Part shown: positions 1-38,944 of the stretch, one piece after another
Position numbering within the stretch: the stretch's first letter is position 1
Layout: the number at the start of each line of letters is the position of its first letter
The notes under the pieces: generated by a model
Seen by the model: the letters and a program-made list of their open reading frames with translations, nothing else
The model's database searches: none
Told to the model about the DNA's origin: nothing
Source of the DNA: Kutzneria sp. 744
GTDB taxonomy: Bacteria; Actinomycetota; Actinomycetes; Mycobacteriales; Pseudonocardiaceae
DNA: 38,944 bases
Direction of reading: 5' to 3'
Assembly (NCBI RefSeq): GCF_000568255.1
Contig: NZ_KK037166.1
Span: 4,731,947 to 4,770,890, forward strand
Position numbers and translations under genes: made by a program

Positions 1-325
1 GCCGTGTCTCAGTCCCAGTGTGGCCGGTCGCCCTCTCAGGCCGGCTACCCGTCGTCGCCTTGGTAGGCCACTACCCCACCAACAAGCTGATAGGCCGCGG
101 GCCCATCCTGCACCGCCGGAACTTTCCACCCTCCACCATGCGGCAGAAGGTCATATCCGGTATTAGACCCAGTTTCCCGGGCTTATCCCAGAGTGCAGGG
201 CAGGTTGCCCACGTGTTACTCACCCGTTCGCCGCTCGTGTACCCCGAAGGGCCTTACCGCTCGACTTGCATGTGTTAAGCACGCCGCCAGCGTTCGTCCT
301 GAGCCAGGATCAAACTCTCCAATAA
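1..325 (-). rRNA. rrs: 16S ribosomal RNA, 5' part
   Basis: Read on the minus strand, the segment contains the universal 16S start (AGAGTTTGATCCTGGCTCAG, positions 318 down to about 299) followed by GACGAACGCTGGCGGCGTGC and the usual 5'-domain sequence. The gene is transcribed leftward and leaves the window at position 1, so only about the first 325 nt of roughly 1,500 are present. The 5' end is placed 7 nt before AGAGTTTG by analogy with E. coli numbering. Open frames across it are chance. The rest of the rRNA operon should lie to the left of the window. Confidence 0.97.
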
Positions 326-430
326 GGTTTTGTTTGATCGAGACTAGTACAAACTGGCATCAATCCAGTTTTAACCATCTCAAAGGAACCCACTAAGGGG
401 TTTATTCATTCAAGTACTGGCTATTACAGT

Positions 431-456
431 ACGCTGTTGAGTTCTCAAAGAACACA
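431..456 (-). promoter_or_regulatory. boxA-like antitermination sequence of the rRNA leader
   Basis: On the minus strand this reads GTTCTTTGAGAACTCAACAG within 431-456. It closely resembles the leader boxA region known from mycobacterial and other actinobacterial rRNA operons, where Nus factors bind the nascent RNA to prevent premature termination. It lies about 105 nt upstream of the 16S 5' end. Confidence 0.75.
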
Positions 457-513
457 CGCACACCGCTCGCGCCGCAATTTCTTGCGGGTTGATCCGGGGC
501 TTTGATGTTTCAA

Positions 514-543
514 AGCTTATCCGGTCTGGTTTTTCCCTGTCAA
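514..543 (-). promoter_or_regulatory. rRNA promoter, proximal (TTGACA-18-TAAGCT)
   Basis: The minus strand has TTGACA (538-543), an 18-nt spacer and TAAGCT (514-519). The -35 box is a perfect consensus match. This is the promoter closest to 16S and the best candidate for the main housekeeping-sigma rRNA promoter. A 7-bp inverted repeat (499-516) straddles the -10 and the expected start site. Confidence 0.8.
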
Positions 544-593
544 ATCGGCTCGGCGAGAGTCGAACTTTCTGGGTCCAGGCCCGGCAGTCGCAC

Positions 594-599
594 ACTCTA
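594..599 (-). promoter_or_regulatory. possible middle rRNA promoter -10 box
   Basis: TAGAGT on the minus strand fits the actinobacterial TANNNT -10 pattern and sits between two stronger promoters, as expected in tandem rRNA promoter arrays. No recognisable -35 is present at 17-18 nt spacing, so this call is weak. Confidence 0.35.
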
Positions 600-707
600 C
601 CACGTTCTCACGGGAGCTTGTTTCGCGACTTGAGGATCTTGGTGTCTTCGCTCGTCCTCGCCGGCCCTTGCGGTCCGGGGCGAGTCCGTGTTGCTCTGAC
701 TTGGAGA

Positions 708-736
708 AAGTTACTCACGTCGATCACCGAAGTCAA
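708..736 (-). promoter_or_regulatory. rRNA promoter, distal (TTGACT-17-TAACTT)
   Basis: The minus strand carries TTGACT (731-736), a 17-nt spacer and TAACTT (708-713), which fits a housekeeping-sigma promoter well. It drives leftward toward 16S and starts about 380 nt upstream of it. It lies directly after the stop codon of the GT-FkbM gene. Confidence 0.7.
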
Positions 737-767
737 ATCGCCTGGTCAGCGCGGTTAACAGCCGGGG

Positions 768-3700
768 TCAGACCCCTTTGCCCCGCGGCCGGAGCCACAA
801 CGTGGAGCTTCGGGAGTCGCCCGTGGCCTCCAAAACCTCCTCGGGGCTGACCACGCGCTGGTGGTCGACCGGCACGAGGTCGTAGCCCCAGGTGCGGAAC
901 TCGCGGAGCGCGGTCAGCGGGTCGTCGCCGAGCTCGGTGATCGCCGACGGGGAGAACGCGCACAACACGTGCGGGCGATCCCTGCGCAACAACCGAACGA
1001 GACCGCCGAGGGCACGGTGCTCACGGCCCGGCGCATCCACCTTCACCACCGACAACCGCATGCCGGCCAGGTCCGGGATGCTCTCCAGCTCCTTGTCCAG
1101 GCGCACGCCCCGAACCGATCCGCCCAGGTCGACGGGCCTGTTCTCGTCCATCGGCTCGAGAACCGGCGCCCCCGCGAACTGGAGGGAACCCGCCGGCACC
1201 TGGTTCTGCGCCGGCGCCGCGGCGGCGTGCACGGGCGGCCCGGGGTTCGGCCGGACCGCCACCCCGCCGGTCAAGGTGGGCTCGGCGAGGAGGTCGGCGG
1301 CCTGGTCCCAGGCCGCGCCTTCCACCACCACCAACCGCTCCGCGATCTGCGGCGACAGGTTCACGCTGACGTTGTGCCGCAACAGGCGCCGCACCGGCTC
1401 GCACGGTTCGACGGCGACGACCGCGCCGCTGGCGCCGAGCATGCTCAACACCCGGATCGTGTGATATCCGACGTGGGCGCCGACGTCGACGAAGATGCCG
1501 TCCGGCTCGACCAGCGAGTCGATCAGTCCCGAGAGCTGCGGCTCCCACACCCCGTTGCTCGACAGCAACGGCAGCATCAGCGCGTCCTCCGACGGCAGCC
1601 GCAGCAGCCCCACGTCGCACAGCACCAGGGAGCTAGACACCCCTTCGACCGTGCCGCTGTGCCGTTCGTGCTCTCGCACGACGACCCGCCGCAGCGCATC
1701 GGAGGTGTGCAGCGCCTGGTCCGCGGACCGGAGCCCGGATTCGAGCCGGCCGTCGCGTTCCCGCAGGTTCTCCGCGACCTTCGACTCCAGCGCGTCGATG
1801 CGGTCCAGCGTCTTGTCCAGCATCAACGTGAGCCGATCGAGGCGGTCGGCGAGCGTGTCCAGCTGCTTCGTGCGCTTGCCGGCCTCGGCCACGAGCGCGT
1901 CCTCCACCTCCCGCAGCCGACGGCCCTGACCGGCGAGGTCGGCGCTGACGCGCACCACACCGTCGTCGGTGTTGACGAGCTGGTCGCCGAGTTGGGAGTG
2001 GCGGTCGATGAGCCGCTCGAAGTCGGCGCGGAGGCTCTCCAGCTCCACGAGACCGCCGATGTCGCGGATCTCGTCCTGACGGTGCAGCAGCTCGGCGGCG
2101 GTGCGCTCCATGCCGTCAAGCACCGTGCCGAGGACGTCGCGCAGGTGGTTGTCGTAGTGGTTCAGGACACGGAGCACGCCTTTTCGCAGCGCCGGCGCCA
2201 TGGGCATCCGGCTGGCGACATCGACGTCCGGCTGGCGCAGCAGCGCGTGCTTGGCCGAGTGCAGCGGGCCCAGCGGATCGCTGTCGTTGCCGCTGCGGGA
2301 CGCCGAGCGCCGGGCGCGCCAGGTGCGGTACGCGTGCTCGACGCGTTCCTTCAGCTGGTCGGCGACCTTCGGCAACGAGTAGGCGCGCAGCAGATGCCAG
2401 CGGCCGGTCCGCGACAGCCGGTCCGCGACCTCGGGGTCGTCGGCGACTTCGCGCAGCAGCTTCGACGCCACCTCGATGTCCGGCTCCGTGCCGCCGTGAT
2501 GGCAGGGCACCAGCACGGCGGTGTCGTTGTCGAACAGCTCCGTGACGACGCCGTGCGCGCTGGCGATCACCGGCACGCCGCGGGCGGCCGCCTCGGTGAG
2601 GCCCCAGGCGAGCAGGTCCGAACCGCCGCCGCGGTGCAGCGACAGGGCCCAGTCGGCGGCGTCCAGCAGGAACGGCAGGCTGATCGGGTCCTCGACGAGC
2701 CGAATGCGAGGATCCGTCGCGGTCGCCAGCCGGAGGCGTTCCGCCGACTCCGGGTGCTCGGCCGAGCCGGAGACGGCGAGCACCAGCAGCACGTCCTGCC
2801 GGTCCGGGAACGCGGCCAGGAAGGCCGACACCGCACCGAGGGCGTTGCCGACACGTTCGACGGCGTGATCCACAACCGTGGCGAAGACCACTTCGTCGCC
2901 GATGTCGTGCGCCGACCTCGACGCGGCCCGCGCCGCTTCCTCACGGGCCGGACGGTCGAGCACGGGCAGCCTGATCGTCCGCACGGGGACGGTGAGCGCC
3001 TGCTCCAGGGCGATGCGGGTCGTCTCGGAGGTGACCCAGACCTCGTTCGGCTCGATGGGGCCGCCGATCGGGCCGGGACCCGTGCGCACGGCGACGACGT
3101 AGCGCTCGGTGGCAGTGGCGACCTCGTCGTCGCAGAGCAGGACCACCGGGTAGCCGGGTTCGGTCGCCGCGGGCAGACCCGAGGCGCGGGCCGACGCGGC
3201 GATGAGATCGGCGATCCAGCCGCTGCCGAGCACGGAGACGCCGAGCTGTTCGAGCAGCGTGGTCTCGCCGCCGGGCCGCTTCGGCACGGCGTCGAGGTGC
3301 AGCCGGCCGGTGGCCACGCCAGGCCCGGCGCACCATTCACGGAAGGCCTGGCTGTCCGCCCCGAACGGTTCGGGGAACTGGCCGCGCAGCGCCGGGTCGT
3401 CCTGCCACACCGCGAAAGCCCAGCGGGTGGAGCTGGGCAGGCCGTCGACGGCTTCCGCCGCCCAGTCGATGAACTCCGTCTGGGCCGCACCGAAGGCTGG
3501 GGCCGGCGGAAGCTCGCCGGCACGGTCGGCCGCGAGCAGTGCTCGGCGGTATTCCGTGCGAAGCCCGGCGGGCAGGGCGGTGCCATCCGCGAGCTGCCCG
3601 AATCCGTACTCGGCGCGCTCCTGGCCGAGGCCGTGGCGGACCAATTCGTTGCGGTAGCTGGTGCAGAGCTCGGCCAGCAGCGGGTGTTCGGACAGCAACA

Positions 3701-4583
3701 CCCGCGGCCGGGCGGTGACGTCCACCGACAGCAGCCACGGGCGTTGCGGGTCGAAACCGCTGAACTGCACGGTGCGCAGCGGACGCCCGTCGATCTGGAG
3801 CTCGCCAGCGTCGTCCTTGGTGAGCTGGCGCTGCCCGGCGCTCCACACGGACAGGCCGATGCCCGGGTCGCGGAGCACTTCGTGATCGACGAGCGCGGGC
3901 GCGCTGTCCAGGAAGGTCGCGGAGGTCTCCGGCGCCTGGCGCACCGTCTCGAACCAGGAGTGCAGGAACGCCTCCGACCCCGGGGCCACCGCGACGAAGC
4001 CCGCGTCGTAGACGCCGGCGGCGGCCAGTTCCTCGGGGGTGGGACGCATGCCGTCGTCGGACAGCGGCCTCAGCACCCTCGGCACGAGGACCAGCGGCTT
4101 GCGGGCCAGCGCCGGCAGGACCTGGTCGGCGATCGAGCCGATGACGTGCACCGACGGGTCGAGGTAGAGGACCGGGCCGCGGTCGGCCAGCAGGCGCTCC
4201 AGCAGCCGCGGGCGCAGGACCGCGCAGAGCTGCTCGGCGGTGCAGGCGGTGGCCAGCTCGGCCAGCTCGCGGTCGCCGATGCCGATGTCGGCCGGCGCCA
4301 GCACACCCTGGTTGGTGGTGGCCGGGTCCGCGTCGACGATGAGCGCGACGAAACGGCCGTTGCCGTGCACGGTCAGGAAAGCGGCGCCCAGGGTGCGGAC
4401 CGCCGGCAGCTGCGCCTTCGTCGCCACCGTGCAGGCGCTCAGCGTCTGCTGCTCGGGCAGTGCGATCGACGGCGGCACATCCGGCCCGCTCGACCCGGCG
4501 GGACCGAAGCCGACCCGGACCACGGGGGTGGTCGGCTCGGCGGGCTCGTCGGCGTGTGGGCCTGCGGCAGGGACGTCAGTCAC
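768..4583 (-). CDS. large glycosyltransferase / coiled-coil / FkbM methyltransferase protein
   Basis: A protein of about 1,271 residues built from several parts. Residues 1 to about 360 resemble a GT-A-like or glycosyltransferase-associated region (weak). About 380-760 looks like a GT-B glycosyltransferase: the stretch GVPVIASAHGVVTELF at about 667 matches the donor-sugar region of the GT4 family. About 790-960 is charged and heptad-like (coiled coil). The C-terminus is an FkbM-type SAM-dependent methyltransferase with VDVGAHVGYHT at about 1032-1042. A proline/alanine-rich insert of about 70 residues interrupts the methyltransferase. Fusions of this kind usually build or cap surface glycans, so a polysaccharide role is inferred; substrate and sugar cannot be told. 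No signal peptide is seen. The start is set at GTG 4583 because a -10 box lies 6 nt before it. The long opposite-strand frame is a GC-rich shadow. Confidence 0.8.
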   Translation of the reverse strand: MTDVPAAGPHADEPAEPTTPVVRVGFGPAGSSGPDVPPSIALPEQQTLSACTVATKAQLPAVRTLGAAFLTVHGNGRFVALIVDADPATTNQGVLAPADIGIGDRELAELATACTAEQLCAVLRPRLLERLLADRGPVLYLDPSVHVIGSIADQVLPALARKPLVLVPRVLRPLSDDGMRPTPEELAAAGVYDAGFVAVAPGSEAFLHSWFETVRQAPETSATFLDSAPALVDHEVLRDPGIGLSVWSAGQRQLTKDDAGELQIDGRPLRTVQFSGFDPQRPWLLSVDVTARPRVLLSEHPLLAELCTSYRNELVRHGLGQERAEYGFGQLADGTALPAGLRTEYRRALLAADRAGELPPAPAFGAAQTEFIDWAAEAVDGLPSSTRWAFAVWQDDPALRGQFPEPFGADSQAFREWCAGPGVATGRLHLDAVPKRPGGETTLLEQLGVSVLGSGWIADLIAASARASGLPAATEPGYPVVLLCDDEVATATERYVVAVRTGPGPIGGPIEPNEVWVTSETTRIALEQALTVPVRTIRLPVLDRPAREEAARAASRSAHDIGDEVVFATVVDHAVERVGNALGAVSAFLAAFPDRQDVLLVLAVSGSAEHPESAERLRLATATDPRIRLVEDPISLPFLLDAADWALSLHRGGGSDLLAWGLTEAAARGVPVIASAHGVVTELFDNDTAVLVPCHHGGTEPDIEVASKLLREVADDPEVADRLSRTGRWHLLRAYSLPKVADQLKERVEHAYRTWRARRSASRSGNDSDPLGPLHSAKHALLRQPDVDVASRMPMAPALRKGVLRVLNHYDNHLRDVLGTVLDGMERTAAELLHRQDEIRDIGGLVELESLRADFERLIDRHSQLGDQLVNTDDGVVRVSADLAGQGRRLREVEDALVAEAGKRTKQLDTLADRLDRLTLMLDKTLDRIDALESKVAENLRERDGRLESGLRSADQALHTSDALRRVVVREHERHSGTVEGVSSSLVLCDVGLLRLPSEDALMLPLLSSNGVWEPQLSGLIDSLVEPDGIFVDVGAHVGYHTIRVLSMLGASGAVVAVEPCEPVRRLLRHNVSVNLSPQIAERLVVVEGAAWDQAADLLAEPTLTGGVAVRPNPGPPVHAAAAPAQNQVPAGSLQFAGAPVLEPMDENRPVDLGGSVRGVRLDKELESIPDLAGMRLSVVKVDAPGREHRALGGLVRLLRRDRPHVLCAFSPSAITELGDDPLTALREFRTWGYDLVPVDHQRVVSPEEVLEATGDSRSSTLWLRPRGKGV

Positions 4584-4589
4584 GGGCAC

Positions 4590-4618
4590 AACCTAGCCCG
4601 ATCCCGCGTCGGGTCGAA
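4590..4618 (-). promoter_or_regulatory. promoter for a leaderless mRNA of the GT-FkbM gene
   Basis: The minus strand reads TTCGAC (4613-4618), 17 nt, TAGGTT (4590-4595). Six nucleotides separate the -10 box from GTG 4583, so the transcript should begin at the start codon itself. No Shine-Dalgarno sequence is present, which agrees with leaderless translation. The remaining intergenic space up to 4787 shows nothing else recognisable. Confidence 0.6.
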
Positions 4619-4787
4619 GTAATGCCGACCGTTGGTCGCCGCGGGGATTCACGCGGCCACCAGTGCCGGTCGGCGCCGTGGCGCGGCCCGTGCCGCGCTG
4701 GCCTGCCCGAACGCGTCGACGTAGATCAACATGCTGCCATCGGCCGGTGGCGGGCGATGAACGACACGCCGCCGTCGTGAGACCTGC

Positions 4788-6131
4788 TCAGAGGATGGGC
4801 AGGAACGTGCTCAGCTCGAACGGCGTGACCCGGCTGCGGTAGGCGTCCCACTCGGCCCGCTTGTTGCGCAGGAAGAACTCGTAGACGTGCTCGCCGAGGG
4901 TCTCGGCCAGCAGCTCCGAGTGCTCCATCTCGCGCAGCGCCTCGCCGAGGTTCTGCGGCAGGCTCGCGTAGCCGGCGGCGCGCCGCTCGGACTCGGTCAG
5001 CGACCAGACGTCGTCCTCGGCCGCCGGCGGCAGCTCGTAGCCCTCCTGCACGCCCTTGAGCCCGGCCGCGATGATCACCGCGTAGGCCAGGTACGGGTTG
5101 CACGCCGAGTCGAGGCTGCGCACCTCCACCCGGCGGGACGAGGCCTTGCCCGGGGAGTACATCGGCACCCGGACCAGCGCCGACCGGTTGGCGTGCCCCC
5201 AGCAGACCGCGGTCGGGGCCTCGCCGCCGACGATGAGTCGCTTGTAGGAGTTGACGAACTGGTTGGTCACGCCGGTGATCTCGCGGGCGTGCCGCAGCAG
5301 GCCGGCCACGAAGGCCTTGCCGGTGTCGGACAGCTCGTACGGGTCCTCGGCGTCGTAGAACGCGTTGCCGTCGCCCTCGAACAGGCTCACGTGGGTGTGC
5401 ATGCCGGAGCCGGGCTGGTTGGTGAACGGCTTGGGCATGAAGGAGGCGCGCACTCCCTGCGTGATCGCCACCTCCTTGACCACGTACCGGAAGGTCATGA
5501 CGTTGTCGGCCATGGTGAGCGCGTCGGCGTAGCGCAGGTCGATCTCCTGCTGGCCGGGCGCGCCCTCGTGGTGGCTGAACTCCACCGAGATGCCCATCGC
5601 CTCCAGCGCCTCGATGGCGTGCCGGCGGAAGTGCGGCGCGGTGTCGTGGCTGGCCTGGTCGAAGAAGCCGCCGTTGTCGGCCGGCACCGGCTCGCTGCCG
5701 TCGTTGTTGAGCTCGCGCAGCAGGAAGAACTCGATCTCGGGGTGCACGTAGCAGGTGAAGCCGGCCTCGCTGGCCCGCGACAGCGTCCGCCGCAGCACGT
5801 GGCGCGGGTCGGCCCAGGACGGCGAGCCGTCGGGCATGGCGATGTCGCAGAACATGCGGGCCGAGTAGTGGCCGCCGTCCGCGGCCTCCCAGGGCAGCAC
5901 CTGGAAGGTGGAGGGGTCGGGCTTGGCCACCATGTCGGACTCGTAGACGCGGGCGAAGCCCTCGATGGCCGAGCCGTCGAAGCCGATGCCCTCGGAGAAG
6001 GCGCCCTCCAGCTCGGCGGGCGCGACCGCCACCGACTTGAGATATCCGAGCACGTCGGTGAACCACAACCGGACAAACCGGATGTCGCGTTCCTCCAACG
6101 TGCGCAGCACGAACTCCTGCTGGCGGTCCAT
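4788..6131 (-). CDS. glnA2: glutamine synthetase-like ligase GlnA2
   Basis: 447 residues, nearly the length of M. tuberculosis GlnA2 and recognisable along its whole length. It has the beta-grasp N-terminus starting MDRQQEFVLRTLEERDIRFV, the FDGSAIEGFAR motif at about residue 50, VEFSHHEGAPGQQEIDLR, FMPKP in the ATP site, and NRSALVRVPMY. Glutamine synthetases join ammonia to glutamate using ATP. GlnA2 paralogues, however, are not the main housekeeping enzyme, and the Streptomyces coelicolor GlnA2 has been described as a gamma-glutamylpolyamine synthetase. Where classical GSI has the adenylylated tyrosine (NLYDLPP), this protein has DVWSLT, so control by GlnE is unlikely. The start at 6131 follows the family; an in-frame ATG at 6167 would add 12 residues. 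Confidence 0.92.
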   Translation of the reverse strand: MDRQQEFVLRTLEERDIRFVRLWFTDVLGYLKSVAVAPAELEGAFSEGIGFDGSAIEGFARVYESDMVAKPDPSTFQVLPWEAADGGHYSARMFCDIAMPDGSPSWADPRHVLRRTLSRASEAGFTCYVHPEIEFFLLRELNNDGSEPVPADNGGFFDQASHDTAPHFRRHAIEALEAMGISVEFSHHEGAPGQQEIDLRYADALTMADNVMTFRYVVKEVAITQGVRASFMPKPFTNQPGSGMHTHVSLFEGDGNAFYDAEDPYELSDTGKAFVAGLLRHAREITGVTNQFVNSYKRLIVGGEAPTAVCWGHANRSALVRVPMYSPGKASSRRVEVRSLDSACNPYLAYAVIIAAGLKGVQEGYELPPAAEDDVWSLTESERRAAGYASLPQNLGEALREMEHSELLAETLGEHVYEFFLRNKRAEWDAYRSRVTPFELSTFLPIL

Positions 6132-6137
6132 GAGCGC

Positions 6138-6143
6138 AGCGTA
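6138..6143 (-). promoter_or_regulatory. -10 box for leaderless glnA2
   Basis: TACGCT on the minus strand is followed by 6 nt and then ATG 6131, the same geometry as at the GT-FkbM gene. No ribosome-binding site precedes the ATG. A -35 box is not recognisable at the proper distance, so confidence is modest. Confidence 0.4.
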
Positions 6144-6193
6144 GGCAGCGTTCGTTAACGGCATGTTTCGGGGGCCCACGACATCGAGTGAGC

Positions 6194-6222
6194 TTGCCCC
6201 CGTCGGGCACAGCGAGTACGAC
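6194..6222 (+). promoter_or_regulatory. possible promoter of the MFS transporter gene
   Basis: TTGCCC (6194-6199), a 17-nt spacer and TACGAC (6217-6222) stand 65 nt before the transporter ATG, in the 155-bp region shared with divergent glnA2. The -10 box lacks the final T. Confidence 0.35.
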
Positions 6223-6286
6223 GTAGCGACGCCGTCAGTCACCGATCGGCCAGCGGATCAGGCCAGTGGATCAGGGAGGGGCAGGC

Positions 6287-7558
6287 ATGACCAGCAGCGC
6301 CACCGAACCCCGGCAGCGCCTCACGCCCGACCAGCGCAACTCGTTCACCGCGGCCCTGCTCGGCTGGTCGATGGACGCCTTCGACTACTTCCTGGTCGTG
6401 CTGGTCTACGCCGACATCGGCAAGGAGTTCGGCGTCTCGCTCACGCAGATGGCCTTCCTGACCACCGTCACGCTGCTCATGCGGCCGGTCGGCGCGTTCC
6501 TGTTCGGACTGTGGGCCGACCGGGTCGGCCGGCGCGTCCCGCTGATGACCGACGTCATCTTCTACTCGATCGTGGGCTTCCTCTGCGCCTTCGCGCCCAA
6601 CTACACCGTGCTGCTCATCCTGCGCCTGCTCTACGGCATCGGCATGGGCGGCGAGTGGGGGCTGGGCGCGGCGCTGGCCATGGAGAAGCTGCCGGCCGAG
6701 CGGCGCGGCTTCTTCTCCGGCGTGCTTCAGCAGGGCTACTCGATGGGCTACCTGCTGGCCTCGCTGGCCTACCTGGTGCTGCACGGCTGGGCCGGGCTGT
6801 CGTGGCGGTGGCTGTTCGCGCTGAGCATCATTCCGGCGTTGATCAGCCTGCTGATCCGGGCCCGGGTCAAGGAGTCCGAGGTCTGGGAGACCACGCAGCA
6901 GAAGCTCAAGGCCCACAACACTTCGCTGCGCAAGGTCATCTTCACCGGGCCGGTGCTGCGCCGGTTCGCCTACCTCGTGGTGCTCATGACCGCCTTCAAC
7001 TGGATGAGCCACGGCACGCAGGACGTGTACCCGACCTTCCTCAAGGCGACCGAGCACGGCGGGGCCGGCCTGTCTGCCACGACGGCCGGCTGGATCGCGA
7101 TCATCTACAACATCGGCGCCATGATCGGCGGCACCGTCTTCGGCACGCTGTCCGAACGCTACGGCCGTCGCTACACGATCGTGTTCTGCGCGGTGATCGG
7201 TCTGCCGATCGTGCCGCTGTTCGCCTTCTCCACGACGGCGGCGTGGCTGTGCGTCGGCTCTTTCCTCATGCAGGTCGCGGTCCAGGGGGCGTGGGGGGTC
7301 ATTCCCGCGCACCTCACGGAGATGTCCCCCGATGCCATTCGCGGCTTCTATCCGGGGGTGACCTACCAGCTGGGCAACTGCCTGGCCGCGTTCAACCTGC
7401 CGATCCAGGAGTCGATCGCGTCCAGCCACGGCTACCCGTTCGCGCTGACCATCACCGTGATGCCGGTGCTCGCGATACTGGCGGTGCTGACCTTCTTCGG
7501 CAAGGAGGCCAAGGGAATCCGGTTCGGCACGACCGTCGGGGCGGCGCCGACCACTTAG
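6287..7558 (+). CDS. MFS transporter, sialate/lactate:H+ symporter-like
   Basis: 423 residues with about twelve hydrophobic spans, a standard major facilitator size. The cytoplasmic loop between spans 2 and 3 reads [10 protein letters not shown] and its repeat between spans 8 and 9 reads [10 protein letters not shown], both typical MFS signatures. [10 protein letters not shown] near residue 28 and [11 protein letters not shown] near 125 are typical of the SHS family and of aromatic/carboxylic acid:H+ symporters. It should be an inner-membrane proton-coupled importer of a small organic acid; the substrate cannot be told. The start is ATG 6287 after GGGAGGGG (6273-6280). Its stop codon overlaps the stop of the convergent hydrolase gene, with no terminator between them. 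Confidence 0.88.
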
Positions 7559-9162
7559 GACGAACACCTCGGGTCGGCGGCCGGCAGCTTCAGGCTCACG
7601 AGATAGTCCACACCGACCTGGTCGACGCAGTCGCTGCCCTGGAGGAAGGCCGTGTGCTGGGTGCTCTGGTAGGTCAGCAGAAACCCGCCGAGGGCCTTGG
7701 CCAGGTTGACGCCGGCCTGGTACGGCGTGGCCGGGTCGTTGGTCGTGGAGATCACGAGCGCCGGCGGCAGGCCGGCAGCCTTGGGCAGGTGAGGCTCGCT
7801 CGTGTTGGGCACGGGCCAGTAGGAGCAGGCGTCGCCGGACGAGGCCGCGGGCAGCGGTTCGCCGTTGTCCAGGAAGGGCGCGGCGGCGGTGGCCCGGCGT
7901 TCGGCGTCGAGCTGCGCGGCCTGGTCCTTGGACTGGGGGTTGTCCACGCACTGGATTGCGGTGAAGGCGTCCTGCTCGTTGGAGTACTTGCCGTCGGTGT
8001 CCCGGCCGTCGTACAGGTCGGCCATGGTCATCAGCGTCAGGCCGAGGCCCCGCTTCAGCTGCACCAGGCCGCTGTTCAACGTCTCCCACAGCTGCTGGGT
8101 GTAGAGCGCCTGGATCGTGGCGATGGTGGCGTCGCCGTAGGCCAGCTTGCGGCCGTCGCCGGTGTCCACCGGGTTCTTGATCAGCGGGATCACCAGGTCG
8201 TGGTAGGCCTGCACGGCCTTGCCGGCGTCCCGGCCCAGCGCGCAGTCCTGGCGTTGCACGCACCAGGCCGTGAACTGGTCGAACGCCTTCTGGAAGCCGG
8301 CCGACTGGGCGACTTCGGCGTCGGTCGGGCTCTGCGTGGGATCGACGGCGCCGTCCAGCACCAGGGCCCGCACATTGGCCGGGAAGGCCTCGGCGTAGGT
8401 GGTGCCGAGAAAGGTGCCGTACGAGTAGCCGAGGTAGGTCAGCTGCTTGTCGCCCAGGGCCGACCGCATCACGTCGAGGTCCTTGGCCACGTCACGGGTG
8501 CCGATGTTGGCCAGCAGGTCGGCGCCGCTGCGCTGGGCGCATTTCGCCGTGTAGTCACGCAGCTGCGCGACCTGCTTGGCGGTGCCGGCGGGCGATGTGT
8601 CCTCGATGTCGTCGGCCCGCTGCTTGTCGCGTTCCGCGTCGGTCAGGCAGTGCACCGACGGCTCGCTGGCCCCGATGCCCCGCGGGTCGAAGCCCACGAG
8701 GTCGAACCGGCGGCCGAGTTCGTTGCCGCCCACCGCGGAGGCCAGCGACGCGGCGGCGTCGACGCCCGATGCGCCGGGGCCGCCCGGATTGACGAACAGG
8801 CTGCCGATGCGCTGGCCGGCGTCGGAGGCCTTGCGGCGCAGCAGTCCCAGAGTGATCGTCTTGCCGTCGGGCTTGGCGTAGTCCAGCGGGACGGTCAGCC
8901 GGGCGCACCTGAGCTCGGGGCTGGCGGCGAACGTCTTCCGGTCGGTCTCCGAGCTGGCGTAGTCGTCGCACGCGCCCCAGCCCAGCTGCTGGCCGTAGAA
9001 GCGTTCGAGGCCGGCGGGGACCGGGCCGGCCGGGCCGGGCTTCTCGAAGGTGACGCCCGCGACGGCCTGACCGCCCGACACGGACGTGCAAGCGCCGGCC
9101 GCCAGCGCCGTCACGGCGAGTAGCGCTACCAACGGCACGGGGTGAGAACGACGAGGGCGCAC
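7555..9162 (-). CDS. secreted lipoprotein alpha/beta hydrolase, tripeptidyl aminopeptidase / CaeA (Hip1)-like
   Basis: 535 residues from GTG 9162. Arginines, a hydrophobic stretch and a lipobox (LAAGAC, Cys about 25) make a lipoprotein signal peptide, so the protein should be exported and anchored outside the membrane. The catalytic triad of the family is visible: Ser about 246 in GYSYGT, Asp about 476 in [10 protein letters not shown] and His about 503 in STQHTAF. The oxyanion region is [10 protein letters not shown]. These are hallmarks of the tripeptidyl-aminopeptidase/proline-iminopeptidase-like family that includes M. tuberculosis Rv2224c, which also lies next to glnA2 and panB. It probably trims peptides or cleaves esters at the cell surface. 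A further in-frame upstream start (9210) would put 16 residues ahead of the signal peptide and is less likely. Confidence 0.9.
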
Positions 9163-9284
9163 CCGTCGATCGTGCCATCTGGTGACTCCGAATGAGGGAA
9201 AGGTCCACAACCGGCGCGAGCCGTGGGTGATCCTTGCGCCACAGATTCCGTCGGGCTCTCGGGGGTGTGAGGGAGGATGAGGTC

Positions 9285-11015
9285 ATGCCGCAACTGCGCA
9301 TCGCTCTCGCTCAGGTCAACCCCCGGGTAGGCGACCTGGCCGGCAACGCCGACCTGGTCGTCGAGTGGAGCCGCAAGGCCGCCGAGTCCGGCGCCCACCT
9401 GGTGGCGTTCCCGGAGATGGTGCTCACCGGCTACCCGGTCGAGGACCTGGCGCTGCGGCAGTCCTTCGCCCGTGCCTCCCGGGCCGCGGTCGACGAGCTG
9501 GCCGGGCGGCTGGCCGACGCGGGCTGCGGCGATCTGCTGGCCGTCGTCGGCTACCTCGACCGCGACGAGGCCGGGGTGCGCAACGCGGCGGCGCTGATCC
9601 ACCAGGGCAAGGTCGTCGCCCGGTACGCCAAGCACCACCTGCCCAACTACGGCGTGTTCGACGAGTACCGCTACTTCGTGCCCGGCAGCAAGCTGCCCAT
9701 CCTGCGGTGGCACGGCGTGGACATCGGCGTGGTGATCTGCGAGGACATCTGGCAGGACGGCGGCCCGATCGCCGCGCTGGGGCAGGCCGGCGTCGACCTC
9801 GTCGTCTGCGTCAACGGCTCGCCGTACGAGCGGAACAAGGACGACCACCGGGCCGAGCTGGTCGCGCGGCGGGCGGCCGAGGCCGGGGCGCCGATCGCCT
9901 ATGTGAACATGGTCGGCGGCCAGGACGAGCTGGTGTTCGACGGCGATTCGCTGGTCATCGACGCCAAGGGCGAGCTGCTGGCCCGGGCGCCGCAGTTCGT
10001 CGAGGAGCTCCTGGTTCTCGACCTGGACCTGGCGGCCGGCACCAGCACCTCGGTCGAGCCGGTCGACGGCTTCGAGGTGAGCCGCCTGACGCTGGACGCG
10101 GTGGAAATGCCGGCGTACGAGCCACTTCCGGCTCCCCCGCTCGCGGCGCCGCTGCCCGACTGCGCCGAGGTGTGGGGCGCGCTGGTCACCGGCCTGCGGG
10201 ACTACGTCCACAAGAACGGTTTCCGCTCGGTCGTGCTGGGGCTTTCCGGCGGCATCGACTCGGCCGTCGTCGCTTCGCTGGCCGTCGACGCCCTCGGGGC
10301 CGATGCCGTGTACGGCATTTCGATGCCGTCGTCGTACTCGTCGGACCACTCGAAGTCGGACGCGGCCCTGACGGCCGAGATGACCGGGCTGCACTACGAC
10401 ACGCAGCCGATCGAGAACATGGTGCGGGCCTTCGTCGACCAGCTCGATCTCACGGGTCTGGCCGAGGAGAACATCCAGGCCCGCTGCCGTGGCATGACGT
10501 TGATGGCGCTGTCCAACGCCCACGGGCACCTGGTGCTGGCCACCGGCAACAAGACCGAGCTGGCCGTCGGCTACTCCACCATCTACGGCGACGCGGTCGG
10601 CGGCTTCGCGCCGATCAAGGACGTGCCGAAGACGCTGGTGTGGGAGCTGGCGTGGTGGCGCAACGCCGAGGCAGGGCGGCGGGGCGAGGCGCCGCCGATC
10701 CCGGAGAACTCCATCACCAAGCCGCCGTCGGCCGAGCTGCGGCCGGGCCAGGTCGACGCCGACTCGCTGCCCGACTACGAGCTGCTGGACCGGGTGCTCG
10801 ACCAGTACGTGGAGAGTGACCACGGCTACGCCGACCTGCTGGCCGGCGGCTTCGACCCGGCGCTGATCGAGCGGGTGCTGACGATGGTCGACCGGGCCGA
10901 GTACAAGCGGCGGCAGTACCCGCCGGGCACCAAGATCAGCCTGAAGGCCTTCGGGCGGGACCGGCGGCTGCCGATCACCAACGCCTGGCGTGAGCACGCC
11001 ACGGCGCTGGTCTGA
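9285..11015 (+). CDS. nadE: glutamine-dependent NAD+ synthetase
   Basis: 576 residues with the two-domain layout of the glutamine-dependent enzyme. The N-terminal nitrilase-type glutaminase (1 to about 270) has its Glu in FPEMVLTGYP (about 45), Lys in YAKHHLPNYG (about 115) and Cys in VICEDIWQ (about 152). The C-terminal synthetase has the PP-loop SGGIDSA at about 321 plus LATGNKTELAVGY. It converts nicotinate adenine dinucleotide to NAD+ with ATP and ammonia from glutamine, the last step of NAD synthesis in the cytoplasm. The start ATG 9285 follows a GGAGGATGAGG ribosome-binding region. It is divergent from the hydrolase gene and 148 bp before panB, so the two vitamin/cofactor genes may be co-expressed. 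Confidence 0.96.
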   Translation: MPQLRIALAQVNPRVGDLAGNADLVVEWSRKAAESGAHLVAFPEMVLTGYPVEDLALRQSFARASRAAVDELAGRLADAGCGDLLAVVGYLDRDEAGVRNAAALIHQGKVVARYAKHHLPNYGVFDEYRYFVPGSKLPILRWHGVDIGVVICEDIWQDGGPIAALGQAGVDLVVCVNGSPYERNKDDHRAELVARRAAEAGAPIAYVNMVGGQDELVFDGDSLVIDAKGELLARAPQFVEELLVLDLDLAAGTSTSVEPVDGFEVSRLTLDAVEMPAYEPLPAPPLAAPLPDCAEVWGALVTGLRDYVHKNGFRSVVLGLSGGIDSAVVASLAVDALGADAVYGISMPSSYSSDHSKSDAALTAEMTGLHYDTQPIENMVRAFVDQLDLTGLAEENIQARCRGMTLMALSNAHGHLVLATGNKTELAVGYSTIYGDAVGGFAPIKDVPKTLVWELAWWRNAEAGRRGEAPPIPENSITKPPSAELRPGQVDADSLPDYELLDRVLDQYVESDHGYADLLAGGFDPALIERVLTMVDRAEYKRRQYPPGTKISLKAFGRDRRLPITNAWREHATALV

Positions 11016-11163
11016 GGGTGATCTTGCTGGTCGGCCCGGGTGTGTGAAGCTGCTCGCAGGAGCGGGCCGGACCGGGGTCGGCGGTGTCACGCTTGTCCCG
11101 TACCCATCCATATGACCCAGGGACCCGCCAGTGGCGGGCCTTGAGGGAAGGACGGTCGGGACA

Positions 11164-12018
11164 ATGACGTCTGCCGAAGTCACGGCGCCCTACGGCAACG
11201 GGGCCTCCACCGCCAAGCCGGCGCGCAAGGTCCGCATCCACCACCTGCAGGAGCTGAAGGACCGCGGCGAGCCGTGGCCCATGCTCACTGCCTACGACAT
11301 GTACACGGCCGGGCTCTTCGACGAGGCGGGCATCCCGGTGCTGCTGGTCGGCGACTCCGCGGCCAACAACGTCTACGGCTACGACACCTCGCTGCCGGTG
11401 ACCGTGGACGAGATGCTGTTCCTCACCCGGGGCGTGACGCGGGCGGTGAAGCACGCCCTCGTAGTCGCCGACCTGCCGTTCGGCTCCTACCAAGTATCGG
11501 TGGAGCAGGCCGTCACCACCGCGATCCGGTTCATGAAGGAGGGGCGGGCCCACGCCGTCAAGCTGGAGGGCGGCCGTCGGTTCGCGCCGCATGTCGAGGC
11601 GATCGTGGCGGCCGGGATTCCGGTGATGGGTCACATCGGCTTCACCCCGCAGAGCGAGCACCAGCTCGGCGGCTACCGCGTGCAGGGCCGTGACGAGAAG
11701 GGCGACGACGTCCTCGCCGACGCGGTGGCGTTGGAGCAGGCCGGCGCGTTCGCGGTGGTGCTGGAGATGGTGACGGCCGAGGTGGCCAAGCGGGTGACCC
11801 ACGAGCTGCGGATTCCCACCGTGGGCATCGGCGCGGGCCCCGACTGCGACGCCCAGGTCCTGGTCTGGACCGACATGGCCGGCATGCGCCGCGGCAAGAT
11901 GCCCCGATTCGTGAAGCAGTACGCCGACATGGCGTCGGTGTTGGGCACTGCGGCCAGCGATTTCGCCTCGGAAGTGCGGAACCGGGCGTTCCCCGGTCCG
12001 GAACACTCTTTCCACTGA
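11164..12018 (+). CDS. panB: 3-methyl-2-oxobutanoate hydroxymethyltransferase
   Basis: 284 residues, normal for PanB, a TIM barrel with [13 protein letters not shown] (Mg2+/ketoacid site), [27 protein letters not shown] and [15 protein letters not shown]. It adds a hydroxymethyl group from 5,10-methylenetetrahydrofolate to 2-oxoisovalerate, giving ketopantoate, the first step of pantothenate and CoA synthesis. The N-terminal 20 residues are a loose actinobacterial extension. The start ATG 11164 gives family-like length; the nearest purine-rich stretch (GGAAGGA) is rather far upstream. The gene ends just before a strong hairpin. Confidence 0.96.
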
Positions 12019-12025
12019 GGCAGCC

Positions 12026-12054
12026 GGTGGGCCTTAACGTCGTTAAGGCCCACC
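12026..12054. terminator. bidirectional terminator between panB and npdG
   Basis: GGTGGGCCTTAAC (12026-12038) pairs perfectly with GTTAAGGCCCACC (12042-12054) around a 3-nt loop, giving a 13-bp stem between two converging genes. TTT follows on the plus strand. There is no long U tract, but the hairpin is strong and well placed. Confidence 0.85.
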
Positions 12055-12063
12055 TTTGCGCAG

Positions 12064-12732
12064 TTAGATGTCGGTGACGCGCAGACCGGCGTGCGCCTTG
12101 TACCGGCGGTTGATGGCGATGAGGTTGGCGGTCAGCGCCTCGATCTGACCGGCGTTGCGCAACCGGCCGCCGTACACGCCCCGCATGCCGGGAACGGTGT
12201 CGGCCAGCGCGCGGACCAGGTCCGTGGCCTCGCGGTCGTCGCCCAGCACCAGCACGTCGGTGTCGACCTTCTCGACCTCGGGGTCGCCGAGGTGCACGGC
12301 CGAGACGTGGTGGAACGCGGCCGTGACGCGGGAGTCCGGCAGCAGGGCCTCGGCCTGCTGGGCGGCGCTGCCCTCGTCGATCTTCAGGGCGAACGGGCCC
12401 TGCTTGTCGAAGCCGAGCGGGTTCACGCAGTCGATCACGATCTTGCCGGCCAGCGCCTCGCGCAGGGACGCCAGCAGGTCGCCGTGGCCCTCCCACGGGA
12501 CGGCGACGAGCACGATGTCGGCCTGCCGCGCGCACTCGAGGTTGTCGGCGCCGGCGACGTGGCCGACACCGGCGAGCTCACGCAGCTCGCCGGCCGTGGC
12601 CTCGGCCCGGTCGGCGCTGCGGGAGCCGATGACGACCTTCAGGCCGGCCTTGGCCCACCGGAACGCAAGACCCTTGCCCTGGGGACCGGTGCCACCGAGC
12701 ACACCCACTGTCAGGTCACCGATTTCAGTCAC
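12064..12732 (-). CDS. npdG: NADPH-dependent F420 reductase
   Basis: 222 residues, the usual size of F420H2:NADP+ oxidoreductase. The N-terminus VGVLGGTGPQGKGLAFRWAK is a Rossmann dinucleotide-binding loop, followed by VVIGSRSADRAE, where the two arginines favour NADP. IDCVNPLGFD and a conserved C-terminal helix region (NAGQIEALTANLIAINRRYK) complete the family pattern. It transfers hydride between NADPH and coenzyme F420, supplying F420H2 to F420-dependent enzymes. The GTG start at 12732 overlaps the end of the RNB gene by 8 nt, and GGAAG just before it serves as the ribosome-binding site, so translation of the two is probably coupled. Confidence 0.92.
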   Translation of the reverse strand: MTEIGDLTVGVLGGTGPQGKGLAFRWAKAGLKVVIGSRSADRAEATAGELRELAGVGHVAGADNLECARQADIVLVAVPWEGHGDLLASLREALAGKIVIDCVNPLGFDKQGPFALKIDEGSAAQQAEALLPDSRVTAAFHHVSAVHLGDPEVEKVDTDVLVLGDDREATDLVRALADTVPGMRGVYGGRLRNAGQIEALTANLIAINRRYKAHAGLRVTDI

Positions 12733-14158
12733 GATCTTCCTCTCCGAAAAACCTCTCGAAGGACACCTTGCGTCGTGTGGTGTCCGCCTCGACGAGCCGA
12801 ACCCTGATCCGCTCGCCCTCGGGTAGCTCCGCCCCGGTGCACTTGGCCATCACGGGCGGTTCGGTCACGAAGACCTCGCCGGCGGCGGCCTCGGACCGCA
12901 GCACCACCGCGTCGAAGACATCGCCCACACGGTCGGCCAGCACCCAGGCCTCGACCTGGTCGAGGCAGGCCCGTTCGACCTTGGCGGCGATCGTGTCCGA
13001 GGCGGACATCAGGTGCGGCAGCTCCGGCAGCGCGGCGCGGACCCAGGCCGGGACGTCGGCGCCGGCCACGACGGCGAGGCAGCACTCGGTCGCGAACCGG
13101 TCGACCAGCCGCCGCAGCGGGGCCGTGACGTGGGCGTACGGTGCTCCGACGCCGGCGTGGGAAGTCACCGTGGGCTCGGAGCCGTCGAAGGCGGTGTAGC
13201 CGGCGCCGCGAAGCAGGCGTGTGGCGGCGACGTACATCGCCAGCGACTCGGGCCGGTTCGGGTCGAGGCCGGCCAGCAGCCGGGCCGGGCTCTCGCCCTC
13301 CGGCCACTCCACCCGGGACGCCGTCGCCGCGCGATGCAGCCCGGACACGGCGTCGACGTCGGCCGACGGCAGTGTCCGGAGCACGCCCACCTTGGCGTCG
13401 ATCATGATCTTGGCCGCGCACATGCCCGTGAGCAGGGAGATCTCGGCGTTCCAGGCCTCGATGTCGGCCCGCAGCCGCACCCGCAGCGTCCACTCGCCGT
13501 CGCCGGACGGACTGATCTGCTGCTCGGGCAGCTGAAGCTCGACGGCGCCCCGCTCGGCGGCCATGGCGCGGCGCAGCCGGCCGACCTCAGGCAACAGGGC
13601 GACCGACGGATGCGGAGTCCCCGCGGCCAGGCTGGCCTGCACGGACTCGTAGTCGAGCCGGGAAACGGACCGCACGAGCGCGCGCCGGACGACCACGCCC
13701 TCGGGATTGCCGTCCGGATCGAGGTCGATCGTCCACAGCACCGAAGGCCGCACCTGGTCGGGCAGCAGACTCGCAGCCCCCTCGGACAACACCGGCGGGT
13801 GCAGCGGAACCGTGCCGTCGGGCAGGTACAGCGTCTGACCCCGGCGCTTCACTTCCTGGTCGAGCGTGCCGCCCGGCGGCACGAAACCGCCCAGGTCGGC
13901 GATGGCGTAGTGGACGCGGTAGCCGCGCTGCCGGCGTTCGATCAGTACGGCCTGGTCCAGGTCTTTCGAACCCGGCGGGTCGATCGTGACCAGCGGCAAT
14001 GCTCGGGCATCGAGGCGGGGGCCGCCGCGGACCTCGTCCAGCGCCTGCTCGGCCTCCACCAGTGCGGCCGCCGGGAAATCCTCACGCAGCCCGAACTCGC
14101 TCCGGATCGGAGCGAAGTCCCGCCCGGCGCCACTGGTTGTGACCGTCCTGGACACCAC
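12725..14158 (-). CDS. RNB-domain exoribonuclease (RNase II/R family)
   Basis: About 477 residues. The RNB catalytic signature is present near the N-terminus as TIDPPGSKDLDQAV, corresponding to the acidic Mg2+ site of RNase II/R. VHYAIADLGGFVPPG and a later APYAHVTAPLRRLVDRF block, which matches the usual Y-x-H-x-TSPIRRYxD motif, confirm it. The cold-shock and S1 RNA-binding domains of full RNase R are absent or very short, giving the compact form common in actinobacteria. It should degrade RNA 3' to 5'. The start is uncertain: GTG 14158 follows AAGG at 8 nt, GTG 14155 is next, and a TTG at 14176 is possible. It is upstream of, and overlaps, npdG; the functional link is unknown. Confidence 0.88.
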   Translation of the reverse strand: MVSRTVTTSGAGRDFAPIRSEFGLREDFPAAALVEAEQALDEVRGGPRLDARALPLVTIDPPGSKDLDQAVLIERRQRGYRVHYAIADLGGFVPPGGTLDQEVKRRGQTLYLPDGTVPLHPPVLSEGAASLLPDQVRPSVLWTIDLDPDGNPEGVVVRRALVRSVSRLDYESVQASLAAGTPHPSVALLPEVGRLRRAMAAERGAVELQLPEQQISPSGDGEWTLRVRLRADIEAWNAEISLLTGMCAAKIMIDAKVGVLRTLPSADVDAVSGLHRAATASRVEWPEGESPARLLAGLDPNRPESLAMYVAATRLLRGAGYTAFDGSEPTVTSHAGVGAPYAHVTAPLRRLVDRFATECCLAVVAGADVPAWVRAALPELPHLMSASDTIAAKVERACLDQVEAWVLADRVGDVFDAVVLRSEAAAGEVFVTEPPVMAKCTGAELPEGERIRVRLVEADTTRRKVSFERFFGEEDRD

Positions 14159-14241
14159 ACCGGAAACCTTAGACAACCGGCTCCGGGAATGTCGTTCTCA
14201 GAGGTCCACAACGTCGCGTCGCCAGCCGGATGTCACCAAGA

Positions 14242-14868
14242 TCACCAGTTCTTGCGTTCCGGCGCGGACGGGTAGTGATACTCCGGCCGGGTATGGCCGC
14301 CGGGCGGGGTGGCCGGACCGGGCTGGACCGGGAAGCCACCAGGTGGGGTTGGAGGCGGCCCAGGCTGGGTCTGGCCGGGCTGGACCGGACCGTTCTGGGC
14401 CGGGAGGCCGGCGGGCGGCGAGTGCGGCGACATGCCGGCGGGCTCGACGCGGCCGTGGCGGTTGTGCGGGATCGGGTCGAGCACGGAGACCAGCGCCGTG
14501 GTCTGCTCCGGGTTGTCGATGGGGGCGCCGTTGCGGCCGCGGTAGACGATCTCGCCGTCGGAGTCGATCTCCATCAGGTAGCCGGCCTCGGCCAGCTGCT
14601 CCTCGTCCAGGTCGACCAGCCGCTCGTAACGCGACGGCACGACCCGGTAGACCGGCCACTGCAGGTGGGCGTAGGCCTGGTGGAACTGGGCGATCAGCGT
14701 GGCGAACTGCTGCTGCCACGGCAGCGGCATCGACTCGGCCAGCGACCGGGGCAGCACCGCGTAGCCGGCGTCGACGCCCTGGTTGGTGGAGTTCAGGTAG
14801 TCGCGCAACGGTGTGCTCGACGCGGGTCGACCGGCCGGCCGCGGAATGGGCTCGGGCGTGAATTTCAT
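14242..14868 (-). CDS. proline-rich hypothetical protein of the secretion-like operon
   Basis: 208 residues, not assigned to a named family. Residues 1 to about 140 look globular and hydrophilic (DYLNSTNQGVDAGYAVLPRS, then DEEQLAEAGYLMEIDSDGEI). The last 65 residues are rich in Pro, Gly and Gln and are probably disordered. There is no membrane span or signal peptide, so it should be cytoplasmic. GGAGG stands 5 nt before the ATG, and the upstream NlpC/P60 gene ends 12 nt away, so it is the last gene of the leftward operon. It probably serves the secretion apparatus, by position only. Confidence 0.75.
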   Translation of the reverse strand: MKFTPEPIPRPAGRPASSTPLRDYLNSTNQGVDAGYAVLPRSLAESMPLPWQQQFATLIAQFHQAYAHLQWPVYRVVPSRYERLVDLDEEQLAEAGYLMEIDSDGEIVYRGRNGAPIDNPEQTTALVSVLDPIPHNRHGRVEPAGMSPHSPPAGLPAQNGPVQPGQTQPGPPPTPPGGFPVQPGPATPPGGHTRPEYHYPSAPERKNW

Positions 14869-14880
14869 GGACGCCTCCTG

Positions 14881-15900
14881 CTACACGCCGGGCCGTACGG
14901 CCTGGGGGACGACCTCGGCCTCGGTGAAGCTGAACGGCCGGATGTGGATCGGGATGCCGAAGTCCTGCGCCTCGATGATCTTGTGGTCGCCGAGGTACAT
15001 GGCCACGTGGTGGATGGTGGCCGGATTGCTCTTGTCGGTGGCCAGGAACACCAGGTCGCCGGGCTGGGCCTGGTCGACCGGCAGCATCGAGCCGGCGTGG
15101 TACTGGTCGGCGGCGACGCGGGGCAGCTGGATCCCGGCCGAGAGATAGGCCTGCTGCATCAGACCGGAGCAGTCGTAGCCGACCGGCCCGTTGCCGCCCC
15201 AGATGTAGGGCTTGCCCAGCTGCTGCTGGGCGTAGGCGATGGCCTTGGCCGCGGCCTGGTTGGCCGGCAGCACCAGGCTGGCCAGATTGGCCTGCTGGCC
15301 GCAGCCGGTCGGGTCGGCCACGTCGCCGACGGTCTTGATCAGGTCGGCGGCCATCGCCTCCCACTTGTCGTAGGCGTCGGGGAAGGCCGAGCGCTCGACG
15401 GACTGCGCGGCGTCGCCGGGGCGCATCTGCTGCCAGTTGGGGATCTTGGTCAGCACGTCGTAGAACTTGTTGATGGCGTAGCTGGGATCCAGCAGCTGGG
15501 CCTCGGTGCCCCAGCCCATGGTGAACCGCATCTGGAAGATGCCGCGGGAGTCGGGGCCGGCCACGTCGCCGTGCGTGACGTTGGTCAGGCTGGACTCCTG
15601 CATGCCGGCCTGGATGGCGGTCTGCCAGGCCAGCGGCGGCAGCTGGCGCTGCTTGCCGATCGAGATGATCTGGGCGGCGATGCCCCGCTGGTCCGCGCTC
15701 AGCCGGCCGGCCTGCCCCTCGCCGGCCGCCGCGTCGCCGACGGCGTCGGCCCACGGCCCGATCGCGGCGTTGCAGGTGGCCATGCGGAACAGGCTCAGCG
15801 CCTGCTGCTCGTTGGTGACCACGGAGGTCACCGTCAACGTGACCAGGAACAGCCCGGCCACCAGGCCGACCGCGACCCCGACGATGATCCAGACCTTCAT
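14881..15900 (-). CDS. bifunctional cell-wall hydrolase: lytic transglycosylase + NlpC/P60
   Basis: 339 residues. An N-terminal membrane span (about 4-25) anchors it outside the membrane. Residues about 75-190 form a lysozyme/SLT-like domain, with the catalytic Glu about 102 in MQESSLTN and SRGIFQMRF. Residues about 215-335 form an NlpC/P60 peptidase with Cys about 244 in YDCSGLMQQAY and His about 298 in HHVAMYLG. This two-enzyme layout matches CwlT/TcpG-type proteins of Gram-positive conjugation systems, which open the peptidoglycan for the transfer channel. It lies between the VirB8-like and proline-rich genes on the same strand, 1 nt after the former. Confidence 0.9.
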   Translation of the reverse strand: MKVWIIVGVAVGLVAGLFLVTLTVTSVVTNEQQALSLFRMATCNAAIGPWADAVGDAAAGEGQAGRLSADQRGIAAQIISIGKQRQLPPLAWQTAIQAGMQESSLTNVTHGDVAGPDSRGIFQMRFTMGWGTEAQLLDPSYAINKFYDVLTKIPNWQQMRPGDAAQSVERSAFPDAYDKWEAMAADLIKTVGDVADPTGCGQQANLASLVLPANQAAAKAIAYAQQQLGKPYIWGGNGPVGYDCSGLMQQAYLSAGIQLPRVAADQYHAGSMLPVDQAQPGDLVFLATDKSNPATIHHVAMYLGDHKIIEAQDFGIPIHIRPFSFTEAEVVPQAVRPGV

Positions 15901-15901
15901 G

Positions 15902-16507
15902 TCAGCCGGCCTTGTCGTACTTGGAGACCCGCCACCCCTGGCTCGGGGTGGTGATCACCGTGACCTGGATGGTGCCGCCGTCGGTGGACACGTCGGCCAC
16001 GACCGAGCTGGTGGTCGAGTCGACGGAGACGGCCGCGCCGGTGACCTTGGTGGCCGGCACGTTGGCCGGGTCCACCGAGCCCATCTGGGGCAGGAACTCG
16101 TCGGTCGTGTACGGCTTGAGCTGGTCCAGCCACTGCTGGGCGGTGATGCCGGCCGGGTGGTTGACCCACGCCTTCACCCACTTCAGCGCCACGTCCAGGG
16201 CCTGCGGGGACGGCGGCGCGGGCGTCGGGTTCAGCAGCGGCGAGGTCAGCCGGGTCTGGGCCGTCGTGGTGGTCGTGGTCGCCGACTGGCCCGACGACGA
16301 GCCGGTGGCGCCGGCGCTGTCGGTGGTCGTGTCGCCGGCCGGCTGCGCCGTGCCGCTCGACGGGGCCTTCGGGATGACCGTCGCCACCACGATGCCCAGC
16401 GCGACAACGATGATCACGAACGTGATCAGGTGCCGCGGCGAGCGCAGCGGCCAGCCCCACAACTTGCGATACACCGCGGACCGGCCACGGTTGGTGCGGA
16501 TCGGCAT
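15902..16507 (-). CDS. VirB8/TcpC-like membrane protein
   Basis: 201 residues: a short basic cytoplasmic N-terminus, one membrane span (about 26-46, LITFVIIVVALGIVVATVI), a Ser/Thr-rich linker of about 45 residues, and an external domain of about 115 residues ending GWRVSKYDKAG. The layout (one span plus a small alpha/beta domain) and its position between the VirB6-like and cell-wall hydrolase genes fit VirB8/TcpC/ConG scaffold proteins of Gram-positive type IV systems. Sequence similarity alone is weak, so the family is inferred. Three nucleotides separate it from the upstream gene. Confidence 0.7.
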   Translation of the reverse strand: MPIRTNRGRSAVYRKLWGWPLRSPRHLITFVIIVVALGIVVATVIPKAPSSGTAQPAGDTTTDSAGATGSSSGQSATTTTTTAQTRLTSPLLNPTPAPPSPQALDVALKWVKAWVNHPAGITAQQWLDQLKPYTTDEFLPQMGSVDPANVPATKVTGAAVSVDSTTSSVVADVSTDGGTIQVTVITTPSQGWRVSKYDKAG

Positions 16508-16510
16508 CGG

Positions 16511-18436
16511 TTACCCCCTCTCGCCCCGGCCGTACTGCGGCCCGTCCGGCTCCGCGACCTCGAGCCCGCGCGACGGGCGGTAGATCATGTGCACCGGTCG
16601 CCCGGCGATCACTTCCACCTCGGCCCGCCGCGGCTCGGCCTGCGGCCGCTGGCCGCTGACCACCTGCGACGGCACGATCACGGCGTCCTCGCCGCGCCGT
16701 TCCCAGCTCCGGTCGACGACCGGCGGCGTGTCGACGGTCCGCGACGCCATCGGGCCGACGATCCCGCCGCCACCCGACGGCAGCGCCGCCGCCCCGCCGC
16801 CACCCGACGACAGGGCCCTGGTGCTGCCGGCCGTGAGCTGCGTGCCGTTGACGTCGAGGCGCTGCGCCGTGGCCAGCACCGGGTTCGACGCCTCGGGCCG
16901 GTACCGGCGGCCCCCGCGCTGGGCGGCGGCGATCTCCGGCGGCAGGTGCTCGCCGTCACGGACGTTCTCCCAGAAGGCGTCCTGGGCCGAGGTGTCGGTC
17001 CGGCGGCCGCGCATGCGGGCCCACAGGCCTCCGCCCGCGCCGGCCAGGTTGGACCCCATGGTGCCGACGGACAGCTGCACCATCTGCATCATCCGGCGAC
17101 CGGGCTTGCCGATCATGAAGAAGGCGAAGGTGACCAGGCCGGCCAGCAGGATCTGGGCCAGCAGCGGCAGACCGTGGGCCGGGTCGAAGATCCACACCAG
17201 CACCAGCGTGTCCAGGCCGGCCAGCGCGGAGATGACCACCACGTTCAGCAGCGCGGCGCCGGCGGCCCGGCCGATCTTGCGCAGCAGGTCGGGGAAGACG
17301 ATGGAGGCCAGGCCGATGAGCGGACCGGCCAGCACCACCATTCTCAGCAGCACCTGCGCGAGCAGGATGGCCGCCTTGGCCAGCAGCTGAAAAAGGGAGA
17401 AGGCCAGCGCCTGGAACAGCGCGAGGAAACCGTCGCCGATCCGGCTGCCGTCGGTGCCGTCGAAATAGCCGGTGACATTCCCGAGCTTGCCGCGGATATC
17501 CACGAACTGCTGCTTCTTGGCGTTCGAGTTGTTCGCGTCGGCGTCCTTGCCGGCGTTCACCTCGGCGATGCTGAACGCCTGCGCGCCCACCAGGTCCCGG
17601 CCGAACTGGGTGGCCTGCGGGGCGTCCGGATCCCCGAACTCGCCGCGCAGCCAGTTCCGGTAGACCACGTTGGTGTGCAGCATGGTCGGCAGCGAGTTGG
17701 CGCTGCTGCCCAGGCCGACCTCGCTGAGGAAACCGGCCTGGATCTCCGAGGTGCCGAAGATCAGCACCTTGTCCAGCACCTCGGTGTACACCAGCGGCGT
17801 CAGGTAGGCCGCGGACGCCAGCCACAGGCCGGCCAGCGCCCAGGTGGTCCGCTTGCCGATGGCCGCCAGATCGCCCTTCCATATCTGTCGGAAGAGCAGA
17901 ATCGCCAGCCCCAGCGCGGCCAGCGCGAACAAGGGCGCGAACACCCCGTTGTAGAGGGCCTTCGTGCCGTTGGCCACGATGTCGTCCAGCGGGCCGGTCA
18001 GCAGATTGCCGGTGATGACGTAGTGCAGGCCGTTGGTCGCGCCGACCATCACCTTGGCCACGTTGAACAGCTGATTGCCGAACCACGTGTCGATCTCGGA
18101 GTTCGAGCCCGTCACCGCGGTGATCGAGCCGCAGTTCGGGTTGTAGACGTGCCAGGTGAGACCGGCATAGCGGTAGTCGAAGTACACCGAGCCGGGATCG
18201 CCGTGCAACGCCAGCTGCTTGGACGGGTCCAGCGCGCCGACGAAGCCCAGGTCGGGCCGTTCCGGGTTGGGGGCGCAGTCGGTCGGCGCGGCCATCGCCG
18301 GCGAGCCGATGAGCGCCTGCATGGCCAGCAGCGCCCCGACCACCACCACCGCGCGGCCACGACGGCCACGGCGGAGCAGCCGCCACGCCAGAACTGCCAG
18401 CGTGGCGGCGAAGGCGACCAGCAGCAGGGCCGTCAT
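16511..18436 (-). CDS. VirB6/TrbL-like polytopic membrane protein
   Basis: 641 residues. A first hydrophobic span (about 1-18) and a second segment ending SPAMAAPTDC form a signal-like N-terminus. An extracellular region with several cysteines follows, and then about seven hydrophobic spans between residues 150 and 450. The last 190 residues are cytoplasmic, Gly/Pro/Arg-rich and probably disordered. This is the layout of VirB6/TrbL channel proteins. ATG 18436 overlaps the stop of the VirB4-like gene (ATGA), so the two are translationally coupled. The longer frame extending to 19015 is a shadow of the ATPase gene. Confidence 0.8.
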   Translation of the reverse strand: MTALLLVAFAATLAVLAWRLLRRGRRGRAVVVVGALLAMQALIGSPAMAAPTDCAPNPERPDLGFVGALDPSKQLALHGDPGSVYFDYRYAGLTWHVYNPNCGSITAVTGSNSEIDTWFGNQLFNVAKVMVGATNGLHYVITGNLLTGPLDDIVANGTKALYNGVFAPLFALAALGLAILLFRQIWKGDLAAIGKRTTWALAGLWLASAAYLTPLVYTEVLDKVLIFGTSEIQAGFLSEVGLGSSANSLPTMLHTNVVYRNWLRGEFGDPDAPQATQFGRDLVGAQAFSIAEVNAGKDADANNSNAKKQQFVDIRGKLGNVTGYFDGTDGSRIGDGFLALFQALAFSLFQLLAKAAILLAQVLLRMVVLAGPLIGLASIVFPDLLRKIGRAAGAALLNVVVISALAGLDTLVLVWIFDPAHGLPLLAQILLAGLVTFAFFMIGKPGRRMMQMVQLSVGTMGSNLAGAGGGLWARMRGRRTDTSAQDAFWENVRDGEHLPPEIAAAQRGGRRYRPEASNPVLATAQRLDVNGTQLTAGSTRALSSGGGGAAALPSGGGGIVGPMASRTVDTPPVVDRSWERRGEDAVIVPSQVVSGQRPQAEPRRAEVEVIAGRPVHMIYRPSRGLEVAEPDGPQYGRGERG

Positions 18437-21400
18437 TCCTGCTGGCCCCTTTGGTGCGGCGGCACCTTGACCAGAGCCTCCCGATCCGGCCGGGCCGGCG
18501 GCACCTCGGCCTCGTCGATGAGGCCGACCTCCAGCTCGGCGGCGAGCTCGTCGTCGTAGTCGTCGTAGCCGTTCTCGATGCCGTCCTCGGGCGGCATGCC
18601 GCTCTCCAGGCCCTCGGGCGAGGGCACGGCCGGCAGCTCGGCCAGCGGCTTCGCGCGCTCGTTGCGCTGGGCGTCCGGCGTGGTGTCCATGGCCGTGCGC
18701 AGCGCGCCGAGGTGGGGCCCGGAGAAGTCGATCCGGATCCGCTCGACGCCGCCCGCGCCGTCGCCGAACACGAACTGCCGGGGGGCGGTGTCGCGTTCGG
18801 TGCCGTTGCGGTGCGAGCCGGGACGACGGCCGAGGCTGGCGATGACCTGCTCGTAGCCGGCGCCCACGGGCACCTTGAGCAGGCGCAGCGCGTCGGCCTG
18901 GGCCTCGTCGTCGTCGAGGCGGCCGACGAAGACCGAGTCGAGCAGGGCGACGAAGCCCTGGATCTTGAGGAAGTCGGCCGGGATCTGGCTGGACAGCATG
19001 ACCCGGACGTTCCACTTGCGGGAGTCACGGGCGAACCGGTTCATCAGCACCCGGCCGGTCGGCACCTCGGACAGGAAGAACGCCTCGTCGATCCAGACGC
19101 CCTTGCGCATGTCCTTGGGCCGCTCGTAGACCGACCGCTGGGTCAGCCACGCCGCCAGGTTGAGCATCTCGACGCCGAGCGCCTCGCCGTCGGTCCAATG
19201 CTCGCGGCCGACGCCGTCCTTGGGCAGGGTCAGCCCGGCCATGGTGAGCACGGTGAGCCGGTCGTCGCGGGTCTCGGAGTACGGGTCGAGGCCGTGCTCG
19301 GGGATGAGCAGCGACATCCGCTCGCGCATCTCGTCGAGGAAGTCCGCGACGACGACGGCGTGCTCGTGATGCTCGCTGGCGTCCCGCCGCAGGGCCTCGA
19401 ACACCAGGCCCGGATGCGCGTCGGGACGGCCGCCGACCATGCGGACGGCGCGCAGCAGCACGATCCGGGTCTGCGGCAGGCGGGCCACCTCGTACGGCAG
19501 CAGGCCGGACAGCACGTCCAGCACCAGCCGACGCCGGGTGGCGGCGGCCAGCGCCTTCTCCCGTCGCCAGGCGCGCTCCGGGTCCTCCTCGTCGAGGAAG
19601 TGCTCCAGCAGCGGCTCGGCGACCACCCGGTACGGGTTGAGGATGCCGGGCTGGGCGTTGAGCAGGTTGATCGGACGCGCGTACGGCTTCAGCTCGGGCA
19701 GCTCGCACAGCGCGGCCAGCGGACCGGACGGGTCGAGCAGCGTCCAGTACGCGCCGGAGCGCAGCGTCTTGTAGACGATGCCGCCGCCGAGGAACGACTT
19801 TCCGCCACCGAGGCCGGCGACCATCGCGGTCAGGCCGGACCCGTCGCGGACCTCCTGCGCCATCCACGGGTCCCACGCCACCGGGCGCCGGGTCGCGGTG
19901 CAGGTCTCGCCGAGCAGGATGCCGCGCCGGTCGCCGACCTCGGCGGTCGCGGTCGGCACGGCCGAGGCCGCCCACACCACGGAGCCGCGCCGCAGATAGG
20001 CGGCCGAGGCCAGCGGCTCGCCGGGGATGAACTCCCGGGCCATCGCGTACTGGGCCTCGGGGTGCTCGATGGCGACCTTCGGCTTGTACAGCTCCAGCAG
20101 GGTCTGGGCCAGCCGCAGCGCGTCACGCTGGGTGGAGCCGGACACGGCCAGCCGCCACCACGAGCGGACCCGGGTGCCCAGCGCGGTGAAGCCCGAGGTC
20201 ATCTCGTCGTCGATCTCGAGCACCCGGCCGGCCTGGCGGACCAGCGACTGCGGCGGCTCCAGGTCGTGCTCGTCGGTGTAGTGCCGGACCTGCGAGCGCA
20301 CCTTGTTCATCTGGCGCTGGAGCTCGCCGCCGACCTCCTCGGGCCGTCGCACGTAGATGCGGGCCGACCACTCCACCGACGCCGGCAGGCGGTCGGCGCG
20401 CTGCACCCACGGGTCGTCGATCTCGGGGATCTGCAGGCCGTGCATGGGGCCGACGGTGAGCACGCAGACGTGTCGCCCGACACCGGCGTTGGACCCGGTG
20501 CGGCCACGCACGGTGACGGTCGGCGAGTACGGCTCCTGGTAGAAGTCGGCCGCGTCGGTGAAGCTGGCCAGGTCCTCCGGCTCCCAGGTGTCGGACGGCA
20601 CGGCCGGCATGTTGCGCGGCGCGGGCAGCCCGAGCGAGCACGAGCGGTGCATCAGCCAGGACATCTCGTCGGCGCTGACCGGGCGGCCTTCCAGGCCGGC
20701 CGAGCCGATCACCTGGTCCAGGTACTCGACCTCGCTGTCCAGGGCGACCAGCTCGGCGTCCACGGCCGCGGGGAAGACGCGGCGCAGCAGCGGAGCGGCC
20801 CGCTCGACGGCGCGGTCCACGACGTTGCGGACCTGCACCTGGACGCCGAGGTAGACCTCCTTCTCCGCCATCGACCGGCCCATCAGCTGCTGCTGCTCGC
20901 CGATCATGTAGTCGTCGAAGGACAGCCCGCCGGGCGCGTCCGGCAGCCGGTTGAGCGCGTTGTGCACGTGCGCCTCGGCCCACATCCGGATCGGATAGGG
21001 CCGGGTCGTCACCCGCAGGTGCATCCAGCGGCCCTGCAGCTCGGCGTACTGGCCGGCGATGGCCACGATCAGGTCCTGGCGCTGCGAGTCGGACCGGAAC
21101 GACCAGCGCTGCGGCGAGAGCCGGTACCACGCGTAGACGTCCTGCCCGGTGCGCACCAGGTGGCCGTCGATACTGCGGGACCGCGATGCTCGGCGTGTAG
21201 CTGGGGGATCGCCTGCTCGCCGGGGAGCCGCCGTCCTCGTGTGCTGTACGCCCCCTGTCGACCCGGGTAGCTCGGCGGCGCATGTGCGCCACGTGCTGCA
21301 CCGAGCGGTTGTCACGGTCTCGCCGGCGTCCCGAACACCGCGAACCTCCCTGGTACGACTGGCTGCCTGCCGGCGTGGTTGCTGTGCGTGCCGGCCGGGT

Positions 21401-21804
21401 GAGTTGTCCGCCGGCGGCAGCTGCCGCCGACCTGGCTTGGCCTGCGGCCGTTGGTCGCTGACCTTGATCCGGGTGGCGGTGAGCGCACCGCCGCTGCCGG
21501 TTGTGGACTGTCTGGGCGCGGTCAGCTCCCGCACCCACATGGTGATCACGGCGCCGAGGGGGCGCTCGTGGCTGATCCGCGAGCCGACCAGCCGGGTGAT
21601 GACCACGGTGATCACCAGCGCCCACGCGACGCTGAAGAAGCCGAAGCCGATCCCGATCCGCCGCTCGACGGTGAGGGTGAGGAAGAACACGGCGAGGCCG
21701 ATGCCCCAGGAGACGTACCGGGCGCGCCACGGGAACGTCGCCTTGGGCGGGCCGAGCCAGACGGCGTCGACCCGGTAGACCTCGTCGTCAGTGCGGATCC
21801 GCAC
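18433..21804 (-). CDS. VirB4-type ATPase with N-terminal membrane domain
   Basis: 1,123 residues as one open frame. Residues 1-105 hold two membrane spans (SWGIGLAVFFLTLTV and FFSVAWALVITVVIT). About 110-210 is an odd linker, and from about 212 (GQDVYAWYRLSPQRWSFRS) on it is a VirB4/TraC-like ATPase. Walker A is AGLGGGKSFLGGG (Lys about 669) and Walker B is GVWIDEAFF (Asp about 906, Glu 907), followed by VMLSSQ. Such ATPases power assembly of, and substrate movement through, type IV secretion channels. The N-terminal two-span part resembles a PrgI-like protein fused to the ATPase. The linker has poor codon bias in this frame and better third-position GC in the other two, hinting at compensating frameshifts. 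GTG 21804 starts 6 nt after the preceding gene. Confidence 0.85.
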   Translation of the reverse strand: MRIRTDDEVYRVDAVWLGPPKATFPWRARYVSWGIGLAVFFLTLTVERRIGIGFGFFSVAWALVITVVITRLVGSRISHERPLGAVITMWVRELTAPRQSTTGSGGALTATRIKVSDQRPQAKPGRRQLPPADNSPGRHAQQPRRQAASRTREVRGVRDAGETVTTARCSTWRTCAAELPGSTGGVQHTRTAAPRRAGDPPATRRASRSRSIDGHLVRTGQDVYAWYRLSPQRWSFRSDSQRQDLIVAIAGQYAELQGRWMHLRVTTRPYPIRMWAEAHVHNALNRLPDAPGGLSFDDYMIGEQQQLMGRSMAEKEVYLGVQVQVRNVVDRAVERAAPLLRRVFPAAVDAELVALDSEVEYLDQVIGSAGLEGRPVSADEMSWLMHRSCSLGLPAPRNMPAVPSDTWEPEDLASFTDAADFYQEPYSPTVTVRGRTGSNAGVGRHVCVLTVGPMHGLQIPEIDDPWVQRADRLPASVEWSARIYVRRPEEVGGELQRQMNKVRSQVRHYTDEHDLEPPQSLVRQAGRVLEIDDEMTSGFTALGTRVRSWWRLAVSGSTQRDALRLAQTLLELYKPKVAIEHPEAQYAMAREFIPGEPLASAAYLRRGSVVWAASAVPTATAEVGDRRGILLGETCTATRRPVAWDPWMAQEVRDGSGLTAMVAGLGGGKSFLGGGIVYKTLRSGAYWTLLDPSGPLAALCELPELKPYARPINLLNAQPGILNPYRVVAEPLLEHFLDEEDPERAWRREKALAAATRRRLVLDVLSGLLPYEVARLPQTRIVLLRAVRMVGGRPDAHPGLVFEALRRDASEHHEHAVVVADFLDEMRERMSLLIPEHGLDPYSETRDDRLTVLTMAGLTLPKDGVGREHWTDGEALGVEMLNLAAWLTQRSVYERPKDMRKGVWIDEAFFLSEVPTGRVLMNRFARDSRKWNVRVMLSSQIPADFLKIQGFVALLDSVFVGRLDDDEAQADALRLLKVPVGAGYEQVIASLGRRPGSHRNGTERDTAPRQFVFGDGAGGVERIRIDFSGPHLGALRTAMDTTPDAQRNERAKPLAELPAVPSPEGLESGMPPEDGIENGYDDYDDELAAELEVGLIDEAEVPPARPDREALVKVPPHQRGQQE

Positions 21805-21810
21805 GCCCGC

Positions 21811-22080
21811 TCACCCGGTGAACAGGCCGGCGAGCCACTTGCCGATGTCGACGCCCGCTCCCGTGATCGCGATACCGATGATGGCCAGCGCCACGATGAC
21901 GCCACCGATGCGGCGCATGACACCAGCGTTGTCGCCCTTGCCGCCGCCCAGCCAGAGCAGCAGCAGCGCGACTGCGAGCAACAGCAGCGGCACGAGATTG
22001 CCGGTGATCCAGTTCTGGACGTTGGTGGTCTTGAGGGGCGTGTCGGCCACAAGGGTGATGAGGCTGCTGGTGGCGGTCAT
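21811..22080 (-). CDS. small two-span membrane protein, first gene of the secretion-like operon
   Basis: 89 residues with two hydrophobic spans (about 29-45, VPLLLLAVALLLLWLGG, and about 57-75) separated by a short basic, glycine-rich loop (GGGKGDNAGVMRR). Size, layout and position directly before the VirB4-type ATPase fit the pilin-like VirB2/TrbC or PrgI-type small proteins of type IV systems. There is no cleavable signal with a clear site, so the exact class stays open. It is the first gene of the leftward operon. Confidence 0.75.
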   Translation of the reverse strand: MTATSSLITLVADTPLKTTNVQNWITGNLVPLLLLAVALLLLWLGGGKGDNAGVMRRIGGVIVALAIIGIAITGAGVDIGKWLAGLFTG

Positions 22081-22514
22081 GTCCTACTCCGGAGTGCGTG
22101 GAGTGTTAACTGCCGGGGGGCGCCCCCGGTCGGCGCTGGCGAGTACAGCACGAGTGGTGGTGCCCGGCGTAGATGTCCCGGCCTGCTTGGCTGTCCCGGC
22201 TTGACTTGTCACAGTGTAGGGGTCGTCAGCGCACTGGGTTGATCCAAAACGTTCCCCTCGGCCGCGTATTACGTCTAATCTGGCTCCACCCATCATCGGT
22301 GGCGAGGGCCGGATGGAGAACACGTGACACGGAATTCTCCCGCTTGCCGGAACAGTTCACCCGCTTGCGACAAAGCTCATCACACAGTGTGCGTCGACAA
22401 CGGTAACACCGTGACAGACCTGACCTGTTCGGCTGACGGACCTGGCGACAGGGCCCGTGTGCTGCTGGACTTCGGTGACGGACGGCTCACCCCTCCTCAA
22501 GCAGGGATGTTCGC
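22081..22514. other. divergent intergenic region of the secretion-like operon
   Basis: 434 bases between the leftward operon and the rightward small gene. It is less GC-rich than the genes around it and should hold both promoters. TACACT on the minus strand near 22215 is a possible -10, but no convincing -35 pairs with it. On the plus strand ACACGTGACACGG (22318-22330) and GTAACACCGTGACAGACC (about 22402-22419) share GTGACA elements that could be operator half-sites; this is only a suggestion. No tRNA or riboswitch is recognised. Confidence 0.4.
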
Positions 22515-22835
22515 ATGGCCCAGCAACCCGAGCTAGACCATGGCGAGGACGTCTCGCTGCACGCCGACCAGGCTACCGGCCGGAGCCGGGTCGCGGGCCG
22601 TCGGGTCCAGCGCACCGTGAACTTCGACCAGGAGGTCCTCGACCGCGCCCGGGCCGCCGCCGCGCACCTGGCCACCCACACGCCGGAGGCCGGCGTGCGC
22701 AGCCTGGCCGACATCGTCAACCCGGCCGTGGCCGAGCGCGTGGCCGAGCTGGAGGAGCGCTTCAACTCGGGCCAACCGTTCGACCCGGTCTTCCGCCTTC
22801 CGCCGGGCCGCCCCCGCGAGTGGCCGGACACCTGA
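22515..22835 (+). CDS. small possible DNA-binding protein (ribbon-helix-helix or ParB C-terminal-like)
   Basis: 106 residues. After a charged 30-residue N-terminus comes RRVQRTVNFDQEVLDRARAA, a beta strand followed by a helix as in ribbon-helix-helix proteins. It continues with ATHTPEAGVRSLADIVNPAV and a helical ELEERFNSGQPF tail. Similar short proteins in actinobacteria are annotated as ParB C-terminal/centromere-binding-like; I cannot confirm which. It is transcribed away from the secretion-like operon across a 434-bp gap and might regulate it. AGGGATG lies just before the ATG. No other copy or ParA is present in the window. The 270 bases after it up to rnpB contain hairpins and repeats but no gene. 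Confidence 0.7.
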   Translation: MAQQPELDHGEDVSLHADQATGRSRVAGRRVQRTVNFDQEVLDRARAAAAHLATHTPEAGVRSLADIVNPAVAERVAELEERFNSGQPFDPVFRLPPGRPREWPDT

Positions 22836-23005
22836 CTGCTTCCACACCGGTAAGTAGCCCTACCGAGAAGTAGGTTGCGTGGGTTGAGGACAAGGTTGGC
22901 CTGGCCCCGCCGGTGCTTCGCCCGGTTGGCGGATTTCGGCCGCCGCCACCGACGCGCCCCACCACCTACCCGACGCGGCGGGCTAAATCCGGCAAGGGCG
23001 AGGCA

Positions 23006-23024
23006 CCGGCCCCAAAGGGGCCGG
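23006..23024. terminator. strong hairpin, probable terminator
   Basis: CCGGCCCC pairs perfectly with GGGGCCGG around AAA: 8 GC pairs. It lies 84 nt beyond the 3' end of rnpB (leftward) and 170 nt beyond the small rightward gene, so it may stop transcription from either side. There is no U tract. Confidence 0.6.
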
Positions 23025-23030
23025 GCCCGC

Positions 23031-23054
23031 GACGCCGGAGGCGGCGCCAATAAG
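23031..23054. repeat. 24-bp direct repeat, copy 1
   Basis: Identical over 24 bp to 23082-23105. It contains the short hairpin GACGCC-GGAGGC-GGCGCC followed by AATAAG. The two copies are 51 bp apart, both beyond the rnpB 3' end. Confidence 0.9.
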
Positions 23055-23081
23055 ATGCGGATCTGGGTGAATTTTGCGCTG

Positions 23082-23105
23082 GACGCCGGAGGCGGCGCCA
23101 ATAAG
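23082..23105. repeat. 24-bp direct repeat, copy 2
   Basis: Exact second copy of 23031-23054, lying 2-3 nt after the 3' end of rnpB in its direction of transcription. With the hairpin at 23006-23024 it forms a row of three stem-loops downstream of rnpB, which could serve as a terminator or 3'-processing zone. Confidence 0.9.
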
Positions 23106-23107
23106 CA

Positions 23108-23502
23108 CGAACGAGTCGGCTTGTAAGCCGGATCCTGTACCTGTTTCCAGGCAGCGGCCATCCATCTTGGCCTGCCGTTGCCGGCAGGCTCCAGCGGCCT
23201 ACCCGCAGGCATCGGGCGGGCAGCCCTCGAACGCCTGCGCAGGCGCCGCGTGCGGCGCCCTCTTGGCCTTGCTCCGGGTGGGGTTTACCTAGCCACCCCG
23301 GTCACCCGGGGTGCTGGTGGTCTCTTACACCACCGTTTCACCCTTACCCGGCCGCCTCGCGGCGTCCGGGCGGTCTGTTCTCTGTGGCACTGTCCCGCGG
23401 GTCGCCCCGGGTTGCCGTTAGCAACCACCCTGCCCTGTGGAGTCCGGACTTTCCTCGGCGGCGGACCGGGGCCCGCCGACGCGGCCGCCCTGCCGACTCG
23501 TC
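23108..23502 (-). ncRNA. rnpB: RNase P RNA (bacterial class A)
   Basis: About 395 nt on the minus strand. The 5' strand of P1 (CGAGTCGGC, near 23500) pairs with the 3' strand GCCGACTCG (23112-23120). Universally conserved blocks are present: GAGGAAAGTCCGGACTCC, then CAGGGTG, ACAGAGAACAGA, GGGTAAGGGTGAAACGGTGG and the 3' GGCTTACA block. This RNA is the catalytic subunit of RNase P, which cuts 5' leaders from pre-tRNAs. The ends are accurate to a few nucleotides. Protein frames across it (one over 470 codons) are artefacts. Confidence 0.95.
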
Positions 23503-23560
23503 CGCGTCGACCAGCCTAGTACGGGCCCGTCCCAGGGTCTGGAATGGGCTGGTCGACGCG
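23503..23560. promoter_or_regulatory. 14-bp inverted repeat spanning the rnpB promoter region
   Basis: CGCGTCGACCAGCC (23503-23516) is perfectly repeated in inverse at 23547-23560, with 30 bp between that include the palindrome ACGGGCCCGT (23521-23530). The best rnpB -10 candidate, TAGGCT on the minus strand (23513-23518), lies partly in the left arm, about 7 nt from the expected start. No clear -35 is seen. Confidence 0.6.
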
Positions 23561-23589
23561 TTGACCGTGTTTGGGCTCCGTGCTCTACT
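23561..23589 (+). promoter_or_regulatory. possible promoter toward sfnG
   Basis: TTGACC (23561-23566), 17 nt, TCTACT (23584-23589) on the plus strand, directly after the right arm of the inverted repeat. It would give an sfnG leader of about 150 nt, in which I see no known riboswitch. Confidence 0.4.
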
Positions 23590-23745
23590 CGCTGCATGGT
23601 CGCGGTTTTCCGACTCACCCGCCGTCGTCACGTGGATTTGGTCCGCGTCGCGGCGAGTGCCTGTCGAACCTGGTAGATCGTCCTCATTCTCCCCGTGATC
23701 CCGAGCGGGTTTCTTCTGTGTACGACACAAATTTCTGGAGAAGCC

Positions 23746-24879
23746 TTGTCCGAACACGTCGGATACGAGCCGGTGAAATTCGCCTACTGGGTGCCGAACG
23801 TCAGCGGCGGACTGGTCGTCAGCCGAATCGAGCAGCGCACCGACTGGGGCTACGACTACAACCGGAAACTGGCGGTGCTGGCCGAGAACAACGGTTTCGA
23901 GTACGCGCTGAGCCAGGTCCGCTACATCGCCGGCTACGGCGCGGCCTACCAGCACGAGTCGACGAGTTTCAGCCTGGCGCTGCTGCTGGCCACCGAGCGG
24001 CTCAAGGTCATCGCGGCGGTGCACCCGGGCCTGTGGCAGCCGGGTGTGCTGGCGAAGATGCTGGCCACGACCGATCACCTGTCCAACGGCCGGGCGGCGG
24101 TGAACGTCGTCAGCGGCTGGTTCAAGGACGAGTTCACCAAGCTGGGCGAGCCGTGGCTGGAACACGACGAGCGTTATCGGCGCTCGGAGGAGTTCATCCG
24201 CGTGCTGCGCGAGATCTGGACGTCCGAGCACGCGGAGTTCCGCGGCGACTTCTACCGTCTGCACGACTTCGATCTGAAGCCGAAACCGCTGGCGAGCGAG
24301 GGCCGGCCGCATCCGGAGATCTTCCAGGGCGGCAACTCCACGGCGGCCCGCGCGATGGCCGGCCGGGTGTCGGACTGGTATTTCAGCAACGGCAAGGACT
24401 TCGACGGCGTCACCGAGCAGATCGACGACGTGAACGCCACCGCCGAACAGCACGGCCGGCGGGTGCGATTCGGTCTGAACGGCTTTCTCATCGCGCGGGA
24501 CACCGAGGCCGAGGCCAAGGAAGTGCTGCGGGAAATCGTGGCCAAGGCCGATGTCGAGGCGGTCGAGGGATTCGGCTCGGCCGTCCGGCAGGCGGGGCAG
24601 TCGACCGGCGACAGGACCGGCATGTGGCAGGACTCCTCGTTCGACGACCTGGTCCAGTACAACGACGGCTTCCGCACCCGGCTGATCGGCACGCCCGAGC
24701 AGGTGGCGACGCGGATCGTGGAGTACCGGCGCCGCGGCGTCGACCTGCTGCTGCTCGGCTTCCTGCACTACCTCGAAGACGTCGAGTACTTCGGCCGCAA
24801 GGTGCTGCCGATCGTCCGCGAGCTGGAGGCGGACCTGGACAAGTCATCCGCGACGCCCGAACCGGTGCCCGCGAGCTGA
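23746..24879 (+). CDS. sfnG: FMNH2-dependent dimethyl sulfone monooxygenase-like
   Basis: 377 residues of the luciferase-like (TIM barrel) flavin monooxygenase family, with the pattern of SfnG throughout: EPVKFAYWVPNVSGGLVVS at the start, EQRTDWGYDYNRKLAVLAE, AAVHPGLWQPGVLAKM, VVSGWFKDEFTKLGEPWLEH, EIFQGGNSTAARAMAGRVSD and GVDLLLLGFLHYLEDVEYFG. SfnG oxidises dimethyl sulfone with O2 and FMNH2 to methanesulfinate and formaldehyde, opening a route to use organosulfur as a sulfur source. The start is put at TTG 23746 because GGAG lies 5 nt before it and it gives the family length; 17 further residues are open upstream. The FMN reductase gene follows 63 bp later. Function is by family, not tested. 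Confidence 0.88.
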   Translation: MSEHVGYEPVKFAYWVPNVSGGLVVSRIEQRTDWGYDYNRKLAVLAENNGFEYALSQVRYIAGYGAAYQHESTSFSLALLLATERLKVIAAVHPGLWQPGVLAKMLATTDHLSNGRAAVNVVSGWFKDEFTKLGEPWLEHDERYRRSEEFIRVLREIWTSEHAEFRGDFYRLHDFDLKPKPLASEGRPHPEIFQGGNSTAARAMAGRVSDWYFSNGKDFDGVTEQIDDVNATAEQHGRRVRFGLNGFLIARDTEAEAKEVLREIVAKADVEAVEGFGSAVRQAGQSTGDRTGMWQDSSFDDLVQYNDGFRTRLIGTPEQVATRIVEYRRRGVDLLLLGFLHYLEDVEYFGRKVLPIVRELEADLDKSSATPEPVPAS

Positions 24880-24890
24880 ACCACTCCCCT

Positions 24891-24926
24891 GCCTCGGTGC
24901 AGTGGCGGCAGCCGCTGCACCGAGGC
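24891..24926. other. 12-bp-stem hairpin between sfnG and the reductase gene
   Basis: GCCTCGGTGCAG (24891-24902) pairs perfectly with CTGCACCGAGGC (24915-24926). It lies between the sfnG stop and the AGGAGG of the next gene, with no U tract. It may be a transcript-stabilising or attenuating hairpin, or an operator. Confidence 0.75.
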
Positions 24927-24942
24927 GACCCAGGAGGTCGCC

Positions 24943-25497
24943 ATGTCGACAGTGCTCTTGCTCTCCGGCAGCCCGTCGCCGGACTCCCGAACCGCGGTGC
25001 TGCTCGCGCACACCGGCGGTTGGCTGGCCTCGCACGGGCACGAGGTGCAGACGCTGCACGTGCGCGAGCTGCCGACCTCGGCGCTGCTGACGTCCAACAC
25101 CGAGCACCCGGCGATCCGGGCGGCGGTGAGCCAGGTGCACCGGGCCGACGGCGTGATCGTGGCCAGCCCGGTCTACCGCGCGGCCTACAGCGGCCTGGTC
25201 AAGGCGTTCCTCGACCTGCTGGCGGACAACGCGCTGGCCCGCAAGGTGGTGCTGCCGCTGGCCACCGGCGGCACACAGGGCCACCTCGTGGCGATCGACT
25301 ACGCACTGCGGCCGATGCTCACGGCCATGGGCGCGGACCGGCTGGTGCCGGGCTGTTTCGTGCTCGACCGGCTGATCCAGCCCGGCGACGACGGCGGCGC
25401 GATCGCCCCGGACGCGCGGGCGGCCGTCGACGGCGCGCTCGCAGGCTTCGACGAGGCGCTGAGCGCGACCCGGGAACGGCTGGCCGCCGCCTCCTAG
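24943..25497 (+). CDS. NADPH-dependent FMN reductase (SsuE/MsuE-like)
   Basis: 184 residues of the flavodoxin-like reductase family. The FMN phosphate loop is LLSGSPSPDSRTAVLL near the N-terminus, ASPVYRAAYSGLVKAFLDLL follows at about 65-85, and PLATGGTQGH at about 105. Such enzymes reduce FMN with NAD(P)H and hand it to two-component monooxygenases. Its position right after sfnG makes it the likely flavin supplier for that enzyme. A good AGGAGG stands before ATG 24943. The stop is duplicated in the following 15-bp repeat (25493-25520), and the convergent phosphatase gene ends 11 bp away. Confidence 0.9.
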   Translation: MSTVLLLSGSPSPDSRTAVLLAHTGGWLASHGHEVQTLHVRELPTSALLTSNTEHPAIRAAVSQVHRADGVIVASPVYRAAYSGLVKAFLDLLADNALARKVVLPLATGGTQGHLVAIDYALRPMLTAMGADRLVPGCFVLDRLIQPGDDGGAIAPDARAAVDGALAGFDEALSATRERLAAAS

Positions 25498-25508
25498 CCC
25501 AGGTGCCC

Positions 25509-26306
25509 CTAGCCCAGGTGAGAGGTGTCGTTGAACAGGCGGACCGAGGCGTTGCCGTCGGGATAGAACTCGGCGATCGACAGCGAGGCCGTGTCCAGGT
25601 GCAGCCGGTAGAGCAGGGACGGTCCGGCGTCCAGCGCCATCCGCAGCAGGCTCTTGATCGGCGTCACATGGCTGACCACGACGATCGTGCCACCGCCGTA
25701 CTTGGCGATCAGGTCGTCACGGCCGCGGCGCACCCGGCGGTGCACGGCGTCGAAGCTCTCGCCGCCGGGCGGCGCGACCGAGGTGTCGCCCAGCCACCGG
25801 CCGTGCAGCTCCGGATCGCGCTCGGCGGCCTCGCGGAAGGTCAGGCCCTCCCAGGCGCCGAAGTCGGTCTCGATCAGGCCGTCATGGGTGGTCAGCTCGA
25901 CGCCGACCGCGTCGGCGACGGCCCGGCCGGTCTGCACGGTCCTGGTCAGCGGCGACGCGACGACGGCCGCGATGTCCGAGACCTTGGCCAGCCGCTCGGC
26001 CGCGGCGGCGGCCTGCTGCTTGCCGAGCTCGCTGAGGGAGATCTCACCGCGGCCGGAGTAGCGGCGCTCGACGGTCAGCGGCGTCTGGCCGTGCCGAAGC
26101 AGCAGGAACCGGGTCGGCGTGCCCTGCGCGCCGGTCCAGGCCGCCGGCGCCGTGGGCTTGACCGCCGGCCTCGAGATGCCGGCCTGCTCGTCCATCGCCT
26201 CGTTGGCCAGCCGGTCGGCGTGCTTGTACGTGCACGGTGGTTGGTTCGGGGGCCCCTGCCACTCCAATAGGTCAGATTTCCCAGGCTCACGAGCGTGGGG
26301 AACCAT
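25509..26306 (-). CDS. histidine phosphatase (C-terminal half of a split RNase H/phosphatase)
   Basis: 265 codons open from ATG 26306, but only from about residue 29 (KHADRLANEAMDEQ) does the sequence look native. Before that it is encoded by the foreign-looking insert. KHADRLAN is the final RNase HI helix with its catalytic Asp, normally continuous with the RNase H domain upstream. From about residue 65 comes a histidine phosphatase (phosphoglycerate mutase/CobC type) with FLLLRHGQTPLTVERRYSGR, SPLTRTVQTG, the Glu region ETDFGAWEGLTFREAAERDP and VVVVSHVTPIKSLLR. In M. tuberculosis the two domains form one protein (Rv2228c). The phosphatase could still be made from an internal start such as ATG 26195. 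It is convergent with the FMN reductase gene. Confidence 0.8.
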   Translation of the reverse strand: MVPHAREPGKSDLLEWQGPPNQPPCTYKHADRLANEAMDEQAGISRPAVKPTAPAAWTGAQGTPTRFLLLRHGQTPLTVERRYSGRGEISLSELGKQQAAAAAERLAKVSDIAAVVASPLTRTVQTGRAVADAVGVELTTHDGLIETDFGAWEGLTFREAAERDPELHGRWLGDTSVAPPGGESFDAVHRRVRRGRDDLIAKYGGGTIVVVSHVTPIKSLLRMALDAGPSLLYRLHLDTASLSIAEFYPDGNASVRLFNDTSHLG

Positions 26307-26359
26307 CTGACACCGTGGCGTTTCCCATTGCTTGATGCTAGAATCTTTCAGATCCAGCT
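26232..26359. other. insert or lesion splitting the RNase H/phosphatase gene
   Basis: About 130 bp that is less GC-rich than its surroundings and in no conserved frame. It contains an inverted repeat GTCAGAT (26271-26277) / ATCTGAC (26305-26311), with CCCA/TGGG further inside. At its right-hand (phosphatase) side, another minus-strand frame reads LTYW and PRTN, which look like scraps of the expected RNase H C-terminus just before KHADRL. The lesion may therefore combine an insertion of about 90 bp with small indels. No transposase or clear target duplication is seen. Confidence 0.55.
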
Positions 26360-26698
26360 CTAAGTAGCCCCTCGTTCGGCGAAGCCGGCGACGAGCTGCT
26401 TGGCCTCGGCGTTGAGCGGCTGCATGGACGGGTGCTTGACCTGCCAGCGGCCGGCCATCTGCTCGATGACCAGCTTGGAGTCCATGCGCACGGCCACGGT
26501 GTCGGCCCCGAGCTCGCCGGCCGCGGTCAGCCCGGCGATCAGGCCCCGGTACTCGGCGACGTTGTTGGTGGTGGCGCCCAGGCCCTCGCTGCGCTCGGCC
26601 AGCACGTCGCCGGTGTCGGCGTCGAACACGACGGCGCCGTAGCCGGCGGGGCCGGGGTTGCCCCGGGACCCGCCGTCGGCCTCGACGATCACCTTCAC
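26360..26698 (-). pseudogene. RNase HI domain, truncated
   Basis: 112 residues from GTG 26698. The fold start VIVEADGGSRGNPGPAGYGA carries the first catalytic Asp, NNVAEYRGLIAGL the Glu, and AVRMDSKLVIEQMAG the second Asp. The frame stops after VAGFAERGAT, before the last helix (normally NKHADRLAN) that carries the final catalytic Asp; that helix is found 120 bp further on in another frame. RNase HI cuts the RNA strand of RNA-DNA hybrids. Without the last helix this fragment is probably inactive. GTGA overlaps the stop of the zinc-ribbon gene, so the fragment is still the fourth gene of the cobC operon. Confidence 0.8.
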
Positions 26699-27432
26699 AG
26701 GCCGGACTCCGCGGTCCGCACGAGGATGGCCCCGCACTCGTCGCAGGTCACGACGTCGTCGGCGGCGGCCGCCTTGATCGTCGACATGGTGGTGCGGTCG
26801 ATCTCGATCCGGCACGCGCCGCAGCGGCGGCCCCGCAGCAGGCCCGCGCCGATGCCGCGCTGCTTGCGCACCCGCTCGTACAGGCCGAGCAGGTCGGCCG
26901 CGAAGCCCTTGACCATGATCTCGCGCTCGGCGACCCGCTTGGACTCCGTGCTGTCCAGGTCGGCCAGCGCGGTGTCCCGGCGGCCCTGCGCGTCGGACAG
27001 CGCGGCCTGGGCCTTCTCCAGCTCGACGCGGGAGTGGTTGGTGTCGCCGTCGACCGCCTCGCGGCGCTCCATCAGCTCCAGCAGGTCGTCCTCCAGCACG
27101 CCCTGACGCCGCTGGAGCGTGGCCAGCTCGTGCTCCAGGTCGGACAGCTGCTTGGAGCTGACGTTGCCGTCGGCCATCAGCTTGCGGTCCCGGTCCTCGC
27201 GGGCCCGGACCTGCTCGATCTCGAGCTCCTGGCGGCGCACCTCGCGGTCCAGGTCGCCCAGCGAGGTCTCGACGGCCACCAGCGCGTCCCGCTTGGCCTG
27301 CACGGACTGCTCGGCCCCGGTGATCTCGGCCAGCTCGGGCAGCGTGCGCCTGCGGTGGTTCACCCGGCTCAGCTCGGCGTCGACCTCGGCGAGATCGAGC
27401 AGCCTGCGCTGGACATTGGCGTCAGCTTTCAC
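26695..27432 (-). CDS. C4-type zinc ribbon, coiled-coil protein (Rv2229c-like)
   Basis: 245 residues. Residues about 5-175 are charged, heptad-patterned helices (RRQELEIEQVRAREDRDRKL, SKQLSDLEHELATLQRRQ). The C-terminus is a zinc ribbon with CGACRIEI and VVTCDECGAILV. This is the conserved protein that sits between the NIF3-like and RNase H genes throughout actinobacteria. The helical hairpin plus ribbon suggests nucleic-acid or protein binding, but its job is unknown. Start GTG 27432 overlaps the NIF3 stop (GTGA) and its end overlaps the RNase H start, so translation is coupled along the operon. Confidence 0.9.
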   Translation of the reverse strand: MKADANVQRRLLDLAEVDAELSRVNHRRRTLPELAEITGAEQSVQAKRDALVAVETSLGDLDREVRRQELEIEQVRAREDRDRKLMADGNVSSKQLSDLEHELATLQRRQGVLEDDLLELMERREAVDGDTNHSRVELEKAQAALSDAQGRRDTALADLDSTESKRVAEREIMVKGFAADLLGLYERVRKQRGIGAGLLRGRRCGACRIEIDRTTMSTIKAAAADDVVTCDECGAILVRTAESGL

Positions 27433-28280
27433 TGGGTGCCCCCTTGAGGATCGTGCCGGTCGCTGCTCCGCGCGTGCAGAGTCCAGGGGTCCGTCCGGCG
27501 GGTGGAGACGAAGGTGTCGACGGTACCCGGCAGGGCGGCGGACACGACGTCCGCGGCCTGCTGGCACCAGGGCCATTCGCTGGCCCAGTGGGCGACGTCG
27601 ACCAGCGCGGGCTGGTCGGCGCCGGGTTCGAGGTGCTCGCCGGCCGGGTGGTGGCGCAGGTCGGCGGTGACGTAGGCGTCGACGCCGGCCCGGGTGGCGT
27701 GCCCGAGGTAGGAATCGCCGGCGCCACCGGAAACGGCGACCGTGCGGATCATCCGGTCCGGGTCGCCGGCTGCGCGCACGCCCCATTCGGTGGCCGGCAA
27801 CGCGTCGGCGACGCGCTGCACGAACAGGGAGAACGGCTCGGCGGCGGGCAGTATTCCGATGCGGCCGATGCCGGTGCTGCTGCCGGGTTCGCGCGGGTCG
27901 AGGGGCCGCTCGACGGTCAGGCCGAGGGCCGCGGCGAACGCGTCGGAGACGCCGGGATCGGCGGAGTCGGCGTTGGTGTGGGCGCAGAACAGCGCGACGC
28001 CGGCCCGGATGAGCCGGTGCACGATGCGGCCCTTGGGGGTGTCGGCCGGGACGCCGTGCACGCCACGCAGCATCAGCGGGTGGTGGGCGACGATCATCTG
28101 CGCGTCTTCGTCCAGCGCCTGATTGACCGTCGCCTCGACGACGTCGACGCAGAACAGCACGCGCCGCACCGGTTCCGCCGGATCGCCGCAGACGAGGCCG
28201 ACCGCGTCCCAGGACTCGGCGAACTCCGGCGGATAGGCGCGTTCCAGCGCGGCGACGACGTCACCAACGGTCGCGGTCAT
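27429..28280 (-). CDS. NIF3-like dinuclear metal-centre protein
   Basis: 283 residues of the Nif3/YbgI (DUF34) family, the short form without the central PII-like domain. Metal ligands are visible in VAHHPLMLRGV and LFCAHTNADSAD and near the end in VDVAHWASEWPWCQQ. Opening sequence ESWDAVGLVCGDP is typical. Members form hexameric rings with two metal ions per site; some are named GTP cyclohydrolase I type 2, but the cellular role is unsettled. It overlaps cobC at its start (ATGA, 28277-28280) and the zinc-ribbon gene at its end (GTGA), so it is the second gene of a tightly coupled operon. Confidence 0.93.
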   Translation of the reverse strand: MTATVGDVVAALERAYPPEFAESWDAVGLVCGDPAEPVRRVLFCVDVVEATVNQALDEDAQMIVAHHPLMLRGVHGVPADTPKGRIVHRLIRAGVALFCAHTNADSADPGVSDAFAAALGLTVERPLDPREPGSSTGIGRIGILPAAEPFSLFVQRVADALPATEWGVRAAGDPDRMIRTVAVSGGAGDSYLGHATRAGVDAYVTADLRHHPAGEHLEPGADQPALVDVAHWASEWPWCQQAADVVSAALPGTVDTFVSTRRTDPWTLHARSSDRHDPQGGTQ

Positions 28281-29323
28281 GCCAGTACCTCACGCAAGGC
28301 GGTCAGGAGGGGCTCGGACTGTTCGGGCGTGCGGACGGCGATCCGGAGGTGGTCGGCGTCGAGCCCGGGGAAGGTGTCGCAACGCCGTACGGCGAGGCCG
28401 CGTTCGCGGAGGGTGGTCCTTATGGACAGCCCGTCTTTGACGGTCAGCAACAGGAACGGGGCCGATGCCGGTTCGTTGACGTGCACACCTGGCAGGTCGT
28501 TCAGCGCGCGGATCAGCTCGGCTCGATTCGTCTCGAACTCGGCAGCGGCCCGCTCGGCCTCGGCCAGGGCGGGCGGTTCGCTGCACGCGCGGAAGGCTTC
28601 GAGCGCGAGCGTGCCGACCGGCCACTGCGGCCGGTGCGCGGCCAGCCGCGCGAGCAAATCCGGCGCGCCGATCACGTAGCCGGCGCGCAGGCCGGGGAGC
28701 GCCCACATCTTGGTCAGGCTCCGGAACACCAGCAGGCCGTCGGCGTCGCTGCCGGACAGCGATTCGCGCTCGCCGGGAACGGCGTCGATGAACGCCTCGT
28801 CGACGACGACCGTGCGGCCGGGCCTGGCCAGCGCCACCAGGTCGGCGGCGGGGTGCAGCACCGAGGTCGGGTTGGTCGGGTTGCCGACGACAACCAGGTC
28901 GGCGTTCTCCGGCACGTCCCCCGGGTGCAGCCGGTAGCCGTCCTCGGGCGACAGCTGGACGCGGTGCACGGGGACGCCGGCCTCGGTCAGCGCCACCTCG
29001 GGTTCCGTGAACGACGGATGCACGACGGCCGCCAGCTTCGGGCGCAGCTGCGGCAGCAGGGCGAAGCCCTCGGCCGAGCCGTTCAGCAGGAGTACCCGAT
29101 CGTGTGGTTGTCCGTGACGGTCGGCGACCGCCCGCACGGCCGCGGCGTGATCGGCGGCGGACGGGTAGCTGCCGATCCGGTCGAGCGCGGCGGCGAGCCG
29201 GTCGCGCAGCCAGCCCGGCGGGCGGGCCAGCCGCACGTTGACGGCGTAGTCGACCAGACCAGGCTCGGCGTCGACGTCCCCGTGGTGGCGCAGGAGGGCA
29301 CGCGAGATCGTTTGGCTGGTCAT
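28277..29323 (-). CDS. cobC: PLP-dependent aminotransferase CobC-like (Rv2231c type)
   Basis: 348 residues of the class I/II aminotransferase fold related to histidinol-phosphate aminotransferase. VVVGNPTNPTSV, VVDEAFIDAVPGE and the PLP-binding Lys about 205 in SLTKMWALPGLRAGY are clear, as is an arginine near the end in HLRIAVRTPEQ. The family is placed in cobalamin synthesis as the L-threonine-phosphate decarboxylase type enzyme, giving aminopropanol phosphate for the nucleotide loop. That fits cobD nearby, though cobD is broken here. The start ATG 29323 lies only 22 bp from the divergent ptpA start. It heads the operon cobC > NIF3 > zinc ribbon > RNase H. Confidence 0.88.
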   Translation of the reverse strand: MTSQTISRALLRHHGDVDAEPGLVDYAVNVRLARPPGWLRDRLAAALDRIGSYPSAADHAAAVRAVADRHGQPHDRVLLLNGSAEGFALLPQLRPKLAAVVHPSFTEPEVALTEAGVPVHRVQLSPEDGYRLHPGDVPENADLVVVGNPTNPTSVLHPAADLVALARPGRTVVVDEAFIDAVPGERESLSGSDADGLLVFRSLTKMWALPGLRAGYVIGAPDLLARLAAHRPQWPVGTLALEAFRACSEPPALAEAERAAAEFETNRAELIRALNDLPGVHVNEPASAPFLLLTVKDGLSIRTTLRERGLAVRRCDTFPGLDADHLRIAVRTPEQSEPLLTALREVLA

Positions 29324-29345
29324 CGCGTGGAAGTCTAAGGGGGTG

Positions 29346-29801
29346 ATGGTCAGCTTCATCTGCACCGGCAACATCTGCCGGTCCCCCATGGCCGAGCTGG
29401 TCTTCCGCGAGCACCTGCGGCGGGAGGGGCTGGCCGACGTCGTCGAGGTGAACAGCGCCGGCACCGGCCCGTGGCACGTCGGCGAGCCGGCCGACGAGCG
29501 TGCGCGACGGACGCTGGCGCGGCACGGGTACCCGACCGACCACGTCGCCGCCCAGGTCGACAACCGGCATCTCGGCGCGGATCTGCTGGTCGCGCTGGAC
29601 AGCGGGCACGCGCGGACGGTGCGGCGCGTCGCCGACGACCCGGAGCGGGTGCGGCTGCTGCGCTCGTTCGACCCGGACGCCGGCGAGGACCTCGACGTGC
29701 CGGACCCGTACTACGGCGAGCAGGACGGCTTCGAGGAGGTGCTGGCCATGGTCGAGGCCGCGACGCCCGGATTGATGACATGGGTTCGCGACAATCTGTG
29801 A
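29346..29801 (+). CDS. ptpA: low-molecular-weight protein-tyrosine phosphatase
   Basis: 151 residues with the LMW-PTP active-site loop CTGNICRS right at the N-terminus (nucleophile Cys about 6, Arg 12) and the general acid Asp about 120 in VPDPYYG. It removes phosphate from tyrosine residues of proteins; the mycobacterial PtpA occupies the same neighbourhood. ATG 29346 is used, and GTG 29343 directly before it is equally possible. AAGGGGG lies close upstream. The tyrosine kinase gene ptkA, next to ptpA in M. tuberculosis, is not seen here. The last codons fall in the first copy of a 77-bp tandem repeat. Confidence 0.93.
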   Translation: MVSFICTGNICRSPMAELVFREHLRREGLADVVEVNSAGTGPWHVGEPADERARRTLARHGYPTDHVAAQVDNRHLGADLLVALDSGHARTVRRVADDPERVRLLRSFDPDAGEDLDVPDPYYGEQDGFEEVLAMVEAATPGLMTWVRDNL

Positions 29802-29871
29802 TCGAGCTTGCGAGGGCACCATTCAGCACAGGGACCTGGGTCGCAGACCCACCGAGCGCCAGCGAGGCTGG
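29795..29871 (+). repeat. 77-bp tandem repeat, copy 1
   Basis: Begins in the last codons of ptpA at TCTGTGATCGAGC. It matches the next 77 bp apart from a handful of changes. Inside is a small hairpin GGGTC-GCA-GACCC (29838-29850). Confidence 0.9.
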
Positions 29872-29948
29872 TCTGTGACCGAGCTTGCGAGGGCACCATT
29901 CAGCACAGGGACCTGGGTCGCAGACCCGCCGAGCGCCAGCGAGGTGGG
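29872..29948 (+). repeat. 77-bp tandem repeat, copy 2
   Basis: Second copy, beginning TCTGTGACCGAGC and ending close to the start of the fructosamine-kinase frame. The duplication makes up nearly the whole ptpA-kinase spacer. It may be a short tandem duplication or a member of a dispersed intergenic repeat family. Confidence 0.9.
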
Positions 29949-29963
29949 CCTGCGACGGACGCC

Positions 29964-30785
29964 GTGGCGGAGATCACCGGCCTTGAGCCGGTCTCCGTGC
30001 ACGGGTTGTCGTCGTCGGTGTGGGAGGTCGAGCTGGCCGACGGAGATCTGGTCGTCGCCAAGCGCACCGAGGGGGCCGCGGCCGAGGCGGCCGGCCTGGA
30101 ATGGCTGGCCGAGTCGGGCTCGGTGCCGGTGCCTGGCGTGCGCGGGCACGACTCCCGCTGGCTGGTGATCGAGCAGATCGAGCCCGGCCCCGCTTCCCCC
30201 GCAGCGGCGGAGCGGTTCGGACGTCAGCTGGCCGCGCTGCACGCCTCGGGGGCAAACGCTTTCGGGGAGGCTCCGCCGGGGGCCCCGCCGTCGGGCTGGA
30301 TCGGTCTGGCGGCAATGGATTACGCGTCGGAGGCCAGCTGGCCCCGCTGGTACGCGGAGCACCGGATCGCGCCGTACCTGTCGCGGGCCACTGCTCTGAG
30401 CACCGCCGACAAGGGCATTTTTGAGCAGGTCTGTGCCCGCATCGAGGAGCTGGCCGGACCGGAGGAGCCGCCAGAAACAAGGCTGCACGGGGAAAACTGG
30501 CGCGGCAAAATGCACTGGGCGGCCGACGAAAAGAAATGTGGCTGATCGATCCGGCGGCCCACGGCGGACACCGCAAAAACCGACAAAACGATGCTCCACC
30601 TGTTCGGGTGTCCGCACCTGGACCAGGTGCTTCGCGGCTACCCGTCGGTGAGGCCGTTGGCCGCCGGCTGGCAGCGGCGAATCCCGCTGCACCAGCTCTT
30701 CCCGCTGCTGGTGCACGTCGAGCTGTTCGGCCATTCGTACACACATCAGGCCGTGAGTGCTGCGCGGCAGGCCCTTCAGCTGTGA
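29964..30785 (+). pseudogene. fructosamine kinase family protein, frame disrupted
   Basis: The frame from GTG 29964 matches fructosamine/ketosamine-3-kinase: VAEITGLEPVSVHGLSSSVW, ELADGDLVVAKRTEG, WLVIEQIEPGPAS, GRQLAALHAS and WPRWYAEHRIAPYL. Near 30480 the kinase motif appears as RLHGENWRGKMHW instead of the usual HGDLWxGN, and the frame ends at TGA 30543. DPAAHGGHR continues in a second frame, then MLHLFGCPHLDQVLRG and SYTHQA return to the first frame and run to TGA 30785. A surplus of about 2 nt and then about 1 nt explains this. The region about 30410-30590 is unusually rich in A runs. The kinase would phosphorylate glycated protein lysines. It is broken as read, or carries sequence errors. 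Confidence 0.8.
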
Positions 30786-30795
30786 GGATCGCCGC

Positions 30796-31347
30796 ATGAT
30801 CGACGTGACCGGATGGCAGTGGCTGAACGAACCCAGCTCGTGGTCGGCGGGCGACGCGCTGACCGTGCGCACCGACCCGAGCACCGACTTCTGGCGCACC
30901 ACGCACTACGGATTCGTCCGCGACAACGGGCACGTGCTGGCCCGCGAGGTGAGCGGCGACTTCCGGCTGCGGACCCGGTTCGCCGGGGCCTACACGCACC
31001 AGTACGACCAGGCCGGCGCCATGGTGCGCATCGACGAGGAGAACTGGGTCAAGACCGGCATCGAGTACGTCGACGGCCGGCAGAACGCCAGCGTCGTCGT
31101 CACCCGTGGCCTGTCCGACTGGTCCGTCACCCCGATCGAGGCCGTCGACCAGGTCTCCATCGAGATCGAGCGGACCGGCGACACCGTGACCGTGCGCTAC
31201 GGCGTCGGCGACGACGAGCCCACCATCATGCTGCGCCTGGCCTACTACCCGCCGGCCGTGGCCACCCTGGCCGGCGTGATGTGCGCCTCCCCGGACGGCC
31301 CCGGCTACACCGTCGCCTTCGACCGGTTGGAGCTCACCACCGGGTGA
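30796..31347 (+). CDS. DUF1349 domain protein
   Basis: 183 residues matching the DUF1349 family (concanavalin-like beta sandwich): GWQWLNEPSSWSAGDALTV, then FWRTTHYGF, GDFRLRTRF, YDQAGAMVRIDEENWVKTGI, RQNASVVVTRGLSDW and GVMCASPDGPGYTVAFDRLE. Related proteins bind or process carbohydrates or are of unknown role; no catalytic residues can be named here. It is cytoplasmic, with no signal peptide. ATG 30796 follows GAGGA. It lies 10 bp after the kinase and 16 bp before SURF1 on the same strand, so the three probably share a transcript. Confidence 0.88.
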   Translation: MIDVTGWQWLNEPSSWSAGDALTVRTDPSTDFWRTTHYGFVRDNGHVLAREVSGDFRLRTRFAGAYTHQYDQAGAMVRIDEENWVKTGIEYVDGRQNASVVVTRGLSDWSVTPIEAVDQVSIEIERTGDTVTVRYGVGDDEPTIMLRLAYYPPAVATLAGVMCASPDGPGYTVAFDRLELTTG

Positions 31348-31363
31348 GGCATACCGTGGGGTC

Positions 31364-32206
31364 GTGCGGTTCCGGTTCCTGCTCCAGCCCAACTGGCTCC
31401 TGCTCACGCTGGTGGTGTTCGTGTTCACCGCCGCGTGCTACGCGGTGCTGGCCCCGTGGCAGTTCAGCCGCAACGCCGATCAGCAGGCCCAGAACTCCGC
31501 CCTGACCTCCTCTTTCACCAGCAAGCCCGTGCCGCTGGACTCGCTCGTCCCGGCCGGCGTCGAGCCGTCCGGGCAGGCCGTGTGGCGGCTGGTCACCATG
31601 ACCGGCCGCTACGAGCCGGCCGGCGAGACCATGGCCCGGCTGCGGACCGTGCAGGGCGAGCCCGCCTTCGAGATCGTCACCCCGTTCCGGTTGACCGACG
31701 GCCGCACCGTCCTCGTCGACCGGGGCCACGAGGCGCCCCAGGCCGGCCGCTCCGTGCCGACCTATCTCGCGCCGCCCACCGGCCAGGTCACCATCACCGC
31801 CCGTGCCCAGGACGACGAGCCCGCCGACAAGCGCCCCAGCTTCCTCGACACCGGCAAGCGGCAGATCTACTCCATCAACGCCGCCACCGTCGCCACCGCC
31901 ACCGGCGTCCACCTCGACCCCGGCTACTACCAGCTCGACCAGAACCAGCCCGGCGTCGTCGCCGGCGGCGCCATCCCCCTGCCCCAGCTCGACGACGGCC
32001 CCTACTTCTCGTACGCCATCCAGTGGCTCATCTTCGGCTCCATGGCCCTGTTCGGCTGGGGCTACTTCACCTGGCGCGAGGCCCGCCCCGGCGGCGCCCT
32101 CGACAACACCGACAAGCCCGCCAAGCCCAAGCGCAAGTCCGTCGCCGAGATCCTCGCCGAGGACGAGGCCCTCGAACGCGAACAGGCCGCCGCCTCCCAG
32201 CGCTAG
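31364..32206 (+). CDS. SURF1 family cytochrome oxidase assembly protein
   Basis: 280 residues with the SURF1 layout. There is a membrane span at about 10-30 (WLLLTLVVFVFTAACYAVLA) followed by PWQFSRNADQQ, a large external domain (RLVTMTGRYEP, VTPFRLTDGRTVLVDRGH), and a second span at about 225-245 (YAIQWLIFGSMALFGWGYF). The last 35 residues are charged and cytoplasmic. SURF1 helps insert haem a into cytochrome aa3 oxidase. GTG 31364 is the start. The same gene is found next to ptpA and cobD in mycobacteria (Rv2235). The next gene starts at the very next base after its stop. Confidence 0.93.
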   Translation: MRFRFLLQPNWLLLTLVVFVFTAACYAVLAPWQFSRNADQQAQNSALTSSFTSKPVPLDSLVPAGVEPSGQAVWRLVTMTGRYEPAGETMARLRTVQGEPAFEIVTPFRLTDGRTVLVDRGHEAPQAGRSVPTYLAPPTGQVTITARAQDDEPADKRPSFLDTGKRQIYSINAATVATATGVHLDPGYYQLDQNQPGVVAGGAIPLPQLDDGPYFSYAIQWLIFGSMALFGWGYFTWREARPGGALDNTDKPAKPKRKSVAEILAEDEALEREQAAASQR

Positions 32207-33043
32207 ATGCTGCGGCACATGCACGAGCAAGCCATCGCCCACGTGGCGTCGCTGGCGACGGGTGAGCCGGGGGATCGGGAGTTGCGGGTGACGCTGCACT
32301 TTCACCCCGATCGACTGGTGGCCGGGACGCCGATCCTGGAGCGGATGGCCGATGACGGCGTGTACCGGTCGCAGTTCGAGACGGGGACCAGCAACGGGGG
32401 GCTGACGGCGCATCCGGGTGGTGATCGGTGGCGGTGGGAGAGCCGGATCTTCGCGGGGGTCTATGACCAAGCGCCGGCCGAGGAACGGCCGAAGTACGGG
32501 TCGCTCAACTTCCGTCGACGCATCGTCGGCGGGTCACCGCGGTTCGGGTCGGCGTATCTGCGGTTGGCCGGTCATACGCTGGCCCGAACGACGTTCTGCT
32601 ATCCGGACAGCGTGTTCGAGCCGCGGGATTTCGGGGTGGCGGAGAGATTGTCGACGCTGATCGGGATGGCTGAGGCGGACGACAAGGACCTACTCGACGA
32701 CTACATCGAAGCCCACGTGCATGGTGTGGTCGACCTCGGGCGTGACGTCGAAGCTCTGGTGCTTGATCCCTGCTACCGCGGCACAAGAACGGAGACCGCC
32801 GCCAACGGGTTGGGCTGTCCGATCGAATGGCACGACGGGTTCAGCCTGACCACCGACGAACTGCGCCGGCACCCCGACTATCGCGGTGACGAGTTCGTGC
32901 GCCTCGGCCTGTCGCTGGCCCGTGACGGCCGGCTCGATCCGGGAATCATCGGCGACGCGTCACGGACGGGCCGTTACGACGAACAGGCGCTCAAACGGGT
33001 CTGGCATTACGTGGCCAGGTTCAGCGACGGCGGCGGAGGCTGA
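32207..33043 (+). CDS. DUF3626 domain protein
   Basis: 278 residues recognised as the DUF3626 family: LRVTLHFHPDRLVAGTPILE, DDGVYRSQFETGTSNGGLTA, PKYGSLNFRRRIVGGSPRFG, SAYLRLAGHTLARTTFCY, DLLDDYIEAHVHGVVDL and PCYRGTRTE. Several conserved His, Asp and Arg residues suggest an enzyme, perhaps a toxin-like ADP-ribosylating fold, but no function is established that I can name. No signal peptide. ATG 32207 directly follows the SURF1 stop. Compared with SURF1 its codon use is less extreme in GC, so it may be a later addition. Its last 23 bases overlap the end of the cobD fragment on the opposite strand. Confidence 0.82.
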   Translation: MLRHMHEQAIAHVASLATGEPGDRELRVTLHFHPDRLVAGTPILERMADDGVYRSQFETGTSNGGLTAHPGGDRWRWESRIFAGVYDQAPAEERPKYGSLNFRRRIVGGSPRFGSAYLRLAGHTLARTTFCYPDSVFEPRDFGVAERLSTLIGMAEADDKDLLDDYIEAHVHGVVDLGRDVEALVLDPCYRGTRTETAANGLGCPIEWHDGFSLTTDELRRHPDYRGDEFVRLGLSLARDGRLDPGIIGDASRTGRYDEQALKRVWHYVARFSDGGGG

Positions 33044-33232
33044 TGGTGAGGGCCAGGACGGCGGAGACGGCGGCGGAGGCGGCGCCGACGACGCGGGAAA
33101 GTTCCACCGCTCGGGTGACGTGGCCGGCGTCGGGGCTGCGGCCGTGGCCGAGGACGGGGCGTTCCTCGGTGCCGTGGGAGTAGACGGTGCGGCCGCCGAG
33201 GCGGATCTCGAGGGCGCCGGCGAAAGCTAGCC
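33021..33232 (-). pseudogene. cobD: cobD, C-terminal fragment
   Basis: On the minus strand this reads AFAGALEIRLGGRTVYSHGT, EERPVLGHGRSPDAGHVTRA and a final hydrophobic helix, ending at TGA 33021. This is the C-terminus of CobD/CbiB (adenosylcobinamide-phosphate synthase). It has no start of its own and is separated from the rest by AT-rich DNA. About 25-30 residues expected between the halves (the HPSPNAG region) are missing. Its end overlaps the DUF3626 gene by 23 bp. Confidence 0.85.
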
Positions 33233-33540
33233 ATCGCCCTACATCGTTTGTCTACAGGTGCCTCAAACGCAGTCCATATTTGAGGCGAAGGCTCGTGGCA
33301 ACGTGTTGAGCTACCGTAGTGAACCGATCCTCTCACCTTCCAACGCTCCCATCAAGGCGTGCACTATATGCATCCCGAGACGTGGACACTATAACTCATA
33401 GACCCGGATAAAGTTATACATCATCCTGCGTTTACAGTACAAGGACTTCAAACATGCGCGCACAAGAGGCAGCGACTTCATCAACTTGGAATACTAATGG
33501 AGAGAATTAATTCTAGTTACTAATGTTGGCATAACAAAAA
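33233..33540. other. AT-rich segment interrupting cobD
   Basis: About 310 bp with no gene. I count about 44% G+C over 33301-33540, against roughly 70% around it. It contains an inverted repeat GCCTCAAA (33260-33267) / TTTGAGGC (33279-33286). I see no transposase, tRNA, CRISPR repeat or clear terminal repeats, nor an obvious target-site duplication. It replaces about 75-90 bp of cobD rather than being a clean insertion. Confidence 0.8.
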
Positions 33541-34203
33541 CTAGTACGTCTGGTGGGCGCCGGCGGCGGTGAGCACGGCGGCGAGGCGGGAGGGGACGAG
33601 GTTGGCCACGTCGTCGAGGCGGGCGGCGGCCCAGCCGAACTTGGCGTAGCGGGCGGAGCGGTGCCCGACCATGGCGTCGAGGGTGTTGGCGGCGCGATAG
33701 CCGAGCAGGCCGGGCACGCCGGCCACGGCGCCCCAGAACAGGGGGGCGACGACGGCGTCGGAGGTGTTCTCGGCCACGGACTCGACGGTGGCCCGGGCCA
33801 GCCCGGCGGCGTCCAGGCTGGAGGGTTCGCGTCCGCAAAGGTTTGGCAGCCGCTCACGGGCGGCGGCGATGTCGCTGGCGTCGAGCTCACGGCCCATGGC
33901 GGTGCCCTCGGTGGCCAGGGAGGCGCCGCCGAGCACGACCCAGGTGGCGAGCGCGGTGGTGGCGACCTGCACTAGCGGCCGACGCCGGCCGAGCCGCTCG
34001 ACGGCGATGCCAGCGGCGACCGCACCCCCGGTGAGCAGGGCACTGTGCACAACGCCGGGGATCTTGTGGTCGCGGTACACGGCCCGTTCCAGCGCGGCGG
34101 CGGTGGTCCCGAAGGCGGCGACGGGGTGCCATCGCCTCGGGTCGCCGAACACCGCGTCGGCCGCCGTTCCGAACAGCAGGCCGACCGCCCTGGCAGCGTT
34201 CAC
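33541..34203 (-). pseudogene. cobD: cobD, N-terminal fragment (adenosylcobinamide-phosphate synthase)
   Basis: 220 residues from GTG 34203, recognisable as CobD/CbiB: FGTAADAVFGDPRRWHPVAAF at the start, with the conserved P-x-R-HPV motif. ESVAENTSDAVVAPLFWGAV, RAANTLDAMVGHRSARYAKF and LDDVANLVPSRLAAVL follow. The enzyme joins aminopropanol (phosphate) to adenosylcobyric acid in the membrane during cobalamin synthesis. The frame runs into TAG just inside the AT-rich segment, so about the last third is lost. The remaining part holds most conserved motifs but lacks the C-terminal membrane helix. It is divergent from the Jet genes (104-bp gap). Confidence 0.88.
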
Positions 34204-34307
34204 TCCGCAGACCCCCGTGTTTCCCGCCTCGTCAGGTCGAAGACGTTATCGCCCGCTCATCACCCTTTCGGCGACAGGTGGCTCAGCGGCCGGGCGCGGG
34301 CCGGTTA

Positions 34308-35876
34308 ATGTGGCCGACCGTGGAGCAGGAGCAGCACGTCCAGGACACCCTCGTGGGCGCGGAGTCGACCGATCGCCGGCTGCTGCTGTACGCGTACCTC
34401 CAGCCCCGCGAGCACCACCGCACCTATCTGACGACGATGCGCCTGTTCGCCTCGACGCTGCTGGCCGACCTGTCGGCCGGCGAGGTGGCGGCCAAGCTGG
34501 CGGCGGCCGAGCGGGAGGGGCTGATCGACCCGGGCGAGTCCCGGATCGAGACGGTCATCGCGCGGCTCAAGCAGCTGGTGGAGTGGGGCAACCTGGTGCC
34601 GGGCCGGCGCGAGGTGATCGCGGCCAGCATCGCCGAGTTCCAGCACGGCAGCGTGCGCTACCAGGTCAGCAAGCTGGCGGTGCGGGTCCAGCGGGACGTG
34701 GACGAGCTGCTGCGGGTGCCGGAAGGCGCCCGGGAGGTGTCCCGGGAGCTGCTGCCGGCCATCGAGCGCGGCCTGGGCGCGCTGGGCAAGTCGTTGTCGG
34801 ACGCGGTGTTCACCGAGGGCGGGCCGGGCGCGAAAAGGGCCCGGGAGGCGCTGGCCGAGCAGGTCACGACGCTGTTCCTCCAGCACGCCGAGCTCGCGGT
34901 GACGGTCCGCGACTTCTACGCCTACCTGGGCCAGATCGTCACGCGGCACCACCTGGCCCCGGACGAGATCTCCGGGTTCCGCAACCTGCTGGTCGAGTAC
35001 ATCCAGATGGTCGTGGAGGACGTGCTGCGGCACACGCCGGCCATCGCGGAGTCGCTCGGGCAGCTGGCGCGGGGCCGCGGCGAGCTGCTGCGCCTGCTGG
35101 GCCCAGCCAACGCCCTGGGTTCCGAAGACCTGGCCATCGAGCGCTCGCGCGGCCGGACCATCGCCGACTGGCAGGACCTGACCGACTGGTTCGTCGACCG
35201 TCCGGGTCGACCCAGCCAGGTGACGGCGCTACGCGAGGCGACCGGCCGCGCGATCGGCTCGCTGCTGGCGAGCGTGAAGCGGGCGACCTCGGGCGGCGGG
35301 CTGCTGCCGGGTCGCCGGGCCGAGTTGCTGAAGCTGGCCGGCTGGTTCGACGGGGCGACCGCGGACCAGGCGCACTCGCTCTACGCCGCCGCGTTCGGGC
35401 TCTATTCGGCCCGGAACCTGCTGCCTTCTCCGGAGCACGACGGTGACGACGAACACACTCCATGGCGCGACGGGCCGGTGCTCGATGTGACGGTCAGTGT
35501 CCGCAGCCGGGGTGACCGCGGCGCCCGGGGTCGGACGTCGCGGATCGTCGACGATCCGATCACCGAGCAGGCGCTGCTGGCCGACGCCCGCGCCGTGGAC
35601 AAGAAGCGCTCGGAGGCGGTGACCGAGCTGGTCGAGGCGGCGCCGACGATCGAGGAGAGCCGGCTGTCTCATGGCGCCCTCGACGTGCTGTGCGAGCTGT
35701 TGACGATGGCGATGGCCCAGCGCGAGCGGGCCGAGGACGTCGGCGCGGCGGCCGACCCGGTGCGCGGACTGAAGCTCACCGTCACTCCCGAGGAAGGCCG
35801 GACGACGACCATCAAGACCGCGGGCGGAACGCTGACCCTGCACAACGCCTCGGTCGCGCTGGAGGCCGGCGCATGA
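34308..35876 (+). CDS. jetA: Wadjet type II JetA (DUF2397, TIGR02677)
   Basis: About 522 residues, recognised as the DUF2397 family: LLLYAYLQPREHHRTYLTTM, IETVIARLKQLVEWGNLVPG, YQVSKLAVRVQRDVDELLRV, RDFYAYLGQIV and VDDPITEQALLADARAVDKK. Early helices resemble winged-helix kleisin-type folds. In type II Wadjet systems JetA is the kleisin-like subunit of an SMC complex that, with JetB, JetC and the nuclease JetD, senses and cuts small circular DNA such as plasmids. ATG 34308 is chosen; GTG 34320 is also possible, and neither has a clear ribosome-binding site. Its stop overlaps the jetB start (ATGA). No RM genes, toxin pairs or integrases are seen beside it. Confidence 0.88.
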   Translation: MWPTVEQEQHVQDTLVGAESTDRRLLLYAYLQPREHHRTYLTTMRLFASTLLADLSAGEVAAKLAAAEREGLIDPGESRIETVIARLKQLVEWGNLVPGRREVIAASIAEFQHGSVRYQVSKLAVRVQRDVDELLRVPEGAREVSRELLPAIERGLGALGKSLSDAVFTEGGPGAKRAREALAEQVTTLFLQHAELAVTVRDFYAYLGQIVTRHHLAPDEISGFRNLLVEYIQMVVEDVLRHTPAIAESLGQLARGRGELLRLLGPANALGSEDLAIERSRGRTIADWQDLTDWFVDRPGRPSQVTALREATGRAIGSLLASVKRATSGGGLLPGRRAELLKLAGWFDGATADQAHSLYAAAFGLYSARNLLPSPEHDGDDEHTPWRDGPVLDVTVSVRSRGDRGARGRTSRIVDDPITEQALLADARAVDKKRSEAVTELVEAAPTIEESRLSHGALDVLCELLTMAMAQRERAEDVGAAADPVRGLKLTVTPEEGRTTTIKTAGGTLTLHNASVALEAGA

Positions 35877-37114
35877 AAGACGTGCTCGACGGCCTCTCCG
35901 ACATCGACGCGGCCAACGTGGTCCGCTGCGCACGAGTGCTGCTAAGGCGGCCTTTGTTGCGTGCCGACGGACCAGATGGCGATCTGCTACCGCTGGTCTA
36001 CCGGCATCGCACGACCTTGCAGGACCTGTTCGCCGGCCTGCTGGCGTACCGGCTCGTGGTGGAGCGGCGCTTCGCCCGCCTGTACAAGCCGGGGCCGGGC
36101 GTGGACCCGACCCGGGGAGAGGCGACGCTGTCCCCGCGTGGCTACACCTACTTCGCGTTGACGATCGCCGCGCTGACCGGCGTCGGCCGACAGGTGCTGC
36201 TGTCCCGGCTGGTCACGGACGTGCGGGCGGCAGCGGTCGAGGCCGGTGTCGCCATCACGGACGACCTCCCGGACCGCCGCGCGCTGACGGCGGCGCTGCG
36301 GCATCTGCTGGCGTTGGGCGTGATCACGGAGACCGAGGGCACCGTCGCACCGTGGGGCACCGAGGGCCCGGCCGAGGCGCTGATCACCATCGACACCGAT
36401 CTGCTCGGCCAGCTGCTGTCCGGCCCGCTGCTGGAGGCGACCAGCCCCGACCACCTCATCGAGCTGGCCGCCCGGCCCGGCCCCCGCGGCGCCGAGCATG
36501 CCGTGCGCCGCAAGCTCGTCGAGAATCCGGTGGTGCTCCAGACCGATCTGCCGCCCGAACAGATGGAGTGGCTGCGGCGCAACCAACGTCGCGAATCGAG
36601 CCTGCTGGAGCGCAACTTCGGGCTGGTCACCGAGACGCGGCTGGAGGGCGTCGCGGTCACCGACCCCGAGGACTACCTCACCGACGTTCTGTTCCCCGGG
36701 TCGGGCACGGTCGCCCGGATCGCGCTGCTCGCGCTGCCGGAGCTGATCGCCGACCCGGATCCGGAGCTGTTCGCCGACGACGTCGAGCCGCCCGAGCCTC
36801 GCCCGGACGGGCGGCATCCCGTGACGTACGGCCAGGTCCGCGTGATCTGCGCGCAGCTCGTCGAGGACTATCCGGCAGCATGGTCGCGGCAGGCCACCGA
36901 CGACCTCGACCGGCTCACCAACGACGTGCTGGACCTGTTGGTGCGTATGGGACTGGCCGTGGACGACCCGGTCGACGGCTGGCTCGTCGCGCCGACCGCG
37001 CACCGCTGGGCGCCGCAGCCGGACGACACGCCGGCCCGCAGCGCCCCGCCGCCACCGCCGGCCGAACCCGAAGAGCCCGGCTGGTCCTTGTTCGATGGAG
37101 AAGGTGAGCAGTGA
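35873..37114 (+). CDS. jetB: Wadjet type II JetB (DUF2398, TIGR02678)
   Basis: 413 residues of the DUF2398 family: NVVRCARVLLRRPLLRADGP, then YRHRTTLQDLFAGLLAYRLV, FARLYKPGPG, LSPRGYTYFALTIAALTGVG, RRNQRRESSLLERNFGLVTE, PEDYLTDVLFPGSGTVARIA and a C-terminal winged-helix-like block ending in a proline-rich tail. JetB is the KITE-like partner of JetA in the SMC complex. The ATG at 35873 overlaps the jetA stop, and its own stop overlaps the jetC GTG (GTGA), so the three are translated in step. An upstream extension of the frame inside jetA is a shadow. Confidence 0.88.
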   Translation: MKDVLDGLSDIDAANVVRCARVLLRRPLLRADGPDGDLLPLVYRHRTTLQDLFAGLLAYRLVVERRFARLYKPGPGVDPTRGEATLSPRGYTYFALTIAALTGVGRQVLLSRLVTDVRAAAVEAGVAITDDLPDRRALTAALRHLLALGVITETEGTVAPWGTEGPAEALITIDTDLLGQLLSGPLLEATSPDHLIELAARPGPRGAEHAVRRKLVENPVVLQTDLPPEQMEWLRRNQRRESSLLERNFGLVTETRLEGVAVTDPEDYLTDVLFPGSGTVARIALLALPELIADPDPELFADDVEPPEPRPDGRHPVTYGQVRVICAQLVEDYPAAWSRQATDDLDRLTNDVLDLLVRMGLAVDDPVDGWLVAPTAHRWAPQPDDTPARSAPPPPPAEPEEPGWSLFDGEGEQ

Positions 37115-38944
37115 GCACACAGCGTTGGACGCTGCACCGCGGTGGCATCGTCAACGTGTGGCAGTACGCCGAGCAGGTCTTCGACTTCTCCGGCGGGCGG
37201 GCGATCTTCCAGGGCACCAACGGCTCCGGCAAGTCGCGCACGCTGGAGCTGCTGCTGCCGCTGTGCCTGGACGGGGACCTGCGGCAGCTGGGCTCGAAGG
37301 GCTTCGACACGGTCAGCATCCGGCGGCTCATGCTGGACGACTACGACGGCGGCCCGAACCGGATCGGCTACGCGTGGATCGAGCTGCGGCGCGGTGAGGA
37401 CGAGTACCTGACCTGCGGCCTGGGCGTGAAGGCGTCCAAGACCTCGCAGCAGATCACCGACTCATGGCGGTTCGTCACGTCGGCGCGGGTGGGCAAGGAC
37501 CTGCGGCTGGCCGGGCCCGACCGGGTGCCGATCGGGCCGGCGCAGCTGCGGGACCTGATCGGCGCGGACTGCATGTTCGAGGACGCGGCGTTCCGGGCCA
37601 AGGTGGCCGAGTCGGTGTACGGCGTGCCGGCGGCCCGCTACTCCGACCTGCTGCACCTGCAACGGACGCTGCGCAACCCGGACGTCGGCCTGAAGGTGCT
37701 GGAAGGCCAGCTGGAGCAGATCCTCTCGGACGCGCTGCCGCCGCTGGACTCGGCCATGGTCGAGGGCCTGGCCACCTCGTTCGACGACCTGGAGTCGATC
37801 CGGGAGAACATCACCCGCCTGACCACGGCCGACTCGGCGCTGACGGCGTTTCTCGGCACCTACTCCGGCTACGCCCTGGCCGGCCTGCGCGGCTTCGGCG
37901 ACAAGGTGGTCTCCAGCCGCAAGAGCCTGCTGTCGCTCGGTTCCGAGCTGGAGTCGTTGGAGCGCAAGCTCGGCTCGGCGCGGGACGGCCGGGTCACCGC
38001 CGAGCAGGCGGTCGCCGAGCAGGAGGCGCGGGACAGCCAGCTCGACGCGCGGATCGAGGCGTTGAAGGAGCTGCCGGCGTACCGCGGGATGCGGGATCTC
38101 CAGGATCGCGAGCAGCTGGTGGCCCGGTCGCGGTCGGCGGCCGAGGCGGCGCTGGACACCGCCGGCCGGCAGCGTGCGCAGGAGGATCGGGCCGTCGACT
38201 CGGTGCTGGCGGTGCTGCGCCGGCTCGGGCTGGACATCGACAGTGCCGACGAGCTGGCCGGGCACGCCCGTGAGCGGCTGATGATCGCCGGTCTCGACGG
38301 GGACCTGTGCCCCAAGGTGCCGCCGATGCCGCCGACCGACGCGCAGGTGGCGCAGGACCGGGTGCGGGCCAAGCCGGATCCGGAGGCCGAGCCGCTGACG
38401 ATCGACCGGCGGCTGCTGCCGGCGATCGATCCGCAGTCGCTGCTGGACACGTTGAGCGACGCCGGCCGGCAGGCCGAGCAGGTCGCGACGGAAGCCCGGC
38501 GGCGCAACGCATTGACGCTGTCGCTGCACGAGCGGGCGCTGGCCTCGGATCGTCAGCTGCGTGACGTCGAGGAGCTGCACCGCGCGGCGCGGCAGGCGCA
38601 GCTGACCGCCACGGAGGGCGCCGGGCGCCGCAACGAGGCCGGTCAGCAGCTCGCGACGGCCGTGGATGTGTGGCGTGAGCAGGCGCGGCGGTGGGCTGCC
38701 GAGGATGGGCCGCAGCCGCCGACTGCGCAGCGGTTGACCGAGGATCGCGGCGCGGCGCGGGCGGCGCGGGACAGCGTGCGGCAGTGGGCGGCGCCGAAGT
38801 CGCACGAGCTGCGGCAGCGCGTCGTGGGCACCGAGCAGCGGCTGGACGACCTGCGGGCGACGATCACCCAGTACGAGGCCGAGGTTGTCGCGCTGCGGTC
38901 CGGCGGCTCGGACGAGCAGTCGGATCCGTCGGCGTTCCACCGGT
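37111..38944 (+). CDS. jetC: Wadjet type II JetC, SMC-like ATPase (TIGR02680), 5' part
   Basis: 611 codons are visible and the gene continues past the window; TIGR02680 proteins are about 1,300-1,400 residues. The N-terminus QRWTLHRGGIVNVWQYAEQV leads into Walker A GTNGSGKS (about 35-42) and KSRTLELLLPLCLDGDL. The SMC-type region YSDLLHLQRTLRNPDVGLKV and ILSDALPPLDSAMVEGLATS follows. From about residue 270 on the sequence is mostly heptad-rich coiled coil. It should be the motor ATPase that extrudes DNA loops on plasmids. Start GTG 37111 has GGAGAAGG six nucleotides upstream. The Walker B and signature motifs, and jetD (DUF2399, TOPRIM nuclease), would be expected to the right. Confidence 0.9.
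   Translation, partial: MSTQRWTLHRGGIVNVWQYAEQVFDFSGGRAIFQGTNGSGKSRTLELLLPLCLDGDLRQLGSKGFDTVSIRRLMLDDYDGGPNRIGYAWIELRRGEDEYLTCGLGVKASKTSQQITDSWRFVTSARVGKDLRLAGPDRVPIGPAQLRDLIGADCMFEDAAFRAKVAESVYGVPAARYSDLLHLQRTLRNPDVGLKVLEGQLEQILSDALPPLDSAMVEGLATSFDDLESIRENITRLTTADSALTAFLGTYSGYALAGLRGFGDKVVSSRKSLLSLGSELESLERKLGSARDGRVTAEQAVAEQEARDSQLDARIEALKELPAYRGMRDLQDREQLVARSRSAAEAALDTAGRQRAQEDRAVDSVLAVLRRLGLDIDSADELAGHARERLMIAGLDGDLCPKVPPMPPTDAQVAQDRVRAKPDPEAEPLTIDRRLLPAIDPQSLLDTLSDAGRQAEQVATEARRRNALTLSLHERALASDRQLRDVEELHRAARQAQLTATEGAGRRNEAGQQLATAVDVWREQARRWAAEDGPQPPTAQRLTEDRGAARAARDSVRQWAAPKSHELRQRVVGTEQRLDDLRATITQYEAEVVALRSGGSDEQSDPSAFHR

Follow-up and report, generated by a model that had tools for sequence, protein, structure and literature searches.

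The right edge of a 38,944-nt stretch of the Kutzneria sp. 744 genome (contig NZ_KK037166.1; this whole stretch is called the window here) carries three overlapping genes next to a broken cobD. The initial annotation read them as an anti-plasmid SMC system of the type II Wadjet class, which might have arrived as part of an insertion beside cobD. Two questions are raised by this locus: does it still encode a plasmid-cutting machine, and how did it come to lie where it does?

Identity of the three genes

The genes follow one another on the plus strand: jetA (DUF2397, 522 aa) at 34308..35876, jetB (DUF2398, 413 aa) at 35873..37114, and jetC (SMC ATPase), whose N-terminal 610 codons occupy 37111..38944 and continue beyond the window edge. 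The initially proposed set with its 4-nt overlaps, ATGA (35873) between jetA and jetB and GTGA (37111) between jetB and jetC, agreed with the coordinates and frames, and the family assignment was upheld by HMM search. JetA matched PF09660 (3.4e-124) and PADLOC JetA2 (PDLC00541, 668 bits), with TIGR02677 at 153.3 bits, below its cut-off of 165.85; JetB matched PF09661 (1.2e-99) and passed the cut-off of TIGR02678 with 131.6 bits. The window ends where a 100-N run within jetC begins, and a second piece of 716 aa (L002:6045-8195) follows this run. Both JetC pieces matched TIGR02680 (253 bits over profile positions 1-374 and 363 bits over 629-1353, each singly below the cut-off of 462.85) as well as PADLOC JetC2 (494 and 630 bits). 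A Walker A motif, GTNGSGKS, was read at 37213..37236 on the plus strand, and the signature LSSGET and Walker B LVLLDEAF are encoded beyond the assembly gap; all three motifs were present in each of the 110 other JetC that were read through. The genes are JetA, JetB and JetC, that is, the type II Wadjet set. By role, we take JetA to be kleisin-like and JetB presumably KITE-like.

In subunit families, gene order, 4-nt overlaps and ATPase motifs the locus resembles type II Wadjet JetABCD (TIGR02677/02678/02680/02679), of which JetA and JetC chains have been solved (9qe0/9qe1). The same general design is found in type I Wadjet, or MksBEFG, of Corynebacterium glutamicum, but the subunit families there (DUF3375, DUF4194 and DUF3322 + JetD_C) are different. 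With MukBEF and MksBEF it shares an SMC, a kleisin and a KITE subunit without a nuclease, a likeness of composition only that uses the assumed roles of JetA and JetB; its best models were TIGR02677/02678/02680 and JetA2/JetB2/JetC2, whereas the MukB, MukE and MukF models gave no match to the Kutzneria JetABC proteins at E 0.001.

The nuclease subunit is missing

A type II Wadjet has beside jetABC a JetD with DUF3323 and DUF2399 (TOPRIM) domains, and no such gene was found beside jetABC here. The initial annotation had proposed to look for a DUF2399/TOPRIM jetD after jetC and had named its absence within a few kb beforehand as counting against the claim. When the sequence was extended rightwards, no JetD was detected by HMM in the 5 kb downstream of jetC, which is followed instead by a convergent gene for a PKD-domain protein. 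Across the whole 11.65-Mb assembly (95.19% complete), DUF3323 had no match at E 0.01, and the best matches of TIGR02679 (12.8 bits, cut-off 196) and PF09664 (DUF2399; 19.8 bits, cut-off 23.4) fell on the JetD of a type I system. On this evidence the reading as a working anti-plasmid Wadjet was not sustained.

The 100-N run deserves attention as a place where jetD might be concealed, its true length not being given by the assembly. This is unlikely, because in all five other Kutzneria loci the sides of the gap are only 63 nt apart; an element may nevertheless sit in jetC of Kutzneria sp. 744. Moreover, none of the six Kutzneria loci read has a jetD following jetC, and DUF3323 found no match in 15 of the 38 genomes searched (10 of the 15 single-contig, each with one DUF2397 match). 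The absence of JetD is therefore not simply an effect of assembly. At several JetD-less loci, JetD models gave matches of about 20 bits at the end of jetC; these were taken as spurious, since the ORFs used as seeds reached upstream into jetC in a different reading frame, and they disappeared with trimmed frames.

No replacement gene common to most JetD-less loci was found within 6 kb after jetC. The first gene called after jetC is on the opposite strand, no more than about 210 nt away, in five of the six Kutzneria loci; in the remaining one, jetC is followed first by a short reverse ORF. A strong hairpin stands behind jetC in four of the six, and also at two JetD-bearing loci of the Saccharopolyspora type (18 loci looked at, with no shuffled controls). 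A consensus scan found no terminator, and as a mark of the operon end the hairpin is weak evidence.

Could an ordinary type II Wadjet here be served by a nuclease encoded elsewhere? The genome does hold a complete type I set, JetA1-B1-C1-D1 (G000, about 2818 kb), and, in another operon (about 10796 kb), a protein of 520 aa that carries a JetD_C domain. In addition, degenerate JetD proteins are encoded away from jetABC in three Saccharothrix genomes, two of which have a jetABC locus, read directly, without jetD; local absence of JetD thus need not mean absence from the genome. However, the type I JetD belongs to a complete operon of its own and reaches only 17.8 bits, below cut-off, with DUF2399, and the 15 genomes above are free of DUF3323, the domain that this search covered. 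Among the individual candidates, L005 is the type I JetD within its own operon, L006 is the JetD_C-like protein of the different operon, and L007 reads by eye as a dehydrogenase. We consider supply of the nuclease in trans unlikely.

The locus is an old neighbour of cobD

The neighbouring vitamin B12 gene is indeed broken in Kutzneria sp. 744, as had been noted. The 5′ part of cobD/cbiB (33555..34203, minus strand; PF03186 2e-68, NF002276 3.6e-99) lies divergently beside jetA, and its remaining 3′ part (33024..33224, minus strand) is 89% identical to L080 3952-4152. Between them, about 95 bp of cobD have been exchanged for about 330 bp of low-GC DNA (33225..33554; GC down to 0.45), as delimited by blastn against five Kutzneria loci and by the GC profile. 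The open frame of the broken cobD enters this stretch and stops at 33541 after 220 aa. No strong terminal repeat was seen in the low-GC DNA, which is not part of the Jet system, and the five other Kutzneria compared are without the break.

In 114 of the 118 distinct orthologous loci cobD divergently adjoins jetA. The suggestion that the operon arrived by insertion at the broken cobD is rejected on the strength of this conserved pairing together with the strain-specific nature of the break, which is a separate event. Rather, the operon is an old cobD neighbour in Pseudonocardiaceae that has been inherited mostly vertically, since the tree of loci shows genus clades and JetC and JetD distances are strongly correlated (Mantel r 0.90, p 0.001, 55 loci). 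Among the matches listed, the close clade was seen in Pseudonocardiaceae only, with at least 62% identity in 150 of 297 genomes.

As a control we took, from the same genomes, the 30 DUF2397 loci with the highest scores in another clade. Unlike the Kutzneria operon, which lacks JetD at the locus and, by HMM, in the assembly, every one of these had TIGR02679 matching no farther than about 8 kb away; cobD was not found in their flanks of about 1 to 1.5 kb. The presence of JetD in this control is not a rule, because a JetA of genus g16 outside the clade of the Kutzneria operon is also without JetD.

Fates of JetD among relatives

Counting only the best JetD ORF per locus, 64 of 113 loci of this operon had a JetD and 49 had none. 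The forms that remain include an intact-looking nuclease, full-length proteins that lack the acidic triad (27 of 55) and the N-terminal domain only (6 loci). At two Saccharothrix loci the N-terminal domain is fused to TIR at the jetD position, DUF3323 (E 1.7e-24) being joined to TIR_2 (E 1.3e-23), and a similar ORF occurs in a third genome; their TIR portion has a match to the NAD hydrolase AbTIR (1e-31). Such fusions suggest that the motor of Wadjet can be coupled to effectors that do not cut DNA, and taken together the varied fates of JetD suggest that the motor has a job for which cutting is not needed.

For the absence of jetD on the tree, Fitch parsimony gave 9 changes and a Dollo count 19 maximal JetD-less clades. 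The JetD-less Kutzneria (6 loci) sit on a supported stem of length 0.20 and Crossiella + Allokutzneria (8 loci) on one of 0.14, so JetABC outlasted the loss of jetD.

Selection on jetABC

Repeated loss might also mean that the nuclease went when defence was no longer useful and that jetABC is itself on the way out. The many separate places at which jetD is missing are in keeping with this, as are a few copies with frame changes (a Lentzea locus with broken jetC and jetD, L042, and a Kutzneria locus with a frame change near the end of jetC, L078) and the broken cobD of Kutzneria sp. 744. Against decay stand the intact JetC motifs, the supported stems described above, and dN/dS below 0.5 for all three genes in every congeneric pair used. 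Median dN/dS values for jetA, jetB and jetC were 0.08, 0.086 and 0.144 in Kutzneria, 0.061, 0.092 and 0.091 in Allokutzneria, 0.086, 0.105 and 0.097 in Kibdelosporangium, and 0.114, 0.135 and 0.13 in Crossiella. Kutzneria sp. 744 compared with the five other Kutzneria gave 0.053-0.14 for jetA and 0.057-0.21 for jetB. Actinophytocola, which is JetD-less and has the locus away from cobD, was high (0.23, 0.28 and 0.35).

Relative to cobD, dN/dS across the measured genera ranged from 0.45 to 1.54 for jetA and from 0.51 to 1.57 for jetC, with the top jetA ratio in a JetD-less genus (g43). Lineage effects account for at least part of the lower absolute dN/dS seen in several JetD-less genera. By these ratios JetABC is constrained roughly like cobD, with purifying selection persisting in the JetD-less genera, and we regard a decaying remnant as improbable. 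No clear class-specific change indicating a lost JetD-contact surface was detected in JetD-less JetABC, in a comparison confounded by phylogeny.

Discussion

Wadjet is a loop-extruding SMC motor, and human Smc5/6 is known to silence episomes; MukBEF and MksBEF act as condensins in other bacteria, and MukBEF-like condensins have been proposed to have arisen from Wadjet. Our preferred reading, held with moderate confidence, is that the Kutzneria locus is a nuclease-free descendant of type II Wadjet, whose JetABC would still be driven by ATP, would probably extrude loops, and would act without cutting. It might load on small circular DNA and silence it, much like human Smc5/6 on episomes, or it might serve as an accessory condensin beside Smc and ScpB, both of which are encoded in the Kutzneria sp. 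744 genome, as MukBEF/MksBEF do elsewhere. Of the two, a role in dealing with extrachromosomal DNA has our slight preference, since in some relatives the N-terminal domain of JetD has been retained or joined to a TIR effector. In C. glutamicum, plasmid copy number is reported to rise on deletion of mksB, mksF or mksG (PMC10123090).

A further alternative, drawn by analogy and in our view improbable, is that JetABC acts as a sensor of foreign DNA for a non-JetD effector to which it signals, unlinked and unrecognised in Kutzneria: the Saccharothrix fusions with their AbTIR-like part, and the exchangeable effectors, TIR among them, that Lamassu couples to an SMC-like core (PMC10586767), speak for it, and the lack of a shared gene after jetC at JetD-less loci and the closely following reverse-strand genes or ORF in Kutzneria speak against it. 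The locus itself differs from Lamassu in that the C-terminal JetC piece scores 630 bits with JetC2 and 27 bits with LmuB.

In a literature search that reached mostly papers outside subscription, no publication was found on Wadjet in Pseudonocardiaceae, on Wadjet lacking JetD or on 9QE0, and TIGR02680 appeared only in an unrelated context. Where Wadjet, TIR domain and JetD were named together, TIR occurred, in the papers looked into, as a Lamassu effector or in a reference title.

These results carry a warning that DUF2397, DUF2398 and SMC genes are no proof of a plasmid-cutting system. A wider and more tentative claim, which we would put somewhat short of even, is that within one bacterial family, and at a single fixed locus, a plasmid-defence SMC complex has been turned into a chromosomal machine that does not cut. 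If true, it would offer a living example of the proposed step from Wadjet to a MukBEF-like condensin and of effector swapping on an SMC sensor, with intact-looking, triad-less, N-domain-only, TIR-fused, moved and absent JetD side by side. One syntenic type II Wadjet locus in which the nuclease has been kept, disabled, trimmed, replaced, moved or lost while the motor stays under selection provides comparable strains, and the proposed step from Wadjet to MukBEF thereby becomes testable in this family.

Absence of jetD from the type II Wadjet locus of Kutzneria sp. 744

The window (G000:C1:4731947-4770890) lies in a single-contig assembly of 11,646,492 bp, and its JetA is 96% identical to that of Kutzneria sp. 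CA-103260. The three overlapping genes of the initial annotation, jetA (34308-35876), jetB (35873-37114) and jetC (from 37111), were present as described, and their assignment to type II Wadjet was borne out by membership of the JetA2, JetB2 and JetC2 families. A run of 100 N begins exactly where the window ends; beyond this gap (stretch L002), jetC runs on for 716 codons up to its stop, and Walker A, signature and Walker B were all found across its two halves. Since these halves are exactly 63 nt apart in 5/5 other Kutzneria loci, about 21 jetC residues are missing in the gap and there is no room in it for jetD, unless this strain carries an insertion of its own. Smc and ScpB are also encoded in the genome.

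When the nuclease gene jetD was sought to the right, nothing JetD-like was found within 5 kb 3′ of jetC; 36 nt past the jetC stop lies the end of a convergent gene encoding a PKD-domain protein, and convergent PKD-domain and beta-helix protein genes occupy L002:8232-11480, directly 3′ of jetC. In the whole assembly, the best TIGR02679 match reached 12.8 bits (cut-off 196), the best DUF2399 match 19.8 bits (cut-off 23.4), and DUF3323 gave no match at E 0.01. The top DUF2399 match below the cut-off was a type I JetD (DUF3322 and JetD_C) inside a separate, complete type I Wadjet operon, JetA1-B1-C1-D1, elsewhere in the genome (L181:3807-10471). A further row of genes (L182:1676-11485), possibly an undescribed defence operon, encodes proteins of 1021 aa (weakly like mad3), 520 aa (with a JetD_C domain) and 980 aa (weakly resembling helicase-type defence proteins).

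Age and synteny of the locus

The locus is old. JetA at 62% identity or more was found in at least 150 of the 297 genomes of the family, each counted once, and in at least 26 of the 46 genera by our own count of the matches listed. Outside the family the best match was 42% (150 genomes of the order), and on plasmids 42.5%, on a Streptomyces plasmid (12 listed of 17 records). We read 141 loci, namely 60 chosen to span genera, 80 named ones (the best 80 of 99) and our own; these hold 118 distinct jetA, and the counts below describe this chosen set, not natural frequencies.

The suggestion that the operon had arrived by insertion in cobD did not hold, as 114 of the 118 loci have a divergent cobD no more than 1.5 kb from jetA (43-1479 nt, median 104), all four others being Actinophytocola, and the JetA+JetB+JetC tree of 112 loci is mostly genus-wise. 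Some mixing was seen, of g46 (a numbered genus) with Saccharopolyspora and of Actinosynnema with Saccharothrix and Kibdelosporangium. A locus labelled Rhodococcus rhodnii NRRL B-16535 (L122) nests within Kibdelosporangium, probably through a wrong label or transfer. The break in cobD is a separate event specific to our strain, where a low-GC stretch of about 330 bp (window 33225-33554), with no strong terminal repeats seen in it, stands instead of about 95 bp of cobD.

Fate of jetD across relatives

A JetD-family ORF was sought within 5 kb downstream of jetC in the 113 loci with a readable jetC stop; it was present in 64 and absent from 49, and in all of the latter the sequence extends 4.4 kb or more past jetC. 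The 64 comprised 55 full-length ORFs, six with the N-terminal domain only (182-235 aa; Streptoalloteichus, Umezawaea, g22 and g11), two DUF3323-TIR fusions, both of Saccharothrix, and one frameshifted ORF (Lentzea L042). Two of the N-domain-only ORFs were run against Pfam, one scoring above the DUF3323 cut-off and one below. In Streptoalloteichus hindustanus a Shedu (SduA_C) gene lies near the truncated jetD (L084:5563-6765, minus strand).

Among full-length JetD, the acidic triad (E in CENP, DxD in HGDFDW), which we infer by analogy with TOPRIM proteins in general to be metal ligands, was kept in 28/55 and gone from 27/55: 15/15 Lentzea, 10/12 Actinokineospora, one Umezawaea and one g38. Saccharopolyspora kept it in 17/17, and two more loci of this group (L064, L133) are without jetD. 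Constraint on the degenerate Lentzea JetD (median dN/dS 0.196) suggests a non-catalytic role. Its gene lies 0.5-2.6 kb from jetC in Lentzea L040, L105, L108, L114, L130, L132, L137, L139, L140 and L146, and in Actinokineospora inagensis the jetD-like gene (L142:16947-18053, minus strand) faces the opposite way from jetC.

In the 55 loci with full-length JetD, distances between JetD proteins track those between JetC proteins (Mantel r 0.90, p 0.001), and JetD was therefore mostly inherited together with the operon. On the tree, its presence and absence take nine changes (Fitch) or 19 losses (Dollo). These counts overstate the Saccharothrix losses, because three Saccharothrix genomes encode a degenerate JetD, resembling that of Lentzea, elsewhere in the chromosome (L185:8771-9775 and L186:8438-9442, minus strand; L187:8863-9864, plus strand); in the two whose jetABC locus was read, no jetD was found there.

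The DUF3323-TIR fusions stand at the jetD position on the plus strand in Saccharothrix NRRL B-16314 (L118:16723-17844) and S26 (L135:18646-19749), with a similar 368-aa ORF in Saccharothrix genome G088 (L192:12828-13934). The first two (368-374 aa) carry DUF3323 (E 1.7e-24, 1e-23) and then TIR_2 (E 1.3e-23, 1.2e-24). The fusion was found in 3/297 genomes of the family (G273, G214 and G088), G273 and G214 probably being the same strains as L118 and L135. Its N-domain is closest to JetD of the Actinokineospora/Saccharopolyspora type, not the Lentzea type, and so need not stem from the lineage's own JetD. The TIR part matches PDB 3h16 (3e-33) and the NAD hydrolase AbTIR 8g83 (1e-31); past the tryptophan, a glutamate that we take to be the catalytic residue aligns between the fusion and 3h16.

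JetABC without JetD

By analogy with the Wadjet motor, JetABC of Kutzneria is most likely a non-cutting DNA extruder, its rivals being that a nuclease acts in trans, that some other effector is encoded at an unlinked site, or that the operon is decaying. For a JetD encoded elsewhere, DUF3323 was searched in 38 genomes, of which 34 had yielded a JetD-less locus on reading and four were additional g21 genomes; at E 0.01 there was no match in 15, ten of them single-contig, and in every one of these DUF2397 was matched exactly once. Another clade of DUF2397 loci in the same genomes served as the control: by coordinate comparison, its 30 top-scoring members (L008-L037) all had TIGR02679 matched no further than about 8 kb away, and no cobD in their available flanks. 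An exception to this rule was a further JetA of g16 without JetD in the stretch read (L178-L180).

In these g16 loci the type II JetA is followed by a 1740-1751-aa SMC ORF, corresponding to JetC with a JetB-sized N-terminal extension; the one tested (L179) gave no DUF2398 match and is followed by an NB-ARC and TPR regulator. In two other Kutzneria genomes, G109 and G142, a further locus (L188, L189) holds a DUF3323 gene next to large ORFs comparable in size to jetABC; these seem to be separate Wadjet II systems.

As to decay, 110 of the 118 JetC are uninterrupted and have the Walker A, signature and Walker B motifs; apart from our own, the remainder comprised two frame changes (L042, L078) and five running off contig ends. 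Median dN/dS for jetA/jetB/jetC was 0.08/0.086/0.144 in JetD-less Kutzneria (jetC without our own strain), 0.061/0.092/0.091 in Allokutzneria, 0.086/0.105/0.097 in Kibdelosporangium, 0.114/0.135/0.13 in Crossiella and 0.234/0.282/0.35 in Actinophytocola, all JetD-less, and 0.191/0.267/0.267 and 0.21/0.247/0.28 in JetD-bearing Saccharopolyspora and g38. Much of the gap between genera vanishes when scaled to cobD of the same genus, so that JetABC after JetD loss is about as constrained as cobD, not more.

Possible roles of a non-cutting extruder

We presume 9qe0/9qe1 to be the Neobacillus vireti type II Wadjet structure. That structure is cited in the excerpts of PMC12647877, which together with those of PMC12287153 describe a dimeric JetABC motor that extrudes circular DNA, JetD cutting after extrusion completes. 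Wadjet occurs in 42% of Actinobacteria, with many systems in Streptomyces chromosome arms, according to the portion of PMC10482375 consulted, whose text contains neither "JetD" nor "Pseudonocardia"; no description of JetD-less or JetD-TIR Wadjet II was found in the portions of the open-access literature consulted.

The Wadjet motor, if deprived of JetD, would extrude DNA and hold it uncut. On sequence alone, such a non-cutting extruder may serve either of two roles in Kutzneria: JetABC may silence DNA circles outside the chromosome, as human Smc5/6 does, or it may aid chromosome organisation, as MukBEF does.
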